Source of the DNA: Pseudoxanthomonas suwonensis 11-1
Lineage (GTDB): Bacteria; Pseudomonadota; Gammaproteobacteria; Xanthomonadales; Xanthomonadaceae
Length of the DNA stretch: 64,000 nucleotides
Reading direction: 5' to 3'
NCBI RefSeq assembly: GCF_000185965.1
Contig: NC_014924.1
Coordinates: 186,001-250,000, forward strand
The position numbers and the translations under genes are program-made. Positions within the stretch are counted from its first letter, which is position 1; every line of letters starts with the position of its first letter. Positions 1-64,000 of the stretch are shown here, in pieces. The notes under the pieces were generated by a model. That model was not told where the DNA came from, did not search any database, and worked only from the letters and a program-made list of their open reading frames with translations.

Positions 1-414
1 CCGGCGCACGCCGGCGATGGCGCCGGCACGGCCGCTGGCGCCGTCCATGATCGCGGCGTCCAGCTCGTTGCGGCCCTCGTGGGTGAACACCGCGCCGCGG
101 CCGGCGTTGAACTGCGGCGCATCCTCCAGCACCGCGATCGCGGCGGTCACCGCGTCCAGCGCCGAACCGCCCTCGCGCAGCACGGCATGGCCGGCCCGCA
201 GCGCCGTGGCCAGGGCCTCCCGGGCGGCGGCCTCCTCGGCTGGAGGCAGGCTGGCGCGTTCGACCCCGGCGCCGCCATGCAGCACCAGCAACGGCCCTGC
301 CGCCGGGGCGCCGTCATGCACCGGATCGGCCTGGTCCGCCGTCGCCCATGCCGGCACTGCCAGCGCGCAGGCCAGTGCCGCCAGCCATGCCTTGCTCCGC
401 AGTCGCATCCGCAT
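1..414 (-). CDS. Isoaspartyl peptidase/L-asparaginase, N-terminal part (cut by window edge)
   Basis: Only the first 138 residues are in the window; the rest lies left of base 1. The start ATG at 414 has an AGGAG ribosome site just upstream. Residues 1-26 form a Sec signal peptide (basic start, LAALACALAV core, AWA cleavage site), so export to the periplasm is expected. Residues 41-50, PLLVLHGGAG, are the hallmark of plant-type asparaginases/isoaspartyl peptidases (N-terminal nucleophile hydrolases), and NAGRGAVFTHEG further on is also typical. The family removes isoaspartyl residues from damaged peptides or hydrolyses asparagine after autocleavage at a Thr, which is outside this window. It follows anmK on the same strand after 48 bp and may be co-transcribed. 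Family call firm; substrate not determinable. Confidence 0.88.
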   Translation of the reverse strand, partial: MRMRLRSKAWLAALACALAVPAWATADQADPVHDGAPAAGPLLVLHGGAGVERASLPPAEEAAAREALATALRAGHAVLREGGSALDAVTAAIAVLEDAPQFNAGRGAVFTHEGRNELDAAIMDGASGRAGAIAGVRR

Positions 415-462
415 CCCCGTCTCCTCTCGGTTGGTGGCCGGGCCGCGCCTGCCGGCGCGTGC

Positions 463-1575
463 TCAGGCCGGATGTACCACGCCCAGCACGCGCGGCCCGC
501 GCGCGCCGGTCACGGCCGGCAGGTTGCCCGGGCGTGCGGTCAGGGTCTCGCGCGCCAGCCAGGCGAAGGCCATGGCTTCCACGTAATCCGGGTCCAACCC
601 ATGCGCCGCGGTGGATTCCACCACCACGCCGGGCAGTCGCGCCGCCAGGCGCGCCATCAATTCCGGGTTGCGCACGCCACCGCCGCACACGATCACCCGC
701 GCGGTGCCGGGCTGGTGCGCCAGCAGCGCCTCGGCCGCGGTCGCCGCGGTCAGTTCGAGCAGGGTGGCCTGGACGTCGGCCGGTGGCTCGTCGCCGCGCA
801 GGCGGGCCTCGACCCAGTCCAGATGGAACTGCTCGCGCCCGGTGCTCTTGGGCGGCGGCTGGACGAACCAGGGCTCGTCGAGCAAGCGCTGCAGCAGCGC
901 CTGGTCGACATTGCCGGAGGCGGCGAAGGCGCCATCGGCATCGAACGCGGCGCCGGTGTGGCGCTGGCACCAGGCATCCAGCAGGGCATTGGCCGGGCCG
1001 GTGTCGAAGCCGCGGACCGCGCCCCCGCGCGGCAGCAGGGTGTAGTTGCCGATGCCGCCGAGGTTGAGGACGGCGCGGTCCTCGGCAGCCGAGTGCAGCA
1101 GGGCGGCATGGAAGGCGGGAACCAGCGGCGCGCCCTGGCCACCGGCGGCAACGTCGCGGCGGCGGAAGTCGCAGGCGGTGGCGATGCCGGTGCGCTCGGC
1201 GATCACCGCGCCGTCGCCGATCTGCAGGGTGAAGGGTACCGGCCCGTGCGGGCGGTGGCGGATGGTCTGGCCGTGCGAGCCGATCGCGGCGACCTGGGCA
1301 GGCGCGACCGCGGCCTGTTCCAGCAGCGCCAGTGCAGCGCCGGCGAAGGCCTCGCCGACCTGCACGTCCAGCCGGCCCAGCTCGTCCAGCGAGTCCGGCT
1401 CACCGCCCTGGCCGAGCGCGACCAGGCGCGCGCGCAGCGCCTCGTCCCAGGGATGGACGCGGGCGGCAACCAGGCGCAGGCCGGTGGTTCCGGGGTGGTC
1501 GGGCAGTTCGACCAGCGCCGCGTCGATGCCGTCGGCGCTGGTGCCTGAGATCAGGCCAAGGAAGAGTCGGGACAT
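463..1575 (-). CDS. anmK: Anhydro-N-acetylmuramic acid kinase
   Basis: A cytosolic kinase of 370 residues, normal for the family, that converts 1,6-anhydro-MurNAc from recycled peptidoglycan plus ATP to MurNAc-6-phosphate. The N-terminus [20 protein letters not shown] contains the AnmK signature GLISGTSxDGxD at residues 7-18. The later segments [14 protein letters not shown] and [11 protein letters not shown] match the sugar-kinase ATPase fold and the family-specific C-terminal loop. The ATG at 1575 is preferred because the family signature begins directly after it; upstream in-frame codons would add an unrelated Pro/Ala tail. It lies 28 bp downstream of an M23 endopeptidase gene, and tyrS is divergent. 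The same order tyrS / M23 / anmK occurs in Pseudomonas and other gammaproteobacteria, which fits a murein remodelling and recycling operon. Confidence 0.96.
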
Positions 1576-1603
1576 GCGCGCCATTGTAGGCGCGGGCGCG
1601 GCC

Positions 1604-3013
1604 TCAGCCGCGCTTGCCGGAGGGCGTGCCGGTGCTGGCGTAGAGCAGCTTTTCCATCGACTCGATGCGCGCCAGGGTCGGGGCGACCTGGGCACGGAAC
1701 GCGGCCAGGGCAGGGCCCTTGAGCGGCTCCGGCGGCGGCATGGTCACCGACAGCGGGTTGCGGTGCTGGCCGTTGACCCGGAATTCGTAATGCAGGTGCG
1801 GGCCGGTGGCCAGGCCGGTGGAGCCGACGTAGCCGATCACCGTGCCCTGCGACACCGTCTGGCCCTGGCGGACCTTGCCGAAGCGCGACATGTGCGCGTA
1901 CAGGGTGGTGTGGCCCTTGCCGTGGTCGAGGATCACCACGTTGCCGTAGCCGCGCTGCTGGCCGACGAACTGCACCCTGGCGTCGCCGGCGGCCATGATC
2001 GGGGTGCCGGTGCCGGCGGCGTAGTCCACGCCCTTGTGCATGCGCATCTTGCCCAGCACCGGGTGGCGGCGCGCGCCGAAGCTCGAGGACAGGCGTGCGT
2101 ACGGGATCGGCATGCGGATGAAGCTCTTCTTCAGCGGCCGCCCTTCCGGGGTGTAGTAGCCGACCTTGCCGTCCTGCTCGAAGCGCAGGCCGGTATAGGT
2201 CTTGCCGCCGGTGGTGAAGCTCGCCGCCAGGATGCGGCCGCCGCCGATGCGCTCGCCCTCGCGCCAGACTTCCTCGACCACCGCGCTGAAGCGGTCGCCG
2301 CGCTGGACGTCCTTGAAGTCGATGTCGTACTTGAAGATCTCGTCGGTCATCACCGCGATCGAGGCCGGGCTCAGGCCGGCCTTGCGGCCCGCGGCGTAGA
2401 GCGAATGCTCGATCTCGGCGCTGGTCACCGCCACCCGGGTGGTGGTGGCGCGCTCGAGCACCTTTTCGTGGATCTTGCCGCCGGCCAGGGTCAGCTCGAC
2501 CCGCTCGCTCGGGCTGCGGTCGAAGCGGAAGCCGTGCAGCTGGCCGTCGTCGTCGAGGGCGAAGGCCAGCTCGGCGCCGGCGCGCAGGCGGGTGAGCGGC
2601 TCGCGGTTGCCGGGCTGCTCGAGGATCTGGTGCATCACCTGGGTCGACACGCCCATCGACTCGAACAGAGCACCCAGGGTCTGGCCGCGCTGGATCTGGA
2701 CCACTTCCCACTGGTGGCCGGGCTGGGCCGCGGTCGGCGCATGCACGGTCAGAGGGGGCAGGCTCAACGGCAGGGTGGCGTGCAGCTTCGGCTGCGGCTC
2801 CAGCTGCGCGGAGAAACCGGGGACGATGGTGGCGACCAGGGCGCCAAGGGTGGCGAAGAGGCTGGCATGGACCCAGTGGCGTCGGGTCCACTGGGTATTG
2901 AAGGCGGCCGGGAAGCGCTCCTTCAACTTGTGGCCGAGGGTCCGGTGATGGAGGATTCCGAGCCGGTCGTGGAACTGCTGCTTTCGCGCGCGGCCGTGGT
3001 CGGTCAGGGGCAT
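1604..3013 (-). CDS. M23 family murein DD-endopeptidase (MepM-like)
   Basis: 469 residues. A cytoplasmic basic head is followed by one membrane segment (about residues 47-66), which anchors the protein in the inner membrane facing the periplasm. A LysM/OapA-like region follows at about 100-150 ([19 protein letters not shown]). The C-terminal peptidase domain has the zinc ligands of M23 enzymes: H and D in [10 protein letters not shown], and the HLHYEF motif. Proteins of this architecture (E. coli MepM type) cut cross-links in peptidoglycan so that new strands can be inserted. The architecture and the position upstream of anmK, next to tyrS, match the Pseudomonas arrangement. A sigma-70-like promoter lies 47-75 bp upstream. 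Catalytic residues look intact; cleavage specificity is inferred from the family. Confidence 0.93.
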
Positions 3014-3059
3014 GGACGGATTCCTTCACGGGACCCCGGAATGCGGCCCACCGCGGGCT

Positions 3060-3088
3060 ACCTTAGACACATGAAATCCATGCGTCAA
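3060..3088 (-). promoter_or_regulatory. Predicted sigma-70 promoter of the M23-anmK operon
   Basis: On the minus strand TTGACG (5/6 match to -35) is followed by exactly 17 bases and TAAGGT (3/6 match to -10). The -10 is about 47 nt before the ATG at 3013. It sits in the 182-bp divergent space shared with tyrS. Prediction from sequence only. Confidence 0.5.
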
Positions 3089-3185
3089 ACCATTGAAGAA
3101 CCTGAACTTTCCGGTGGCGCCCCTGTTAACTAGCACTTAACATGGCGTTCAAGTTTGTCAGTCCCACCCCCCGTCTTTTCCTGCT

Positions 3186-3189
3186 GGAG
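3186..3189 (+). promoter_or_regulatory. Ribosome binding site that decides the tyrS start
   Basis: GGAG lies 6 nt before the GTG at 3196, whereas the upstream in-frame ATG at 3142 has no Shine-Dalgarno-like sequence. This, together with the family N-terminus, favours the GTG start. Confidence 0.6.
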
Positions 3190-3195
3190 CAGCCT

Positions 3196-4404
3196 GTGTC
3201 CTCCGTCGAAGAATCCCTTGCCCTGATCGGCCGCGGCGCCGATGAGATCCTCAAGCGCGACGAGCTGGAGGCGCGGCTGAAGACGGGACGGCCGCTGCGG
3301 GTCAAGGCCGGTTTCGACCCCACCGCCCCGGACCTGCACCTGGGTCATACGGTGCTGCTGAACAAGATGCGCCAGTTCCAGGACCTGGGCCACCAGGTGA
3401 TCTTCCTGATCGGCGACTTCACCGGGATGATCGGCGACCCCACCGGCAAGAGCGCCACCCGCAAGCCGCTGACCCGCGAGGACGTGCTGGCCAACGCCGA
3501 GACCTACGCCGAGCAGGTGTTCAAGGTCCTGGACCGCGAGCGCACCGAGGTCCGCTTCAACAGCGAGTGGTTCGGGCAGATGTCGGCCGCCGACATGATC
3601 CGGCTCGCCGGCCAGCACACCGTGGCACGCATGCTCGAGCGCGACGACTTCTCCAAGCGCTTCGCCGCGCAGCAGTCCATCGCCATCCACGAGTTCCTGT
3701 ACCCGCTGGTCCAGGGCTACGACTCGGTGGCGCTGAAGGCCGACGTGGAGCTCGGTGGCACCGACCAGAAGTTCAACCTGCTGATGGGCCGCGGCCTGCA
3801 GGAACACTACGGCCAGGCCCCGCAGATCGTGCTGACCATGCCGCTGCTGGAAGGCCTGGACGGCGTCAACAAGATGAGCAAGTCGCTGGGCAACTACATC
3901 GGCATCGCCGAGCCTGCGATCGACATCGTCAACAAGACCATGAAGATCGGCGACGAGCTGATGTGGAAGTGGATCGAACTGCTCAGCTTCGAGATCTCCA
4001 CGGCCGAGGCGAAGAAGTTGCGCGAGGAGGTGGCCGCAGGCCTCAACCCGCGCGACATCAAGCTGCGCCTGGCGCGCGAGCTGGCCACCCGCTTCCACGA
4101 CGCCGCTGCGGCCGGGACCGCGATCGCCGGCTGGCATGCCGCGGTCACCGGCCAGGGCGATACCTCGCTGCTGCCGCTGCAGGACGTGGCGGTGCCGGCC
4201 GAGGGCCTGCGCCTCGCCGCGCTGCTGACCGCCGCCGGCATCACCCCGTCCAATTCCGAGGCCAACCGCAAGCTCAAGGAACGCGCGGTCAAGGTCGATG
4301 GCGAAGTGGTCGAGGATGCCTCGCAGGTGTTCGCCCCCGGCTTCGAGGGCGTGCTGCAGGTGGGCAAGCGCAACTTCGCGCGGGTGCGCCTGGTCGCCGG
4401 CTGA
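3196..4404 (+). CDS. tyrS: Tyrosyl-tRNA synthetase
   Basis: 402 residues from the GTG at 3196. This class I synthetase charges tRNA-Tyr. The HIGH-like motif is HLGH in [14 protein letters not shown], the second class I motif is intact as [10 protein letters not shown], and the C-terminal 70 residues form an S4-like RNA-binding domain ([23 protein letters not shown]). It belongs to the TyrZ-like branch common in Xanthomonadaceae, recognisable by the long [16 protein letters not shown] lead-in. An ATG at 3142 would add 18 residues ([18 protein letters not shown]) but lacks a ribosome site. The gene is divergent from the murein endopeptidase, a conserved neighbourhood. Function very secure; the start is the only doubt. 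Confidence 0.96.
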
Positions 4405-4436
4405 CGCGCCCACCCACCAGGCAAGGAGCGGCAGGC

Positions 4437-5171
4437 ATGGATGCAGGAACCGCCAACGAAGCGACCCCGGAACTGGAGGAAGGCGAGCTGTCGCTGGCTG
4501 GGGCGGCCACCAAGGACGTGTTGTTCCTGGTCTTCATGCAGGTGCCGGTCTGGCTCCTGGTGATGCTTCTGGTCGCCTGGCCCATGAAGGCCATGGGCAC
4601 GCCACTGCCCGAGATCCCGGAGTTGATGCTGGTGATGCTGCTGACGGCAGTGATCGCCTGTCATTACCGCTGCAGGATCACCGCAACGGATATGGCCCTG
4701 GCCAACGCCGCCCTGCGCCGGCTGCCCACCTGGGGCTGGATCGTGCTTGGCGTGCTCGCCATGGAAGTCATGGACTTCGTGGTGCTCCGGGTCAGCGAAT
4801 GGGCCGGGCAACCGCTTGTGGCCTCCAACCACGCGCCTATCGTCGAGGCGATGGGTGCTTCACCTTGGCTGGCATGGCTATCCGTCTGCGTCCTGGGTCC
4901 GGTAGCCGAGGAGCTGGCATTTCGCCGCCTGTTGTTCGGGCGCTTCCTCCGCGCCGGGCGGCCCTGGCTGGGCCTGGTGCTGACCAGCGTGATGTTCGCC
5001 TGCATGCACGAGGTCCCGGGGTTCTCCGAAGGGCCGTGGTGGGCGACCGGCCTGCTGTGGATCGCCTATTTGAACGCGGGCGCGGTTTTCGCCGGGCTGT
5101 ACTGGCGGACCGGGACCTTGTGGGCTCCCATCCTTGCGCACATGGCTGGCAACGCCCTCGCCATGTGGTGA
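4437..5171 (+). CDS. CPBP (CAAX/Abi-type) intramembrane metalloprotease
   Basis: 244 residues with about six hydrophobic segments. All three motifs of the CPBP glutamic/metalloprotease family are present: EExxxR at 158-163 (EELAFR), FxxxH at 187-191 (FACMH), and HxxxN at 235-239 (HMAGN). The catalytic core therefore looks intact and sits inside the inner membrane. The ATG at 4437 has AAGGAG 8 nt upstream. Bacterial members are known as bacteriocin self-immunity or prenyl-protease-like proteins, but the substrate here is unknown, and there is no bacteriocin gene nearby. It follows tyrS by 32 bp and converges with putA across a strong hairpin. Confidence 0.87.
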   Translation: MDAGTANEATPELEEGELSLAGAATKDVLFLVFMQVPVWLLVMLLVAWPMKAMGTPLPEIPELMLVMLLTAVIACHYRCRITATDMALANAALRRLPTWGWIVLGVLAMEVMDFVVLRVSEWAGQPLVASNHAPIVEAMGASPWLAWLSVCVLGPVAEELAFRRLLFGRFLRAGRPWLGLVLTSVMFACMHEVPGFSEGPWWATGLLWIAYLNAGAVFAGLYWRTGTLWAPILAHMAGNALAMW

Positions 5172-5180
5172 CGGCTTTCA

Positions 5181-5221
5181 GTGGCGCGGCCGGACGCGAT
5201 GCATCCGGCCGCACGCGCCAC
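5181..5221. terminator. Shared hairpin between the CPBP gene and putA
   Basis: Long inverted repeat: outer arms GTGGCGCG/CGCGCCAC and inner arms GCGGCCGGA/TCCGGCCGC. It lies in the 52-bp convergent space and overlaps no stop codon. There is no U-tract, so bidirectional termination or mRNA end protection is inferred, not proven. Confidence 0.5.
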
Positions 5222-5223
5222 GC

Positions 5224-8200
5224 TCAGTCGCCCAGGGTCAGCAGCGATGCGTTGCCGCCGGCGGCGGTGGTGTTGACCGTCACCGTCTTCTCGGTGGCGA
5301 AGCGCAGCAGGTAGTGCGGGCCGCCGGCCTTGGGGCCGGTGCCGGACAGGCCCTGGCCGCCGAACGGCTGCACGCCGACCACCGCGCCGATCTGGTTGCG
5401 GTTGACGTAGACGTTGCCGACCTTCGCCCGCGACACGATGCGCTCGACGGTCTCGTCGATGCGCGAGTGGATGCCCAGGGTGAGGCCGTAGCCGGTGGCG
5501 TTGACCTGCTCGATCACCGCGTCCAGCTGCCCTGCCTTCCAGCGGACCAGGTGCAGCACCGGACCAAACACCTCGCGCTGCAGCTGCGCCAGCGACTGCA
5601 GCTCGTAGGCGCGCGGGGCGAAGAAGCTGCCGTGCGCCAGCGCGCCGTCCAGCGGCGCGGTGGCGATCGCGCGCGCCTCGCGGTCCATGCGCGCGGCGTG
5701 GGCCTTGAGCATCTCCAGCGCGTCGGCGTCGATCACCGGGCCGACGTCGGTGGACAGCAGGGCCGGGTCGCCGACCTGCAGCTCGGCCATGGCGCCGGCG
5801 AGCATGGTCGCCACCTTGTCGGCGATGTCCTCCTGCACGAACAGCACGCGCGCGGCCGAGCAGCGCTGGCCGGCGGAGGTGAACGCGCTGGCGATGGCGT
5901 CCTTGACCAGCTGTTCGGGCAGGGCCGAGGAGTCGGCGACCAGCGCGTTCTGGCCGCCGGTCTCGGCGATCAGCACGGCGATGCCGGCGTCCTCGCGCGC
6001 GGCCAGGGCGCGGTTGATCGCACGCGCGGTCTCGGTCGAACCGGTGAAGGCCACGCCGGCCACGCGTGCATCCGAGGTCAGCGCCGCGCCCACGGTGGCG
6101 CCGTCGCCGGGCACGAACTGCAGCACCGCTTCCGGGATGCCGGCCTCGTGCAGCAGCTTCACCGCGGCATGGCCGACCAGGCTGGTCTGTTCGGCGGGCT
6201 TGGCCACGACCGCGTTGCCGGCGGCCAGCGCCGCGGCCACCTGGCCGAGGAAGATCGCCAGCGGGAAGTTCCACGGGCTGATGCACACGAACACGCCGCG
6301 GCCCTGCAGCTGCAGCTGGTTGGATTCGCCGGTCGGCCCGGGCATCTGCTCCGGCGCGCCGAACCTTGCCCGCGCCTGGGCGGCGTAGTAGCGCAGGAAG
6401 TCGACCGCCTCGCGCACCTCGGCCACCGAATCGGGGATGGTCTTGCCGGCCTCGCGCACGCACATGGCCATGAACTGCGGCATGCGCTGCTCGAGCAGGT
6501 TCGCCGCATGCTCCAGGATCGCGGCACGGCTGGCGGCCGGGGTGCGGTCCCAGGTCGGCTGCGCGGCCACGGCACTGGCCAGGGCGCGGTCCACGATGGC
6601 CGCGTCGCCGGCCTGCCACTGGCCGACGACCTGGCGGCGGTCGGCCGGGTTGCGCACCAGGATCGGCTCGCCGGACGGCGCCGGCGAGCCCGGTACCAGC
6701 GGCGCGGCGCGCCATGGGCCGGTATGCGTGGCCATCTGCGCGGCCAGTTCCTTCAGCGTGTTGTCGTCGGCGAGGTTGAGACCCATGGAGTTGTCCCTGT
6801 CGAAACCCTGGTGGGTGTAGAGGTCGCGCGGCAGCGGGATGCGCGGGTGGGGGATGGAGTCGAAACCGGAGACCACGGCCACCGGGTCGCGCACCAGCTC
6901 GGCCACCGGCACGTCCTCGTCGGTGATGCGGTTGACGAAGCTGGAGTTGGCGCCGTTCTCGAGCAGGCGGCGGACCAGGTACGGCAGCAGGTCCTCGTGG
7001 CTGCCCACCGGCGCGTATACGCGGCAGGGCACGCCCAGGCGGTCGGCCGGCACCACCTCGGCGTAGAGGTCGTCGCCCATGCCGTGCAGCTTCTGGTGCT
7101 CGTACGGGCGGCCATCGGCGATGGCGCGGATCGCGGCGATGGTCTGCGCGTTGTGGGTGGCGAACATCGGGTAGATCGCGTCGCCGTGCTCGAACATGCG
7201 TCGCGCCGTGGCCAGGTAGGACACGTCGGTGTTCTGCTTGCGGGTGAACACCGGATAGCCCGGCAGGCCCTCGACCTGGGCGCGCTTGACCTCCGCGTCC
7301 CAGTACGCGCCCTTGACCAGGCGCACCGGGATGCGGCGGCCGACGCGGCGGGCCAGGGCGGCGAGGAAGTCGATCACGTACGGCGCGCGCTTCTGGTAGG
7401 CCTGCACCGCCAGGCCGTAGCCTTCCCAGCCCTCCAGCGAGGGATCGGAGAAGGTGGCCTCGATGATGTCCAGCGACAGCTCCAGGCGGTCGCTCTCCTC
7501 GGCGTCGACGGTGTAGCCGATGCCGTAGGAGCGGGCCAGCTGCGCAAGCTCGAGCACCGCCGGCGCCAGCTCGGCCATCACCCGCTCGCGCTTGGCGTGC
7601 TCGTAGCGCGGGAACAGCGCCGAGAGCTTGATCGAGATGCTGGGCGCGGCGAACACGTCGCTGCCCTTGAAGTCGCCGCTGCGGCCGATGGCGTGGATCG
7701 CGTCGCGGTAGGCCTGCAGGTAGCGCCGCGCGTCCTTCATGGTCAGCGCGCCCTCGCCGAGCATGTCGAACGAGTAGCGGTAGCTGGCGTTGCCGCCCTT
7801 CCTCGAGCGCGCCAGGGCCTCGCCGATGGTGCGGCCCATGACGAACTGGTGGCCCATGATCCGCATCGCCTGGCGCACGGCCAGGCGCACCACCGGCTCG
7901 CCGACGCGGCCGACCAGGCGCTTGAACGCACCGGGCACGTCGTGGCGGGTCATGTCGTTGAGGTTGACCAGGCGGCCGGTGAGCATCAGCCCCCAGGTCG
8001 AGGCGTTGACCAGCACCGATTCGCTCTGGCCCAGGTGCTTTTCCCAGTCGGCGTCGCCGAGCTTGTCGCGGATCAGCTTGTCGGCGGTCTCCTGGTCCGG
8101 GATGCGCAGCAGTGCCTCGGCCACGCACATCAGCAGCACGCCCTCCTCGCTGCCCAGGTCGTACTGGCGCATGAAGGCCTCGATCGCGCCCTGGTCGCCG

Positions 8201-8400
8201 GCGCGGGCACGCACCCGGCGCACCAGGTCGGCCGCCAGTGCGTCCACTTCGGCCTGCCGGGCCGGGTCCAGCCGGGCCTGGTCCAGCAGTTCGCGCACGT
8301 GGGTGGTCTCATCGCGCAGCCAGGCGTCGGTGATGGCGGCGCGCAGGGGCGAAACCGGGCCCGGCGGCGGGGCCGGTTGGCGGGCGGACAGGGCGGACAT
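5224..8400 (-). CDS. putA: Bifunctional proline dehydrogenase / glutamate-semialdehyde dehydrogenase
   Basis: 1058 residues. The N-terminal half is the FAD-dependent proline dehydrogenase barrel (RLVKGAYWDAEVKRAQ, MFATHNAQTIAAI, HGMGDDLYAEVV). The C-terminal half is an aldehyde dehydrogenase with the NAD-site motif ETGGQNA and the catalytic Cys in SAGQRCSAARVL. The protein channels proline through P5C to glutamate, associated with the inner face of the membrane. It starts MSALSARQP and has no ribbon-helix-helix DNA-binding domain, so unlike E. coli PutA it should not repress its own promoter. This short form and length are usual in Xanthomonadaceae. The ATG at 8400 is chosen because PutA homology begins shortly after. 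The 162-bp divergent space to the next gene holds the promoters. Confidence 0.96.
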   Translation of the reverse strand: MSALSARQPAPPPGPVSPLRAAITDAWLRDETTHVRELLDQARLDPARQAEVDALAADLVRRVRARAGDQGAIEAFMRQYDLGSEEGVLLMCVAEALLRIPDQETADKLIRDKLGDADWEKHLGQSESVLVNASTWGLMLTGRLVNLNDMTRHDVPGAFKRLVGRVGEPVVRLAVRQAMRIMGHQFVMGRTIGEALARSRKGGNASYRYSFDMLGEGALTMKDARRYLQAYRDAIHAIGRSGDFKGSDVFAAPSISIKLSALFPRYEHAKRERVMAELAPAVLELAQLARSYGIGYTVDAEESDRLELSLDIIEATFSDPSLEGWEGYGLAVQAYQKRAPYVIDFLAALARRVGRRIPVRLVKGAYWDAEVKRAQVEGLPGYPVFTRKQNTDVSYLATARRMFEHGDAIYPMFATHNAQTIAAIRAIADGRPYEHQKLHGMGDDLYAEVVPADRLGVPCRVYAPVGSHEDLLPYLVRRLLENGANSSFVNRITDEDVPVAELVRDPVAVVSGFDSIPHPRIPLPRDLYTHQGFDRDNSMGLNLADDNTLKELAAQMATHTGPWRAAPLVPGSPAPSGEPILVRNPADRRQVVGQWQAGDAAIVDRALASAVAAQPTWDRTPAASRAAILEHAANLLEQRMPQFMAMCVREAGKTIPDSVAEVREAVDFLRYYAAQARARFGAPEQMPGPTGESNQLQLQGRGVFVCISPWNFPLAIFLGQVAAALAAGNAVVAKPAEQTSLVGHAAVKLLHEAGIPEAVLQFVPGDGATVGAALTSDARVAGVAFTGSTETARAINRALAAREDAGIAVLIAETGGQNALVADSSALPEQLVKDAIASAFTSAGQRCSAARVLFVQEDIADKVATMLAGAMAELQVGDPALLSTDVGPVIDADALEMLKAHAARMDREARAIATAPLDGALAHGSFFAPRAYELQSLAQLQREVFGPVLHLVRWKAGQLDAVIEQVNATGYGLTLGIHSRIDETVERIVSRAKVGNVYVNRNQIGAVVGVQPFGGQGLSGTGPKAGGPHYLLRFATEKTVTVNTTAAGGNASLLTLGD

Positions 8401-8562
8401 GAGCAGGCTCTGCAGGGGCGACGGAATGCCGCGTACTCGAGCGAATCTTCGCCGCCGGCGCTCGCGCTGGATTGATCGATTCCCCCGGCGCGCGCGCGGG
8501 GGCTGGCACAAACCGGGTCGAACGCCTAGCCTTCTGGCCTTTATCCAGGGAAGGAGAAGGGA

Positions 8563-9363
8563 ATGGACGTCCATGTCAGTGGTGCCGGTGCGGTTGCGCA
8601 GGTCGCCGTAGATGATCCGGAACAGCTGCAGCAGGAGGCGTGCCGGCAGGTGCTGGAGGCCGTGCACGGCCACCTGCGCCAGCACCCCTGGGCGGACCCG
8701 GCGCCGCCGCAGGAGTGGACCTTCTGGCTGGAAAGCGACGGCACCCCCGTCGCCGGCGAGCACGAGGTCTACCGTCAGGCCTGCGCCTTCCCCGCCCTGC
8801 ACGACCACGTCCACGCGCTGGTCCAGGCGACCGCCGGCGGGCCGCGGCGGCGCCCCTGGGCCGACGAGGAAACCCCCACCGGCTCGGCCGGCGCGGCGTA
8901 CCTGGCCATGGCCGACCTGCGCTGGCTGCCCGCCTACCTGGAATACCTGGCCTCCTGCGACCTGGACCACGAGGTCCACCAGGCCGCGGAGATGGACGGA
9001 ATCATCGCCAGCCATGGCTGGGGCCCGGCCACCGTGGGCCTGGCGGCCGCGCGCCTGTGGCGGCTGGGCGGCCAGCACGGCGACGAGCAGTTCGGCGGGT
9101 GGCTCGAGGAGGGGGGCCTGGAGGATTATCTGGACAGCCCCGACGGCGCCGCGGCGTTCCGGGCCGCGGTGGGTACCGAGTTCGAGCTCCCCGGCCCGCT
9201 GGACCCCGCGCCCGGCCAGGACCCGGCCCGGGCCCGCCGCCGCTTCGGGCAGCACGTGGACGATGGCCTGGAATACTTCGCCGAATACCTGGACGAGGAC
9301 GACCTTGGCCGAATCAGGGGCGCGGCCATGGCGCGCTGGGACCGGCTGGCCGCGGCCGTCTGA
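8563..9363 (+). CDS. Unrecognised acidic soluble protein
   Basis: 266 residues with no signal peptide, membrane segment or catalytic motif that I recognise. It is rich in Asp/Glu, Trp, His and Gly, with clusters such as EWTFWLESDG, HDHVHALVQ, DEQFGGWLEEGGLEDYLD and DDGLEYFAEYLDEDD. The C-terminal half therefore looks like acidic amphipathic helices. The ATG at 8563 has an excellent ribosome site (AAGGAGAAGG ends 2 nt upstream; AAGGAG at 6-nt spacing), and the codon use matches neighbouring genes, so this is very probably a real, well-translated protein. It is divergent from putA and convergent with the PAS-AraC regulator. I cannot assign a function; a cytosolic protein is inferred. Confidence 0.7.
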   Translation: MDVHVSGAGAVAQVAVDDPEQLQQEACRQVLEAVHGHLRQHPWADPAPPQEWTFWLESDGTPVAGEHEVYRQACAFPALHDHVHALVQATAGGPRRRPWADEETPTGSAGAAYLAMADLRWLPAYLEYLASCDLDHEVHQAAEMDGIIASHGWGPATVGLAAARLWRLGGQHGDEQFGGWLEEGGLEDYLDSPDGAAAFRAAVGTEFELPGPLDPAPGQDPARARRRFGQHVDDGLEYFAEYLDEDDLGRIRGAAMARWDRLAAAV

Positions 9364-9387
9364 ACCGTTTCCCGCGGGGCCGGCGGC

Positions 9388-10140
9388 TCAGTCGGTCCGC
9401 AGCCGCCGGTACTCGCCCGGGGTCATCCCCACCATCGCCACGAACCTGCGGGTGAAAGCGCTCTGGTCGGAGAACCCGCAGGCCTGGGCGATCGCGGCGA
9501 TGCTGCCGGGGCCTTGCAGGCGGTGCATCGCCGCCTGGATCCGGACCCGGGTCAGCAGCTGCAGCGGCGACAGCTGGAACACCTTCTGGAAGGTGCGCTC
9601 GAGCTTGGACTCGGAGAAGCCGGTGATGTGCAGCAGGTCCTGGACCCGGATGTTGTGGGCGTAGTGCCGGTTCATGTGCACCAGCGCCTCGCGCAGGGAG
9701 CGGTAGTCCGCCTCCAGGCCCTCGCGGCCGGCCAGGTCGCGGGAGATGCCCACCAGCCCGGCCACCTGCCCGTCCACCCGCAGCGGCCGCTTGCAGGTCA
9801 GGCACCAGCCCGGCTCCTGGTCGGAGAACAGATGCAGCTCCAGCAGGTTGTCGATCACCGCCCCTTCCAGGACCTGCTGGTCCTGCAGGCCATAGGTGGC
9901 GCCCAGGCCGCTCGGATACACCTCGCTGGCGCGCCTGCCGATGATCTCCCGGCGCGAGCGCAGCCCCAGGCGGCGCAGCATGGTGGCGTTGACGTGGGTG
10001 TAGCGGCCCTCGCGGTCCTTGATGAAGAACAGTACGTCCGGGATCGAGTCGAACAGTGCCTCGACCTCGGCGGCATCCACGGCGAGCGGGCTCGGCTTCA
10101 CGGGGCAGGGGTCCGGGGATGGCGTGGAGGGCGGTGCCAC
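9388..10140 (-). CDS. AraC-family transcriptional regulator with N-terminal PAS domain
   Basis: 250 residues. Residues about 25-140 form a PAS fold (VEALFDSIPDVLFFIKDREG, HVNATMLRRLG, and the later VDGQVAGLVGISRDL strand), which normally senses a small ligand or redox state. Residues about 150-250 carry the two helix-turn-helix units of AraC proteins: RVQDLLHITGFSESKLERTF, then IAAIAQACGFSDQSAFTRRF with the terminal GMTPGEYRR signature. A cytosolic DNA-binding activator is expected. The start is uncertain: GTG at 10140 has no ribosome site, and an alternative GTG lies at 10101. No obvious target operon adjoins it; the neighbours are a convergent unknown gene and the divergent DUF2244-cox block, which it might control. 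Confidence 0.88.
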   Translation of the reverse strand: MAPPSTPSPDPCPVKPSPLAVDAAEVEALFDSIPDVLFFIKDREGRYTHVNATMLRRLGLRSRREIIGRRASEVYPSGLGATYGLQDQQVLEGAVIDNLLELHLFSDQEPGWCLTCKRPLRVDGQVAGLVGISRDLAGREGLEADYRSLREALVHMNRHYAHNIRVQDLLHITGFSESKLERTFQKVFQLSPLQLLTRVRIQAAMHRLQGPGSIAAIAQACGFSDQSAFTRRFVAMVGMTPGEYRRLRTD

Positions 10141-10316
10141 ATTCTAGATGGAGCGGCCGGCGTGGCCGCGGACGGGCGCGCCGGCGCGGCCACGGCCTCC
10201 CCTTTGCCATGGCGGGCGTGGCCGGGCCTTGTCCTCGATCAATGCGGGTTGCCGCTGCCCGTGGTTCACGCTTACCATCTTTCGGTTTTCCGCAGCTGCG
10301 AGCGGCGGTTGGCGAC

Positions 10317-10790
10317 GTGATCGAGGTGGTGCCAGGCAGGCCAGGCGATGCCGGCGCGCAGTTGAGGCTGCGCCCGCCGCGGGCCCTGACGGCATCCCAG
10401 TTCAGGGCGCTGTTCGCCGCGCTGGCGGGGGCGATGTGGCTGGCGGCCGGCCTCGGCTGGCTTGCCGGCAATGCCTTCGCGCCGGTGTTCGCCCTGCTGC
10501 ACAGCGCAGGGGTGGCGCTGGCGTTGCGGGTGCTGTGGAGCAACGGGGAACGCGGCGAGGAAATCGCCATCGGCCCGCAGGCGGTGGAAGTCCGCCGTGG
10601 CGCCGAGACGGTATTCAGCGCCCATCCGTACTGGGTGAGGCTGCAGGTGGCACCGGAAGATGGCATGGTCATGCTTTCTTCCGGCGGCCGGGACGTGGAA
10701 GTTGGAACCTTCCTCGGGCCCGGCGAACGCAGGCAGCTGGCAGGCTGCCTGAGGGAATTCCTGGCGGCCGCAAGCGGCCGCAACCGATGA
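10317..10790 (+). CDS. DUF2244 membrane protein upstream of cox operon
   Basis: 157 residues from the GTG at 10317. Two adjacent hydrophobic segments (about residues 29-70, ALAGAMWLAAGLGWLAGNAF and the next stretch) are followed by a soluble C-terminal part with the DUF2244 pattern (EVRRGAETVFSAHPYWVRLQV, VEVGTFLGPGERRQLA). DUF2244 proteins are integral membrane proteins of unknown role that commonly precede coxB in proteobacteria, as here (19 bp before coxB). A role in oxidase biogenesis is inference from position only. The start is weakly supported because there is no clear ribosome site; the reading frame stays open upstream but the sequence there is not family-like. Confidence 0.75.
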   Translation: MIEVVPGRPGDAGAQLRLRPPRALTASQFRALFAALAGAMWLAAGLGWLAGNAFAPVFALLHSAGVALALRVLWSNGERGEEIAIGPQAVEVRRGAETVFSAHPYWVRLQVAPEDGMVMLSSGGRDVEVGTFLGPGERRQLAGCLREFLAAASGRNR

Positions 10791-10809
10791 CGCAACCAGG
10801 GTCTAGGCA

Positions 10810-11751
10810 ATGATGCAAGCGAAGGGATGGTGGAAGCGTTGGGTGGCCGCGGGCGCGCTGATGGCGGCTCCGTTGCTGGCCTGGGCCCAGTCGGCGGACC
10901 CGCAGCGGTGGCAGCTGAACATGGGGCGCGGCGTTACCGCTTCCTCGCAGCACGCCTATGACGCGCACATGGTCGCGCTGTGGGTTTGCGTGGCCATCGG
11001 CATCGTGGTGTTCGGCGCGATGGCGGTGGCGGTGGTCCGCTTCCGCAAGTCCAAGGGCGCGGTCGCCGCCCAGTTCAGCCACAACACCACGGCCGAGCTG
11101 GTCTGGACCGTGGTCCCGGTGCTGATCCTGATCGCCATGGCCTGGCCGGCCACGGCCAAGCTGATCGCCATGTACGACACCCGCGACTCCGAGATGACCG
11201 TCAAGGTCACCGGCTACCAGTGGATGTGGAAGTACGACTACCTGGGCGAGAACGTCAGCATCACCAGCCGCCTGGACCGCGAGCACGACCGCATCCGCCA
11301 GAGCGGCGAGCGTCCGGACCCGGAGAAGTACCCGCACTACCTGCTCGAGGTGGACAACCGCCTGGTGCTGCCCGTCGACACCAAGATCCGCTTCGTCATC
11401 ACCGCCGACGACGTCATCCACTCCTGGTGGGTGCCGGCGCTGGGCTGGAAGCAGGACGCCATCCCCGGCCTGATCAACGAGGCCTGGACCGAGATCAAGA
11501 CCCCGGGCATCTACCGCGGGCAGTGCGCCGAGCTGTGCGGCAAGGACCACGCGTTCATGCCGATCGTGGTCGAGGCCGTGTCCAAGGAGGAATTCGCGCG
11601 CTGGCTGGCCTCGAGGAAGCCCGCCGCGGCCGCGCCGGAAGCCCCCGCGGAGGACGCGGGCGAGGCCCCGGCCGACGCCGCCGCGCCGGCCGGGACGGAG
11701 CAGCCGGCCGACGAGGCCGAAGCCCCGGCCGAAGCGGCCACTGCCGCCTGA
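10810..11751 (+). CDS. coxB: Cytochrome c oxidase subunit II
   Basis: 313 residues: a signal peptide (about 1-26, ending AWA-QS), two membrane helices (VALWVCVAIGIVVFGAMAVA and VVPVLILIAMAWPATAK), then a periplasmic cupredoxin domain. The CuA ligands are all visible: His in VIHSWWVP, and Cys-Glu-Cys-His-Met in CAELCGKDHAFM. It accepts electrons from cytochrome c and passes them to heme a of subunit I. There is no heme c-binding CxxCH. Odd point: after about residue 265 there is a 45-residue tail almost wholly of Ala, Pro and Glu, absent from most homologues. Two adjacent Met codons (10810, 10813) make the exact start ambiguous by one residue. It heads the oxidase operon. Confidence 0.97.
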   Translation: MMQAKGWWKRWVAAGALMAAPLLAWAQSADPQRWQLNMGRGVTASSQHAYDAHMVALWVCVAIGIVVFGAMAVAVVRFRKSKGAVAAQFSHNTTAELVWTVVPVLILIAMAWPATAKLIAMYDTRDSEMTVKVTGYQWMWKYDYLGENVSITSRLDREHDRIRQSGERPDPEKYPHYLLEVDNRLVLPVDTKIRFVITADDVIHSWWVPALGWKQDAIPGLINEAWTEIKTPGIYRGQCAELCGKDHAFMPIVVEAVSKEEFARWLASRKPAAAAPEAPAEDAGEAPADAAAPAGTEQPADEAEAPAEAATAA

Positions 11752-11814
11752 TCACGCACGCCACGGCCGCTGCGGCGGCCGCCACGCAGAACGCATTCCA
11801 GAGGTAGCAACGCC

Positions 11815-13428
11815 ATGGCCCATACCGCCGCCGAGCACCACGACGACCACCACGGCCACCACCAGGGGTTCGTCGAGCGCTGGTTCTTCTCGACCAACCA
11901 CAAGGACATCGGCACGCTGTACCTGCTGTTCTCCTTCGTGATGTTCATCATCGGCGCGGCGATGAGCGTGATCATCCGCCTGGAGCTGATGCAGCCGGGC
12001 CTGCAGCACGTCAGCCCCGAGTTCTTCAACCAGATGACCACGGTCCACGCCCTGGTCATGATCTTCGGCGGCGTGATGCCGGCCTTCGTCGGGCTGGCCA
12101 ACTGGATGGTGCCGCTGCAGATCGGCGCGCCCGACATGGCCCTGCCGCGCATGAACAACTGGTCGTTCTGGCTGCTGCCGGTGGCCTTCTTCATGCTGCT
12201 GGTGTCGCTGTTCCTGCCGGGCGGCGCCCCGGCCGGCGGCTGGACCCTGTACCCGCCGCTGTCGCTGCAGGGCGGCTACAACGTGGCCTTCACCATCTTC
12301 GCCATCCACGTGGCCGGCATCAGCTCGATCATGGGCGCGATCAACATCATCGCGACCATCCTCAACATGCGCGCCCCGGGCATCGACCTGCTGAAGATGC
12401 CGATCTTCTGCTGGACCTGGCTGATCACCGCGTTCCTGCTGATCGCGGTCATGCCGGTGCTGGCCGGCGCGGTGACCATGCTGCTGACCGACAAGTTCTT
12501 CGGCACCAGCTTCTTCAACGCCGCCGGCGGCGGCGACCCGGTGATGTACCAGCACATCTTCTGGTTCTTCGGCCATCCCGAGGTCTACATCATGATCCTG
12601 CCCGCCTTCGGCGTGGTCAGCGAGATCATCCCGACCTTCAGCCGCAAGCCGCTGTTCGGCTACCAGGCCATGGTGTACGCCACCGCCGCGATCGCCTTCC
12701 TGTCGTTCATCGTGTGGGCGCACCACATGTTCACGGTGGGCATGCCGCTGGGCGGCGAGATCTACTTCATGTTCGCCACCATGCTGATCTCGGTGCCGAC
12801 CGGCGTGAAGGTCTTCAACTGGGTCTCCACCATGTGGAAGGGCTCGCTGACCTTCGAGGCGCCGATGCTGTGGTCGATCGCCTTCGTCCTGCTGTTCACC
12901 ATCGGCGGTTTCTCGGGCCTGATGCTGGCCATCGTCCCGGCCGACTTCCAGTACCACGACACCTACTTCGTGGTGGCGCACTTCCACTACGTGCTGGTTA
13001 CCGGCGCCGTGTTCGCCCTGATCGCCGCGGTGTACTACTGGTGGCCGAAGTTCACCGGCCGCATGTACAACGAGACCTGGGCCAAGTTCCACTTCTGGTG
13101 GTCGGTGGTGTTCGCCAACCTGCTGTTCTTCCCGCAGCACTTCCTGGGCCTGGCCGGCATGCCGCGCCGCATCCCGGACTACAACGTGGTGTTCGCGGAC
13201 TGGAACCTGGTCAGCTCGATCGGCGCGTTCGGCATGTTCGTCACGCCGTTCCTGATGGGATTCATCCTGTGGCACTCGCTGCGCAACGGCGCCAAGGCCG
13301 ACGCGCGTGCCTGGGAAGGCGCCCGCGGCCTGGAGTGGACCATCCCGTCGCCGGCCCCGCACCACACCTTCACCGTGCCGCCGGTCATCAAGGACGGCGA
13401 CCTGGCCCACGGCGACATCACCCACTGA
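11815..13428 (+). CDS. ctaD: Cytochrome c oxidase subunit I (aa3 type)
   Basis: 537 residues with 12 membrane helices, the catalytic subunit that reduces oxygen and pumps protons. The D-pathway aspartate (APDMALPRMNN), the glutamate and cross-linked His-Tyr of A1-type enzymes (FFGHPEVY), the CuB His pair (AHHMFTVG), the K-pathway lysine (VPTGVKVFNW) and the heme a/a3 ligands (HFHYVL) are all present. It is therefore a canonical A1 oxidase. The His-rich start (HHDDHHGHH, residues 8-16) is unusual and could loosely bind metal. AGAGGT lies upstream of the ATG at 11815. A 10-bp hairpin follows the stop codon before the next small gene. Confidence 0.98.
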   Translation: MAHTAAEHHDDHHGHHQGFVERWFFSTNHKDIGTLYLLFSFVMFIIGAAMSVIIRLELMQPGLQHVSPEFFNQMTTVHALVMIFGGVMPAFVGLANWMVPLQIGAPDMALPRMNNWSFWLLPVAFFMLLVSLFLPGGAPAGGWTLYPPLSLQGGYNVAFTIFAIHVAGISSIMGAINIIATILNMRAPGIDLLKMPIFCWTWLITAFLLIAVMPVLAGAVTMLLTDKFFGTSFFNAAGGGDPVMYQHIFWFFGHPEVYIMILPAFGVVSEIIPTFSRKPLFGYQAMVYATAAIAFLSFIVWAHHMFTVGMPLGGEIYFMFATMLISVPTGVKVFNWVSTMWKGSLTFEAPMLWSIAFVLLFTIGGFSGLMLAIVPADFQYHDTYFVVAHFHYVLVTGAVFALIAAVYYWWPKFTGRMYNETWAKFHFWWSVVFANLLFFPQHFLGLAGMPRRIPDYNVVFADWNLVSSIGAFGMFVTPFLMGFILWHSLRNGAKADARAWEGARGLEWTIPSPAPHHTFTVPPVIKDGDLAHGDITH

Positions 13429-13451
13429 CGCCGCGCGCAAGCGCAGCGGCA

Positions 13452-13475
13452 CGGACCGCCCGCCCGGGCGGTCCG
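13452..13475 (+). terminator. Intercistronic hairpin downstream of ctaD
   Basis: CGGACCGCCC-GCCC-GGGCGGTCCG is a perfect 10-bp stem with a 4-nt loop and no following T-run. It lies between ctaD and the 44-aa ORF within the operon. It probably acts as a partial attenuator or 3' stabiliser for the coxB-ctaD message; this is inferred. Confidence 0.4.
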
Positions 13476-13491
13476 CAGCGACGGAATCCAG

Positions 13492-13626
13492 ATGAGCCCG
13501 ACTCCCGACCATCGCGATGAATCCGCCCGCCGCCGCAGCGGCGTGCTGCGCACCGCGTGGATCGTGGCCGGCGTGGCGCTGGCGATCTATGTCGTCTTCA
13601 TCCTTTCGGGGGTGCTGAACGCATGA
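13492..13626 (+). CDS. Small single-span membrane protein of the cox operon
   Basis: 44 residues, beginning [17 protein letters not shown] and continuing into one hydrophobic helix (about 21-41, [20 protein letters not shown]). The topology is a short charged, Arg-rich cytoplasmic head and one membrane span. Its stop codon overlaps the ctaG start in an ATGA arrangement (13623-13626), implying translational coupling. ACGGAAT lies upstream of the ATG. Small single-span proteins occur at this place, between subunit I and Cox11, in many gammaproteobacterial cox operons, where they may act as tiny subunits or assembly partners. Too short for many gene finders, but position, coupling and helix make it credible. 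Confidence 0.75.
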
Positions 13627-14222
13627 GCGCTCCGCAGGCCCGCGACGGAATGCGCAGCCGCGGCTGGCTGAAGCTCGCCGGCGTGTCGCTGGGTGCGTTC
13701 GTGTTCGCGTTCTCGCTGGTGCCGCTGTACCGGATCGCCTGCGAGAAGGTGTTCGGCATCCGCCTCGAGGGCGGTACCGGCCAGGCCCGCGGCGTAGTCG
13801 CCGGCGCCGGGGCGCGCAAGGACCGCGTCGTCACCGTGCAGTTCGACGGCGGCGTGAACTCCAAGCTGCCCTGGGCCTTCAGCCCGGAGCAGCTGACCAT
13901 GCAGGTGGTTCCCGGCGAGCTCAACGAGGCGGTGTACTTCGCCCGCAACGAGAGCGACCGGGCGATCGTCGGCAGCGCCGTGCCCTCTGTGGCGCCGGCG
14001 CGGGCCTCGGGCTACTTCACCAAGACCGAGTGCTTCTGCTTCACCGCCCAGACTCTGCAGCCGGGCGAACAGCGCGATATGCCGGTGCGCTTCATCGTCG
14101 ACCCGGACCTGCCGGCCGACGTGAAGACCATCACCCTCTCGTATACCTTCTTCAGGAACGAAGCCCTGACCGCGCAACTGGGCGCGGGCACGGCCTCCAC
14201 CGCGCCGCACGCGGCGCCTTGA
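13623..14222 (+). CDS. ctaG: Cytochrome c oxidase assembly protein Cox11 (CuB chaperone)
   Basis: 199 residues. One N-terminal membrane helix (about 17-35, [19 protein letters not shown]) is followed by a periplasmic immunoglobulin-like domain. The copper-binding pair appears in [17 protein letters not shown] (CFCF motif), and LPWAFSPEQ and FIVDPDLP are also Cox11 signatures. The protein delivers copper to the CuB site of subunit I. The start at 13623 overlaps the stop of the 44-aa ORF and matches the family N-terminus. It is followed 22 bp later by ctaE. Confidence 0.96.
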
Positions 14223-14244
14223 CCCGAGCAACGGAATCCACGCC

Positions 14245-15120
14245 ATGGCCCATTCCCCGACCGACGCCAACATCTACTTCGTGCCGGCCAAGAGCAAGGC
14301 GCCGATCTTCGCCTCGGTGTCGATGTTCGTGATGATGATCGGCGTGGCCACCTGGCTCAACGAGATCGCCTGGGGCAAGTACTCGTTCTTCATCGGCATG
14401 GCGATGATGATCGCCACCCTGTTCTACTGGTTCGGCGAGGTCATCCGCGAATCGCAGGGCGGCAACTACAACCGCCAGGTCGACGGCTCCTTCCGGATGG
14501 GGATGGTGTGGTTCATCTTCTCCGAGGTGATGTTCTTCGGCGCCTTCTTCGGCGCGCTGTTCTACACCCGCCAGTTCGCGCTGCCGTGGCTCGGCGGCGA
14601 AGGCGACGGCGTGATGACCAACGAGCTGCTGTGGCAGGGCTTCAGCGCGGCCTGGCCGAGCGCCGGCCCGGGCGGCGTCGGCGGCCAGTTCCAGACCATC
14701 CCGGCCTGGGGCCTGCCGCTGCTCAATACCCTGATCCTGCTGACCTCCGGCGCGACCCTGACCATCGCCCACCACGCGCTGAAGTCCGGCAAGCGCGGCC
14801 AGCTGCTGTTCTGGCTCGGCGCCACCATTGCCCTGGGCCTGGTGTTCCTCACCTTCCAGGCCGAGGAGTACATCCACGCCTACAAGGAGCTGAACCTGAC
14901 CCTGGGTTCGGGCATCTACGGTTCCACCTTCTTCATGCTCACCGGCTTCCACGGCGCCCACGTGCTGCTGGGCACGATCATGCTGATCGTGATGTGGTTC
15001 CGCGCGTTCAAGGGCCACTTCACCCGCGACAAGCACTTCGGCTTCGAAGCCGCCGCCTGGTACTGGCACTTCGTCGACGTGGTCTGGCTGGGCCTGTTCC
15101 TCTTTGTTTACGTCTTGTGA
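14245..15120 (+). CDS. ctaE: Cytochrome c oxidase subunit III
   Basis: 291 residues with seven membrane helices. Subunit III signatures include MVWFIFSEVMFFGAFF, QAEEYIHAYKELNLTLGSGIYGSTFF (broken here as QAEEYIHA and GSGIYGSTFF), LTGFHGAHVLLGTI and AAAWYWHFVDVVWLGLF. It stabilises the catalytic core and proton uptake. It is the last gene of the coxB-ctaD-ORF-ctaG-ctaE run: its TGA at 15118-15120 is directly abutted by a composite inverted-repeat element containing a perfect terminator hairpin. The ATG at 14245 follows CGGAATCC. Confidence 0.97.
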   Translation: MAHSPTDANIYFVPAKSKAPIFASVSMFVMMIGVATWLNEIAWGKYSFFIGMAMMIATLFYWFGEVIRESQGGNYNRQVDGSFRMGMVWFIFSEVMFFGAFFGALFYTRQFALPWLGGEGDGVMTNELLWQGFSAAWPSAGPGGVGGQFQTIPAWGLPLLNTLILLTSGATLTIAHHALKSGKRGQLLFWLGATIALGLVFLTFQAEEYIHAYKELNLTLGSGIYGSTFFMLTGFHGAHVLLGTIMLIVMWFRAFKGHFTRDKHFGFEAAAWYWHFVDVVWLGLFLFVYVL

Positions 15121-15225
15121 TTGGTGATTCGTGATTGGGGATTCGCAAAGGCGAAGACCCATGAAACAAGGGCGCCGTCAGGCGCCCTTGTTGTTTCGAA
15201 TCACCAATCACCAATGACGAATCAC
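15121..15225. repeat. GATTCGTGATTGG-family intergenic element, copy 1 (nested inverted repeat)
   Basis: The left arm (15121-15145) is built from GGTGATTCG/GTGATTGG words and the right arm (15198-15225) from their reverse complements (CGAATCACCAATCACC, GACGAATCAC). Together they enclose the terminator at 15165-15192. The element starts on the base after the ctaE stop. The same words recur before folB and, degenerately, before tsaC. Confidence 0.75.
15165..15192. terminator. Rho-independent terminator between ctaE and the DUF2909 gene
   Basis: A perfect 12-bp stem (AACAAGGGCGCC / GGCGCCCTTGTT) with loop GTCA, then GTTTCG on the plus strand and TTTCATGGG on the minus strand. It lies between convergent genes and can serve both. 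Confidence 0.8.
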
Positions 15226-15236
15226 GGGGTGGCGGC

Positions 15237-15455
15237 TCAGCCGCCAACCCCATGCGGCTGTATCACGCCGGTCCAGATGCCGATGATCACCAGCAGGATC
15301 AGGCCGATCGACAGGGCGATGCGGCGGGTCAGCGCGTTCACGGTGCGCTTGCTCTCGCCGCGGTCGACCATGAGGTAATAGAGCGCCGAGCCGAGGTTCC
15401 AGATGATGACCAGCAGGAACGCGACGACGATGAGGGTCTTCAGCGAGTCGTTCAC
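15237..15455 (-). CDS. DUF2909 twin-transmembrane protein
   Basis: 72 residues from a GTG at 15455 (NDSLKTLIVVAFLLVIIWNL at the start). Two hydrophobic helices (about 6-26 and 46-66) are separated by a short charged loop containing DRGESKRTVNALTRR, which is the DUF2909 pattern. The gene sits inside the cox cluster but on the opposite strand, matching PA0109 beside the Pseudomonas cox genes. Function is unknown; an oxidase-related role is inferred from conserved synteny. The start is chosen because sequence upstream is an unrelated Ala/Pro-rich stretch. Confidence 0.8.
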   Translation of the reverse strand: MNDSLKTLIVVAFLLVIIWNLGSALYYLMVDRGESKRTVNALTRRIALSIGLILLVIIGIWTGVIQPHGVGG

Positions 15456-15530
15456 GGGTTTGGGCTCGTGGCGGGCGGATGTGCGTGGGCCATTATCGCA
15501 GCCCGGCGCGGCCGCGGGCGTGGTGGCGGC

Positions 15531-16253
15531 GTGAGCCGGCGCATGCCGCTGTGGGCGGGCTGGGGCCTGGCCCTGGGCGTGGCGGCCGTGTGCGCCAGCC
15601 TCGGCAGCTGGCAGCTCAAGCGCATGCATGCCAAGCAGGACCTGCTCGAGGCCTCGGCACGGGTGCTGGACGAGCGCCGCGCCCGCCCGCTGGCACTGGC
15701 CGCCGACCCGGCGCGCGCCCGCGAATACGACTGGGCCGCCGGCCGCGGCCGCTTCGCGGACCTGCCGGCGGTGGTGCTGGACAACCAGAACCGCGCCTCG
15801 CAGCCGGGCATCCGCGCCTATCGCGTGTTCCTGCCCGAGGGCGAAGGCGCGGTGCCGCTGCTGGTGGAGCTGGGCTGGCTGCCGCTGCCGGGCGACCGCA
15901 GCATGCCGGCGATCCCGTTGCCGGCCGAAGGCGCCATGGCGGTCTCCGGCCTGCTGCTGCCGCCGCCCTCGCGCGGGCTGGCCGCGCCTGCGGTGCAGCG
16001 CGAGCCGGACGGCACCGCCCTGGTGGTGGCGCTGGACCCGGCCGTCGTGGCCGAGGCCCTGGGCCAGCCGGCGCTGGCGCCACGCGTGCTGCGCCTGGAT
16101 CCGGCGCTTTCCGTCGGCTACGCCCGCGACTTGGAACTACTGCCCAACACCCTGCCGCCGGACCGGCACCTGGGCTATGCTGTGCAGTGGTTCGCACTGG
16201 CCGCGGCGGTGCTGGTGATCGCGCTGGTGCTGACCCTGCGCCGGCGACGCTGA
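15531..16253 (+). CDS. SURF1-family cytochrome oxidase biogenesis protein
   Basis: 240 residues. Membrane helices lie at each end (about 5-23, WAGWGLALGVAAVCASLGSW, and about 213-235), with a periplasmic domain between them. The family marks LGSWQLKRMHAKQDLL, LDNQNRASQPGIRAYRVF and LLVELGWLPLPGDR are all present. SURF1 proteins help place heme a into subunit I. The start is either the GTG at 15531 or the ATG at 15543 (four residues later). It is divergent from the DUF2909 gene and 53 bp ahead of the PA0111-like gene, in the same order as in Pseudomonas. Confidence 0.92.
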   Translation: MSRRMPLWAGWGLALGVAAVCASLGSWQLKRMHAKQDLLEASARVLDERRARPLALAADPARAREYDWAAGRGRFADLPAVVLDNQNRASQPGIRAYRVFLPEGEGAVPLLVELGWLPLPGDRSMPAIPLPAEGAMAVSGLLLPPPSRGLAAPAVQREPDGTALVVALDPAVVAEALGQPALAPRVLRLDPALSVGYARDLELLPNTLPPDRHLGYAVQWFALAAAVLVIALVLTLRRRR

Positions 16254-16306
16254 GTCCCTGCGCCCGGCGAGGGCAGGGCATCGCCGGGCATGCGAAAATC
16301 GCGCAC

Positions 16307-16885
16307 ATGACCACTTCCGCTACCGACGCAAACCGCACCGCCCGTGGGCGGCTGGTCCTGATCGCGCTGTTCCTGCTGTTTTTCGGCTCGGCCTTCGGTG
16401 CCGGCCTGCTGCGCTTCAGCGGCTGGATGCCGGCCGGGCTGAAGAACAACGGCGAACTGCTCAACCCGCCGGTCGACCTGCGCCAGTCCAGCCTGCAGCT
16501 GGCCTCTGGCGAGGCCTATGCGTGGCAGCCGGAGACCCGCATCTGGCGCATCCTCGCGGTGCCATCGTCCGCCGGTTGTGCCACCGGCGCCTGCGACGAA
16601 CTGCTGGCGCAGCTGGACAAGGTCTGGCGCCTGTTCGGCCACAACGCCGACCAGGTGCACGTGCTGTGGCTGGGCGAGGCGCCCGCCGCCGCCGCGCAGC
16701 TGCCGGAAGTGCGCGTGCTGCAGGAAGACGCCAGCCTGCGCGAAGCGCTGCCGCGCTCTGCCGATCCAGCCGGCGCGCCGGTGTACGTGGTCGATCCCAA
16801 CGGCTTCGTGATCCTGCGTTATCCGCCGAACGCCGACCCGGCCGGGCTGCGGACCGACGTGGCGCGCCTGCTGAAACTGAAGTGA
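16307..16885 (+). CDS. Membrane-anchored cox-cluster protein (PA0111-like)
   Basis: 192 residues: a short cytoplasmic head, one membrane helix (about 15-38, GRLVLIALFLLFFGSAFGAG) and a periplasmic domain. The domain keeps thioredoxin/Sco-like pattern elements (GELLNPPVDLRQ, then IWRILAVPSSAGCATGACDEL, and near the end VYVVDPNGFVILRYP). The cysteines read CxxxxC rather than the CxxxC of Sco proteins. Its place between SURF1 and ctaA matches PA0111 of Pseudomonas. A thiol or copper-related assembly role is inference; no activity is known to me. The ATG at 16307 directly precedes the family-like N-terminus. Confidence 0.82.
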   Translation: MTTSATDANRTARGRLVLIALFLLFFGSAFGAGLLRFSGWMPAGLKNNGELLNPPVDLRQSSLQLASGEAYAWQPETRIWRILAVPSSAGCATGACDELLAQLDKVWRLFGHNADQVHVLWLGEAPAAAAQLPEVRVLQEDASLREALPRSADPAGAPVYVVDPNGFVILRYPPNADPAGLRTDVARLLKLK

Positions 16886-16898
16886 GGTTCTCTTGCCG

Positions 16899-18086
16899 AT
16901 GAACGCGCTCGTCCGCCCGACGCTGGCACGCCATTTCCACCGCATCGCCTGGCTGGCGGTGGCGCTGACCGCCTGCGTGGTCGTGTTCGGCGCCTTCGTG
17001 CGCCTGTCCGACGCCGGCCTCAGCTGCCCCGACTGGCCGACCTGCTATGGACGTGCCACCTGGCCCTCTGCGGCGCAGGACGCGGCCGCGCACGCGGCCA
17101 GCGAGATCCGCCCGTTCGAGACCCACAAGGCCTGGCGCGAGCAGGTGCACCGCCATCTCGCCGCCAGCCTCGGCGTGATCGTGCTGCTGCTGGCGCTGCT
17201 GGCCGTGCGTCGCCGCCGCTTCGGCGTCTCGCTGGTGATCGGCGCATCGCTGCTGGTCGCGGCGGCGATCCCCGCCTACATGTATGGCCATATCGGGCTC
17301 GCGTTCGCGCTGGCAGGTGCCGGCGAGGCGGTGCTGCTCATCGCCGCGATGCGCTGGTCCAACATCGACCTGGCCCGCGCCGCGGTGCTGACCCTGGCGG
17401 TGATCGTGTTCCAGGCCCTGCTGGGCAAGTGGACCGTGACCATGCTGCTAAAGCCGGTCATCGTCATGGGCCACCTGCTGGGCGGCCTGACCACGTTCTC
17501 GCTGCTGGTGTGGATGGCCTGGCGCGCGACCAACCTGCCGATCCGCCTGGCCGACGCGCGCGTGCTGCGGCGCTGGCTGGTGGCCGGCATCGTCGTGCTG
17601 GGCGTGCAGATCGCCCTGGGCGGCTGGACCAGCGCCAACTACGCCGCGCTGGCTTGCGGCGGCGGCGGCTGGACCACGGCCGAGCACCACTACCTCGATT
17701 TCCCGCGCTGCGTGGGCCAGTGGTGGCCGCCGGCCGACTTCCGCGAAGGCTTCGTGCTGTGGCGCGGGATCGGCGTGGACTACGAAGGGGGCGTGCTCGA
17801 CGGCGCCTCGCGCATCGCCATCCAGATGGCGCACCGGATGATGGCGGTGGTCGCGGCGCTGTACCTGCTGGTGCTGGCCGTGCGCCTGTACCGCCTGCCG
17901 GGCATGCGCGGCTGGTCGTCGCTGCTGGGCGTGCTGGTGCTGGTCCAGGTCAGTCTGGGCATCCTCAACGTGAAGCTTTCGCTGCCGCTGCACGTGGCGG
18001 TCGCGCACAACGCCGGCGCCGCCGCCCTGCTGTTCGTGCTGGTGACCCTGCTGGCGCGCCTGCGCGAGCCCGAGCGGGTCGCATGA
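16899..18086 (+). CDS. ctaA: Heme A synthase (COX15/CtaA)
   Basis: 395 residues with eight membrane helices; oxidises the C8 methyl of heme O to a formyl group, giving heme A. Signatures: [19 protein letters not shown] near the start, [12 protein letters not shown], the central [19 protein letters not shown], and [10 protein letters not shown], which supply the conserved heme-binding histidines. The extra loop [18 protein letters not shown] is typical of the proteobacterial COX15 form. GAGG lies 11 nt before the ATG at 16899 and 5 nt before an in-frame TTG at 16893, so either start is possible. The stop overlaps ctaB (ATGA). Confidence 0.95.
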
Positions 18087-18979
18087 GCAGGCCCATTCCC
18101 GTCTGGCGCGAGTACCTGGAGCTGACCAAGCCGCGCGTGGTCGCACTGCTGGTGTTCACCGCCCTGGTCGGCATGTTCCTGGCGGTGCCGGGACTGCCGC
18201 CGCTGCGCGAGTCGGTGCTGGGCCTGGTCGGCATCTGGCTGGCCTCGTCCTCGGCCGCGGCGATCAACCACCTGATCGACCAGCGCATCGACAAGGTGAT
18301 GGCGCGAACCGCGCACCGTCCGCTGGCCACCGGCGCGCTGCGTCCAGTGCAGGTGCTGGTGTTCGCGCTGGCGCTGGGCGCGCTGTCGATGCTGGTGCTG
18401 GTGCTGTGGGTGAACACCGTCACCGCGGTGCTGACCTTCGCCTCGCTGATCGGCTACGCGGTGATCTACACCGGCTACCTCAAGCGCGCCACGCCGCAGA
18501 ACATCGTGATCGGCGGCGTCGCCGGCGCCGCGCCGCCGCTGCTGGGCTGGGCCGCGGTCACCAACATGCAGGGGTCGTGGGACTGGCAGCATGCACTGCT
18601 ACTGGTGCTGATCATCTTCGTCTGGACCCCGCCGCACTTCTGGGCGCTGGCGATCTTCCGCCGCGAGGACTATGCGCGCGCGCTGATCCCGATGCTGCCG
18701 GTCACCCATGGCGTGACCTATACCCGCTGGCAGATCCTGTTCTACACCGTGCTGCTGGTCGAGGTGACGGTGCTGCCGGTGCTGTTCGGCATGAGCGGCC
18801 TGTTCTACCTCGGCGGTGCCCTGGTGCTGGGCAGCGTGTTCCTCTGGTACGCCTGGCGCCTGCTCGATCCGCCGGACGAGTTCTACGCGATGCGGGTGTT
18901 CAACTACTCGATCGTGTACCTGATGGCGCTGTTTGCCTTCCTGCTGGTGGACCACTGGCTGCCGCTGTTACTGGGCTGA
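18083..18979 (+). CDS. ctaB: Heme O synthase (protoheme IX farnesyltransferase)
   Basis: 298 residues with about nine membrane helices; a UbiA-family prenyltransferase that attaches farnesyl to heme B. The aspartate-rich site appears as [20 protein letters not shown] (N-x3-D-x3-D) and the second region as [20 protein letters not shown] at 18083 overlaps the ctaA stop by 4 nt, so the two heme-tailoring enzymes are translationally coupled. Known also as cyoE/COX10. It ends the cox-assembly run and converges on the MBL lipoprotein gene across a hairpin at 19011-19041. Confidence 0.96.
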
Positions 18980-19010
18980 GCCTGCTAGCCCGGACTTCCG
19001 CGCCGAGCCA

Positions 19011-19041
19011 GCCGGACGTGCGCATCGCGCGCACGTCCGGC
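19011..19041. terminator. Convergent terminator hairpin between ctaB and the MBL gene
   Basis: GCCGGACGTGCGC-ATCGC-GCGCACGTCCGGC: a perfect 13-bp stem and 5-nt loop in the 75-bp convergent gap. There is no strong U-tract. Confidence 0.6.
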
Positions 19042-19054
19042 CGCTTACTGCCGG

Positions 19055-20032
19055 TTACTCAGCGACCCAGGCCAGCTGGCCGTCGCTGCCGCGCTCGATC
19101 CGGCCCAGGCCCGGGAACGGGAAGTGCACCGAGTACAGGCGCTCGCCGCTGTCGGCCGCGGCCTCCAGGGTCCTTGCGCGCTGCGCCGCGCCTGCCGCCG
19201 GATCGCGGTCGAAGCGGATCGTCCACTGCGGACGCTGCACCGAGATCACCGGGTGGTGCACCTGGTCGCCGACATAGAGCAGGGTCTCGCCTTCACCAGC
19301 GCTGATGCGGAACGCGACATGGCCGGGGGTGTGGCCCGGCGTGGGCAGCGATTGCACGCGTCCGGCGACCAGTTCCGCGTCCGGGGCGAAGGTGCTGACC
19401 TTCGGCGTGATCGCCGCGACCAGGCCGGCCATCGCCGCGCCTTCGCCGCTGGCCTGCGCCTGCAGGTCTTCCCATTCCGGCTGCGAGATGTGGATGGCGG
19501 CGTTGGGGAAGGCCAGCGCGCCGGCTGCGTCGACCAGGCCGCCGACATGGTCGCCATGCGCGTGGGAAATGAAGACGTCGGTGACCTGGGCCGGCTCGAC
19601 GCCTGCGGCCTGTAGCGCGGCGCCCAGCTTGCCGGCGCTGTCGCCCATGTTGCCGCCGGCGCCGGTGTCGAACAGGTACACACGCTCGCCGTCGCGCACC
19701 AGCAGCGGCTGCACGCTCAGGTGCAGCTGGTCGGTTTCGAGTCCCGCGGCCGCGAGTACACCGGCGACCTCGTCCGGGGTGAGGCCGACGCCGAACACGT
19801 TGTTGTCGTTGGGCACGGACATTCCGCCATCGCGCAGCGCCGCGGCCTGCAGCGTGCCGATCTGGAAGGCGTGGACGTTGTCGCCGGCCGGCTCGGCGGC
19901 GGGCGTGGCTTCCGGTGCGGCGACCGGCGTGGTGGCGGCATCGGCCGCCTGCTCGTTGCGGCTGCAGGCGGCAAGCGCCGCGCCCAGTGCTACGACCAGT
20001 AGCGGCAGCGCCGCCTTGCGTACATGCGACAT
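19055..20032 (-). CDS. Metallo-beta-lactamase-fold hydrolase lipoprotein
   Basis: 325 residues. A lipoprotein signal ends in LAAC with Cys23, so a lipid-anchored periplasmic protein is predicted. The MBL zinc site is present: HxHxDH at 157-162 (HAHGDH), His in PTPGHTPGHVAF, Asp in YVGDQVHHP and a C-terminal HFPFPG. AAGGAG lies upstream of the ATG at 20032. Members of this subgroup include AHL lactonase-like and other esterase-type enzymes, so the substrate cannot be read from sequence. The Ala/Thr/Pro-rich linker (about 28-50) is a typical lipoprotein spacer. It is divergent from the GEAHG-motif gene with a 157-bp control space. Confidence 0.88.
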   Translation of the reverse strand: MSHVRKAALPLLVVALGAALAACSRNEQAADAATTPVAAPEATPAAEPAGDNVHAFQIGTLQAAALRDGGMSVPNDNNVFGVGLTPDEVAGVLAAAGLETDQLHLSVQPLLVRDGERVYLFDTGAGGNMGDSAGKLGAALQAAGVEPAQVTDVFISHAHGDHVGGLVDAAGALAFPNAAIHISQPEWEDLQAQASGEGAAMAGLVAAITPKVSTFAPDAELVAGRVQSLPTPGHTPGHVAFRISAGEGETLLYVGDQVHHPVISVQRPQWTIRFDRDPAAGAAQRARTLEAAADSGERLYSVHFPFPGLGRIERGSDGQLAWVAE

Positions 20033-20189
20033 GGCTGACTCCTTGGGTGGACCGCCGGATTCTGGCGGTGGCGCAGGGGTGCGGCAAGCGATGGCCGCGT
20101 GTGCGGGTGGAACGCTGGAGTGCGGCGCCGGCTTGAATCCGCAGGTCCCTGCCACCACGCCTGTCCGTGGACGGCCATGGAGACAGGCG

Positions 20190-20999
20190 ATGCAGTGGAA
20201 GGCAGGCGCTCTCCTGCTGCTGGCGGCGCTCGCGCCGGCACCAGCACTGGCGGCACGGGAAGCGGCAGGTGACAGCGACCTGCAACACGTGGTCGAACAC
20301 GTGGCCGCATGCATGGGTGACCGGCGCATGGTGCTGCTGGGCGAGGCGCACGGTACCCGCGAGGTTCCGCTGCTGGTCGCCGGACTGGCCGAGCGTGGGA
20401 GCAGGAAGGGACCGCTGCTGCTGGCGTTGGAGATCCACGGCAGCGAGCATCGCCCGCTGGCCGACTATCTCGATGGCGATGGCAGCGAGGCCGCGCGCGA
20501 GCGCCTGCGCAAGCGCCCGTACTGGGCCAGGCCACGGGAACGGAACGACGGCCGTCGCAGCGAGGACATGCTCGACCTGGTCGAACGCATGCGCCAGCTG
20601 CGGGCACAGGGTCGCGACGTGGCGATCCTGCCCTTCGACGTGGGCGATGGGGACGGACGCGACAAGGCCATGGCCGACCATGTGCGCAAGGCCTGGGAGG
20701 CGCTGCCGCGCGGCCGGATGCTGGCGCTGGCGGGGAACGTGCACGCGATGCGCGGCAGGCCTGGTTACGCCCCGCCAGGGATGCAGGAGCCGATGGGTGC
20801 CTTCCTGCAGGACCTGGCGCCGGTGTCGATCGACATCACCGCCTCGACCGGCGCCTTCTGGGCCTGCCCTGCCGCCGGTTGCGGCCCGCAGCCTGTCACC
20901 TCCGGTGCGCCCGTAGGCATGCATGGCGGCGACGAGGCCTTCGACTGCCGTGTCGTGCTGCCGCGCTTCACCGTGGCGCGGCTGATCGGGCAGCCCTGA
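20190..20999 (+). CDS. Secreted GEAHG-motif protein (erythromycin-esterase/ChaN-like resemblance)
   Basis: 269 residues with a Sec signal peptide (about 1-22, ending ALAAR). The mature part has MVLLGEAHGTREVPLL, LLALEIHG, DVAILPFDVGD and MLALAGNVHAMRG. The alternating Glu/His-containing strands resemble the EreA/ChaN/TraB-like superfamily, in which conserved Glu and His residues bind metal or act in catalysis. The resemblance is at motif level only, so the call is tentative. GGAG lies 7 nt before the ATG at 20190. Four Cys in the last 60 residues could form disulfides in the periplasm. It is divergent from the MBL lipoprotein and convergent with terC. Confidence 0.65.
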   Translation: MQWKAGALLLLAALAPAPALAAREAAGDSDLQHVVEHVAACMGDRRMVLLGEAHGTREVPLLVAGLAERGSRKGPLLLALEIHGSEHRPLADYLDGDGSEAARERLRKRPYWARPRERNDGRRSEDMLDLVERMRQLRAQGRDVAILPFDVGDGDGRDKAMADHVRKAWEALPRGRMLALAGNVHAMRGRPGYAPPGMQEPMGAFLQDLAPVSIDITASTGAFWACPAAGCGPQPVTSGAPVGMHGGDEAFDCRVVLPRFTVARLIGQP

Positions 21000-21051
21000 T
21001 CCGCTGCCGGCCCCGCCTTCGACAGGCGGGACCGGTAGTCCGTGCGGCGGC

Positions 21052-21798
21052 CTATTCCCCGCGTGCCCGCGCGGCGGCGGCCAGTTCGCGTCGCCGCACC
21101 CAGAGGTTGATCATCTCCACGAACACCGAGAAGGCCATCGCCGCGTAGATGTAGCCCTTCGGGATGTGCTGGCCGAAGCCATCGGCGATCAGCACCAGGC
21201 CGATCATGATCAGGAAGCTCAGCGCCAGCACCTTGACCGTGGGGTGGCGCTCGACGAACTCGCCGATGGGGCCGGCGAAGCCGATCATGAACACGATCGA
21301 GATCAGGATCGCGGTGGCCATGACCCAGCGCTCGTCGACCATGCCGACGGCGGTGATGATCGAGTCCAGCGAGAACACGATGTCCAGCACCATGATCTGC
21401 AGGATCACGCCGCCGAAGGAGGTGGCGGCGCGGGCAAGGTTGGGCCCTTCCTCGGCCATGCCGGCGCCCTCGATCTTCTGGTGGATCTCATGGGTGGCCT
21501 TGGCGATCAGGAACAGGCCGCCGCCGATCAGGATCAGGTCGCGCCAGGAGAAGGCATGGCCGAACAGCTCGAACAGCGGCCTGGTCAGGCCGATGATCCA
21601 GGCGATGGTGAACAGCAGGCCCAGGCGGCTGACGGCCGCGGCCGCGATGCCAAGCTTGCGCGCCTTGTCGCGCTGCTCCGGCGGCAGGCGCCCGGCCAGG
21701 ATCGAGATGAAGATGATGTTGTCGATACCCAGCACCAGTTCCAGCGCGGTGAGGGTGGCCAGGGCGATCCAGATTTCAGGGTTGAGCAGGGCGTCCAT
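21052..21798 (-). CDS. TerC-family membrane protein, probable manganese exporter
   Basis: 248 residues with seven membrane helices. The TerC signature is clear: LELVLGIDNIIFISIL near the start, and LDIVFSLDSIITAVGMV in the second half; both intramembrane Asp residues are present. Several TerC proteins (E. coli Alx, Bacillus YceF/YkoY type) export manganese or load it onto secreted enzymes. Here that role is strongly supported by a yybP-ykoY manganese riboswitch in the leader (22070-22163). The ATG at 21798 begins the family sequence MDALLNPEIWIALATLTALE. The leader between riboswitch and start is about 270 nt and contains no other gene. Confidence 0.93.
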   Translation of the reverse strand: MDALLNPEIWIALATLTALELVLGIDNIIFISILAGRLPPEQRDKARKLGIAAAAVSRLGLLFTIAWIIGLTRPLFELFGHAFSWRDLILIGGGLFLIAKATHEIHQKIEGAGMAEEGPNLARAATSFGGVILQIMVLDIVFSLDSIITAVGMVDERWVMATAILISIVFMIGFAGPIGEFVERHPTVKVLALSFLIMIGLVLIADGFGQHIPKGYIYAAMAFSVFVEMINLWVRRRELAAAARARGE

Positions 21799-22049
21799 GT
21801 GGGTTCGCTTGGGTCAGGCAATCGGAGGCTGACGCGCCGCGGGTGCAGGCGGCGTCGGCGTGGATGGGAGGAGTCAACAGGCGTCGGGCGGGCGCCCCGC
21901 GGTTCGCGATCCCCGGGAATGCAGGCAGGGGATGGCCGCGGCTGCAGGGCGAGGGGCCATGCCAGGCGGGGCGGAGGTACTTTGGGAGTGCATCGGGGCG
22001 GGCTCCGGAAGGGTCCAGGGCCGCGGTGGAGTGGCATCGCTGGACGGAT
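21799..22049 (-). other. Long untranslated leader of terC
   Basis: Gene-free stretch between the riboswitch platform hairpin and the terC start. I see no credible small ORF with a ribosome site, no terminator with a T-run and no repeat. It is GC-rich and could hold a further regulatory structure or Rho-utilisation site. Confidence 0.4.
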
Positions 22050-22051
22050 GC

Positions 22052-22076
22052 ACCTTCGCCGCGGGACGGCGAAGGT
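22052..22076 (-). promoter_or_regulatory. Expression-platform hairpin of the terC riboswitch
   Basis: On the minus strand ACCTTCGCCG-TCCCG-CGGCGAAGGT forms a perfect 10-bp stem. Its 5' half (22076-22067) contains CCTTCG, which is also the 3' strand of the riboswitch closing helix, so the two pairings exclude each other. There is no U-run after it. Confidence 0.6.
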
Positions 22077-22163
22077 CTTGCCCACAGGCCGATGGCCTGC
22101 CGCTGCGCCGGGGTCCGGGGACCCGTAATGACGACGCCAGCGTTTGGGGGCTACTCCCCTTCG
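22070..22163 (-). promoter_or_regulatory. yybP-ykoY manganese riboswitch
   Basis: Read on the minus strand, the leader has the conserved core AAGGGGAGTAGC (22161-22150), then GCGTCGTCATTACGGG, and at the end TGGGCAAGACCTTC (22084-22071). CGAAGG (22163-22158) pairs with CCTTCG (22075-22070) as the closing helix. These are the hallmark segments of the RF00080 class, which binds Mn2+ through two docked loops and commonly precedes TerC/Alx genes; a Xanthomonas example is structurally characterised. Here it lies about 270 nt ahead of terC. Confidence 0.88.
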
Positions 22164-22223
22164 AGGCGCGCATCCTAGCACGTCAGGCGCTGATGCCATG
22201 GCATGCCTGGCGCGGGCGTGGCC

Positions 22224-23957
22224 TCAGCCGCGCAGGCTGCTCAGGGCCTGCAGCAGCATGCGCAGCTCGTACTTGTCGGTCTCGTCCAGGCCCTGGCTGC
22301 GCTGCTTCTGCTGCAGTTCGTCGATGCGCTGCTGCAGGGTCTGCTTCTCCAGCTGGGCGGCCGCGTCCTGCAGCTCATGCGCCCAGCTGTTCTCGTCGCC
22401 CGGCAGCGACTGCGCGGCCAGCTTGCGCAGCGCCTCGCCCTGCTCGTGGTCGGCGAAGTGCTCCAGCAGCGCGCCGGTACTGATTTCCGGGCGCTGGTGG
22501 ACGACGTCCAGCAGTTCCAGCAGCAGGGGCATGCCCGGCAGGCGCAGTTCGGCGAACGGATACGGCGGCTGCAGCTGCAGGCCCAGCGAGGGCTGCTGCA
22601 GGAGCAGGGCGATCATGCTGCGGACCAGGCTGCGCTTCTGCGCCGGTGCGCCCACCCGCCGCGACGGTGCACGCTGCGGTTCCGGCGCGGTGGCGGGGGC
22701 GGCTGCGCCCACGCCGGTCTGGCGCTGCAGCTCCTGGCGCATCAGGTCGGCGAAGGCGCCGTCCGGCAGCTGCGCCAGCAGCGGCCGCGCGCGTTCGGCC
22801 AGGCGGGCGCGGCCATCGAGCGTGTTGCGGTTGGTGTCGCGGCCCAGCTCGTCGAAGAAGAACTGCGACAGCGGCGTGGCCTGGGCCAGGCGCGCGTCGA
22901 AGCCGGTCGCGCCCTCCTTGCGCACGATGGTGTCCGGGTCCTCGCCGTCCGGCAGGAACAGGAAGAAGGCCTGGCGGCCATCCTTCATGCGCGGCAGCAC
23001 CGATTCCACCGCGCGCCAGGCCGCACGCCGGCCGGCGGCGTCGCCGTCGAAACAGAAGTACACGTCCGGCGCATTGCGGAACAGCAGCTCGGCATGGTCG
23101 GCGGTGGTCGCCGTGCCCAGGGTCGCGACCCCCTGGGTCACGCCGAACTGGAACAGGGTGACCACGTCCATGTAGCCCTCGACCACCACCAGCCTCTCCA
23201 GCTTCTGGTTGGCCTGCTTCGCCTGCCACAGGCCGTACAGCTCGCGGCCCTTGTGGAACAGCGGGGTCTCCGGCGAGTTGAGGTACTTGGGACTCGCATC
23301 CTTGTCCAGCACGCGGCCGCCGAAGGCGATCACCCGCCCACGGCGGTCGTGGATCGGGAACATCACCCGGTCGCGGAACTTGTCGTAGACGTGGCCGCGC
23401 TCGTTGCGCGAGAGCATGCCGGTGCGCTCCAGCAGCTTGAGCCGGCGCTCGTCGGTGCCCAGCGTGTCCTTGAGCGTGGAATAGCCGTCCGGCGCGTAGC
23501 CGATGGCGAAGCGGGCGCGGGTGTCGGCATCCACGCCGCGGCTGTCGAGGTAGTCGCGCGCGCGCTGGCTCTCTGCCAGGTGGCGCTGGAACAGCCTGGC
23601 CGCCGCCTCCAGCGCCGCGTACTGGTCGCGCAGGTCGTTGTCCTGCGGGCCGGCGCGGGTGTCCTTCGGCAGCTCCATGCCGGCCCGTCGCGCCAGCTCC
23701 TCGACCGCGTCGAGGAACTCGAGGCGGTCGTAGTTCATCAGGAAGCTGATCGCGGTGCCGTGCGCGCCGCAGCCGAAGCAGTGGTAGAACTGCTTGGTCG
23801 GAGAGACGTAGAACGACGGCGTGCGCTCGTCGTGGAACGGGCAGGGCGCGGTGTATTCGCGGCCCTTGCGCTTGAGCGGAACGCGCGAGCCGACGATCTC
23901 GACGATGTCCGAGCGTGCAAGCAGGTCGTCGATGAATGCGTCGGGGAGGCGTGCCAT
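22224..23957 (-). CDS. dnaG: DNA primase
   Basis: 577 residues, normal for DnaG. The N-terminal zinc ribbon has C39, H42, C60 and C63 (CPFH and CFGC). The central Toprim polymerase core shows VVEGYMDVV and FDGDAAGRRAA with the metal-binding acidic residues. The Pro/Ala-rich linker around residue 440 leads to the DnaB-binding C-terminal helices (LLLQQPSLG, RSQGLDETDKYELRMLLQAL). It lays RNA primers at the replication fork. It is the distal member of the rpsU/yqeY/dnaG region, but rpoD, which usually follows dnaG, is absent here; the next downstream gene is terC with its own leader. Confidence 0.97.
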   Translation of the reverse strand: MARLPDAFIDDLLARSDIVEIVGSRVPLKRKGREYTAPCPFHDERTPSFYVSPTKQFYHCFGCGAHGTAISFLMNYDRLEFLDAVEELARRAGMELPKDTRAGPQDNDLRDQYAALEAAARLFQRHLAESQRARDYLDSRGVDADTRARFAIGYAPDGYSTLKDTLGTDERRLKLLERTGMLSRNERGHVYDKFRDRVMFPIHDRRGRVIAFGGRVLDKDASPKYLNSPETPLFHKGRELYGLWQAKQANQKLERLVVVEGYMDVVTLFQFGVTQGVATLGTATTADHAELLFRNAPDVYFCFDGDAAGRRAAWRAVESVLPRMKDGRQAFFLFLPDGEDPDTIVRKEGATGFDARLAQATPLSQFFFDELGRDTNRNTLDGRARLAERARPLLAQLPDGAFADLMRQELQRQTGVGAAAPATAPEPQRAPSRRVGAPAQKRSLVRSMIALLLQQPSLGLQLQPPYPFAELRLPGMPLLLELLDVVHQRPEISTGALLEHFADHEQGEALRKLAAQSLPGDENSWAHELQDAAAQLEKQTLQQRIDELQQKQRSQGLDETDKYELRMLLQALSSLRG

Positions 23958-24041
23958 CGCAATAGGATGCCATCCGCGCGAGCGCTTGGCCCCGCCGATG
24001 TTGCCCCCGGACGGCGGGAGGGGCGCTCCGGTCCCGCTGGA

Positions 24042-24977
24042 TCAGTGGCGGCGGGGCTCCGCGACGGGATCCGCAGGCAACGGCGTGGCCGCCTCGGGGT
24101 GGGTGATCCCGGCCTTGCGCAGGCGTTGGCGCGCATGCATGCGCTCGTCGATCACCGCGGTGATCAGCGCGCCGGCGAAGAACACCAGGGCGGCGTAGTA
24201 CATCCACAGCAGCAGCAGGACCAGCGCGCCCATCGAGCCATAGGCGCTGCCAGGCGCGGCCTGGGCCAGGTACAGGCCGATCAGGTAGCGGCCCAGGGCG
24301 AACAGCACCGAGGTGATCACGCCGCCCAGCAGGGCCTGGCGCCAGTCGACCCGGCGGTCCGGCAGGAAGTGGTAGAGGAAGGCGAAGGCCAGCGCGTACA
24401 GCACCAGGGTGGTCACGTAGCCGACCACCGGCAGCAGCGAGGGGATGCGCGCGAACACCAGCTGCAGCGCGGTGGTGGCGATCATCGACACGATCAGCAG
24501 GAAGCCCAGGGCCAGGACCACGCCCAGCGAGAACACGCGCTTGCGCAACCAGGCACCCAGCCCGCCGAGCTTTTCGCCGCCGGTGCGGAAGATCAGGTTG
24601 AGCGCGCCCTGCAGCTGCGCGAACACCACGGTGGCGCCGACGAACAGCAGGCCGGTGCTGGCCAGGCCGGCCAGCGAACCCACGTCGGGCTGGGAGTCGG
24701 CATTGCGGATGATGGTCTCGGCCACCACCGCGGCCTGTTCGCCGGCCAGGGCGCCGATCTGGTCGACCAGCGACTGCTGGGCCGGCGGGTACAGCGAGGC
24801 GGTCAGCCACAGCAGCAGCACCAGCAGCGGCGCCAGCGACAGCAGGGTGTAGAACGACAGCGAGGCGGCCTGGGTCATCAGGTCGGCCTCGACGAAGCGC
24901 TTCACCAGCGCGACCGGCAGGCTTTCCTGCAGGCGCTGCAGGTGGCGGCGCAGCTTGTTGGGGGAAGGACGGGTCAT
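24042..24977 (-). CDS. YihY/BrkB-family inner membrane protein
   Basis: 311 residues with about six membrane helices. The family marks ADLMTQAASLSFYTLLSLAPLL near the start (shown in part), the central DRRVDWRQALLGGVITSVLF and YGSMGALVLLLLWMYY are present. This family is often mislabelled ribonuclease BN; there is no nuclease motif here, and the true role (possibly lipid or exopolymer transport) is unsettled. The ATG at 24977 matches the usual basic N-terminus (MTRPSPNKLRRHL). The Pro/Ala/Glu-rich C-terminal tail after residue 285 is cytoplasmic and low complexity. It lies 84 bp upstream of dnaG. Confidence 0.9.
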   Translation of the reverse strand: MTRPSPNKLRRHLQRLQESLPVALVKRFVEADLMTQAASLSFYTLLSLAPLLVLLLWLTASLYPPAQQSLVDQIGALAGEQAAVVAETIIRNADSQPDVGSLAGLASTGLLFVGATVVFAQLQGALNLIFRTGGEKLGGLGAWLRKRVFSLGVVLALGFLLIVSMIATTALQLVFARIPSLLPVVGYVTTLVLYALAFAFLYHFLPDRRVDWRQALLGGVITSVLFALGRYLIGLYLAQAAPGSAYGSMGALVLLLLWMYYAALVFFAGALITAVIDERMHARQRLRKAGITHPEAATPLPADPVAEPRRH

Positions 24978-25039
24978 GCGGGCAAGGTCATGGTGGCGGT
25001 TCCAGCTTGTTTGCAGCGGTGTTGCCGGTGCGTGAGCGC

Positions 25040-25546
25040 TCAGCCGGTCCTGGAGTCCCGCGTGGCCTGCGCGGCCAGCGCCTGGAGCGCCTGGCCATCG
25101 ACGCGCTGCACCGTCCACTCGTCCATCGGCCGCGCGCCGAGGCTGCGGTAGAAGGCGATGGCCGGCGCGTTCCAGTCCAGCACCGACCATTCGAAGCGGC
25201 CGTAGCCGCGCTCCACCGCCAGCGCGGCCAGATGGGTCATCAGCCGCCGACCGATGCCGCGGCCGCGGAAATCCGGGCGCACGTACAGGTCTTCCAGGTA
25301 CAGGCTGGGCTTGCCGAGGAAGGTCGAGAACGTGACGAAGAACAGGGCCATGCCCGCGGGTTCCCCGTCGCATTCGGCGATCACCACCTCCGCCGCCGGG
25401 CGCGGGCCGAACAGGGCCGCCTGCATGTCCTCCGCGGTGGCCACGGCCTCATGGGCCAGGCGCTCGTACCCGGCCAGCTCGCGGATCAGGTCGAGGACCA
25501 GCGGGACATCGGAAGGCGTGGCCGGGCGCAGGGCGATCGTGCTCAT
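25040..25546 (-). CDS. GNAT-family N-acetyltransferase
   Basis: 168 residues. The acetyl-CoA binding motif A reads RPDFRGRGIGRRLM (the R/Q-x-x-G-x-G/A pattern) at about residues 87-100, preceded by the strand LYLEDLYV and followed by NAPAIAFYRSLGA (motif B). The sequence ARPMDEWTVQRVDG near the end resembles diamine acetyltransferase (SSAT)-like members, so a polyamine or small-amine substrate is possible but unproven. Start: ATG at 25546; an ATG two codons upstream (25552) cannot be excluded, and neither has a clear ribosome site. It lies 62 bp upstream of the YihY gene on the same strand. Confidence 0.9.
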   Translation of the reverse strand: MSTIALRPATPSDVPLVLDLIRELAGYERLAHEAVATAEDMQAALFGPRPAAEVVIAECDGEPAGMALFFVTFSTFLGKPSLYLEDLYVRPDFRGRGIGRRLMTHLAALAVERGYGRFEWSVLDWNAPAIAFYRSLGARPMDEWTVQRVDGQALQALAAQATRDSRTG

Positions 25547-25620
25547 GGGCATCGGGGCCAAGGAGAGTGGGTGGCGCCACACTCTAAGGCCCGCGGGCCG
25601 GATCCTGCAGGCCCCGCGTT

Positions 25621-26727
25621 TCAGCCGCCAGCGGATGGCATGGCGCCGAGCGCCCGACCCAGTGCCTGGAACGCCTGCTCGGCCTGCGCCAGCTCGCCGA
25701 AGTGCTCGGCGCAGGCCACGACCACGGTGGCGCCATCGCGGCCGCGTTCCGGATCGAGGATGCCGACATTGCAGGCGCGCTGCTGCTGGGTGCCGGTCTT
25801 CTGCGCGAAGTCCGCGCCGGGCGGGAGGCCGGCCTGGATGCGGCGGCTGCCGGTGGTGATCGCGCGCATATGCCCGAGCAGCAGCGCGGTGGAATCCGGC
25901 GACAGCAGTTCGCCGGCGGCCAGGCGTTCGAGCATGCGGCCGAACGCGGGCAGGGTCGCCGAGTTCAATCCGCGGGCGTAGTAGCCCTCGAACACCTGCT
26001 CGAAGCTGGTGTCGCCCAGCTCGGCGCGCGGCACGCCCAGCGCCGCCGCCAGGGCCTGCAGGCGTGGCTCGCCGGCCTCGGCCTGGCGCAGGGCCAGGAT
26101 CTGGCGGCTGTCGAGTCCGGCCACTTTCGGGTGCAGCGCGCCGTAGGCGTCACGGCGCACCTGCTGGATGGTGGTGACCTGGCCGAAGCCTCCTGCTGTC
26201 CAGGCGGCGATGCGCGCGTTGAGGTGGTCCTCGCCGATGCGGCGGATGAGCATGTCGGTCGCGGTGCTGTCGCTGTCGCGCAGCGACTTCTCCAGCAGGG
26301 TGCCGATGCCGAAGCGCTCGCCGGGATCGTGCTGGAGCATGTCGCCGGAGCCATCGACGAAGTCGGAGGCCTTCAGCTGCATCTCTTCGTCCAGCGACAG
26401 TTCGCCGGCATCGACGGCTTCCAGCACGGCGATCGCGACCGGCACCTTGATGGTCGAGGACAGGTACCAGGCACGGCGGCCGCCCAGGTCGAGCCCACCC
26501 GCATCTGCAGGCGGACCGAGGCGGTGGACGTAGACGCCGAAGTCGCCGGGCATCGCGGCATCGATCGCCTCGACCTCGCGCTCCAGCGCGGCAACCCAGG
26601 CCGGTGCCTGGCGAGGGGCTTCGGCAGTGGCGGCGTCGGTGGCCGGCGGACTGCCGCGGTCGCAGCCGGCAAGCAGGGCCAGTGCGACCAGGGCGAGGGG
26701 CTGGAGGCGGCGGGAACTCAGGGCCAT
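25621..26727 (-). CDS. Beta-lactamase-like serine hydrolase lipoprotein (paralogue 1)
   Basis: 368 residues. A lipoprotein signal (LALLAGC, Cys22) predicts membrane anchoring in the periplasm. The serine penicillin-recognising core is present: STIK (Ser91-Lys94), SDS at 152-154 where class A enzymes have SDN, and KTG in AQKTGTQQQ. I do not find the ExxLN omega-loop motif carrying the deacylating glutamate of true class A beta-lactamases; the aligned stretch after SDS reads IGEDHLNARIAAWTAGG without it. A peptidase or esterase role is therefore at least as likely as antibiotic hydrolysis. The start at 26727 overlaps the end of paralogue 2 by 10 bp, so they are co-translated tandem duplicates. 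Confidence 0.85.
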   Translation of the reverse strand: MALSSRRLQPLALVALALLAGCDRGSPPATDAATAEAPRQAPAWVAALEREVEAIDAAMPGDFGVYVHRLGPPADAGGLDLGGRRAWYLSSTIKVPVAIAVLEAVDAGELSLDEEMQLKASDFVDGSGDMLQHDPGERFGIGTLLEKSLRDSDSTATDMLIRRIGEDHLNARIAAWTAGGFGQVTTIQQVRRDAYGALHPKVAGLDSRQILALRQAEAGEPRLQALAAALGVPRAELGDTSFEQVFEGYYARGLNSATLPAFGRMLERLAAGELLSPDSTALLLGHMRAITTGSRRIQAGLPPGADFAQKTGTQQQRACNVGILDPERGRDGATVVVACAEHFGELAQAEQAFQALGRALGAMPSAGG

Positions 26728-27839
26728 GCCGGCGGCGAGACCGTGGGCTGCGGCGGGGTGTCCACGAATACCCCCGACTCGGTGATGGCCGCGGCAATCC
26801 GGCGCAGCGCGCGCTCGCCGGCGGCGGTGCCGACGCCGCGCACGCAGGCGGCGATCACCACGCGCGACCCGCGCGGCCGCGCCGGAGGGTTGGCCGGCTG
26901 CATGGCTATGCCGGAGTCGCAGGTGCGATGGAACTGGGTGCCGGTCTTGTGGGCGAAGGCGATGCCCGCTGGCAGGCCGGCCCGCAGGCGGCGCTGTCCG
27001 GTCTGGACCCGCAGCATCACCTCCAGCAGCCAGCGGTTGGTGTCCCCGCCCAGCACTTCGCCGTTGGCCAGGCTGGCCAGCATGCGTCCGTAGTCGACCA
27101 GCGCGGCGCTGTTGGCGCCAGTGGCGTAGTAGGCCTCGAAGGCGGAGGCCAGGTCCGGCTGGCGCAGCTCCTCCAGCGGTACGCCCAGCAGCTGGGCCAG
27201 CTTGCGTACCCGCGCCGGACCGGCCGGCTGGCGCTTGAGCGCAAGCAGGTCCTGCGAGGCCAGCCGCGCGGCAGCGGGATGGAACTGGCCATAGGCCAGG
27301 CGGCGCACGTCGGCAAGGGTGGTGATGTGCAGGCCCGAATCGACCAGCTCGGCCGCGACATTGTTCACCGCCGGCAGGCCGACGGTGCGGATCAGCACGT
27401 CGGTGGCGGTGTTGTCGCTGTGCACGAGCATCTGCTCGAGCAGCCAGGACACCGCCAGCGCATCGCCGGGCCGGTGCCGGTTGGTCGCACCGTCGCCATC
27501 GACGAAATCGTCGGCGCGCAGCACCAGCTCCGTGTCCAGCGACAGCGCGCCGGAGTCGACCTCGCGCAGCACGGCGATCGCCACCGGCACCTTCACCCCG
27601 GAGGCGAGGTACCAGGGCTCGCTGGCGCGGTAGCCGTACGACTCGTTGCGCTCCATGTGCAGTACATGGACGCCGATGCCGCCCGCGCCCAGCGAGCGGT
27701 CGATGGCCTGCAGCCGCTGCTCCAGCGGCGCCGCCCACGCCGGCTCTCCAGCCACGCCGGCGGGAGCCGCCAGCGCCGTGCCCGCCACCAGGGCCAGCAG
27801 CAGCGCCAGCGCGGCGCGCAGGTCAGGCCGCACGCCCAT
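26718..27839 (-). CDS. Beta-lactamase-like serine hydrolase (paralogue 2)
   Basis: 373 residues with a Sec signal (about 1-25, ending ALAAP) rather than a lipobox, so probably soluble in the periplasm. Catalytic motifs: SGVK (Ser80-Lys83), SDN at 141-143, and KTG in AHKTGTQFH. It aligns along its length with the downstream paralogue (WYLxSxxKVPVAIAVL, LxxDFVDGxG, RCxT/DxxTATDxLIR), showing tandem duplication and divergence. As in its twin, no ExxLN motif is visible. It overlaps the DUF1624 gene by 17 bp upstream and paralogue 1 by 10 bp downstream, so the three form one operon. Whether it hydrolyses beta-lactams cannot be told from sequence. Confidence 0.86.
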   Translation of the reverse strand: MGVRPDLRAALALLLALVAGTALAAPAGVAGEPAWAAPLEQRLQAIDRSLGAGGIGVHVLHMERNESYGYRASEPWYLASGVKVPVAIAVLREVDSGALSLDTELVLRADDFVDGDGATNRHRPGDALAVSWLLEQMLVHSDNTATDVLIRTVGLPAVNNVAAELVDSGLHITTLADVRRLAYGQFHPAAARLASQDLLALKRQPAGPARVRKLAQLLGVPLEELRQPDLASAFEAYYATGANSAALVDYGRMLASLANGEVLGGDTNRWLLEVMLRVQTGQRRLRAGLPAGIAFAHKTGTQFHRTCDSGIAMQPANPPARPRGSRVVIAACVRGVGTAAGERALRRIAAAITESGVFVDTPPQPTVSPPAWP

Positions 27840-29043
27840 CGCCGTCCTGCGCGCGGGCCTGGCGGATGCGCGTCCGCATCGCCTTCCACAACGCGATCCA
27901 TGCCGCGGTCACCACGACCAGCCCGCCGGACAGCAGCAGGGCGTACTCGTAGGACACGGCCTGGTAGTAGCCGAGCACGCTGCGCAGCAGCAGGAAGATC
28001 ACCGAGATATGGACGATGAAGGCCATCAGCGAGTCGCTGCCGACCACCGCCAGCGGCTTCAGCCAGCGTGCCAGCAGGTTGCCGCCGGTCACGCTCAGGC
28101 CCAGCAGTACCAGCGCGCCGCCGACGCTGAACAGCGAGAACAGCAGGCCGGGCGGATGCTTGCCGTGGTTGCGGCCGACCTCCACCAGCACCGGGCGCAG
28201 CGGTTCGCCGGCCAGGTGTGCGAAGGCCGCCAGCAGCAGCAAGCCGGCCACCGCGATCCCGCCCGCGAGCAGCAGCCGGGTGCGGGGATCCTGGTTCCAG
28301 CGCAGCAGCAGGCCACCGACCAGCAGGCCCAGCAGCACCAGCGGCAGGCGCGAGAGCTGGCCCCAGGTGTACAGCTCGTGGTCCTCGACCAGCACTGCCC
28401 TCAGCGGCTGGCTGTCGAAGTCCACATGGCCGGACACCCACCACCACAGTCCGCCGACCAGCAGCGGGCTGGCCCAGCGCAGTACTGCCGGGGTGCGCGC
28501 CCACAGAGGCAGCAGCCAGGGGATCCACAGCAGGGCGATGGCGTAGAACCCCAGGATCTCCACGAAGGAGGGGAAGGAGCGGTACAGGAGGGCGTCGACC
28601 ACCGCCTCGCGGCCGCGGTCCCACAACTCGACCACGGTCAGCAGCTTGTACCAGAGCAGCACCAGCAGGCCGCGGCGGACCAGGTGGTTGCGGCGTTTCG
28701 GCCAGTCCGGGGCATCGGTCTTCGGCACGAAGGCCACGGCCAGGGCGATACCGAAGACCATGAAGAACAGCGAGGAGGAGAACTTGGTCAGGGCGTGGAT
28801 CGGCACCTGGCCCCAGTCCGGGAAGTCGGCATAGGGCATCAGCCCGTTGGTGCCGTGGGACACGATCATCAGGCACACGGCCAGGCCGCGGGCCAGGTCG
28901 ATCGAGCCGATACGGCCGCCTCCCGTCGCAGCCGGCCGCGCGACCGGGATGGAAGCTGGTGCGGCGGCGGGAGTGGCGAGGCTGTCAGCCGGCATGGGCG
29001 GGCCTGGCCAGGGCGCGGGCTGCGGCGGGGGTGCGTCGCTCAC
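27823..29043 (-). CDS. DUF1624 / heparan-alpha-glucosaminide acetyltransferase-like membrane protein
   Basis: 406 residues. A proline-rich cytoplasmic head of about 45 residues is followed by about ten membrane helices. The family core GRIGSIDLARGLAVCLMIVSHG, with Asp and His near the first helix, and SLFFMVFGIALAV are typical of DUF1624 and related acyltransferases, which move acetyl groups from the cytosol to periplasmic sugars. It is the first gene of an operon with two serine hydrolases (17-bp overlap with the next), which suggests a job in modifying or editing a cell-wall or envelope glycan; that link is inference. A different member of the superfamily, NagX, lies at 50.9 kb. Confidence 0.82.
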   Translation of the reverse strand: MSDAPPPQPAPWPGPPMPADSLATPAAAPASIPVARPAATGGGRIGSIDLARGLAVCLMIVSHGTNGLMPYADFPDWGQVPIHALTKFSSSLFFMVFGIALAVAFVPKTDAPDWPKRRNHLVRRGLLVLLWYKLLTVVELWDRGREAVVDALLYRSFPSFVEILGFYAIALLWIPWLLPLWARTPAVLRWASPLLVGGLWWWVSGHVDFDSQPLRAVLVEDHELYTWGQLSRLPLVLLGLLVGGLLLRWNQDPRTRLLLAGGIAVAGLLLLAAFAHLAGEPLRPVLVEVGRNHGKHPPGLLFSLFSVGGALVLLGLSVTGGNLLARWLKPLAVVGSDSLMAFIVHISVIFLLLRSVLGYYQAVSYEYALLLSGGLVVVTAAWIALWKAMRTRIRQARAQDGDGRAA

Positions 29044-29213
29044 GGGAAGTGGCGGCCATGGGAGGCGTTCCGCTCGGGGGAACCGGCATTGCAGCAGCGG
29101 CGTCGTGAGCGCCCGGTCAGCGGGGCCTGGAAGAGGGCTGCGCCGGCCGCGGGGGCGGCCGGTGCAGGGGCCAGTGCGGGGGCACCGGCTGGGGGGAGGG
29201 TGGAACGGCCGGC

Positions 29214-29660
29214 TCAGCCGGCCAAGCGACGCTTCACCAGCGCGGAGACCTGGCCCATGTCGGCCTGGCCTGCCAGCTGCGGCTTGAGCACGCCCATCAG
29301 CTTGCCCATGTCGGCCGGGCCGGCGGCACCGGTCTGGGCGATGGCGGCGTTGATCGCGGCCAGGATCGCGGCCTCGTCCAGCTTGGCCGGCAGGTAGCGC
29401 TCGATCACCACGATCTCGGCGCGCTCGACGGCGGCCAGGTCTTCACGGCCGGCGCCTTCGTACTGGGACACCGAGTCGCGGCGCTGCTTGACCATCTTGT
29501 CGAGCACGGCCAGCACGGCGGCGTCATCCAGCTCGACGCGCTCGTCCACTTCCTTCTGCTTGATCGCGGCATTGACCAGCCGGATCACGCCAAGGGTGTC
29601 CTTGTCGCCGCCCTTCATGGCGGCCTTCATGTCTTCGGTCAGACGCTGCTTGAGGCTCAT
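29214..29660 (-). CDS. GatB/YqeY-domain protein
   Basis: 148 residues, the usual length for YqeY. It starts MSLKQRLTEDMKAAMKGGDK and ends with the GatB-type helical tail (GAAGPADMGKLMGVLKPQL, then VSALVKRRLAG). The tail resembles the tRNA-binding part of the amidotransferase GatB, but no glutamine amidotransferase is encoded nearby; a tRNA-related role is guessed from the fold only. ATG at 29660 is preferred over the GTG one codon upstream, because AGG sits 6 nt before it. It follows rpsU on the same strand after a terminator, the conserved rpsU-yqeY pairing. Confidence 0.9.
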   Translation of the reverse strand: MSLKQRLTEDMKAAMKGGDKDTLGVIRLVNAAIKQKEVDERVELDDAAVLAVLDKMVKQRRDSVSQYEGAGREDLAAVERAEIVVIERYLPAKLDEAAILAAINAAIAQTGAAGPADMGKLMGVLKPQLAGQADMGQVSALVKRRLAG

Positions 29661-29734
29661 CACGCACCTATCGGATCAAAACCAGGGGCCACGGCGGCCT
29701 GCCCGCGGGTCGGGCGGCGTATCATGGCGAACGC

Positions 29735-29765
29735 AAAAAGCCGGCCACGCATCGCGGGCCGGCTT
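29735..29765 (-). terminator. Rho-independent terminator downstream of rpsU
   Basis: On the minus strand AAGCCGGCC, a 10-nt loop, GGCCGGCTT, then TTTGCG: a perfect 9-bp stem plus a T-run, 54 bp after the rpsU stop and 75 bp before yqeY. It should end most rpsU transcripts and let a fraction through to yqeY. Confidence 0.8.
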
Positions 29766-29819
29766 CGGTGCTCCGTCCACCATGCGCCCGCGCGCGGGCG
29801 CAATGGCGTCAGCGCTGGC

Positions 29820-30035
29820 TCAGTACAGGCGCTGGCGCTTGGTGACGTCGCGCGACATGCGACGCAGCTGGCGCTTCACCGCGGCAGCGGCCTTGCGCTT
29901 GCGCTCCTGGGTCGGCTTCTCGTAGTACTCGCGCTTGCGGGTTTCGGCCAGGACACCGGCCTTCTCGCAGGTGCGCTTGAAGCGACGCAGCGCAAACTCG
30001 AAGGGCTCGTTCTCGCGGACTTTGACGCTGGGCAT
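29820..30035 (-). CDS. rpsU: Ribosomal protein bS21
   Basis: 71 residues, [19 protein letters not shown] at the start and a very basic C-terminus ([19 protein letters not shown]). A small-subunit protein near the anti-Shine-Dalgarno helix. The ATG at 30035 has GGAGA upstream. It has its own promoter (30083-30112), a short leader hairpin and a strong terminator, and is divergent from tsaD, the standard gammaproteobacterial macromolecular-synthesis arrangement. Confidence 0.98.
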
Positions 30036-30056
30036 GGAATCTCCGGGACACAAAAT

Positions 30057-30073
30057 ACCGGGTCGCGCCCGGT
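30057..30073 (-). promoter_or_regulatory. Leader hairpin of rpsU
   Basis: ACCGGG-CGCGA-CCCGGT in the transcribed leader between the predicted promoter and the rpsU ribosome site. Only a 6-bp stem; regulatory meaning is unknown. Confidence 0.35.
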
Positions 30074-30082
30074 GAGCCGCGT

Positions 30083-30112
30083 ATGATAGCCACCTCCCCC
30101 GGCGCTATGCAA
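30083..30112 (-). promoter_or_regulatory. Predicted sigma-70 promoter of rpsU
   Basis: On the minus strand TTGCAT (4/6 to -35), 18-nt spacer, TATCAT (5/6 to -10), about 48 nt before the rpsU start. Strong for a genome of this GC content. Confidence 0.65.
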
Positions 30113-30167
30113 GCCCATCCGTGATCCGCCACCGCGCGGACCGCCCCCCCCTCCCCGGAAGTCCCCC

Positions 30168-31202
30168 ATGCGTGTCCTTGGCATCGAAACCTCCTGCGAC
30201 GAAACCGGCGTGGCCGTGTACGACACGGCGCCCGGCGCGGGCCTGCTCGCCCATGCGGTCTACAGCCAGATCGCCCTCCATGCCGAGTACGGCGGGGTGG
30301 TGCCGGAGCTGGCCAGCCGCGACCACGTGCGCAAGCTGCTGCCGCTGGTGCGCCAGACCCTGGCCGAGGCCGGCCTGGCCCCGGGCGACCTGGACGGCGT
30401 GGCCTACACCGCCGGCCCCGGCCTGGTCGGCGCCCTGCTGGTCGGCGCCGGCACCGCGCGCGCCCTGGCCTGGTCCCTGGACGTGCCGGCGGTCGCGGTG
30501 CACCACATGGAGGGCCACCTGCTGGCCCCGCTGATGGAGGACAACCCGCCGGATCCGCCGTTCGTGGCCCTGCTGGTCTCCGGCGGCCACACCCAGCTGG
30601 TGGCGGTGGAGGCGATCGGCCAGTACCGCCTGCTTGGCGAGACCCTGGACGACGCCGCCGGCGAGGCCTTCGACAAGACCGCCAAGCTGATGGGGCTGCC
30701 GTACCCGGGTGGCCCGCAGCTGGCGGCGCTGGCCGAGCGCGGCACGCCCGGCGCGTTCCGCTTCGCCCGGCCGATGACCGACCGCCCCGGCCTGGATTTC
30801 AGCTTCAGCGGCCTCAAGACCCAGGTGCTGCTGGCCTGGCAGCAGTCCGACCAGGGCGAGCAGACCCGTGCCGACATCGCCCGCGGCTTCGAGGACGCGG
30901 TGGTGGACACCCTGGCGATCAAGTGCGAGCGCGCGCTGGACGCGGCAGGCAGCGACACCCTGGTGATCGCCGGCGGCGTCGGCGCCAACAAGCGCCTGCG
31001 CGCGAAGCTGCAGGAGATGTGTGCGCGGCGCGGCGGCCGCGCCTGCTTCCCGCGTCCGTCGCTGTGCACCGACAATGGCGCGATGATCGCCTTCGCCGGC
31101 GCGCTGCGCCTGGAAGCCGGGCAGCACGAGGACACATCGGTGCGCGTTACGCCGCGCTGGGACATGGCGACGCTGCCGCCGTTGGCGGCGGCGTCGCCGT
31201 GA
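30168..31202 (+). CDS. tsaD: tRNA threonylcarbamoyladenosine transferase subunit TsaD
   Basis: 344 residues. It transfers the threonylcarbamoyl group to A37 of ANN-decoding tRNAs together with TsaB and TsaE. N-terminus [19 protein letters not shown] is the family hallmark; the metal site is HHMEGHL (H-x-E-x-H), and the ASKHA nucleotide site shows VSGGHTQLV and [12 protein letters not shown]. The partner TsaC is encoded at 62.0 kb in the same window. The gene is divergent from rpsU, as usual. Directly behind its stop begins a repeat element that runs up to folB. Confidence 0.97.
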
Positions 31203-31335
31203 TTGGTGATTGGTAATTCGTGATTCGAAGAGCGCAAGGCGAAGCGGCCGGCCCTGGCGTCGCGGCGACGACTGTTACCATGCCCTACGAATCACGAATC
31301 ACGAATCACGAATCACGAATCACGAATCACGAATC
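31201..31335. repeat. GATTCGTGATTGG-family intergenic element, copy 2
   Basis: The left part (31201-31227) carries GATTGGTGATTGG and ATTCGTGATTCG; the right part is an array of the complementary heptamer ACGAATC. ATTCGTGATTCG (31216-31227) can pair with any adjacent heptamer pair (CGAATCACGAAT), making a long hairpin with about 60 nt of loop. It begins at the last base of the tsaD stop. Confidence 0.75.
31287..31335 (+). repeat. Seven tandem copies of the heptamer ACGAATC
   Basis: 49 bp of perfect 7-bp units with no interruption, ending 8 nt before the folB ATG. It occupies the place where a ribosome site would lie. Perfect short tandem units are prone to copy-number change. Confidence 0.9.
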
Positions 31336-31343
31336 ACCGCCCC

Positions 31344-31709
31344 ATGGACAAAGTCTTCATCGAGGGCCTCGAGATCGAGGCGCTGATCGGCATCTACGAC
31401 TGGGAACGGCGGATCCGCCAGACCCTGCGTTTCGACCTGGAGATGGCGTTCGACAACCGCGTGCCCGCGGCCAGCGACGACATCGCCCACACCCTGGACT
31501 ACAAGGCGGTGAGCAAGCGCCTGGTCGAGTACGTGCAGCAGTCCGGATTCGGCCTGGTCGAGACCCTGGCCGAGCGCTGCGCGGCGCTGGTCATCGAGGA
31601 ATTCGGCGTGCAATGGGTGCGCCTAAAGCTCAGCAAGCCAGGTGCAGTGCGCGGTGCACGGGCGGTGGGCGTGATCATCGAGCGCAATGCGCCGGCGAAG
31701 GAGTCGTAA
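31344..31709 (+). CDS. folB: Dihydroneopterin aldolase
   Basis: 121 residues, normal for FolB; converts dihydroneopterin to 6-hydroxymethyl-dihydropterin and glycolaldehyde in folate synthesis. Signature MDKVFIEGLEIEALIGIYDW at the start (Glu and Tyr of the pterin pocket), AHTLDYKAVSKRL, and a C-terminal LKLSKPGAVRGARAVGV with the conserved Lys. Odd feature: no Shine-Dalgarno sequence precedes the ATG; instead the heptamer array ends 8 nt upstream. The stop is immediately followed by the MscM gene. The next folate enzyme, FolK, is encoded at 36.5 kb. Confidence 0.95.
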   Translation: MDKVFIEGLEIEALIGIYDWERRIRQTLRFDLEMAFDNRVPAASDDIAHTLDYKAVSKRLVEYVQQSGFGLVETLAERCAALVIEEFGVQWVRLKLSKPGAVRGARAVGVIIERNAPAKES

Positions 31710-33014
31710 GTGGATCTTGGAGTATCGAAAGCTGGTGACTGGACCAGCGTCATCGGCCTGCATGGCCTGAGGGAACTGCTGGCACCGTGGCCCTGGGCCT
31801 GGCCGGCACTGCTGCTTGTGCTGCTGGTCCTCGCCGCGGCCGTCGCCAACTTCGTCACCAAGCGGATCCTGCTGCGCGGCCTGCGCCGGCTGCTGGCGAT
31901 GCTCGCAAACCAGGCCGGCAAGCCCGGCATCGCCGACATGCGGGTGATCCCGCGCCTGGCCAACGTGGTCCCGGCGATGGTGATCTCCTCCGGCATCGGC
32001 TGGATTCCCGGCCTGCCGCCGGCACTGGTGGCCTTCGTCCACGGCGCCTGCCAGGCCTGGGTGGTGCTGACCCTCGCGCTGGCGGTGTCGCATGCGCTGG
32101 ATGCGGTCAACGAGCTGTACGAGCGCCGTCCCGACGCGCGCAACAAGCCGATCAAGGGCTACCTGCAGGTAGCCAAGATCGTGATCTTCGCCCTGGCCGG
32201 CCTGTCGATCGTCGCGACCCTCGCCGGGGTGAAGCTGCTGCACCTGCTGACCGGCCTGGGTGCGGCGACCGCGGTGCTGATGCTGGTGTTCCAGGACACC
32301 CTGCTGTCGCTGGTGGCCAGCGTGCAGATCAGCGGCGATGGCCGCGTGCGCATCGGTGACTGGATCGAGATGCCCAGCCAGAACGCCGATGGCGACGTGA
32401 TCGACATCGCCCTGCACACGGTCACGGTGCAGAACTGGGACAAGACCGTCACCACGATCCCGACCAAGAAGCTGATCAGCGAGTCGTTCAAGAACTGGCG
32501 TGGCATGCAGGAGGCAGGGGGGCGCCGGATCAAGCGTTCGCTGTACCTGGACCAGTCCAGCGTGCGCTTCCTCGATCCGGAGGAACGCCAGCGCCTGGGC
32601 GGCTTCGTGCTGCTGCGCGAATACCTGGCGCAGAAGGAGCGCGAGCTGGCCGAGTGGAACGCCGGCCTCGGCGAGGACGGCCAGCTGCCGTTCAACGCGC
32701 GCCGCATCACCAACCTCGGCACCTTCCGCGCCTACGTCGAGCGCTACCTGCGCCGGCACCCGAACGTGCACCAGGACATGACCCTGCTGGTGCGCCAGCT
32801 GCAGCCGGGCGCCGACGGTATCCCGCTGGAGATCTACTGCTTCACCAACGACACCCGCTGGGCGGTGTACGAAGGCATCCAGTCGGACATCTTCGACCAC
32901 CTGCTGGCGATCCTCCCGGAGTTCGGCCTGCGCGTGTTCCAGCAGCCGGGCGGCGCGGACTTCCGCGCGCTGGTGGACGAGCGTCGCCAGCCGCACGAGG
33001 CCGCGGCCAGCTGA
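31710..33014 (+). CDS. Mechanosensitive ion channel (YbdG/MscM type)
   Basis: 434 residues from a GTG at 31710 with AAGGAG 6 nt upstream, directly abutting the folB stop. About five membrane helices lie in the first 190 residues. The pore-lining helix is around LLTGLGAATAVLMLVFQDTL, followed by the MscS beta domain (DGRVRIGDWIEMPSQNADGDV, VQNWDKTVTTIPTKKLIS) and a larger C-terminal domain with ITNLGTFRAYVERYLRRHP, typical of the YbdG miniconductance branch. It releases solutes on osmotic downshock. Inner-membrane location. A strong hairpin (33019-33045) follows. Confidence 0.92.
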   Translation: MDLGVSKAGDWTSVIGLHGLRELLAPWPWAWPALLLVLLVLAAAVANFVTKRILLRGLRRLLAMLANQAGKPGIADMRVIPRLANVVPAMVISSGIGWIPGLPPALVAFVHGACQAWVVLTLALAVSHALDAVNELYERRPDARNKPIKGYLQVAKIVIFALAGLSIVATLAGVKLLHLLTGLGAATAVLMLVFQDTLLSLVASVQISGDGRVRIGDWIEMPSQNADGDVIDIALHTVTVQNWDKTVTTIPTKKLISESFKNWRGMQEAGGRRIKRSLYLDQSSVRFLDPEERQRLGGFVLLREYLAQKERELAEWNAGLGEDGQLPFNARRITNLGTFRAYVERYLRRHPNVHQDMTLLVRQLQPGADGIPLEIYCFTNDTRWAVYEGIQSDIFDHLLAILPEFGLRVFQQPGGADFRALVDERRQPHEAAAS

Positions 33015-33018
33015 GGAC

Positions 33019-33045
33019 GGCAGCGCGCCAGGCGGGCGCGCTGCC
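33019..33045 (+). terminator. Terminator hairpin after the MscM gene
   Basis: GGCAGCGCGCC-AGGCG-GGCGCGCTGCC, a perfect 11-bp stem starting 5 nt after the stop, then TGGACCTTGTT. The T-run is weak. Confidence 0.6.
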
Positions 33046-33219
33046 TGGACCTTGTTCACGGCTTTCCGTGTTCCTCCGGGACCTGGGGAAACCCGGGTGC
33101 ATCCGTCTGGATGGGACTTCCGGCCTCCGTTCCCAGGTACTTGACGCCCCCCGGGGACCGCGTGCATGTTGCAGTGCACAAGCCGGCGGTAGCGCCCGGC
33201 GCAAGGGTGGCGGGGTGCG

Positions 33220-34665
33220 ATGGACTGGACGAGGTACCAGACGCCTTCGTATGACGAGCTGATCGGGCCGGATGGCCTGCCGCGCCCGGCGGCGCGTCCG
33301 CTCGTCGAGTACCTCTCCGGGATGTCCGGACCCGAGCTGGCCGAGCGGCAGCAGGCCGCCGATGTCGCCGCCCGGGTCATGGGCATCACCTTCACCGTCT
33401 ACAGCGACGGCCGCAACGTCGACCGCACCCTGCCCTTCGACCTGATCCCGCGCATCATCGACAGCCGCGAGTGGCAGCGCACCGAGGCCGGGCTGCGCCA
33501 GCGCATGCAGGCGCTCAACCTGTTCATCGGCGACATCTACGGCGCGCAGAAGATCGTGCGCGACAAGGTGTTCCCGGCCGAGCTGCTGGCGCATTCGGTC
33601 AACTTTCGTCCGCAGTGCGTGGGCGTGCGCCCACCGCTGGACGTGTGGGCGCATATCTGCGGCTCGGACCTGGTGCGCGACGCCGACGGCACCCTCTACG
33701 CACTCGAGGACAACCTGCGCATCCCCTCGGGCGTGTCCTACATGCTCGAGAACCGGATGGTCGCCAAGCGCGTGTTCCCGGAGCTGTTCGAGACCAGCGC
33801 GATCCTGCCGGTGGACGACTACCCGGCCCAGCTCTACGACACCCTCGCCGCCCTGTCGCCGCGCCCCGGCGACAGCCCGGTAATCGCCCTGCTGACCCCG
33901 GGGGTGTTCAACAGCGCCTACTTCGAGCACGCCTACCTGGCCCAGGCCATGGGCATCGAGCTGGTCGAGGGCGGCGACCTGTTCGTCGCCGCCGACGACT
34001 GCACCTACATGCGCACGGTCTACGGCCCGCGCCGGGTGGACGTGGTCTACCGGCGGGTCGACGACCTGTTCATCGACCCGGAGGTGTTCCATCCCGACTC
34101 GATGCTGGGCGTACCCGGGCTGATCCGCAGCTGGCGCGCGGGCAAGGTCGCGCTGGCCAACGCGCCCGGCGCCGGGGTGGCCGACGACAAGGTCGTGTTC
34201 GCCTACGTGCCGAAGATGATCCGCTACTACCTGGACGAGGAGCCGATCCTGCCCAACGTGCCCAGCTACCTCTGCCACGACCCGGACGACCGCAGGTACG
34301 TTCTGGAACACCTGGACCAACTGGTGGTGAAGCCGGCCAACGAGTCCGGCGGCTACGGCATGCTGATCGGCCCGCGTGCGGGCAGGAAGGAGCGCGAGAA
34401 GTTCCGTGCGCTGATCGAGGCCGACCCGCGCAACTACATGGCCCAGCCCACGCTGTCGCTTTCCACCGCGCCCATCGTCGGGCCCGAGGGGCCGGTGCCG
34501 CGGCATATCGACCTGCGGCCCTTCATCCTCTCCCGCGAGGACACCTACGTGACCACCGGCGGCCTCACCCGCGTCGCGATGACCGAAGGCTCGCTGGTGG
34601 TGAATTCCTCCCAGGGCGGTGGCGCCAAGGACACCTGGGTGGTCGACCTGGAGGAGATGGCCTGA
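33220..34665 (+). CDS. Circularly permuted ATP-grasp protein of the Anbu cluster
   Basis: 481 residues. The family (DUF404/DUF407) is recognised from IDSREWQRTEAGLRQRMQAL, LYALEDNLRIPSGVSYMLEN, VDVVYRRVDDLFIDP and the C-terminal VVKPANESGGYGMLIGP nucleotide loop. Such proteins are predicted ATP-dependent ligases of the amine/carboxylate type, with an unknown peptide product. It is followed with a 1-nt overlap by an alpha-E gene and 82 bp later by the proteasome-like Anbu peptidase, a grouping seen in many bacteria. The ATG at 33220 follows a GGGTGGCGGGG stretch. Cytosolic; no signal peptide. Reaction inferred from fold only. Confidence 0.9.
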   Translation: MDWTRYQTPSYDELIGPDGLPRPAARPLVEYLSGMSGPELAERQQAADVAARVMGITFTVYSDGRNVDRTLPFDLIPRIIDSREWQRTEAGLRQRMQALNLFIGDIYGAQKIVRDKVFPAELLAHSVNFRPQCVGVRPPLDVWAHICGSDLVRDADGTLYALEDNLRIPSGVSYMLENRMVAKRVFPELFETSAILPVDDYPAQLYDTLAALSPRPGDSPVIALLTPGVFNSAYFEHAYLAQAMGIELVEGGDLFVAADDCTYMRTVYGPRRVDVVYRRVDDLFIDPEVFHPDSMLGVPGLIRSWRAGKVALANAPGAGVADDKVVFAYVPKMIRYYLDEEPILPNVPSYLCHDPDDRRYVLEHLDQLVVKPANESGGYGMLIGPRAGRKEREKFRALIEADPRNYMAQPTLSLSTAPIVGPEGPVPRHIDLRPFILSREDTYVTTGGLTRVAMTEGSLVVNSSQGGGAKDTWVVDLEEMA

Positions 34666-35594
34666 TGCTCTCCCGCGTCGCCAGCCAGCTCTACTGGTTC
34701 AGCCGCTACCTCCGGCGTGCGGAGAACACCGCGCGCCTGGTCGGCGTCGGCAGCCTGCTGCAGCTGGACCTGCCGCGCTCGGTGAGGTTCACCTGGCGGC
34801 CGATGATCGCCACGGTCGGCGCCGAGGACCTGTTCCTGGGCATCCATCCGGAACCGGACGAGAGCCACGTGCTCGACTTCCTGCTGCTGGACGCGCGCAA
34901 TCCGTCCTCGCTGCGCAGTTCGGTGGGCCAGGCGCGCGAGATCCTGCGCGGCATCCGCGACGCCCTGCCGCAGGAGGTGTGGGAGGCGGTCAACGACCTG
35001 CACCTGTACCTGGATGCCGACGGTCCGCGCGTGCTCACGCGCCGCTACCGGATGGAGTTCATCGGCCGCATCACCGATGGCTGCCTCAAGGTCTCCGGCC
35101 TGCTGCAGGCCAACGTCAGCCGCGACATCGGCTTCCAGTTCCTGCGCCTGGGCACGGCGCTGGAGCAGGCGGACATGACTACCCGGATCGTCGACGCCGG
35201 CGCCTCGGGCCTGGTGCGGCCGCGCCACGACGATGACCGCGAGGCCTACCGCAACATGCAGTGGATGGCGGTGCTGCGCGCCCTGGCCGCCTACCAGATG
35301 TACCGCCGCCACGTGCGCCAGCGGGTCACCGCGGCGCATGCGCTGCGCTTCCTGCTGCACGACACCGAGTTCCCGCGCAGCGTGCAGTTCTGCCTGGCGC
35401 GGCTGCACCGGATCGTGCCGGCGATGCCGCCGCGCCCGGCGGTGGACCGGGCGCTGGTCCGGGTCAGCGGGCTGGTGCGCCAGGCCGACACGACGCTGCT
35501 GGCCGCTGGCGACGCGGCCGGCTTCATGGACGAGGTGCAGGTCTACCTGGGCAGCCTGCACGAGGCCATCGCCGAGGCCTGGTTCGCCGGCTGA
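34665..35594 (+). CDS. Alpha-E domain protein (DUF403)
   Basis: 309 residues, almost entirely helical. MLSRVASQLYWFSRYLRRAE is the alpha-E hallmark (a YW-x2-R-x2-R-x-E helix), and later repeats such as QFLRLGTALEQADMTTRIVD and NMQWMAVLRALAAYQMYRR follow the family pattern. The biochemical role is unknown; it is nearly always encoded with the circularly permuted ATP-grasp protein, and here the start overlaps that gene's stop by 1 nt (TGATG), so they are translated together, probably as partners. Cytosolic. Confidence 0.9.
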   Translation: MLSRVASQLYWFSRYLRRAENTARLVGVGSLLQLDLPRSVRFTWRPMIATVGAEDLFLGIHPEPDESHVLDFLLLDARNPSSLRSSVGQAREILRGIRDALPQEVWEAVNDLHLYLDADGPRVLTRRYRMEFIGRITDGCLKVSGLLQANVSRDIGFQFLRLGTALEQADMTTRIVDAGASGLVRPRHDDDREAYRNMQWMAVLRALAAYQMYRRHVRQRVTAAHALRFLLHDTEFPRSVQFCLARLHRIVPAMPPRPAVDRALVRVSGLVRQADTTLLAAGDAAGFMDEVQVYLGSLHEAIAEAWFAG

Positions 35595-35676
35595 GCGCCT
35601 GCCGCCACGGCCGTCGCGACGCCGGGCGCGCATGCCCTCAGTGTAGAATCCACGCTACCGGAACCTGCAGACAACC

Positions 35677-36504
35677 ATGACCTATTGCGTCGGCATCGAA
35701 GTGGACGAGGGCCTGGTATTCGCGGCTGACACCCGCACCAACGCCTCGCTCGACGACGTACGCGTGCACCGCAAGCTGCACGTGTTCGAGTACCCCGGCG
35801 ACCGCGCCTTCGTGGTCATGAGCGCGGGCAACCTCGCCACCACCCAGCTGGCGATCTCGCGCCTGCGCCGCGATGCCGAGGATCCTGACGCCCGCAGCCT
35901 GCGCAGTTTCCGCCACCTGTTCGAGGTGGCCGAGTACGTGGGCGAGGTGCTGGTCGCCAGCCAGGTGCAGGCCGGCAACAGCGATCCGCATGGCGGCATC
36001 AACACCCAGGCCACCCTGATCCTCGGCGGCCAGATCGCCGGCGAGCGTCCGGGTCTTTACCTGGTCTATCCGCTGGGCAACTGCATCGCCGCCTCGCCTG
36101 AAACGCCGTACCTGCAGATCGGCGAATCCAAGTACGGCAAGCCGATCCTGGACCGCATCGTGCGCCCCGAGACCGCGCTGGAGGACGCCGCGCGCTGCGC
36201 GGTGCTGTCGCTGGACTCGACCATCCGCTCCAACCTGTCGGTAGGCCTGCCGGTGGACCTGGCCCTGATCCGGGCCGGCGACCTGCGCATCAGCCAGCAG
36301 GTGCGGCTGGAAGCGGACACCCCGCTTTACGCCGAGATCCACGACACCTGGTCGCGCAAGCTGGAGAATGCGGTGCGCACCCTGCCGCGCTTCCCGTGGG
36401 AACCGCAGGCGGCGGACACGGAGGAGGCATCGGCCCTGCCGCCGCTTCCGCCGCGCCGGGTGCCCGCGGTCAAGGACCCCGGCGACCAGTCCGCCCAGCA
36501 ATAG
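35677..36504 (+). CDS. Anbu (ancestral beta subunit) proteasome-like peptidase
   Basis: 275 residues. It starts MTYCVGIEVDEGLVFAADTR: removal of Met would expose Thr2 as the N-terminal nucleophile, with Asp and Arg of the beta-subunit fold following (ADTRTN) and MSAGNLATTQ further on. These match the Anbu/BPH family, which forms open ring or helical assemblies unlike the closed HslV rings and has unclear substrates. It ends in a Pro-rich tail (about 245-275). A transglutaminase-like gene often accompanies this cluster elsewhere but is not here. An isolated TAGAAT lies upstream at 35644-35649 without a matching -35. Confidence 0.9.
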   Translation: MTYCVGIEVDEGLVFAADTRTNASLDDVRVHRKLHVFEYPGDRAFVVMSAGNLATTQLAISRLRRDAEDPDARSLRSFRHLFEVAEYVGEVLVASQVQAGNSDPHGGINTQATLILGGQIAGERPGLYLVYPLGNCIAASPETPYLQIGESKYGKPILDRIVRPETALEDAARCAVLSLDSTIRSNLSVGLPVDLALIRAGDLRISQQVRLEADTPLYAEIHDTWSRKLENAVRTLPRFPWEPQAADTEEASALPPLPPRRVPAVKDPGDQSAQQ

Positions 36505-36539
36505 CAAGCAAACCGATGGACACCCGCGAGGCCGCTGCC

Positions 36540-37031
36540 ATGGACGGCGCCACCACCGTGCTGCTGAGCCTGGGCAGCAACGTCGAACCCGAACGCTACC
36601 TGCGTGCCGCCATCGCCGGGCTGCGCGAGCGCTTCGGCGAGCTCATGGTGTCGCCCGCGTACCGCACGCCCGCGGTCGGGTTCGAAGGCCCACCATTCCT
36701 CAACAACGCCGTCGGACTGCGCACCGACCTCGGCCTGGGTGAGCTCGAAGCCTGGCTGCATGCGCTGGAGGACCGGCATGGCCGCGTCCGCACCGGTCCG
36801 CGCCTGGCCGACCGCACCCTGGACGTGGACGTGGTGTTCCATGGCGACCTGGTGCTGCGCGAGGGCGACAGGCTGCGCATCCCGCGTCCGGAGCTGAAGC
36901 ACGCCTTCGTGCTCAAGCCGCTGGCCGACATCGCCCCGGGCTTCATCGATCCGCTCAGCGGGCGCAGCCTGGCCGAGCTGTGGGCGGCACACCCGCAGCA
37001 TGGCGACGACTTCGAGGTGGTGCCGCTCTGA
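36540..37031 (+). CDS. folK: HPPK: hydroxymethyl-dihydropterin pyrophosphokinase
   Basis: 163 residues; transfers pyrophosphate from ATP to 6-hydroxymethyl-dihydropterin. Family marks: TTVLLSLGSNVEPERYL at the start, PPFLNNAVGLRTDLG, and the Mg-binding RTLDVDVVF, with IPRPELKHAFVLKPLADI at the end. The ATG at 36540 has GAGG 8 nt upstream and gives the standard length; an earlier in-frame ATG at 36516 would add eight residues (MDTREAAA). Neighbours are the Anbu peptidase upstream and a convergent pteridine reductase. Confidence 0.94.
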   Translation: MDGATTVLLSLGSNVEPERYLRAAIAGLRERFGELMVSPAYRTPAVGFEGPPFLNNAVGLRTDLGLGELEAWLHALEDRHGRVRTGPRLADRTLDVDVVFHGDLVLREGDRLRIPRPELKHAFVLKPLADIAPGFIDPLSGRSLAELWAAHPQHGDDFEVVPL

Positions 37032-37038
37032 GGCGCCT

Positions 37039-37776
37039 TCAGCGCGTGCGGCCGCCATCCACGTGCAGCACCTGGCCGGTGACGTAGCCGGCCTCGGCTG
37101 ACAGCAGCCAGGCCACGGCGGCGGCGATGTCCTCCGGCGTCCCGGCCCGACCCAGCGCGGTATCGGCCAGGATCGCCTGCTGCGCGCTGCTGTCCTGCGC
37201 CTGCTCCGGCCACAGGATCGCGCCCGGTGCCACCGCGTTCACCCGCACCCGTGGTGCCAGCGCCTGGGCCAGTCCGCGGGTCAGTGAAACCAGCGCGGCC
37301 TTGGCAGCGGAGTACAGCGGGTGGTCGCGCAGCGGAGTGCCGGCGTAGAGGTCGGCCAGGTTGACGATGGCGCCACCGCTCTGCCGCAGGTGCGGTGCCG
37401 CGGCCTGGGCCAGGAAGAACGGCGCGCGCGCGTTGACCGCGAACAGCGCGTCCCACTGCGCCGGTCCGGCCTGCCCCAGCGGGGTCGGGAAGAAGCTGGA
37501 GGCGTTGTTCACCAGGCCGTCCAGGCGGCCATGGTGGTCGATGCATTGCCGCACCAGCTGCCCTGGCGCGGCCGGATCCTGCAGGTCGGCCTGCAGCACC
37601 AGCACGCTGCCGGGGCGCGCGGATTCGAGTGCCGCCGCCAGTGCCTCCATCTCCGCCAACGAGCCATGGCAGTGCAGGGCCAGGTCGTGGCCGGCGGCGT
37701 GCAGGCGCCGCGCGATGGCGGCGCCGATGCGGCGCGCGGCACCGGTGACCAGGACGACGGGGCGGGAATGGGGCAT
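37039..37776 (-). CDS. Pteridine reductase (short-chain dehydrogenase)
   Basis: 245 residues. The Rossmann start reads VVLVTGAARRIGAAIARRLH; the TGAARRIG form (Arg in the glycine loop) is characteristic of NADPH-dependent pteridine reductases rather than general short-chain dehydrogenases. The catalytic YSAAKAAL (Y-x3-K), the LVNNASSFFPTPLG loop and the C-terminal YVTGQVLHVDGGRTR agree. It likely reduces dihydrobiopterin/dihydromonapterin or folate-type pterins, fitting its place beside folK. It starts at the ATG at 37776, 51 bp from the divergent methyltransferase gene. Confidence 0.88.
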   Translation of the reverse strand: MPHSRPVVLVTGAARRIGAAIARRLHAAGHDLALHCHGSLAEMEALAAALESARPGSVLVLQADLQDPAAPGQLVRQCIDHHGRLDGLVNNASSFFPTPLGQAGPAQWDALFAVNARAPFFLAQAAAPHLRQSGGAIVNLADLYAGTPLRDHPLYSAAKAALVSLTRGLAQALAPRVRVNAVAPGAILWPEQAQDSSAQQAILADTALGRAGTPEDIAAAVAWLLSAEAGYVTGQVLHVDGGRTR

Positions 37777-37827
37777 CGCGGATGCTCGCTCGGCTATGCT
37801 GGCCATTCTCCACGCCGTACCACAGCG

Positions 37828-39018
37828 ATGCACCCCCACACCGACCTGCCGGAACCCGCGCCCGGCGCCCTCCACCACAGCGGGATCCTGGCCGACCACA
37901 TCCGCGGGGAGATCCGCCATTCCGGTGGCGCGATCCCGATGTCGCGCTTCATGGAGCTGTGCCTGTATGCGCCCGGCCTGGGCTACTACAGCGCCGGGTC
38001 GACCAAGTTCGGCCCGGCCGGCGACTTCGTCACCGCCCCCGAGAGCGGGCGGCTGTTCGCGGCCACCGTGTCCGGGGTGCTGGCCGATGGCCTGCGCCAG
38101 CTGGGCGGGCACGCTCGCGTGCTGGAGGTCGGCGGCGGCAGCGGCGCCTTCGCCGAGGTCGCGCTCAAGCGCATGCTGGAACTGGACGCGCTGCCCGACC
38201 GCTACGCCATCCTCGAGCCGTCCGCGGACCTGCGCGAACGCCAGCGCGAGCACCTCGAGCGCACCCTGGTGCCGACCGTGTTCGAACTGGTCGAGTGGCT
38301 GGATCGTCCGTTCCAGGACGAGTGGGACGGCCTGCTGTTCGCCAACGAGGTGATCGACGCCCTGCCGACCCCGCGTTTCGTCCTGCGCGAGGGCAGGGTG
38401 TACGAGGAACATGTCGCCCTGGACGGAAACGACGGCTTCGTGCGCGTGGACCGCCCGGCCGATGCCCTGCTCGAGGCGGCGGTGCGCCATATCGAGGACT
38501 ATCTCGAGCAGCCGTTCGCGGACGGCTACCGTTCCGAGCTGCTGCCGCAGCTGCCGTACTGGCTGCAGGCGGTTGGCGGCGGCCTGCGCAGCGGCGGCAT
38601 GCTGTTCTTCGACTACGGCTACGCGCGCCGCGAGTACTACCAGCCGCAGCGCAGCGACGGCACCCTGCGCGCGTTCTACCGCCAGCGCATGCACGAGGAC
38701 GTGCTGCGCTGGCCGGGCCTGCAGGACCTCACCGCCTCGGTCGACTTCACCGCCCTGGCCGAGGCCGGCACGGGTGCCGGCCTGGACCTGGCCGGCTACT
38801 GCAGCCAGGCCAGCTTCCTGCTCGGCAACGGCATCGACCAGCTGCTGGCCGAGGCCGAGTCGCGCACCGACGAAGCCGGCGCCCTGCGCCTGCGCCAGGA
38901 ACTCAAGCGCCTGACACTGCCCGAGCAGATGGGCGAGCGCTTCCAGGCCATGGCCTTCACCCGCGACATCGACCTGGGCGCTGCCTTCCTGCTCGGCGAC
39001 ATGACGTGGCGCCTGTGA
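37828..39018 (+). CDS. SAM-dependent methyltransferase, MidA/NDUFAF7 family
   Basis: 396 residues. MSRFMELCLYAPGLGYYSAG and FGPAGDFVTAPES are DUF185 signatures, and the SAM site follows as RVLEVGGGSGAFAEVALK. In mitochondria the homologue methylates an arginine of complex I subunit NDUFS2; bacterial substrates are not established, so a respiratory-complex role here is only suggested. Cytosolic. The ATG at 37828 directly precedes MHPHTDLPEP, as usual for the family. Its TGA overlaps the GTG of the VanZ gene (GTGA), so the two are coupled. Confidence 0.88.
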   Translation: MHPHTDLPEPAPGALHHSGILADHIRGEIRHSGGAIPMSRFMELCLYAPGLGYYSAGSTKFGPAGDFVTAPESGRLFAATVSGVLADGLRQLGGHARVLEVGGGSGAFAEVALKRMLELDALPDRYAILEPSADLRERQREHLERTLVPTVFELVEWLDRPFQDEWDGLLFANEVIDALPTPRFVLREGRVYEEHVALDGNDGFVRVDRPADALLEAAVRHIEDYLEQPFADGYRSELLPQLPYWLQAVGGGLRSGGMLFFDYGYARREYYQPQRSDGTLRAFYRQRMHEDVLRWPGLQDLTASVDFTALAEAGTGAGLDLAGYCSQASFLLGNGIDQLLAEAESRTDEAGALRLRQELKRLTLPEQMGERFQAMAFTRDIDLGAAFLLGDMTWRL

Positions 39019-39401
39019 GTGCGGGTGCGTTGAAGCCGCTGCGGCGGCCGTACCTGTGGCTGGGCGCGTGGCTGCTGGCGGTGCTCGTGGTCTGCGTGGC
39101 CAGCCTGACTCCGCCGCCGCCGATGGAGCTGCCGCGCCATGGCGACAAGGTGGAGCACTTCCTCGCCTACGCGTTGCTGGCGGCATCGGCGGTGCAGGTA
39201 TTCCGGCCCGGTCGCCTGCTGTGGATCGTCGGCATCGGCCTGGTGCTGATGGGCGTAGGACTGGAATTCGCCCAGGGCGCGCTGACCGAAACCCGCATGG
39301 CCGACCCGGCCGATGCAGTGGCCAACGCCACCGGCGTGCTTGCCGGCCTGCTCACGGCGCGCACCCGGATGCGTGACCTGCTGCTGCGCCGCGGAGGCTG
39401 A
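39015..39401 (+). CDS. VanZ-like small membrane protein
   Basis: 128 residues with about three membrane helices. The motif GDKVEHFLAYALLA near residue 44 (Asp-Lys-x2-His) and GLEFAQGALTETRMADPADAVANATG are characteristic of the VanZ family, which includes a teicoplanin-resistance protein but mostly proteins of unknown function. The GTG at 39015 overlaps the stop of the methyltransferase gene. No van resistance genes are near, so resistance should not be inferred. Convergent with the GH20 gene across a hairpin. Confidence 0.82.
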   Translation: MSAGALKPLRRPYLWLGAWLLAVLVVCVASLTPPPPMELPRHGDKVEHFLAYALLAASAVQVFRPGRLLWIVGIGLVLMGVGLEFAQGALTETRMADPADAVANATGVLAGLLTARTRMRDLLLRRGG

Positions 39402-39421
39402 CCGCGGCGGCGGAGGCATGA

Positions 39422-39452
39422 GGACACCGTCGCGGAGGCGGCGACGGTGTCC
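39422..39452. terminator. Convergent terminator hairpin between VanZ and GH20 genes
   Basis: GGACACCGTCGC, 7-nt loop, GCGACGGTGTCC: perfect 12-bp stem in the 73-bp convergent space. Confidence 0.6.
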
Positions 39453-39474
39453 CTGGCGGTCGTTCCGTCCGCGC

Positions 39475-41832
39475 TCAGCGCAACTGCAGCGTCACCCGGT
39501 CGATCACCCACATCTGCGGCCGGGTGTCGCCGGTGAAGCGCAGGCACAGGTCCTGGCGTCCGCCGGGGCTTTCGGCCAGCGGAGCCTCCAGCTCGACGAA
39601 GCCGTCCTCGCCGGTCGTCGCCGGCAGCGGAACGCTGGCCACGCGCTGGCCGTTGCAGCCTCCGGCATGGATGTCGAGCTCGCCATGCGCCGATCGCGCC
39701 GGCTCGAAAGTGCGGTGCGGCTCGTCATGCGCCAGCTGGAAGTAGTAAGGGATGCGCCCGGCGCGTACCTTCACCGCGGCCACGCCGTCCAGCTCGGCCG
39801 CATTCCACTGCCAGCACGGATAGAAGATCGTGGTGTTGAAGATCGCGCGTTCGCCGTCCGCCGGGCCATCATCCTCCAGCCGCAGCAGCAGGCGGCCGGC
39901 ATCCGGGCAGATGCCCAGCTGTTCGTCGCTGCGGGTGAGCAGGGAGGCGGCGTCCCAGGCGTAGTCGCGGGCCGGTGCCAGCGGCTGTCCGTCGGCGAAC
40001 GCGGCCGCGCGCAGGCGCGCCGGAAGCGTCAGGGTGAGCGGCGCCTTGTAGGCCGGAGAGCTGGCGCTGGGTTCGCTGCCGTCGGTGGTGTAGTGCACGG
40101 CGTAGCCAAGCGGGTTGTCCAGTGCCACCTCGACCGTGCCGGCCTTGCGGTCGTCCACGGCCACCGCGTCCACCTGGAACGGGGTCAGCGCGTAACCGAT
40201 CCCCCAGGCACGATAGCGCTCCAGCTGGGCCGGCAGGCGGCGCAGGAAGTCGTCGTAGTCCTTGCGCGCGGCAGGGGTCCAGCCGGTCTCGGCCATCGCC
40301 GCCAGGCGCGGGAACACGTGGTGTTCGAAGCGCTCCCAGGTGCGGGTGTGTTCGGTCCACAGGTTGGCCTGCAGGCCGAGGATGTGGTGGCGCCTGTCTT
40401 CCTCCAGTTCCGCCGGTACCGGTTCGAAGTCGTAGACCTGGCGCAGGGTGATCGTGGCCGGCCGGCCCGGGGGCTCGTATGGCGACTCGGTCTGCAGGTA
40501 GTCCAGGTAGAGGTCGCCGGAGGGCGACATCACCACGTCGTGGCCCTCGCGTGCGGCCTTGAGGCCACCCTCGGTGCCGCGCCAGGACATCACCGTGGCC
40601 TCCGGCGGCAGCGGGCCCTCGAGGATCTCGTCCCAGCCGACGAGGCGCTTGCCGTGCGCGGCGAGGAACTTCTCCAGCCGCGCCACGATGTGGCTCTGCA
40701 TCTCCATCTCGGTCTTCGCCCCGACCTCGCGCATGCGTGCCTGCACCCGCGGCGAGGCTTCCCACTGGTCCTTGACCGCCTCGTCGCCGCCGATGTGGAA
40801 GTAGGTGCCGGGGAACAGGGGGACCAGCTCGCCGATCACGTCCTCGAGGAAGGCGATGGTGCTTTCCTCGGTGTTGAACAGGTTCGGGAACACGCCCCAC
40901 TCGCTGGACGGCTGCAACGGCGTACTGGTCGACCCCAGTTCCGGATAGGCGGCGATGGCCGCCGTGGCGTGGCCGGGCTGGTTGATCTCCGGGACCACGG
41001 TGATGTGGCGCGCGGCGGCATAGGCCACGATCTCGCGCACCTGGTCCTGGGTGTAATAGCCGCAATACGGCCGCGGCTGGCCGCTCACCGGATCGATCCC
41101 GCCGTCGCCGGCGGGGATGCGGCAGCCGCCGACTTCGGTGAGCTTCGGGTACTTCCTGATCTCCACGCGCCAGCCCTGGTCGTCGGTCAGGTGCCAGTGC
41201 AGGACGTTGAGCTTGTGCAGGGCCATCGCGTCGATGACCTGCTTGACCTGGTCCACGCTCCAGAAGTGGCGCGCTGGGTCCATCATGAAGCCGCGCCAGG
41301 AAAAGCGCGGCGCATCCTCGATGCGCACCGCCGGAAGCCAGGCGCCGGCCGCATCGATGGTGGCCAGCTGCAGCAGGGTCATGGCGCCGTGGAACAGGCC
41401 GGTGGCATCCGCGGCCCTGACCGTGGCTCCAGCCGGGGTGACCTCGAGCAGGTAGGCCTCGCGGCCGGCGTCCGCGCGCGCCGGATCGAGCACGAAGCGG
41501 ATCGCGCCCTGCGCCCCCTGCTTGTCGTCGCCGATGCGCAGCCGGATGCCACGGCCTCTCTCGAGCAGGGCGGCGAACTGGCCGGCGACCGCGCGCGCCG
41601 CCTCGTCTCCGGCGAGCACGGTGGTGCCGTTCCCCAGCGCGAGGCGGCCCTCGCCGGGCGTCATGCTGGCGGGCGCCGGCACCAGGGCCAGGCGGCTGTC
41701 ATGCTTCGGCGCGGCGGCGGATGGCAGTGCGGCGGGTGGTGCCTGGCGGTCGCTACCGCAGGCGGCCAGCGCCGCGAGCAGGCCGGCCGCGGCGAGCAGC
41801 CGCGCATGGTGGAGCAGGGTCGATCGGTTCAT
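39475..41832 (-). CDS. GH20 beta-N-acetylhexosaminidase lipoprotein
   Basis: 785 residues. Lipoprotein signal with LAALAAC at about residue 25, so it faces the periplasm or cell surface. A GH20b domain comes first, then the catalytic barrel with FHIGGDEAVKDQW (Asp-Glu catalytic pair) and the chitobiase-type SWRGFMMDPARHFWSVDQVK and HWHLTDDQGWRVEI. It cleaves terminal GlcNAc from chitooligosaccharides. ATG at 41832 has GGAG 5 nt upstream; a GTG two codons earlier is also open. It lies 106 bp downstream of the TonB receptor gene, with a stem-loop between them, in one arm of the GlcNAc locus. Confidence 0.94.
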   Translation of the reverse strand: MNRSTLLHHARLLAAAGLLAALAACGSDRQAPPAALPSAAAPKHDSRLALVPAPASMTPGEGRLALGNGTTVLAGDEAARAVAGQFAALLERGRGIRLRIGDDKQGAQGAIRFVLDPARADAGREAYLLEVTPAGATVRAADATGLFHGAMTLLQLATIDAAGAWLPAVRIEDAPRFSWRGFMMDPARHFWSVDQVKQVIDAMALHKLNVLHWHLTDDQGWRVEIRKYPKLTEVGGCRIPAGDGGIDPVSGQPRPYCGYYTQDQVREIVAYAAARHITVVPEINQPGHATAAIAAYPELGSTSTPLQPSSEWGVFPNLFNTEESTIAFLEDVIGELVPLFPGTYFHIGGDEAVKDQWEASPRVQARMREVGAKTEMEMQSHIVARLEKFLAAHGKRLVGWDEILEGPLPPEATVMSWRGTEGGLKAAREGHDVVMSPSGDLYLDYLQTESPYEPPGRPATITLRQVYDFEPVPAELEEDRRHHILGLQANLWTEHTRTWERFEHHVFPRLAAMAETGWTPAARKDYDDFLRRLPAQLERYRAWGIGYALTPFQVDAVAVDDRKAGTVEVALDNPLGYAVHYTTDGSEPSASSPAYKAPLTLTLPARLRAAAFADGQPLAPARDYAWDAASLLTRSDEQLGICPDAGRLLLRLEDDGPADGERAIFNTTIFYPCWQWNAAELDGVAAVKVRAGRIPYYFQLAHDEPHRTFEPARSAHGELDIHAGGCNGQRVASVPLPATTGEDGFVELEAPLAESPGGRQDLCLRFTGDTRPQMWVIDRVTLQLR

Positions 41833-41875
41833 GGTCACTCCGTGGTGGTCCGGATCGTGCGGCCGCGCGCGGACT

Positions 41876-41897
41876 GGGCCCGGATCGCTCCGGGCCC
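41876..41897 (-). terminator. Intercistronic hairpin between the TonB receptor and GH20 genes
   Basis: Minus strand GGGCCCGGA-GCGA-TCCGGGCCC, a perfect 9-bp stem with GNRA loop and no T-run. It could attenuate transcription into the GH20 gene or stabilise the receptor message. Confidence 0.45.
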
Positions 41898-41938
41898 GCC
41901 TGTCGCATGGCCGGCACGCGCTGGCGTCGTGGCCGTCG

Positions 41939-44737
41939 TCAGAACTGCACGCGCAGGGTGGCCTGGTAGCGGCGTCCGGTGCGGTAGTCGCCGCGGACGA
42001 GCTTGTCGGTGTTGGCGATGCCTTCCACTTCCGCGTAGGTGTAGTAGTTGGAATCGAGCAGGTTCATGCCGTCCAGGCTGACGCTCAGCATGTCGTTGAT
42101 CCGGTACGAGACGCTGCCGTCGAGCGAGTCGTAGTCGTCGGTGACCAGGTAGTTTCCGCGGTCGACCTGGGTGTAGTACTTCGAGCGCCAGGAATAGGTC
42201 AGGCGCGCGCTCCAGCGCTCGTTCTCGAAGAACGGGCTGACGTTGACCTGGTGTTCGGAGTTGTACGGCAGCGGATCGCCGCCGTCGGCCTCGGCGTCTG
42301 CCCAGGTGTAGTTGGCCAGCAGGCCGAAGCCGGCCGGCAGGGTGTGCTGGAACGCGGCGGAGAAGCCCTGCACGGTGGCGTCGCCGGCGTTGTTCGGCCG
42401 GGAGACGTTGTACACCGTGTCCGCGCCCTGGTTCTGGTTGAAGTGCGTCTCCTCCCGGGTGGTGACAAGGATGTAGTCGGAGACGGCCTTGCGGAACAGG
42501 GTGCCGGCCAGGATCGAGTTCTCGCTGAAGTACCACTCGGCCGAGAAGTCCAGGTTGGTGGACTGGTACGGATCCAGGTCCGGGTTGCCGCCGCCGCCAG
42601 TGAGGGTCTGGTCGCCCAGCCACAGGTAGCTGGACATGTCGCCGTAGTTCGGGCGCGAGATCACCTTGGCCGCGGAGAAGCGCAGCAGCAGGTCCTCGCG
42701 TGCCTCGTACGCCACGTTCAGGTTGGGCAGCAGGTTGTTGTACTTCTTGCGCACGCTGGTCGGCGCGTACCCGCTCGCCGGGCAGGGGCTGACGTTGACG
42801 GTGCAGGCCCAGCCCATGCTGTCCGACTCGGTCTGCACGTAGCGCATGCCGAAGTTGCCGCGCAGGCGGTCCCAGCTGTAGTCGGCCTGCACGTAGAACG
42901 CGTTGATGTCCTCGGTCACCGTCCAGGTGTTGGCGGCGAAGGAGGGGTCGTTGAAGGTGCTGGGCTCGGGCATGGTCTGCCACGGCGCCAGCCAGTCGCC
43001 GCTGAGGATCCAGTCGGCCAGGGCCCAGCCGTCGATGGTGAAGCGCTTGGAAAGGTCGCCGGTGCCCGGGAAGCCACTGAGGTAGTTGCCCGGCAGCGGG
43101 CGCGGGCGGAACTCGTCGGCGGTGGCGTTGCCGTAGCCGGCCACCGTGGCCAGGGCCACGCCGCCCATGCTCTGGGCGGTCTCGTGCTCGCGGCGCTTGG
43201 CGCCGAAGCGGACCTGGTAGATGGGCGAGTCAAGGCGGATGCCGAAGTCGACCTGGCCGTACCTCTCCTCGTCGCGGGTCGGCTTGAACACGATGTTGCC
43301 GCCCCAGCCGGGGTTCCAGGTCGCCGCGCTGGACGGGTCGCCGCCCCAGCCGCCGTCGATCTGGAACGCGGACGGATCCAGGAACGGGTTGCTGCCGTGG
43401 AAGCCGAGGCTGCGGTTGCCGCTGATGTCGTAGGTGTAGTCGGACCAGTTCAGGAACTCGCCGTAGACCTGGCGGCCGGTGCCGCCGGTGGCCTCGGAAC
43501 TGCCGAGGTGGGCCGTGGCGAACCAGCGCTCGTCGTTCCAGGTCGCCTTGAGGTCGTAGGACTCGGTGTCGATGGTCGACTGGCGGTTGATCAGGTCGTA
43601 CACCACCAGGGCGTTGTCGAAGGTCGCCCTGGTGATCACCCCGCCCTCGACGGCGAGGTCGGTCAGCTTCATCAGGCCGTTCCACGCATTGCCGTTGAAG
43701 GCGAACATGGAGTGGCTCATGTTGTCGAACTCGGCCTTGACGTCCAGCGCGTTGAACTCGATGTCCAGCTGCTCGACCGGCTTGAACTGCAGCGCCACCG
43801 AGATGGTGTCGCGGTCGCGCTGCTGCTCGAAGTAGTGCGCGCTGACCGAGTTCGGTCCGACCGCGTCGAGGTTGGCCAGCAGGGTGCTGGCGCAGGTGCC
43901 GGTGCAGCTGGCCGGCAGGGTGGGCTGGCTGCCATCGGGATTGGGCGCCTGCGACCAGTCCGCCGGCAGGTTGTAGATCGAGCCGCCGCCACCCTGGCCG
44001 TAGGCGTAGTCGCGGCCGGTCACGGTGCCGTAGGACTCGATGCCGTCGCGGCGGATGTTCTCCTGCGCGCGCTGGGCGGCGACGATCACGCCGAAGTTGC
44101 CGGCCTCGTTCTTCCAGCCCACCAGCAACGAGGCCTGCGGATCGCCGTCGCCGATGCGGTCGTTGTACAGGTAGCCGACCTGGCCGGAAAGCGTGGTCTT
44201 CTCCAGGTCCAGCGGCTTGCGGGTGACGATGTTGACGGTGCCGCCGATGGAGCCTTCGTCGATGTGCGCCTCCGGCGACTTGAACACCTCGACCCGGCCG
44301 ACGATCTGCGGCGCCAGCAGCGAGTAGTTGAAGGTGCGGCCCGGCTGGTCGGTGATGAACCAGTCGGCCGAGGCCACGGTCTGGCCGTTGAGCAGGGTCC
44401 GGTTGAGCGCTGGATCGGTGCCGAGGATCGAGACCTTCTCGCCCTGCCCGAAGGCCTTGTCGATGGTCACGCCGGGGATGATGGTGATCGCCTCGGCGAC
44501 GTTGGTCGCCGGGAACTTGCCCACGTCCTCGGCGGTGACCACGTCGACGATGGCGTCGGCGTCGCGCTTGGCATCGAGGGCCTGCTTGAGGCTGCCGCGG
44601 ATGCCGACCACGGTGACCGTGTCCAGCTCGGTGGCGCCTGGTGCGGCGGGTGCGGTGGCTTCCTGTGCATGGGCCTGCATCGCCAGACCCATGCAGGCCA
44701 CGATCGCGGCGGAAAGAACGGACTTGCGGTGCTTCAT
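41939..44737 (-). CDS. TonB-dependent receptor of the GlcNAc/chitin locus
   Basis: 932 residues. Signal peptide (about 1-24, AMQAHA), then the TonB box TELDTVTVVG (36-45), a plug domain (LLNGQTVASADW, IDEGSIGGTVNIVTRKP) and a C-terminal barrel ending in the aromatic YQATLRVQF typical of Bam-inserted proteins. No N-terminal FecA-type signalling extension is visible, so it is not a transducer. It imports chitooligosaccharides or GlcNAc glycans across the outer membrane with energy from TonB. The position between the sugar kinase and GH20 genes gives the substrate. The same locus type (Nix/Nag regulon) is known in Xanthomonas. Confidence 0.92.
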   Translation of the reverse strand: MKHRKSVLSAAIVACMGLAMQAHAQEATAPAAPGATELDTVTVVGIRGSLKQALDAKRDADAIVDVVTAEDVGKFPATNVAEAITIIPGVTIDKAFGQGEKVSILGTDPALNRTLLNGQTVASADWFITDQPGRTFNYSLLAPQIVGRVEVFKSPEAHIDEGSIGGTVNIVTRKPLDLEKTTLSGQVGYLYNDRIGDGDPQASLLVGWKNEAGNFGVIVAAQRAQENIRRDGIESYGTVTGRDYAYGQGGGGSIYNLPADWSQAPNPDGSQPTLPASCTGTCASTLLANLDAVGPNSVSAHYFEQQRDRDTISVALQFKPVEQLDIEFNALDVKAEFDNMSHSMFAFNGNAWNGLMKLTDLAVEGGVITRATFDNALVVYDLINRQSTIDTESYDLKATWNDERWFATAHLGSSEATGGTGRQVYGEFLNWSDYTYDISGNRSLGFHGSNPFLDPSAFQIDGGWGGDPSSAATWNPGWGGNIVFKPTRDEERYGQVDFGIRLDSPIYQVRFGAKRREHETAQSMGGVALATVAGYGNATADEFRPRPLPGNYLSGFPGTGDLSKRFTIDGWALADWILSGDWLAPWQTMPEPSTFNDPSFAANTWTVTEDINAFYVQADYSWDRLRGNFGMRYVQTESDSMGWACTVNVSPCPASGYAPTSVRKKYNNLLPNLNVAYEAREDLLLRFSAAKVISRPNYGDMSSYLWLGDQTLTGGGGNPDLDPYQSTNLDFSAEWYFSENSILAGTLFRKAVSDYILVTTREETHFNQNQGADTVYNVSRPNNAGDATVQGFSAAFQHTLPAGFGLLANYTWADAEADGGDPLPYNSEHQVNVSPFFENERWSARLTYSWRSKYYTQVDRGNYLVTDDYDSLDGSVSYRINDMLSVSLDGMNLLDSNYYTYAEVEGIANTDKLVRGDYRTGRRYQATLRVQF

Positions 44738-44858
44738 GATGTCTCTCCCATCATTGTTTGAGTTGCACCGGAGACCCCGCCTCCGGCGACGACTGCCTTC
44801 TGCTGACACGACCCGGACGACCGGGACAACCCAACCACGCACTGCTCCCGGCGCTGCT

Positions 44859-45872
44859 TCAGTCCAGTCGCGCCTCCTTCGACGAAATGGATCCCAGGTA
44901 CCAGCTGGCGGCGCCGATGACGCCCAGCTGCCCGTGCTCGACGAGCTTCACCGAGACCCGCTCCAGCGCCTCGCGCATCGACCCCTTGTTGAGGAAGCGC
45001 GCACGGAAGCTGCTGCCGGCCAGGAAGCCGCGCATCTGCGGCAGGATCCCGCCGGCCAGGTAGACGCCCTGCACCCCGTACAGCAGGGCCATGTCGCCCA
45101 CCGCGCTTCCGAGCAGGCCGCAGAACACTTCCAGCGCCTCGCGCGCGAGCGGGTCGTCGCCGTCGATCGCCGCGGTGGTGACGTCGCCCGGCCGCGCATG
45201 CACCGGCGCCGCACCACGCAGCGCGCACAGCGCCTGGTACAGGTGCAGCAGTCCCGGCCCGGACAGGGCGTGTTCGATCGGCACGTGGCTGCGCTGGCCC
45301 AGCATGTGCTGCAGCAGCTGCATCTCCAGTTCCGTTCCCACCGCCAGCGCCGCCTGGCCGGCCTCGGTGGCCAGCACCACGCCGCCCTTGTCGCGGGGAA
45401 TCCATACCGCGGCGCCGAGGCCGGTGCCGGGGCCCAGCACCAGCAGCGGGCCGGGTGCGGCCTGCGCCGGTCCACCCAGCAGCTGCACCTCGCTGGAGCC
45501 GAGATGGCTGACCGCATTGGCCACCGCCTCGAAGTCGTTGATCACGTGCACCGCCTGCAGGCCAAGGCCGTCGCGCAGTTCCTTTGGCGAAAGCGGCCAG
45601 GGCAGGTTGTTGGTGATCACGGTGCCATCGGCCAGCGGATAGCCGGCGCTGGCGATCACGGCCACCGCGACCGGATGCCGGCCGAGGCTCGCGATGAACT
45701 CGCGCAGGATGTCGGCGAGGCTGGCGTAGTCCGAGCAACGGAACTTGCTGTAGGCCAGCACCTGCGGCGTGTCGCCTTCGCCGTCGACGGCAACCAGGCT
45801 CATGCGCACGTGGGTGCCGCCGACGTCGGCGGCGATGAACGGCGCGGTGCGGGTGAGGGTTGGTACGGTCAC
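44859..45872 (-). CDS. ROK-independent glucokinase-family GlcNAc/glucose kinase
   Basis: 337 residues of the glucokinase (GLK, PF02685) family. The phosphate loop is APFIAADVGGTHVRMSL and the rest of the actin-like ATPase core appears as VHVINDFEAVANAV, LLVLGPGTGLGAA and VYLAGGILPQMRGFL. In Xanthomonadaceae such kinases in the nag locus phosphorylate GlcNAc arriving through NagP. It starts at the GTG at 45872; the leader holds a NagR-type operator 71 nt upstream. It lies 121 bp ahead of the TonB receptor gene on the same strand. Substrate (GlcNAc versus glucose) inferred from context. Confidence 0.88.
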   Translation of the reverse strand: MTVPTLTRTAPFIAADVGGTHVRMSLVAVDGEGDTPQVLAYSKFRCSDYASLADILREFIASLGRHPVAVAVIASAGYPLADGTVITNNLPWPLSPKELRDGLGLQAVHVINDFEAVANAVSHLGSSEVQLLGGPAQAAPGPLLVLGPGTGLGAAVWIPRDKGGVVLATEAGQAALAVGTELEMQLLQHMLGQRSHVPIEHALSGPGLLHLYQALCALRGAAPVHARPGDVTTAAIDGDDPLAREALEVFCGLLGSAVGDMALLYGVQGVYLAGGILPQMRGFLAGSSFRARFLNKGSMREALERVSVKLVEHGQLGVIGAASWYLGSISSKEARLD

Positions 45873-45942
45873 GCTGGATTCCCATGTGGTGGTCGGGCGA
45901 CGGTCAGGGCGCCCATCGGACGGCCGCAGTCTTGGAGCATCG

Positions 45943-45956
45943 TGACAACGATGTCA
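45943..45956. promoter_or_regulatory. NagR-type operator before the kinase-receptor arm
   Basis: TGACAACGATGTCA: an inverted repeat TGACA-N4-TGTCA with the central CpG of LacI-family sites. On the minus strand it overlaps a TTGACA (45957-45952) that could be the -35 of the kinase arm. Confidence 0.7.
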
Positions 45957-46118
45957 ACAGTTGCCCGGGATCGGCCGGGAGCGTTCATCCAGGGCCGCCC
46001 CCGGAACAGCGACTGCCCCGCGGAATTACTTCGTATTCAGCTAAAAGCCCGGCATTCCTGGCACCCGATGGATGCTGCGCGGCAGCACCGGGACTGCGCC
46101 GGCCGGGACGCGCCGCGG

Positions 46119-46149
46119 TTGACATGTGGCCAACATCCGCGGAAAGAAT
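46119..46149 (+). promoter_or_regulatory. Candidate promoter of the nagP-nagX arm
   Basis: TTGACA (6/6) and AAGAAT (4/6) separated by 19 nt, longer than the ideal 17. The second operator begins 2 nt after the -10, so bound repressor would cover the transcription start. Confidence 0.5.
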
Positions 46150-46150
46150 G

Positions 46151-46164
46151 TGACAACGTTGTTC
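46151..46164. promoter_or_regulatory. NagR-type operator before nagP
   Basis: TGACAACGTTGTTC with a perfect 10-bp palindromic core ACAACGTTGT. It shares TGACAnCGTTGT (in one orientation) with the other site in this control region. Confidence 0.7.
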
Positions 46165-46230
46165 CCACCAGCCGGGCCATGGCATGGCCTGGCCTGCGCG
46201 GGAACGGCATCCAGACCGGGGAGGTTTTCG

Positions 46231-47517
46231 ATGTCCGCGACCACCGCCGCACCAGCAAGCGCCAGCCATGCCACCTCGATCGCGATCGTGGGCGGCCTGT
46301 TCTTCATCATCGGCTTCTTCACCTGGATCAACGGGCCACTGATCACCTTCGTCAAGCTGGCCTTCGACGTGAGCGAGATCGCCGCGTTCCTGGTGCTGAT
46401 GGTGTTCTACCTGTCGTACTTCTTCCTGGCCCTGCCGGCCTCGTGGATCCTGCGCCGCACCGGGCTGAAGAAGGGCCTGGCGTTGAGCCTTGCGGTGATG
46501 GCGGCGGGCGCGGCACTGTTCGGCGAGTTCGCCACCCGCCGCTGGTTCGGCGGCGCGCTGGGCGGGCTGTTCGTGATCGGTGGAGGGCTCGCGCTGCTGC
46601 AGACCGCGGTCAACCCCTACATCTCGATCCTCGGCCCGATCGACACCGCCGCCCGGCGCATCGCGCTGATGGGGATCTGCAACAAGGTCGCCGGCATCCT
46701 CGCGCCGGTGCTGCTGGGATCGCTGGTGCTGCACGGCATCGGCGACCTGGCCGCGCAGGTCGAGGCCGCCGATCCGGCGCTGCGCGCGCGCCTGCTGGAG
46801 AGCTTCGCGGTACGCATCCACCTCCCGTACCTGGCGATGGCTGGAGTGCTGCTGCTGGTCGCTGTCGCGGTGCTGTTCTCGCCGCTGCCGGAGCTGCGCA
46901 GCGACCAGGCCAATGCCACGCCGGTGCGCGCGGGCAGCGATGGCCCCAGGAGCATCTTCGCCTTCCCGCACCTGTGGCTGGGCGTGGCCTGCCTGTTCGC
47001 CTATGTCGGCGTGGAGGTGCTGGCCGGCGACGCGATCGGCACCTACGGCCACGCGTTCCACCTGCCGCTGGACCAGACCAAGTTCTTCACCTCCTTCACC
47101 CTGGCGGCAATGCTGGTTGGCTACCTGGCCGGCCTGGTGCTGATCCCGCGGGTGTTCACCCAGGAGCGCTGGCTGAGCGTGTCGGCGGTGCTCGGCGTGC
47201 TGCTTTCGGTCGGGGCGCTGGCGACCCACGGCTACGTCTCGGTCGGTTTCGTGGCCGCCCTCGGCTTCGCCAACGCGATGATGTGGCCGGCGATCTTCCC
47301 GCTGGCGATCCGCGGCCTGGGCCGCTTCACCGAGACCGGTTCGGCGCTGCTGATCATGGGCATCGCCGGCGGCGCCGTCCTCCCGCAGGCGTTCGCGGTG
47401 CTCAAGCAGCACTTCGACTTCCAGTGGGTGTTCGCCGGCCTCAGCGTGCCCTGCTACCTCTACATCCTGTATTACGCCCTGCGCGGCCACCGCGCCGGGC
47501 TCCGCGCCGGACACTGA
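46231..47517 (+). CDS. nagP: N-acetylglucosamine MFS transporter (NagP)
   Basis: 428 residues with 12 membrane helices, of the fucose-glucose-H+ symporter branch of the MFS. VGGLFFIIGFFTWINGPLI, YFFLALPASWILRRTGLKKG and LLQTAVNPYISILGP are marks of the NagP/FucP group. It brings GlcNAc across the inner membrane. The ATG at 46231 has GGGGAGG 6-7 nt upstream, clearly better than the earlier in-frame start at 46126, which would extend into the operator region. First gene of nagP-nagR-nagB-nagA-nagX; 9 bp from nagR. Confidence 0.93.
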   Translation: MSATTAAPASASHATSIAIVGGLFFIIGFFTWINGPLITFVKLAFDVSEIAAFLVLMVFYLSYFFLALPASWILRRTGLKKGLALSLAVMAAGAALFGEFATRRWFGGALGGLFVIGGGLALLQTAVNPYISILGPIDTAARRIALMGICNKVAGILAPVLLGSLVLHGIGDLAAQVEAADPALRARLLESFAVRIHLPYLAMAGVLLLVAVAVLFSPLPELRSDQANATPVRAGSDGPRSIFAFPHLWLGVACLFAYVGVEVLAGDAIGTYGHAFHLPLDQTKFFTSFTLAAMLVGYLAGLVLIPRVFTQERWLSVSAVLGVLLSVGALATHGYVSVGFVAALGFANAMMWPAIFPLAIRGLGRFTETGSALLIMGIAGGAVLPQAFAVLKQHFDFQWVFAGLSVPCYLYILYYALRGHRAGLRAGH

Positions 47518-47526
47518 TCGCGCATC

Positions 47527-48633
47527 ATGGACGCCGCTTCCAGAGCAAACCCAGAAGGCATGCGCAGGCCCACCATCAAGGACGTCGCCGAGCGGGCGAA
47601 GGTGTCGCTCAAGACCGTGTCCCGTGTCATCAACAACGAGCCTTCGGTGATGCAGGCCACGCGCGCGCGGGTGCTGGCCGCCATCGCCGAACTGGACTAC
47701 GAGCCGGACGCCACCGCACGCAACCTGCGCAGTGGGACCCCGTTCGTGATCGGGCTGGTGTACGACAACCCCAACCCGTACCACATCATCGCCGTGCAGA
47801 ACGGCGTGCTGGCGGCCTGCAGGGAGACCGGCTTCGGCCTGCAGATCCATCCCTGCGATTCGACCTCGCCGCTGCTTGCCGAGGAACTGGCGGAGCTGGT
47901 GCAGCGCTCGCGCCTGGCCGGGCTGGTACTGACCGCGCCGATGTCCGAGCGCGCCGACTTGGTGGGGGCCCTGGTGGCACGTGGCATCCGCGTCGTGCGG
48001 ATCATTGCCGCCACCGAGGACCCGGGCGACGGTCCCTGCGTCTACATCGACGACCGCGACGCCGCGTACGAGATAACCGAACACCTGGTCCAGCTCGGGC
48101 ACCAGCGGATCGGCTTCCTCTGGGGCGGGCCACAGCACCGCTCCTCGGGCGAGCGCTACGCCGGTTACGAGGCCGCGCTGCAGGACTACGGCATCACCCT
48201 GGACAAGCACCTGGTGATCCCCGGCGACTACACCTTCGACGATGGCTTCCGCGGCGCCCGCCGCCTGCTGGCGCTGCGCGAGCCGCCCACGGCGATCTTC
48301 GGCTCCAACGACGAGATCGCCGCCGGCGTGCTTGCCGCGGCCAAGTCGGTGGGCCTCAACGTGCCCTACGACCTGTCGATCGCCGGGTTCGAGGACAGCC
48401 CCTTCTCGCGCCAGTCGTGGCCGGCGCTGACCACCGCCAAGCAGGCCACCGGGGACATCGCCCGGCATGCGGCGCGGCTACTGATCGGCAGCCTGCGCCA
48501 GGACGCCTACGAGGAGCATCCGCTGGGCCTGACCAACCGCGGTTTCGTGCCGCAGCTGGTGGTGCGCGGCTCCACCGGTCCGGCGCCGCTGCAACGGCCG
48601 CGCGCGCCTTCGCCTTCCTCCGACGAAGCATGA
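47527..48633 (+). CDS. nagR: LacI-family repressor of the GlcNAc locus (NagR)
   Basis: 368 residues. Helix-turn-helix TIKDVAERAKVSLKTVSRVI (about 15-34) with the LacI hinge (ARNLRSGTPFVIGLVY), then a periplasmic-binding-protein-like sensor domain ending SIAGFEDSPFSRQSWPALTT. Encoded inside the operon it most likely controls, 1.4 kb from the two palindromes in the control region. In Xanthomonas and Shewanella relatives, NagR responds to GlcNAc or its 6-phosphate. The ATG at 47527 is used; Met12 at 47560 is an alternative. Its stop overlaps the nagB-II start (ATGA). Confidence 0.9.
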   Translation: MDAASRANPEGMRRPTIKDVAERAKVSLKTVSRVINNEPSVMQATRARVLAAIAELDYEPDATARNLRSGTPFVIGLVYDNPNPYHIIAVQNGVLAACRETGFGLQIHPCDSTSPLLAEELAELVQRSRLAGLVLTAPMSERADLVGALVARGIRVVRIIAATEDPGDGPCVYIDDRDAAYEITEHLVQLGHQRIGFLWGGPQHRSSGERYAGYEAALQDYGITLDKHLVIPGDYTFDDGFRGARRLLALREPPTAIFGSNDEIAAGVLAAAKSVGLNVPYDLSIAGFEDSPFSRQSWPALTTAKQATGDIARHAARLLIGSLRQDAYEEHPLGLTNRGFVPQLVVRGSTGPAPLQRPRAPSPSSDEA

Positions 48634-49685
48634 CCATGGCCCTGCCCGCGCAAGACCAGACCCTTATGTTCAGCGAGGCCGCGCAGGCGGCCGAGGTGGT
48701 TGCCGCGCAGCTGCGCCGCAACCATGACGCCGTCGCCGCGCTGGCCGCGGAACTGCGCGCCGCGCCGCCGCCGTTCGTGGCCACCTGCGCGCGCGGCAGC
48801 TCCGACCACGCCGCCACCTACGCCAAGTACCTGGTCGAGACCCGGCTGGGCGTGGTGACCGCCTCGCTGTCACCTTCGGTGGGCTCGGTCTATGCAGCGC
48901 CGCTGCGGCTGCGCGGTGCGCTGTTCCTGGCGATCTCGCAGTCCGGGCGCAGCCCCGACCTGCTGCGCAATGCCGAGGCCGCCCGGGCCGCCGGCGCACG
49001 CGTGGTGGCGCTGGTCAACGTCGAGGATTCTCCGCTGGCCGAGCTCGCCGACGCGGTGCTGCCGCTGGGTGCCGGGCCGGAGCGCAGCGTGGCGGCGACC
49101 AAGAGCTACCTGGCCTCGCTTTCGGCCATCGCCCAGCTGGTGGCGCACTGGAGCGGGAACGCGGTGTTGCTGCGCGCGCTCGACGCGTTGCCGGACGCGA
49201 TGGCCAACGCCTGGACGCAGGACTGGTCGCCGCTGGTCGACGGCCTGGCCGATGCACGCAACCTGTTCGTGCTCGGCCGCGGCCTGGGCCTGGCCGCCGC
49301 CCAGGAGGCGGCGCTCAAGTTCAAGGAAACCTGCGGCCTGCATGCCGAAGCCTACAGCTCGGCCGAGGTGCGGCACGGTCCGATGGCCCTGGTCGGCCCG
49401 GGCTTCCCGGTGCTGGCCTTCGCCCAGCCCGACGCCACCGGCGCCGACGCCGAGGCCGCGGCCGCGCAGTTCCACGGGCGCGGCGCCCAGGTCTGGCTGG
49501 CGTCGGCCGATGCGCCGCAGGGGGGCGCCGGCACGGTGTTGCCGCTGGCGGCCGCGCCGGATCCGGCGCTGGCGCCGCTGCTGGTGGTGCAGAGCTTCTA
49601 TCGCGCGGCCAACGCGCTGGCATTGCGGCGCGGGCACAACCCGGACCTGCCGCCGCATCTCAACAAGGTCACGGAGACGGTGTGA
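48630..49685 (+). CDS. nagB-II: SIS-domain glucosamine-6-phosphate deaminase (NagB-II type)
   Basis: 351 residues from the ATG at 48630, overlapping nagR's stop by 4 nt (a Met two codons later is also possible). Two sugar isomerase (SIS) domains: CARGSSDHAATYAKYL and ISQSGRSPDLLRN in the first, LGRGLGLAAAQEAALKFKET and SSAEVRHGPMAL in the second. It resembles the C-terminal half of GlmS without the glutaminase half. In this locus type it converts glucosamine-6-phosphate to fructose-6-phosphate and ammonia, replacing the unrelated NagB of enterics. Followed by nagA with a 1-nt overlap. Confidence 0.92.
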   Translation: MTMALPAQDQTLMFSEAAQAAEVVAAQLRRNHDAVAALAAELRAAPPPFVATCARGSSDHAATYAKYLVETRLGVVTASLSPSVGSVYAAPLRLRGALFLAISQSGRSPDLLRNAEAARAAGARVVALVNVEDSPLAELADAVLPLGAGPERSVAATKSYLASLSAIAQLVAHWSGNAVLLRALDALPDAMANAWTQDWSPLVDGLADARNLFVLGRGLGLAAAQEAALKFKETCGLHAEAYSSAEVRHGPMALVGPGFPVLAFAQPDATGADAEAAAAQFHGRGAQVWLASADAPQGGAGTVLPLAAAPDPALAPLLVVQSFYRAANALALRRGHNPDLPPHLNKVTETV

Positions 49686-50836
49686 TGGCCAGCCAGGCCC
49701 TGGTGAACGGCCGCGTCCTGCTGGACGACGGCTTCCATGACGACGTGGCGGTGCTGCTGGATGGTAGCGGCCGCATCCAGGCGCTGGTGCCCGAGGGCCA
49801 GGCGCGGATCGAGGCCGGCAAGGTGCGGGACCTCGGCGGCGGCTGGCTGCTGCCCGGCTTCATCGACGTGCAGGTCAACGGCGGCGGCGGGGTGCTGTTC
49901 AACAACGACACCAGCCCCGGAGCGATCGACACCATCGGCCGAGCGCACCGCCGTTACGGGACGACCAGCTTCCTGCCGACCCTGATCAGCGACACCGCCG
50001 AGGTGATGGAGCGCGCCATCGCCGGCACCCGGGAGGCGATCGCCGCCGGCGTGCCCGGTGTGCTGGGCGTGCACCTGGAAGGCCCCTATCTGGCGCCAGC
50101 GCGCAAGGGCACGCACGATGCGGCGCGCTTCCGCGTGCCGGATGCGGCGGAAGTGGCGATGGCCACCTCGCTCGACAACGGCGTCACCCTGGTCACGCTT
50201 GCGCCCGAGCAGGTGCCGGCCGACACGATCCGGGCGATGGTCACGCGAGGCGCCATCGTCTGCGCCGGACACACCGCCGGCACCTACGAGCAGATCCGTG
50301 CCGGCCTGGAAGCCGGCGTGCGCGGCTTCACCCACCTCTACAACGCCATGTCGCCGCTGCAGGGACGCGAGCCCGGTGCGGTCGGTGCCGCGCTGGAAAG
50401 CCGCGAGGCGTACTGCGGGATCATCGTCGACGGCGTGCACGTGCATCCGGCCAGTCTGCGGGTGGCGCTGGCGGCCAAGCCGCGCGGCACCCTGTTCCTG
50501 GTCACCGATGCGATGCCGATGGTCGGCTCCGACGATCCCTCGTTCGAGCTTTACGGCGAGACCATCACCGCGGTGGACGGGGTGGTGCGCAATGCCGCCG
50601 GCGCGCTCGCAGGCTCTGCCCTGGACATGGCGACCGCGGTGCGCAACACGGTGCGGCTGCTGGGCCTGCCGCTGGAGGAGGCGGCACGCATGGCCTCCAC
50701 CTATCCGGCGCGTTTCCTTGGCGTGGATTCGCGCCTGGGCCGGATCGCGCCGGGCTGGCAGGCCGACCTGGTGCTGCTGGACGAGGCGCTGCAGGTGCAG
50801 GCGACCTGGGTCGCCGGCGCGGCTTCGGACTCCTGA
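49685..50836 (+). CDS. nagA: N-acetylglucosamine-6-phosphate deacetylase
   Basis: 383 residues; removes acetate from GlcNAc-6-phosphate. Amidohydrolase barrel with metal site GVHLEGPYL (Glu at about 132), CAGHTAGTYEQI, the FTHLYNAMSPLQGREPG histidine, DGVHVHP and catalytic Asp in LVTDAM. ATG at 49685 with GGAG 8 nt upstream; a GTG one codon earlier (49682) is also open. The stop of nagB-II and this start share a base (TGATG). Cytosolic. Confidence 0.96.
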   Translation: MASQALVNGRVLLDDGFHDDVAVLLDGSGRIQALVPEGQARIEAGKVRDLGGGWLLPGFIDVQVNGGGGVLFNNDTSPGAIDTIGRAHRRYGTTSFLPTLISDTAEVMERAIAGTREAIAAGVPGVLGVHLEGPYLAPARKGTHDAARFRVPDAAEVAMATSLDNGVTLVTLAPEQVPADTIRAMVTRGAIVCAGHTAGTYEQIRAGLEAGVRGFTHLYNAMSPLQGREPGAVGAALESREAYCGIIVDGVHVHPASLRVALAAKPRGTLFLVTDAMPMVGSDDPSFELYGETITAVDGVVRNAAGALAGSALDMATAVRNTVRLLGLPLEEAARMASTYPARFLGVDSRLGRIAPGWQADLVLLDEALQVQATWVAGAASDS

Positions 50837-50877
50837 GTGCCGGCGGGTCGCCGCGCAACGGCTTCGCGGTGAGCGCC

Positions 50878-51951
50878 ATGGCCGATGCGCGCTTCCGTCG
50901 CCTGGCCTCGGTCGACGCCCTGCGCGGCCTGACCGTGGCGGCGATGCTGCTGGTCAACAACCCTGGCGACTGGGGCCACGTGTATGCGCCGCTGCTGCAC
51001 GCGGACTGGCATGGCTGCACGCCGGCCGACCTGGTGTTCCCGTTCTTCCTGGCCATCGTCGGCGTCTCCATCGCGCTGGGCGTGGTGCCGCGCATCGAGG
51101 CCGGCGCCGACCGTGCCGGGCTGATGCGCACGGTTGCGGTGCGTCCACTGCGCATCCTGGCCGTGGGCCTGCTGCTGCACCTGCTGGCCTGGTGGTGGCT
51201 GGACCAGCCGCATTACCGACCCTGGGGCGTGCTGCAGCGGATCGGACTGTGCTTCCTTGGTGCCGGCGCGGCGGCGTTGTACCTGCGTCCACGTGCGCAG
51301 TGGCTGCTGCTCGCCGGGTTGCTGGCGGGCTGGTGGATGCTGCTGCAGGCCGGCGGGACGCTGGAGCCCTACGCCAACATCGCCAGCCGCATCGACGACG
51401 CGCTGCTTGGCCCTTGGCTGTACCAGCACGACGCAGCCGGTCGCGGCCACGATCCGGAAGGCCTGCCCAGCACACTCGGCGCGCTGGCAACGACCCTCCT
51501 CGGCCTGCGTGCCGGCGACTGGCTACGCCATGACCAGTTGCGACGGCTGGCAGGTGCCGCGGTGCTGGCGCTGCTGCTGGGCCTGGCCTGCACGCCATGG
51601 ATGCCCTGGAACAAGAACCTGTGGACGCCGTCCTACGTGCTGTGGAGCGGCGGCTGGGTGCTGCTGGCGCTGGCCGTGGCGCATGTGCTGGTGGACCTGC
51701 GCGGCTGGCCGGCGCTGGGCCGCGCGTTTGGGGTCAATGCGATCGCCGCCTACGCGGGGTCGACATTGATGGTCTACGCGCTGGCCGGCCTCGACTGGTG
51801 GGAGCCGGTCTACCGCGGTGCTTTCGCCGGATGGATGACGCCGCGTCTCGGCCCGTACCTGCCATCGCTGGCGTTCGCGCTGGCCTTCGTCGCCTGCTGG
51901 TGGGCGCTGGTGCTCTGGATGGACAGGCGCGGCTGGTACCTGAAGATCTGA
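50878..51951 (+). CDS. nagX: NagX inner-membrane protein (DUF5009/HGSNAT-like)
   Basis: 357 residues with about ten membrane helices. FRRLASVDALRGLTVAAMLL, VNNPGDWGHVYAPLLHADWHG and DLVFPFFLAIVGVSIAL are marks of the NagX family, related to lysosomal heparan-alpha-glucosaminide N-acetyltransferase. It is nearly always in GlcNAc loci of Shewanella and Xanthomonadales; its reaction is not settled, possibly acetylation of sugar amines at the membrane. ATG at 50878; a GTG at 50869 is three codons upstream. It is the last gene of the plus arm, 41 bp after nagA, and converges on the ECF sigma gene with only 9 bp between stops. Confidence 0.88.
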   Translation: MADARFRRLASVDALRGLTVAAMLLVNNPGDWGHVYAPLLHADWHGCTPADLVFPFFLAIVGVSIALGVVPRIEAGADRAGLMRTVAVRPLRILAVGLLLHLLAWWWLDQPHYRPWGVLQRIGLCFLGAGAAALYLRPRAQWLLLAGLLAGWWMLLQAGGTLEPYANIASRIDDALLGPWLYQHDAAGRGHDPEGLPSTLGALATTLLGLRAGDWLRHDQLRRLAGAAVLALLLGLACTPWMPWNKNLWTPSYVLWSGGWVLLALAVAHVLVDLRGWPALGRAFGVNAIAAYAGSTLMVYALAGLDWWEPVYRGAFAGWMTPRLGPYLPSLAFALAFVACWWALVLWMDRRGWYLKI

Positions 51952-51960
51952 GTTGCGAGG

Positions 51961-53235
51961 CTAGATAGGGCAACGCCCGGCGCGCGCCAGCAGCAGCCCG
52001 CGCTCGCGCGCATTGCCGGTCATCGTCGCGGCACGCTCGAATTCCGCGCGGGCCTCTTCCAGGCGGCCGAGGCGGAACAGCAGGTCGCCACGCACGCTGG
52101 GCAGCAAGTGGTAGCTGGCCAGCTTCGGTTCGTCCAGCAGCGCATCCACCAGTGGCAGGGCGGCCGCGGGACCTTGCGCCATCGATACCGCCACCGCGCG
52201 GTTGAGCTCCACCACCGGCGAACCGGTCAAACGCGCCAGCGCGTCGTACAGGCCGACGATGCGCGCCCAGTCGGTGTCCTCCGGCACCACGGCACGCGCG
52301 TGGCAGGCGGCGATGGCGGCCTGCAGCGCGTAGAAGCCGGACTCGCCGCCCAGCCGCCGCACCTGTTCCAGCGCATCCAGGCCACGACCGATCAGCAGCC
52401 GGTCCCAGCGCGAGCGGTCCTGCTCCATCAGCAGCACCGGCTCGCCATCCGGTCCGCTGCGCGCGTGCAGGCGCGAGGCCTGGATCTCCATCAGCGCGAC
52501 CAGGCCATGCACTTCCGGCTCGTCGGGCATCAGCCCTGCCAGCACCCGGCCCAGGCGCAAGGCTTCCTCGCACAGGGCCGGACGCATCCAGTCGTCGCCG
52601 CTGCTGGCGGCATAGCCTTCGTTGAACACCAGGTAGACCACGCCCAGTACCGCGGACAGCCGCTCCGGCAACTCCTCGCGGCGCGGGATCTCGAACGGCA
52701 CCTTCGCCTCGGCCAGGGTGCGCTTGGCACGCACGATGCGCTGCGCGATCGCGGTCTCGTTGGCAAGGAAGGCACGCGCGATCTCGCCGGTCTCCAAACC
52801 GCCCAGCAGGCGCAGGGTCAGGGCGACGCGCGATTCCTGCGGCAGGACCGGGTGGCAGGCGATGAACATCAGCCGCAGCACGTCGTCGCCCACCGTGTCG
52901 TCCAGCAGCTGCTCCTCGCGCGCGGACACGTCCTCCTGCAGCTGCTCCAGTTCCCAGGCCACCTGCACGTGCTTCTCCTCGCGCAGCCTGAGGTGGCGCA
53001 GGCGGTCGATGGCGCGGTTGCGCGCGGTGGTGGTGAGCCAGGCGCCGGGGTTGTCGGGCACGCCGTCCACCGGCCACTTCTCCAGCGCGGCGACCAGCGC
53101 GTCCTGGGCCAGTTCCTCGGCCAGGCCGACATCGCGCACGATCCGCGTCAGGGTGGCGATCACGCGCGCGGATTCCATCCGCCAGACGGCGTCGATGGTG
53201 CGGGCGATATCGACCTGGTGCGGGTGCGGGCTCAT
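51961..53235 (-). CDS. ECF sigma factor of the ECF42 group
   Basis: 424 residues, much longer than ordinary ECF sigma factors. The first 170 residues contain sigma region 2 (ELAQDALVAALEKWPVDGVP, then NPGAWLTTTARNRAIDRLR) and region 4 (ALTLRLLGGLETGEIARAFL). The remaining 250 are a helical TPR-like extension (RLSAVLGVVYLVFNEGY, then LSEEALRLGRVLAGL-like repeats) that is diagnostic of ECF42 and is needed for activity in studied members. No anti-sigma gene is adjacent, as expected for this group. Start ATG at 53235. The nearby DGPF and DUF1428 genes carry matching promoters (see those sites). Confidence 0.9.
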   Translation of the reverse strand: MSPHPHQVDIARTIDAVWRMESARVIATLTRIVRDVGLAEELAQDALVAALEKWPVDGVPDNPGAWLTTTARNRAIDRLRHLRLREEKHVQVAWELEQLQEDVSAREEQLLDDTVGDDVLRLMFIACHPVLPQESRVALTLRLLGGLETGEIARAFLANETAIAQRIVRAKRTLAEAKVPFEIPRREELPERLSAVLGVVYLVFNEGYAASSGDDWMRPALCEEALRLGRVLAGLMPDEPEVHGLVALMEIQASRLHARSGPDGEPVLLMEQDRSRWDRLLIGRGLDALEQVRRLGGESGFYALQAAIAACHARAVVPEDTDWARIVGLYDALARLTGSPVVELNRAVAVSMAQGPAAALPLVDALLDEPKLASYHLLPSVRGDLLFRLGRLEEARAEFERAATMTGNARERGLLLARAGRCPI

Positions 53236-53371
53236 CGTCGTGATGACACCATCGGTCGTGGCGCGCGGCAAGCGTTGCGGCTCGCAGCGTTCCGGCGCCG
53301 TTGTGGAGGCCGGCACGGGAACCGATATGGGGAGCCACGGTCGGCCGCGTATGATCGCTCCGGGATTCCGC

Positions 53372-53376
53372 AGGAG
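53372..53376 (+). promoter_or_regulatory. Ribosome binding site of the GFA gene
   Basis: AGGAG with 6-nt spacing to the GTG at 53383; this fixes the start although the frame is open far upstream. Confidence 0.65.
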
Positions 53377-53382
53377 CGTGCC

Positions 53383-53778
53383 GTGAGCCGACGTGATGCC
53401 TCATGCAGCTGTGGCCAGCTGCGCCTGTCCGTGCAGGGCGAGCCTCTGCGTGTCTCGGCCTGCCACTGCCGGGAATGCCAGCGGCGCTCCGGCAGCGTGT
53501 TCGCGGTGCAGGCGAGGTTCCCGATCGGGGCAGTCGCCACCCATGGCACCAGCCACGCGTTCGTGCGCACTGGAGACGAGGGCACCTCGTGCCGCTTCCA
53601 CTTCTGCCCGCACTGTGGCGTCACCGTCTGGTTCGTGCCCGAGTCGATTCCCGGCGTGGTGAGCGTGCCGGTCGGCGTATTTGCCGACCCGGGTTTCCCG
53701 CCGCCGCAGGTGTCGGTATACGAGGTGCGCAGGCATCCATGGGTCGGGCTTCCGCACGGGATCGAGCGCATCGACTGA
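53383..53778 (+). CDS. GFA/CENP-V-domain zinc protein
   Basis: 131 residues from a GTG at 53383. Zinc-binding cysteines lie in CSCGQL (8,10), ACHCRECQRRSG (27,29,32) and CPHCG (about 79-82), the layout of the glutathione-dependent formaldehyde-activating (Gfa) fold. Many members of the family are not glutathione or formaldehyde enzymes, so only the fold is called. Cytosolic, no signal peptide. It is divergent from the ECF42 sigma gene with 147 bp between the starts. No TGTCGA-type ECF42 promoter is visible before it. Confidence 0.88.
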   Translation: MSRRDASCSCGQLRLSVQGEPLRVSACHCRECQRRSGSVFAVQARFPIGAVATHGTSHAFVRTGDEGTSCRFHFCPHCGVTVWFVPESIPGVVSVPVGVFADPGFPPPQVSVYEVRRHPWVGLPHGIERID

Positions 53779-53844
53779 GCCTGGTCCGTGTCGGCGGCGT
53801 ATCCTCGGCGCCGCGGGCCACCACCCGCATGACGGGAACGCACG

Positions 53845-54267
53845 ATGGATGCTTTGCCAAGGTGGTTCAAGGTGGTCGCGGTGGCGGCGCTGTTGTGGAA
53901 CCTGCTCGGCTGCCTGGCCCTGTGGATGGACCTGCGGCTGACGCCCGGGGACATCGCGGCCCTGCCCGAGGCGCAGCAGGCGTTGTACGCGGCGCGTCCT
54001 GGATGGGCGGTGGCCGCGACCGCGGTCGCGGTGGGTGCCGGTACGCTGGGCAGCCTCGGCCTGCTGCTGCGCAGGAAGTGGGCGATGCCGCTGCTGTTCC
54101 TGTCGCTGGCGGGCATCCTGGTCCAGGACGTCGCCCTGTTCCTGCTGGTCGATGGCGCCACCCTCGCCGGCATGGTCGCGGTGGTGATGCAGGCGCTGGT
54201 GCTGGCGGCGGGCATTGGCCTGGCATGGCTGGGCTGGCAGGGAGCGCAGCGAGGCTGGCTACGCTGA
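53845..54267 (+). CDS. Small four-helix membrane protein
   Basis: 140 residues with about four hydrophobic helices (about 10-28, 53-75, 80-100, 106-130) and short loops. The N-terminus MDALPRWFKVVAVAALLWNL, with an aromatic-basic start, and DIAALPEAQQALYAARPGWA between helices 1 and 2 give a pattern seen in hypothetical proteins of Xanthomonadaceae; I cannot assign a family with certainty. Inner-membrane location predicted. It lies 66 bp downstream of the GFA gene and 91 bp before crcB on the same strand. Function unknown. Confidence 0.72.
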   Translation: MDALPRWFKVVAVAALLWNLLGCLALWMDLRLTPGDIAALPEAQQALYAARPGWAVAATAVAVGAGTLGSLGLLLRRKWAMPLLFLSLAGILVQDVALFLLVDGATLAGMVAVVMQALVLAAGIGLAWLGWQGAQRGWLR

Positions 54268-54358
54268 CGGCCGGGTAACCGCGGCGGGCACGGGCGCTAC
54301 CATTGGCCGCTCCTGGAGCGGCACGCAGGCCGGCTCCGGAGCGGATCGAGGAGGCAAG

Positions 54359-54736
54359 GTGGGCAATTTCCTGTGGGTGGGCCTGGGTGGCTTCATCGGC
54401 GCGGTGGCGCGCTACGCGGTCGCGGTCGCCATGGGCCCGGCGGCCACGCTGCGTTTTCCATGGCCGACCTTCACCGTCAACGTGCTTGGTTGCCTCGCCA
54501 TCGGCCTGCTCGCCGGCTACTTCACCCGGGTGCCGGCGCCGGAACACCTGCGCCTGTTCCTGGTCACCGGCATCCTCGGCGGGTTCACCACCTTCTCCGC
54601 CTTCGGCGTGGAGTCGCTGGGGCTGCTGCGGCGTGGCGACCACGCGCTGGGCCTGGCCTACGCCGGTGGCAGCGTGCTCGTGGGCCTGCTCGCGGTATGG
54701 CTGGGCTTCCGTCTCGCCAGTGGCGGGCAGGGCTAG
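54359..54736 (+). CDS. crcB: Fluoride exporter CrcB/Fluc
   Basis: 125 residues, four membrane helices. GGFIGAVARYAVAVA at the start, the TFTVNVLGCLAIGLL segment with the conserved Asn, and GILGGFTTFSAFGVE with the Phe box and Thr are Fluc signatures. Dimers form dual-topology fluoride channels that keep cytosolic fluoride low. The GTG at 54359 has AGGAGG 4 nt upstream. No fluoride riboswitch is evident in the 91-bp leader. Confidence 0.93.
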   Translation: MGNFLWVGLGGFIGAVARYAVAVAMGPAATLRFPWPTFTVNVLGCLAIGLLAGYFTRVPAPEHLRLFLVTGILGGFTTFSAFGVESLGLLRRGDHALGLAYAGGSVLVGLLAVWLGFRLASGGQG

Positions 54737-54748
54737 CTGGCGCCAGCG

Positions 54749-55174
54749 TCAGCTGCGATCGGCGAGGGTGCGCCGCAGCAGCTCCTCCTGCTCCCGCAGC
54801 TCCGGACTGAATGCCTCGCCGAAGTCGTCGGCCTCGAACACCGGGCGGATCTCGATCTCGCTGTCCTCCGGCATCGGGTTGGGGCAGCGCCGCACCCATT
54901 CGATCGCTTCCTCCATCGAGCGCACCTGCCAGAGCCAGAAGCCCGCCACCAGTTCGCGGGTCTCGGTGAACGGGCCGTCGGTCACCGTGCGCGCGCTGCC
55001 GGAGAAGCGCACGCGCACGCCCTTGGCGCTGGGATGCAGGCCTTCGCCGGCAAGCATCACCCCGGCCTTCACCAGCTCCTCGTTGTAGCGGCCCATGTCC
55101 TCCAGCAGCTTCGCCTCCGGCATCACGCCGGCCTCGGAACTGGGCGAAGCCTTGACCATCACCATCACGCGCAT
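54749..55174 (-). CDS. DGPF (YCII-related) protein, predicted ECF42 target
   Basis: 141 residues, a ferredoxin-like alpha-beta fold: MRVMVMVKASPSSEAGVMPE at the start, then VTDGPFTETRELVAGFWL carrying the defining DGPF motif at residues 66-69. DGPF proteins are the characteristic genomic partners of ECF42 sigma factors; their enzymatic activity is unknown. ATG at 55174. A TGTCGA-N17-CGTC promoter is 59-85 nt upstream. It is convergent with crcB (12 bp between stops). Cytosolic. Confidence 0.92.
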   Translation of the reverse strand: MRVMVMVKASPSSEAGVMPEAKLLEDMGRYNEELVKAGVMLAGEGLHPSAKGVRVRFSGSARTVTDGPFTETRELVAGFWLWQVRSMEEAIEWVRRCPNPMPEDSEIEIRPVFEADDFGEAFSPELREQEELLRRTLADRS

Positions 55175-55232
55175 GTCCGTCTCCCGGGTCGTGGGTGACC
55201 GCGACTCCCATAGTCGCGGTCCTCGCCATGGC

Positions 55233-55259
55233 GACGGGCCAGCGCGTGTGGATTCGACA
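55233..55259 (-). promoter_or_regulatory. ECF42-type promoter before the DGPF gene
   Basis: Minus strand TGTCGA (55259-55254), 17-nt spacer, CGTC (55236-55233). The two hexamer/tetramer elements match the ECF42 target signature (TGTCGA in -35, CGA/TC in -10). Confidence 0.72.
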
Positions 55260-55266
55260 GTCCGCC

Positions 55267-55623
55267 TCAGTACTGGACGATGGGCTTGAAGCCGCCCCAG
55301 AACATGCGTCTGGCGTCGAACGGCAGGGTGGCCGGATCCATGTTCGCCAGGCGGGGATCCTCCATCACCGCCGCGTTGATGCGGTCCCGTTCCTCGCGCG
55401 AGGCGTAGCGGATCCAGGCGAACACCACCACCTCGTCGGGCTTGAGCTGGACCGCCTGCGGGAACGAGGTGACCTCGCCGGACTTGACGTCATCGGCAAC
55501 GCACTCGACGTATTCCAGGGCGCCGTACTCGAGCCAGATCCTGCCGGCTGCTTCCGCGAGCGCGCGGTAGTCGTCGATCCTGTCCTTCGGTACCGGAAGC
55601 ACGAAACCATCCACATAGGCCAT
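55267..55623 (-). CDS. DUF1428 family protein, predicted ECF42 target
   Basis: 118 residues. MAYVDGFVLPVPKDRIDDYR at the start, then VFAWIRYASREERDRINAAV and ending FDARRMFWGGFKPIVQY, the hallmark DUF1428 tail (Arg-Met-x-x-GGF). It is a dimeric ferredoxin-like fold of unknown enzymatic activity, again commonly grouped with DGPF proteins. ATG at 55623 with GAGGAG 9 nt upstream. It is preceded by its own ECF42-type promoter at 55672-55698, so it can be expressed independently of the DGPF gene 92 bp downstream. Confidence 0.92.
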   Translation of the reverse strand: MAYVDGFVLPVPKDRIDDYRALAEAAGRIWLEYGALEYVECVADDVKSGEVTSFPQAVQLKPDEVVVFAWIRYASREERDRINAAVMEDPRLANMDPATLPFDARRMFWGGFKPIVQY

Positions 55624-55671
55624 TGCGGCTTTCTCCTCGGTTGGCCGGGGCGGTCGCCCCGTTCGAAGTGC

Positions 55672-55698
55672 GACGGATGGAGCAGCGCGGTTTCGACA
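55672..55698 (-). promoter_or_regulatory. ECF42-type promoter before the DUF1428 gene
   Basis: Minus strand TGTCGA (55698-55693), 17-nt spacer, CGTC (55675-55672). Same two elements and spacing as the site before the DGPF gene, but a different spacer sequence; about 49 nt from the ATG. Confidence 0.75.
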
Positions 55699-55812
55699 TC
55701 GCTCCCGGACCTGCGTGGACCGCGTAGCACGGGTATGCCAGCAGCGTCCTCCCGCTGGCACCGGGATGCCAGTGCCGTCGGCCTTCCGCTGCGAATCCCT
55801 GGTGCCCCAGGC

Positions 55813-57051
55813 CTACGCGGGTCGACGCAGGGTTCGTGCCGCGGAGATCGCCTGGACCCGTGCCCGGCGCAGCGCCTTGCCGATCTCGGTGCCGGTGAGG
55901 CCTTCGGCCAGGGCGAGGTCGCGCGCGTTCACCGCGGACGCGGCGGCATGCAGCCGGCACAGCTCCGGTCCCTGGGGATACTCGGCCTCCTCGCTGCCCA
56001 GGCGGCCGCGCTTGTCGGCCTCGCAGCACAGGGCTATGCGTGCGACCTGGCCGGGCTGGCGGAAGGCGTCGCAGCGTTCGAGCAGTTCGAGCACGGTCTG
56101 GTCGCGCAGTTCGGCCAGGCGGTGCACGTTGAGGTGCTCGCGGCATACCGCCTCGGCCAGCTTGCGGTGGGCGAGAGGCACGCGCAGGCGCTCGCACAGT
56201 CGTGCCAGCGGCTTGAGCCCGGCGCCCTCGTGGCCGATATGCCTCGGCAGCACGTGCGGCGGGGTCAGGGCCTTGCCCAGGTCGTGGGTGAGGGCGGCGA
56301 AGCCGACCAGGTCGTCGCCGGGCGCCAGCCGGGCGGCCATGTCGCTGACCATCTGCTGGTGGATGCCGGTGTCCACCTCGGGGTGGTACTCGGCCCGCTG
56401 CGGGACGCCGTACAGGGCGTCCACCTCGGGCAGCACCACGGCCAGGGCGCCGCACTCGCGCAGGGTGGCGAGGAAGGCCGAGGGGCGTGCCGAGGCCAGC
56501 GCCCTGCGCAGCTCCTGCCACACGCGCTCGGCAACCAGGGTCTCCAGCTCGCCGGCCTCTGCCATCTGCCGCATCAGCGCCATGGTTTCCGGGGCGACGC
56601 GGAAACCCAGCGGTGCGAACCGGGCCATGAACCGTGCCGCGCGCAGCACACGCAACGGATCCTCGGTGAAGGCGGGGCCCACATGGCGCAAGACGCGATC
56701 GCGGATGTCATCCATCCCGCCATGGGGATCGACCAGGGTGCCGTCGTCGCCGCGGGCGATCGCGTTGATGGTGAAGTCGCGGCGGAGCAGGTCCTCTTCC
56801 AGGGTCACCGAGGGGTCGGCATCGACCACGAAGCCGCGGTGGCCGCGGCCGCTCTTGCGCTCGGTGCGGGCGAGGGCGTGCTCCTCGCCGGTTTCCGGGT
56901 GCAGGAACACCGGGAAATCGCGGCCGACCGGACGGAAGCCGGCATCGAGCATCTGCTGCGCGGTGGCGCCGACCACGACCCAGTCGCGGTCGCCAGGCGG
57001 CAGGCCAAGCAGTTCATCGCGGACCGCGCCGCCAACCAGGTAGGTTTCCAT
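55813..57051 (-). CDS. cca: CCA-adding tRNA nucleotidyltransferase (bacterial HD-type)
   Basis: 412 residues; adds or repairs the 3' CCA of tRNAs. Nucleotidyltransferase head: [25 protein letters not shown] with the GGxVRD and DxD motifs (residues about 5-28), and [11 protein letters not shown]. The middle HD phosphohydrolase region is visible as [15 protein letters not shown], as in E. coli CCA. ATG at 57051 follows MET in the family. The 660-bp gene-free stretch with two structured elements and a CAG/CAA-rich tract lies upstream of the gene (57052-57712). Confidence 0.95.
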
Positions 57052-57111
57052 GCGCGCATCGTATCGCGATGGGCTCCGGCGGTTGGCTCCGCCGGACGTC
57101 GCGGGAACAGG

Positions 57112-57150
57112 GCAACAGCAGCGACAGCAACAGCAGGAGCAACAGCAAAA
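57112..57150. repeat. Degenerate CAACAG/CAGCAA tract
   Basis: Imperfect tandem of CAACAG and CAGCAA words (for example GCAACAGCAGCGACAGCAAC). It sits in the probable 5' leader or promoter of cca on the minus strand. Confidence 0.55.
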
Positions 57151-57181
57151 GGCGGGGTATGCGGGCTCCGGAGGGAGCCGC

Positions 57182-57281
57182 GGCAGCGCAGGGGCATGGC
57201 GCATCGCGCGACTCCGCGTCCTGCTCCAACGCGCGACCGCGGCACGTCCATGTGCCGCTTGCGCCATGCCCCTGCGCTGCC
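57182..57281 (+). repeat. Structured intergenic element, copy A
   Basis: Perfect 22-bp inverted arms at 57182-57203 and 57260-57281 (extendable outward by five more pairs after one mismatch). Inside are a conserved core (57204-57238, with TCGCGCG/CGCGCGA ends) and a hairpin GCGGCAC-GTCCAT-GTGCCGC (57239-57258). It predicts a three-way junction. Copy B is inverted 240 bp away. Confidence 0.75.
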
Positions 57282-57520
57282 ACGGCTTCGCTTGCGTTGG
57301 GTGCGAGGCTCCGGTAATGCCCTTCTCCCTACAGGAAGGGACGGGCGAGGGTCGGGGGTTCAGCAATGCTCGCGCGCCGACCTCTCCCCAACCCTCTCCC
57401 GTGGGGAGAGAGGCTCAAGCAGGCGGTCCGGCCTTTCCCTGGATTCAGGCTGGCCTATCCGGACTGCGCGCTTGTCGCCGCCACAGAAGCCCCGGGCTCA
57501 ACGCCGTCGAGGACGTCGTT

Positions 57521-57615
57521 CCACAGGGGTCTGGCGCAAGCAGGCCATGGATGGCCTGCGGTCGCGCGTTGGAGCCAGGGACGGCGGAGCCGCGCGATGC
57601 GCCTGCCCCCTGTGG
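57521..57615 (-). repeat. Structured intergenic element, copy B
   Basis: The plus strand resembles the reverse complement of copy A. Outer arms CCACAGGGG/CCCCTGTGG (57521-57529, 57607-57615) and GGCGCA/TGCGCC; internal hairpin GCAGGCCAT-GG-ATGGCCTGC (57540-57559). The core 57560-57597 agrees with copy A's core at most positions, while the stem sequences differ yet still pair. Confidence 0.75.
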
Positions 57616-57712
57616 GGCGGCGGCCCCGTCCGAAGCCAGCGCACCACGCTTGCCTCGCTTGCGCATGAAGCAGGCGCGCGGCCTGTCGCAGCTCCTGTGC
57701 TGGCTGTGGGCC

Positions 57713-59710
57713 CTAAGACGCCGGATCCGGGCAGGCGAAACCCTTGCGCTTGCCCTCGGTGCGGCCGAGCAGGCGCTCGCTGACCGGCAGGGCGTTGCCG
57801 TTGAGGCGCCAGTCGTAGATCACGCTGAAGGCCAGGACGCGGGCGATGTAGTCGCGGGTTTCCTTGTAGCTGACGGTCTCGATCCACAGGTCCGGATCGT
57901 GCGAGGGCCGCTGCGACAGCCAGCGCGCGGTCGGGGTCGGGCCGGCGTTGTAGGCGGCGATGGCCTGGTAGGTGGCGCCGTACTTGTCCTCCATCTCGCG
58001 CAGGTAGGCGCTGCCGAGGGCGATGTTGGTGGACGAGTCGTACAGGCTGTCGGCGCCGTCGTAGGGCAGGCCGGTACGGCGGGCGACGCCGGCGGCGGTG
58101 GTCGGCAGCAGCTGCATCAGGCCGCGGGCATTGGCCTGCGAGCGCGCCTTCGGGTTGAAGATGCTCTCGGCGCGGATCTCGGCGGCGATCCAGGCCGGAT
58201 CCAGGCCGTTGCGCTTCGCGGCGGCGCGGATGTCGGCATCGTGGTGCAGCGGGAAGCGCAGCTCGTACATGCGCTGCTCCTCCGGGATGCGCCCCAGCGA
58301 GAACACCGCGCGGTCGAACCAGCCATGGTCCTGCGCCAGGGCGACGGCGATGCGCCGGCGGGCGTCGTCGAAGCGGCCCAGGGCCTCGTTCCATTCCCGC
58401 GTGGCCCAGCTGGCCTGGTTGATGCGGTACAGCGACAGCGCGCGCACCAGCGCCGGATCGCGCGCCACCTCGGCGCGCATGCCAGGTTGCTCGGCCGGCT
58501 TCCACGGGCACAGCGCGTAGGGCTGGGCCAGGCGGTCGGCGGCGAGGAAGCCGTGGAAGGTTGGGCTGCGCGCGGCCTGGGCCATCAGCGTGCGGGCCTC
58601 GGCGGCCTTGCCGGTCTTCTCCAGCATGCGTGCCTCGAACCACTGCCAGCGCGAATCGCCGCGCTGCCTGGCAGGCATCAGCCGCAGCGCGGCCAGCGCC
58701 CCGGACCAGTCGCCGCGGGCCATGGCCTCGCGTACCCGCCACTCGTGCAGGCGCTCGTCGTAGGCCGAGGCCGGCACCGCGGCCAGGCGCCGTGCCGAAT
58801 CCGGCAGGTAGGAGGCCACGGTCCACAGCGCGACCTGGTACAGCACCTTGCCGCGCTCGGCCTCGCCCAGCTGCAGTGCCGGGCCCAGCTGCGCCAGCTG
58901 GCGCTCGGCCGCATCCGGATCGTTGCGCGCCAGCGCGGCAAGCCCGGCCGCGGCCACCTTGCGGCTGCGCGCGTCGCGCGGCCACTGCAGGGCTCGGCCG
59001 TGGGGCGCCTGCAGGAAGCCAACGTAGTCCTCGGCCAGCTTGCGCTCGGCCTCGGGCAGGCCGCGGGCGATGGCGCGCATCACCCCGGCCTGGCCGGCCT
59101 CGACCGCCAGGTCGAAGCGCTCCCAGCGCAGCGCGGTGTCCAGCCCGCCACGCTGCGACAGCGTGGTGAACACGGGGTCGCAGGCATCCGGCAGCGACTC
59201 GCCCTTGCGCCAGATCGCCTGCGCCTGGCTGTTCCAGTCCGGTCCGTGCCGGCCCAGCTCGTGCAGGGCGTTGAGGCGGGCGCAGCGCAGGCCCACGTCC
59301 TCGACCGGGCGCCAGTCGGCGAGCAGGTCGTTCCACTGCTTGCGCCGCGACAGCGAGGCCAGCCACAGCGGGCGCAGCGAGCTCGCCACCGCCTGGCCGT
59401 CGTAGCGCTGCAGGAAGGCGCGGACCTCGGCCCCATCCGCCTTGTCCAGGTCGCGGGCCAGGCGCGCGTACTCGATCCACGGCCAGCGCGGATCGGCGCG
59501 CAGCGCCGCGGTGGCGGCTACCGGCTCGCCGCGCTGGGCGGCGGCAATGGCAGCGGAGACCGCCGCATCCGTGGACGGATCGGGAACGGACTGGGCGTGC
59601 GCCTGGGTGCAGAACGCGGCCAGCGCCAACAGCAGCGGCGCCAGCCCGCGCGGTGCGCGGAGGCGGATGGACGGACGGTTCAAAGGGGGGATGGTGGGGG
59701 AGTGCAACAT
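57713..59710 (-). CDS. slt: Soluble lytic murein transglycosylase (Slt70-like)
   Basis: 665 residues. Signal peptide about 1-43 (LAPLLLALAAFCTQAHAQS). A long superhelical part of alpha-helical repeats leads to a C-terminal lysozyme-like domain: AEIRAESIFNPKARS contains the catalytic Glu, and GLMQLLPTTAAGVARRTG, then AIAAYNAGPTPTARW complete the SLT motifs. It cleaves glycan strands in the periplasm, releasing 1,6-anhydro-MurNAc, the substrate of the AnmK recycled elsewhere in the window. ATG at 59710 is MLHSPTIPPL; divergent from the TauE gene. Downstream end converges on the structured elements. Confidence 0.92.
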   Translation of the reverse strand: MLHSPTIPPLNRPSIRLRAPRGLAPLLLALAAFCTQAHAQSVPDPSTDAAVSAAIAAAQRGEPVAATAALRADPRWPWIEYARLARDLDKADGAEVRAFLQRYDGQAVASSLRPLWLASLSRRKQWNDLLADWRPVEDVGLRCARLNALHELGRHGPDWNSQAQAIWRKGESLPDACDPVFTTLSQRGGLDTALRWERFDLAVEAGQAGVMRAIARGLPEAERKLAEDYVGFLQAPHGRALQWPRDARSRKVAAAGLAALARNDPDAAERQLAQLGPALQLGEAERGKVLYQVALWTVASYLPDSARRLAAVPASAYDERLHEWRVREAMARGDWSGALAALRLMPARQRGDSRWQWFEARMLEKTGKAAEARTLMAQAARSPTFHGFLAADRLAQPYALCPWKPAEQPGMRAEVARDPALVRALSLYRINQASWATREWNEALGRFDDARRRIAVALAQDHGWFDRAVFSLGRIPEEQRMYELRFPLHHDADIRAAAKRNGLDPAWIAAEIRAESIFNPKARSQANARGLMQLLPTTAAGVARRTGLPYDGADSLYDSSTNIALGSAYLREMEDKYGATYQAIAAYNAGPTPTARWLSQRPSHDPDLWIETVSYKETRDYIARVLAFSVIYDWRLNGNALPVSERLLGRTEGKRKGFACPDPAS

Positions 59711-59800
59711 GCGCTCGAATATACGCAACGCGCCTGAATGGCCGTGACGAGGCGGCTGCGCGTTCGCGACCCGTCGTGCCACGGCCCGCGCACCCGCCGT

Positions 59801-59804
59801 GGAG
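59801..59804 (+). promoter_or_regulatory. Ribosome binding site that decides the TauE start
   Basis: GGAG, 6 nt before the GTG at 59811. The GTG at 59799 overlaps this site and is less likely. Confidence 0.5.
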
Positions 59805-59810
59805 CACGCC

Positions 59811-60617
59811 GTGTCGATCTGGATGTACCTGGGGTTCCCGTTGCTTGGCCTCGCCGCCGGCCTGCTTGCCGGCCTGCTCGGCATCGGCGGTGGCCTGGTG
59901 ATCATTGCCGCGCTGGCGTGGATGCTGCCGCTGTTCGGGGTCCCGCAGGAAGCGGCGATGCACGCCGCCCTTGCCAGCTCGCTGGCCAGCATCGTCCTGA
60001 CCGGCCTGTCCTCGGCGCGCTCGCATGCGAAGCGTGGCAGCGTGCTGTGGCCGACGGTGGCGTGGATGGTTCCGGGACTGCTGCTGGGCGGCTGGCTGGG
60101 CAGTGGCCTGGCGGTGGCGCTGGACGACACGGTGCTGCGCTGGGTGGTGGCGGTGTACTGCCTGGTGGCGGCGTGGCAGATCGGATTCGGCAGCACCCGC
60201 GCGCCGGCGGACGGCAGCGACGTGGCGCCGCCGCGCGGGTGGCCGATGACCGCGGCCGGTGGCGGCATCGGCGCGCTTTCCGCGGTGGTCGGCATCGGCG
60301 GCGGCAGCATGACCGTGCCGTTGCTGGTCTGGCGCGGCGTGCGCCCGGTACGCGCGGTCGGAACCTCCAGTGCCTGCGGCGTGGCGATCGCCATCGCCTC
60401 GGCGACCGGTTACGCGGTGCACGCGCCGCCGGGCGCGCTGCCCGAGCACGCCATCGGCTACGTTTACCTGCCGGCGGCGCTGGGCGTGGCCATGGCCTCG
60501 GTGCTGTCCGCGCCGCTGGGCACGCGCCTGGCCCATGCGATCAGCGGGCATGCGCTGCGGCGGGTGTTCGCGGTGTTCCTGCTGCTGGTGGGCGTGAGCG
60601 TGGCCCTGTCCGGCTGA
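59811..60617 (+). CDS. TauE/SafE-family sulfite/organic anion exporter
   Basis: 268 residues with eight membrane helices in two repeats. Each repeat carries the family glycine motif: GLLAGLLGIGGGLVIIAALA in the first and AVVGIGGGSMTVPLLVWRGV in the second. Members export sulfite, sulfoacetate or similar anions, or are of unknown substrate. GTG at 59811; GTG 59799 and ATG 59823 are alternatives. Divergent from slt with 100 bp between starts, and convergent with the DUF4124 pair. Confidence 0.88.
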   Translation: MSIWMYLGFPLLGLAAGLLAGLLGIGGGLVIIAALAWMLPLFGVPQEAAMHAALASSLASIVLTGLSSARSHAKRGSVLWPTVAWMVPGLLLGGWLGSGLAVALDDTVLRWVVAVYCLVAAWQIGFGSTRAPADGSDVAPPRGWPMTAAGGGIGALSAVVGIGGGSMTVPLLVWRGVRPVRAVGTSSACGVAIAIASATGYAVHAPPGALPEHAIGYVYLPAALGVAMASVLSAPLGTRLAHAISGHALRRVFAVFLLLVGVSVALSG

Positions 60618-60624
60618 GGCCGGC

Positions 60625-61275
60625 TCAGTCGTCGCAGCTGGCGGCGACGATCGCGGCGATGCGCTCGTAGTCGCGCTGCCGCCATTCCACGTTGTCCGGA
60701 TGCGCCAGGCGCCAGCGGGTCTGCGCCTGGCGGGCGTGGTCGCGCCAGGCCTTGCAGGCATCGTCCGCGGCCACGGCCTCGCAGCGGTCCCGCACCACCT
60801 CGCAGGCCTGGCCGGCGCCGGCGGCCGGATCGCCGTCCAGGCCCACGGTGCGCAGCGGCAGGCAGCGCGGCGCGGGATCGCCGGATTCGGACAGGTAACG
60901 GTCGCCTTCACGGGTGCTGCAGCGGTAGAGCGCCGGTGGCGGCGGCAGCGCCGGCCTGCTGGCCGCCTCGGCCTGCGCACGCTCGCGGGCGAGGGCGTTG
61001 CTGTCGAGCAGGCCGGGCGTGCCGCCGGCAATGGCGGGCGCGGCGTCGCGTGCCGGCGCCTGGGGGGCGGGCTGCGCCCCGGCAGGCGTGCTGCCGAGGC
61101 CACCGACCACCTGCTCGCGCTGGGTGCTGCCGGCCGGGCAGGGCTGGTTCTGCACGGTCAGCTGCCCGGCTGCGTCGGTGCAGCGGTAGAGGACGACCGG
61201 CTGGGCCACCGCTGCGCCGGCGGTGGCCAGCGCCAGCAGCAGGCCGGCGCCGCGGAGGATGAGGCGTGCAGGCAT
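60625..61275 (-). CDS. Secreted DUF4124-type protein (paralogue 1)
   Basis: 216 residues. Signal peptide (about 1-23, ending AAVAQ). Mature part begins PVVLYRCTDAAGQLTVQNQP with paired cysteines of DUF4124 (YRCTD...PCP), and a second similar Cys region (YRCSTREGDRYLSESG). Pro/Ala-rich linker between. DUF4124 proteins are periplasmic or cell-surface proteins of unknown role. It starts 4 nt downstream of the stop of its neighbour paralogue, so they form one operon with tsaC upstream. Confidence 0.8.
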   Translation of the reverse strand: MPARLILRGAGLLLALATAGAAVAQPVVLYRCTDAAGQLTVQNQPCPAGSTQREQVVGGLGSTPAGAQPAPQAPARDAAPAIAGGTPGLLDSNALARERAQAEAASRPALPPPPALYRCSTREGDRYLSESGDPAPRCLPLRTVGLDGDPAAGAGQACEVVRDRCEAVAADDACKAWRDHARQAQTRWRLAHPDNVEWRQRDYERIAAIVAASCDD

Positions 61276-61279
61276 GGCG

Positions 61280-62014
61280 TCAGGAGCAGTCGCGGGCGAG
61301 GCGGGCGTCGATGCCCGCCTGTTCGGCGTCCAGGGCTTCGCGTTCGCTGGGCATGGCGCCATGGTAGATGCGCAGGATCTCGTAGCGGCGGTCCGACAGG
61401 TGCCTGCAGACCTCCTCCTGCGGCAGGCGCTCGCAGGCGTCCTGCACCCAGGTGCCGGTCGGGACCAGCACCGGTCCGTGTGGCAGGCGATGGCCCGGCG
61501 CAGGACCCGGCCCAGGCGGCGGTGAGGGACGGGGCCCGCCTGCCTGCGGCGGACGCGGTCCCGGGCGCGGGCCCTGTGGCGGATGCGGACGCGCTGGCGC
61601 GTAGCCGGCCACCCACAGCGGGGCCCAGCGCGCGCTGCCCTGGTCGTCATCGCTCAGGTAACGCTCGCCGTCGGGCGTGGTGCAGGCGTACATCGGCTGC
61701 GGCGGCTCGACCCGGACCACGCGTACCTCGTGCGGCGGGGCCGTCGCGGGTGCGGCCGGCTCAGCCGTGCTCCGGACTTCGCGCACCGTTCCGGGCGCAG
61801 GATCCTGCGGCCGCTGCATCTGCCGCTGTTCCTGGCGCTGGCCGCCCGCGCACGGCGTGTTGCCCACGCTGACCGTGCCGTCGCTGGCGGTGCAGCGATA
61901 GATCGTGACCGGACCGGATGCCGACGCCTCGGGCAGGGCGGTGGCCAGCAGCAGCACGGCCAGGGCCCTGGCGAACGCATCCGGTCGGATATCGCGCGTC
62001 AGGCCCGGTCGCAT
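61280..62014 (-). CDS. Secreted DUF4124-type protein (paralogue 2)
   Basis: 244 residues. Signal sequence (about 1-33; AVLLLATALPEASAS). It has the same two Cys modules as paralogue 1: VTIYRCTASDGTVSVGNTPC and MYACTTPDGERYLSDDDQ. The linker is unusually Pro-rich (about 145-185, PHPPQGPRPGPRPPQAGG). The C-terminal region (QDACERLPQEEVCRHLSDRR) resembles the end of paralogue 1, supporting tandem duplication. ATG at 62014, 3 nt after the tsaC stop. Role unknown. Confidence 0.8.
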   Translation of the reverse strand: MRPGLTRDIRPDAFARALAVLLLATALPEASASGPVTIYRCTASDGTVSVGNTPCAGGQRQEQRQMQRPQDPAPGTVREVRSTAEPAAPATAPPHEVRVVRVEPPQPMYACTTPDGERYLSDDDQGSARWAPLWVAGYAPARPHPPQGPRPGPRPPQAGGPRPSPPPGPGPAPGHRLPHGPVLVPTGTWVQDACERLPQEEVCRHLSDRRYEILRIYHGAMPSEREALDAEQAGIDARLARDCS

Positions 62015-62017
62015 GGG

Positions 62018-62581
62018 CTACCCGCGTAACACTGCGCCGTCGAGCGCGTTGCGGATCGGGGTGGGGCGTTCGAGACCGCCGGTTTCGCCACCGACGACGC
62101 CGTCGATGCCGGCCAGCAGCGCCGGATCCAGCTCTTCACGCGAATAGGCCGGCGGCTGCCCGGCGAGGTTGGCGCTGGTGGACACCACCGGGCCGCCGAA
62201 GGCCTCGCACAGTGCAACCACCACCGGATGCGCGCTGATGCGCACGGCCAGGCTGCGATGGCTGCCGGTGACCCAGGGCGGGGCCAGTGGCGTGGACGGG
62301 ATGGCCCAGGTGTTGGGGCCGGGCCAGCTGGCGGCGACCTCGGTCATGCGACCGGCCGGCAGCTGGGCCAGGTCCAGCCACGGGCGCACCGCTTCCAGCC
62401 CGGCGGCGACCACGATCATCCCCTTCTCCACCGGACGCTGCTTGATCCGTAGCAGGCGCAGCACCGCTGCCTCGTTGCCCGGGTCGCAGCCCAGGCCCCA
62501 GACCGCTTCGGTGGGATAGGCGATGACGCCGCCGCGCCGCAGCAGGTCCGCGGCCGACGCGATGTGCAGGGTGTTCTCCAT
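62018..62581 (-). CDS. tsaC: Threonylcarbamoyl-AMP synthase TsaC
   Basis: 187 residues, the short YrdC-only form. Makes threonylcarbamoyl-AMP from threonine, bicarbonate and ATP for t6A tRNA modification. GVIAYPTEAVWGLGCDPGN, KQRPVEKGMIVV (the K-R-P-x-x-K-like motif) and VVSTSANLAGQPPA are diagnostic. ATG at 62581. Its partner TsaD is encoded at 30.2 kb. First gene of a run with the two DUF4124 genes. Confidence 0.95.
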   Translation of the reverse strand: MENTLHIASAADLLRRGGVIAYPTEAVWGLGCDPGNEAAVLRLLRIKQRPVEKGMIVVAAGLEAVRPWLDLAQLPAGRMTEVAASWPGPNTWAIPSTPLAPPWVTGSHRSLAVRISAHPVVVALCEAFGGPVVSTSANLAGQPPAYSREELDPALLAGIDGVVGGETGGLERPTPIRNALDGAVLRG

Positions 62582-62593
62582 GCGCGGATGGTA

Positions 62594-62626
62594 GTACGTG
62601 GGTCGTGATCGGTGATTGACGGTTGG
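62594..62626. repeat. Degenerate GATTCGTGATTGG-family remnant
   Basis: GTGGGTCGTGATCGGTGATT and GACGGTTGGTG: the same words as the elements at 15.1 and 31.2 kb but with substitutions. It lies just upstream of tsaC. Confidence 0.4.
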
Positions 62627-62712
62627 TGCCTGGCAATTACCAGGCATCCGTCCGTGCAGGCGTGATTACCAGACGCTCGTCCGCGCCAGCGTGACGGGAG
62701 GGCCGGAAATGG

Positions 62713-62737
62713 ACAGGCCCGCGCGAGGCGGGCCTGT
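62713..62737 (-). terminator. Terminator hairpin downstream of topA
   Basis: Minus strand ACAGGCCCGC-CTCGC-GCGGGCCTGT followed by CCATTTCC: perfect 10-bp stem, 17 bp after the topA stop. Confidence 0.7.
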
Positions 62738-62754
62738 GCAAGGGGAGCGGAGGT

Positions 62755-64000
<1,246 letters not shown>

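Follow-up and report, generated by a model that had tools for sequence, protein, structure and literature searches.

Facing branched palindromes between cca and slt of Pseudoxanthomonas suwonensis belong to a large dispersed repeat family

Small palindromic repeats and the gap between cca and slt

REPINs and BIMEs (REP doublets), as portrayed in the pertinent sections of PMC3733652 (see also PMC3116915), are dispersed, palindromic, intergenic sequences that occur mostly as pairs in opposite orientation, are enriched at gene ends, fall into several types and form nested mosaics. The elements described here, which we name T elements, resemble them in all these respects, including inverted pairing and a high copy number mostly between genes. 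However, a REP is a single palindrome of 20-40 bp with one hairpin, whereas a T element takes up about 130 bp per unit (129 model positions), carries two hairpins on a three-way junction and has a very variable outer stem. A cognate Y1 gene flanked by the same repeat, as expected of REPINs mobilised by a RAYT, was not found for T elements at 43 Y1 loci. The CGTC-tagged REPs, in the portion of PMC3733652 that deals with them, likewise have no known dedicated transposase. Most T copies in our alignment A3 have CGTC or CGGC immediately after the outer stem, CGTC being part of the T consensus, and this may or may not correspond to the tag; those REPs, however, are single-hairpin stems of 8-9 bp from mainly alpha-Proteobacteria.

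The window, a stretch of 64,000 nucleotides (G000:C1:186001-250000) of the single-contig, 3,419,049-base source genome G000, contains two such elements, A and B, in the gap between cca (55813-57051, minus strand; Pfam PolyA_pol and HD) and slt (57713-60394, minus strand; Pfam SLT and SLT_L). A covariance model of 129 positions built from 35 copies, R1, matches copy A in full at 57163-57291 on the plus strand (G000:C1:243163-243291, 134.8 bits) and copy B at 57507-57638 on the minus strand (G000:C1:243507-243638, 124.9 bits). The two are inverted copies of one element, with a complementarity of 73% over 93 nt and 77% over 66 nt by letter comparison, and they adopt a common fold in which a long outer stem closes a three-way junction bearing two hairpins, H1 and H2. 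No shuffled sequence folded as well, the z-scores being -9.99 and -9.54 for the two strands of copy A and -4.04 and -3.57 for those of copy B.

On the plus strand of copy A, fold and letters place the two arms of the outer stem at 57182-57203 and 57260-57281 (taken as 57176-57203 and 57260-57287, the arms are 96% complementary), H1 at 57204-57236, with three GGA on the minus strand of its loops, and H2 at 57239-57258, with the stem letters GCGGCAC..GTGCCGC and a minus strand that reads GCGGCACATGGACGTGCCGC. A small leading hairpin, GGCTCC-GGAG-GGAGCC (57164-57179, plus strand), is conserved in copies. The same approach places the parts of copy B on the minus strand: the arms at 57521-57538 and 57598-57615, H2 at 57540-57559 (stem letters GCAGGCCAT..ATGGCCTGC; plus strand GCAGGCCATGGATGGCCTGC) and H1 at 57562-57597, with GGA on the plus strand of its loops. 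The first-pass annotation had reported two structured elements facing each other between cca and slt, and their positions, letters, pairing and orientation are confirmed by these comparisons; the distance between them is 215 bp rather than the 240 given there. The three-way junction, the larger nested composite and the one-strand GGA loops described below were absent from that account.

The spacer between A and B (57292-57506) contains palindromes, as seen on inspection of the sequence. One of them matches the published triplex-motif consensus with 3 substitutions (57380-57414, minus strand), and a possible degenerate second palindrome of this kind was noted by eye (57320-57358, plus strand). 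This sequence, similar to the triplex motif TMECO described in PMC4666352, is a neighbour of the T elements within a composite, and not a T element itself. Outside copy A lies a degenerate GCAACA-type hexamer array (57111-57150, plus strand), recognised from its letters; arrays of this type flank many T copies, and the two arrays of a composite run in opposite directions. In the genome G011, 13 of 16 loci share a repeat of about 560-800 bp that begins on the left with a T element and closes on the right with an inverted one; it encloses a C-rich hairpin and a REP doublet and is flanked by hexamer arrays. The window shares this layout, with the triplex-motif-like sequence inside. The inverted T elements that bound the G011 unit might be compared with the terminal inverted repeats of a MITE; at the few sites compared, neither a clean target duplication nor an exact element end was established.

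Spread, covariation and genomic placement of T elements

A and B are members of a large dispersed repeat family. With copy A as query, blastn returned 12 long matches in its own genome (each covering 82-101 of the 101 query bases, with E <= 2.3e-15) and, among the best 21 candidates per genome, matches in 13 of 41 related genomes; these 13 all belong to the genus, which is represented by 17. With a cutoff of E <= 0.1, R1 gave 25 matches in the source genome, which reduce to 17 distinct places once 8 readings of the same copies on the opposite strand are set aside. At E <= 0.001 it matched 15 of the 17 genus genomes, with 0 to at least 144 matches each among the best 150 candidates per genome, some copies being counted on both strands (22 matches in the source genome stand for 17 copies). 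Across the family Xanthomonadaceae, matches at E <= 1e-6 occurred in 70 of 297 genomes, spread over 16 of 54 genera, so that the further copies in related genomes anticipated by the first-pass annotation do exist; when 38 chosen positives were searched again, 37 were recovered at 1e-7. R1 gives only approximate E-values, and a true copy read on the wrong strand can score about 45 bits, so borderline matches deserve less confidence. In 13 other genera, the copies inspected keep the layout but not the letters of the outer stem; between genera the stems and outer arms are wholly different, with the loops retained. The window gave no Rfam match at gathering score, and weak matches to miRNA models below that score (56500-58200) were rejected as artefacts of long hairpins. 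Plasmids and phages yielded no T-element match and the open-licence literature searched no published description; T elements are a real, widespread and apparently undescribed family of branched palindromes.

The stems vary in a manner that keeps their pairing, as had been claimed for A and B from the sequence alone. Across the 35 distinct aligned copies, standard pairs account for 96.5% of cells, and double changes that keep the pair occur at 27 of 44 pairs (223 cells), compared with 18.3 pairs and 62.5 cells in a shuffle control in which 0 of 500 shuffles reached the observed values. Related copies can beat shuffles without any structure; in a control that retains relatedness, in which partners were slid by 1-3 columns, pairing fell to 33-48%.

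T elements prefer the 3' ends of genes and mostly face each other: in the 8-kb loci, inward-facing pairs make up 23 of the 29 in which neighbours lie within 800 bp. Only 6 of 67 clusters overlapped a predicted gene; when these and 5 clusters lacking a usable neighbour on both sides were left out, 56 clusters between genes comprised 32 in convergent, 20 in tandem and 4 in divergent gaps, against 39, 154 and 53 among 246 background gaps, which represents an enrichment in convergent gaps (Fisher p = 1e-9) and a depletion in divergent ones (p = 0.013). With the "sense" strand defined as the one opposite to the GGA-loop strand, single copies between tandem genes in the 8-kb loci of Pseudoxanthomonas were sense in 12 cases and antisense in 1, and the 16 loci of G011 comprised 7 convergent ones, 4 in each orientation between tandem genes and 1 overlapping a predicted gene. 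Genes were called by a home-made GC3 rule that overextends starts and runs cca into copy A. Dispersed, mostly intergenic, in inverted pairs and at gene 3' ends, the elements fit the REP/BIME-type reading proposed at first sight.

In 6 of 30 genomes, T elements were seen near the RNase P RNA gene (L397, L415, L392, L391, L395, L406). RNase P RNA matches measured 403 to 706 bases in 7 of the 30 genomes (L403, L409, L412, L413, L414, L415, L416), against about 350-385 in the rest, which may reflect insertions or expanded helices. Insertion of T elements into this RNA, suspected from the variable lengths, was rejected, as no model match fell inside the gene span at the 30 loci.

Presence of the elements differs between species. 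In the 16 genomes where both slt and cca were found, only G000 carries both copies in the gap; the other 15 gaps consist of one with a fragment (G003), one with a run of N (G016) and 13 with no match. Out of 14 sites of strain J47 inspected in strain J35, one lacks any match (844 bp against 93 bp) and three hold only a fragment, the slt loci of the two being 93% identical. Another repeated sequence, starting CGCGCCGGGAATG, takes the place of part of the T element in several copies of J47/J35 (L058, L070, L073, L083, L084, L085, L086, L090, L093).

A replication-related polarity was seen in G011. GC skew was negative in 10 of 10 windows in the first half of this genome and positive in 8 of 10 in the second, and together with coding strand bias it placed the origin near 1.95 Mb. 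Relative to this origin, 18 of the 22 A-type copies listed, out of at least 144 matches in this one genome, run against the fork (p = 0.004). The sampled windows add two more A-type copies of this orientation, and the count becomes 22 of 26 (p = 0.0005) if two windows with only a B-type match are read as composites. Such a polarity would be expected if single-stranded template DNA were involved.

The search for a mover covered 43 Y1-transposase loci (25 in the genus, 18 in other genomes), none of which held a clear T element. The best weak R1 scores there were 23.9 bits in the genus and 30.1 bits in the other genomes, 9 of the 15 weak matches, when folded, gave REP-like or other hairpins lacking the branched form, and no Y1 match was obtained in 8 of 24 T-bearing genomes. 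A RAYT or TIRYT mover was rejected on these weak matches, and Y1 (RAYT-type) transposases are unlikely to move T elements. An autonomous transposon between two T elements was rejected as well, as the 2.6-kb gap in L339 holds what reads as a fumarase gene rather than a transposase. Other repeats do accompany Y1 genes in these genomes: classic GTAG-type REPs flank one in G011 (L125 1099-1201, 1916-2018 and 2097-2201), and a 125-nt inverted repeat, 87% identical and with no R1 match, flanks another in G013 (L128).

GGA loops and the level of selection

The loops of T elements carry GGA on one strand only. On that strand, GGA was present in 262 of 281 core hairpin loops from 136 unique copies of the genus and in 100 of 107 loops from 52 further copies, and on the sense strand in 0 of 275 and 0 of 107, respectively; copies with N, truncated copies and eight A4 rows (one poor match, seven opposite-strand readings) were left out of the count. 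Two GGA loops were found in 127 of 135 genus copies with at least two loops and in 49 of 51 further ones. The H2 loops of the genus set read ATGGAT (129), AGGGAT (19), AAGGAT (3), ACGGAT (2) and AAGGCT (1), and it is therefore mainly the N of ANGGA that varies; H1 loops read C-AGGA-C-G, CATGGACG, CAGGGACG and similar, on changing stems. RsmY, RsmZ and CsrB are sRNAs that sequester RsmA/CsrA, and several GGA in hairpin loops, the feature expected of RNAs bound by this protein, are present here on a single strand. All 19 genomes tested for CsrA have it, two of them lacking any T match.

The binding consensus of RsmA is ACARGGAUG and a high-affinity ligand is ACARGGAUGU, according to the passage on binding in PMC3937308. 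RsmU of Xanthomonas, in the corresponding part of PMC7694677, binds RsmA and has GGA motifs, and it was still bound in vitro after all four had been changed. T elements resemble such sequestering sRNAs in having several GGA in hairpin loops; however, those sRNAs, as presented there, are single expressed genes, whereas T elements are dispersed repeats known from sequence alone. One bold reading is that T-element transcripts could bind RsmA. The GGA loops are a strong lead towards this rather than a test of it, because the copies share descent.

Other features of the variation bear on whether the shape is kept as RNA or as DNA. The number of G.U cells per double Watson-Crick change was 0.109 in genus copies and 0.046 in other genera, compared with 0.377 when the same script was applied to 23 RNase P RNAs of the same bacteria. 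Per double change, T elements hence show G.U pairs 3.5 to 8 times less often than RNase P RNA does, a deficit measured against this single control, for which 7 longer sequences of 30 were left out. The transversion share of double changes (0.59 and 0.75, against 0.64 in RNase P) was uninformative as a discriminator. In 8 orthologous copies of J47 and J35, the paired positions show 10 one-sided changes that break the pair, 4 one-sided changes to G.U and 4 two-sided changes, 3 of which belong to a single block switch. Orthologues have also traded whole stretches, either H1 blocks or the complete hairpin head. The one-sided changes, together with the exchange of H1, indicate that pairing is restored while the lineage spreads, or through exchange, and not by repair copy by copy. 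The first-pass annotation had read covariation as a sign of selection on RNA or cruciform structure. The kept pairing upholds this in part, whereas selection at the RNA level is doubtful, as the rarity of G.U and the mostly one-sided changes between orthologues point to the DNA level. Against a purely DNA view count the more stable folding of the GGA strand, in 41 of 43 copies from other genera and 24 of 35 from the genus, and the lean of wobble pairs towards that strand, 36 to 21 in other genera and 16 to 16 in the genus.

Probable mobile palindromic DNA and its alternatives

We consider A and B to be dispersed, non-autonomous mobile palindromic DNA of the Xanthomonadaceae whose shape is kept at the DNA level, and put the probability of this reading at roughly 0.55. 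T elements would then most likely relate to REPINs and BIMEs in behaviour, not in shape. According to this model, elements of about 130 bp, mostly in facing pairs within larger nested composites, would have a branched shape that matters as single-stranded DNA, for instance on the template of the replication fork, where an enzyme may recognise or copy the branched hairpin. Copies with an intact shape would spread and, once inserted, would decay nearly neutrally, and any role for the host would be a side effect at gene ends. A DNA-level shape is favoured because G.U pairs are few, compensation in place is small and a replication-strand polarity exists in one genome. What counts against mobile DNA is that no mover was found, that the 12:1 sense bias in tandem gaps, which is 4 to 4 in G011, could come from an RNA role too, and that the loops vary less in their letters than a pure requirement for shape would need.

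One alternative is an RsmA/CsrA-binding RNA. Here a transcript of the GGA strand would present two hairpins, and the many copies would act as a sponge or would bring neighbouring transcripts under RsmA control; a read-through transcript of a facing pair would always hold one copy in the GGA orientation. The restriction of GGA to both loops of one strand, the variation mainly at the N of ANGGA, set beside the RsmA consensus (in the passage cited from PMC3937308), loops that stay while stems and arms differ completely between genera, the presence of CsrA in every genome tested and the mostly more stable folding of the GGA strand, favoured by wobble pairs in other genera though not in the genus, are all consistent with such an RNA. 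The shared descent of the loops weakens this argument, however, G009 and G010 have RsmA despite lacking T matches, the few G.U pairs and the little in-place compensation speak against it, and the 12-to-1 tandem singles put UCC, not GGA, into the transcript of the upstream gene. We regard it as the foremost of the alternatives, though an unlikely one. With slightly less credence still, one may speculate that mobile branched palindromes double as an RsmA/CsrA sponge, with two ANGGA/AGGA hairpins per copy on one strand. The sense bias would instead suit an RNA structure on the other strand, a terminator or a protector of mRNA 3' ends similar to some proposed roles of REPs, for which the convergent enrichment and divergent depletion also argue. 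We find this less probable again, as G.U pairs are few, tandem copies in G011 are evenly divided between the strands and most relatives have no element at the same gene end, and the placement would equally follow if insertions elsewhere were harmful.

It is improbable, in our estimate, that the elements have neither a function nor a dedicated mover and are quasi-palindromes perfected by template switching and conversion between copies and spread by recombination. The swapped H1 blocks and hairpin heads, the chimeric copies and the double changes almost without G.U are what such a process would leave; blind correction of one arm by the other, however, cannot explain loops and a branched layout conserved over many genera in which the outer stem letters are not. 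Least probable of all is descent from a TIRtron, with T elements as the terminal inverted repeats left behind once the Y1-transposase gene was lost. The TIRYT families of TIRs in Stenotrophomonas maltophilia, as outlined in the section of PMC3733652 on them, are indeed long, partly self-complementary and arranged in dimers in a related bacterium. Those TIRs flank transposase genes, however, whereas no T elements were found as long repeats flanking a tyrosine transposase gene at the 43 loci, the Y1 loci gave weak matches only, the 9 folded of 15 being unbranched, and a third of the T-bearing genomes have no Y1 match, a distinction drawn from location and fold.

If the mobile-DNA reading is right, a branched class with hypervariable stems would be added to the known small palindromic repeats, and T elements would offer a natural experiment on what keeps palindromes perfect, be it DNA structure, copying from arm to arm or RNA. 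If the sponge were real, dozens to more than 100 copies per genome would shift the free pool of a global regulator, and selfish DNA would be coupled to post-transcriptional regulation. The strand-specific GGA loops bear on whether repeats can act as decoys for global regulators.
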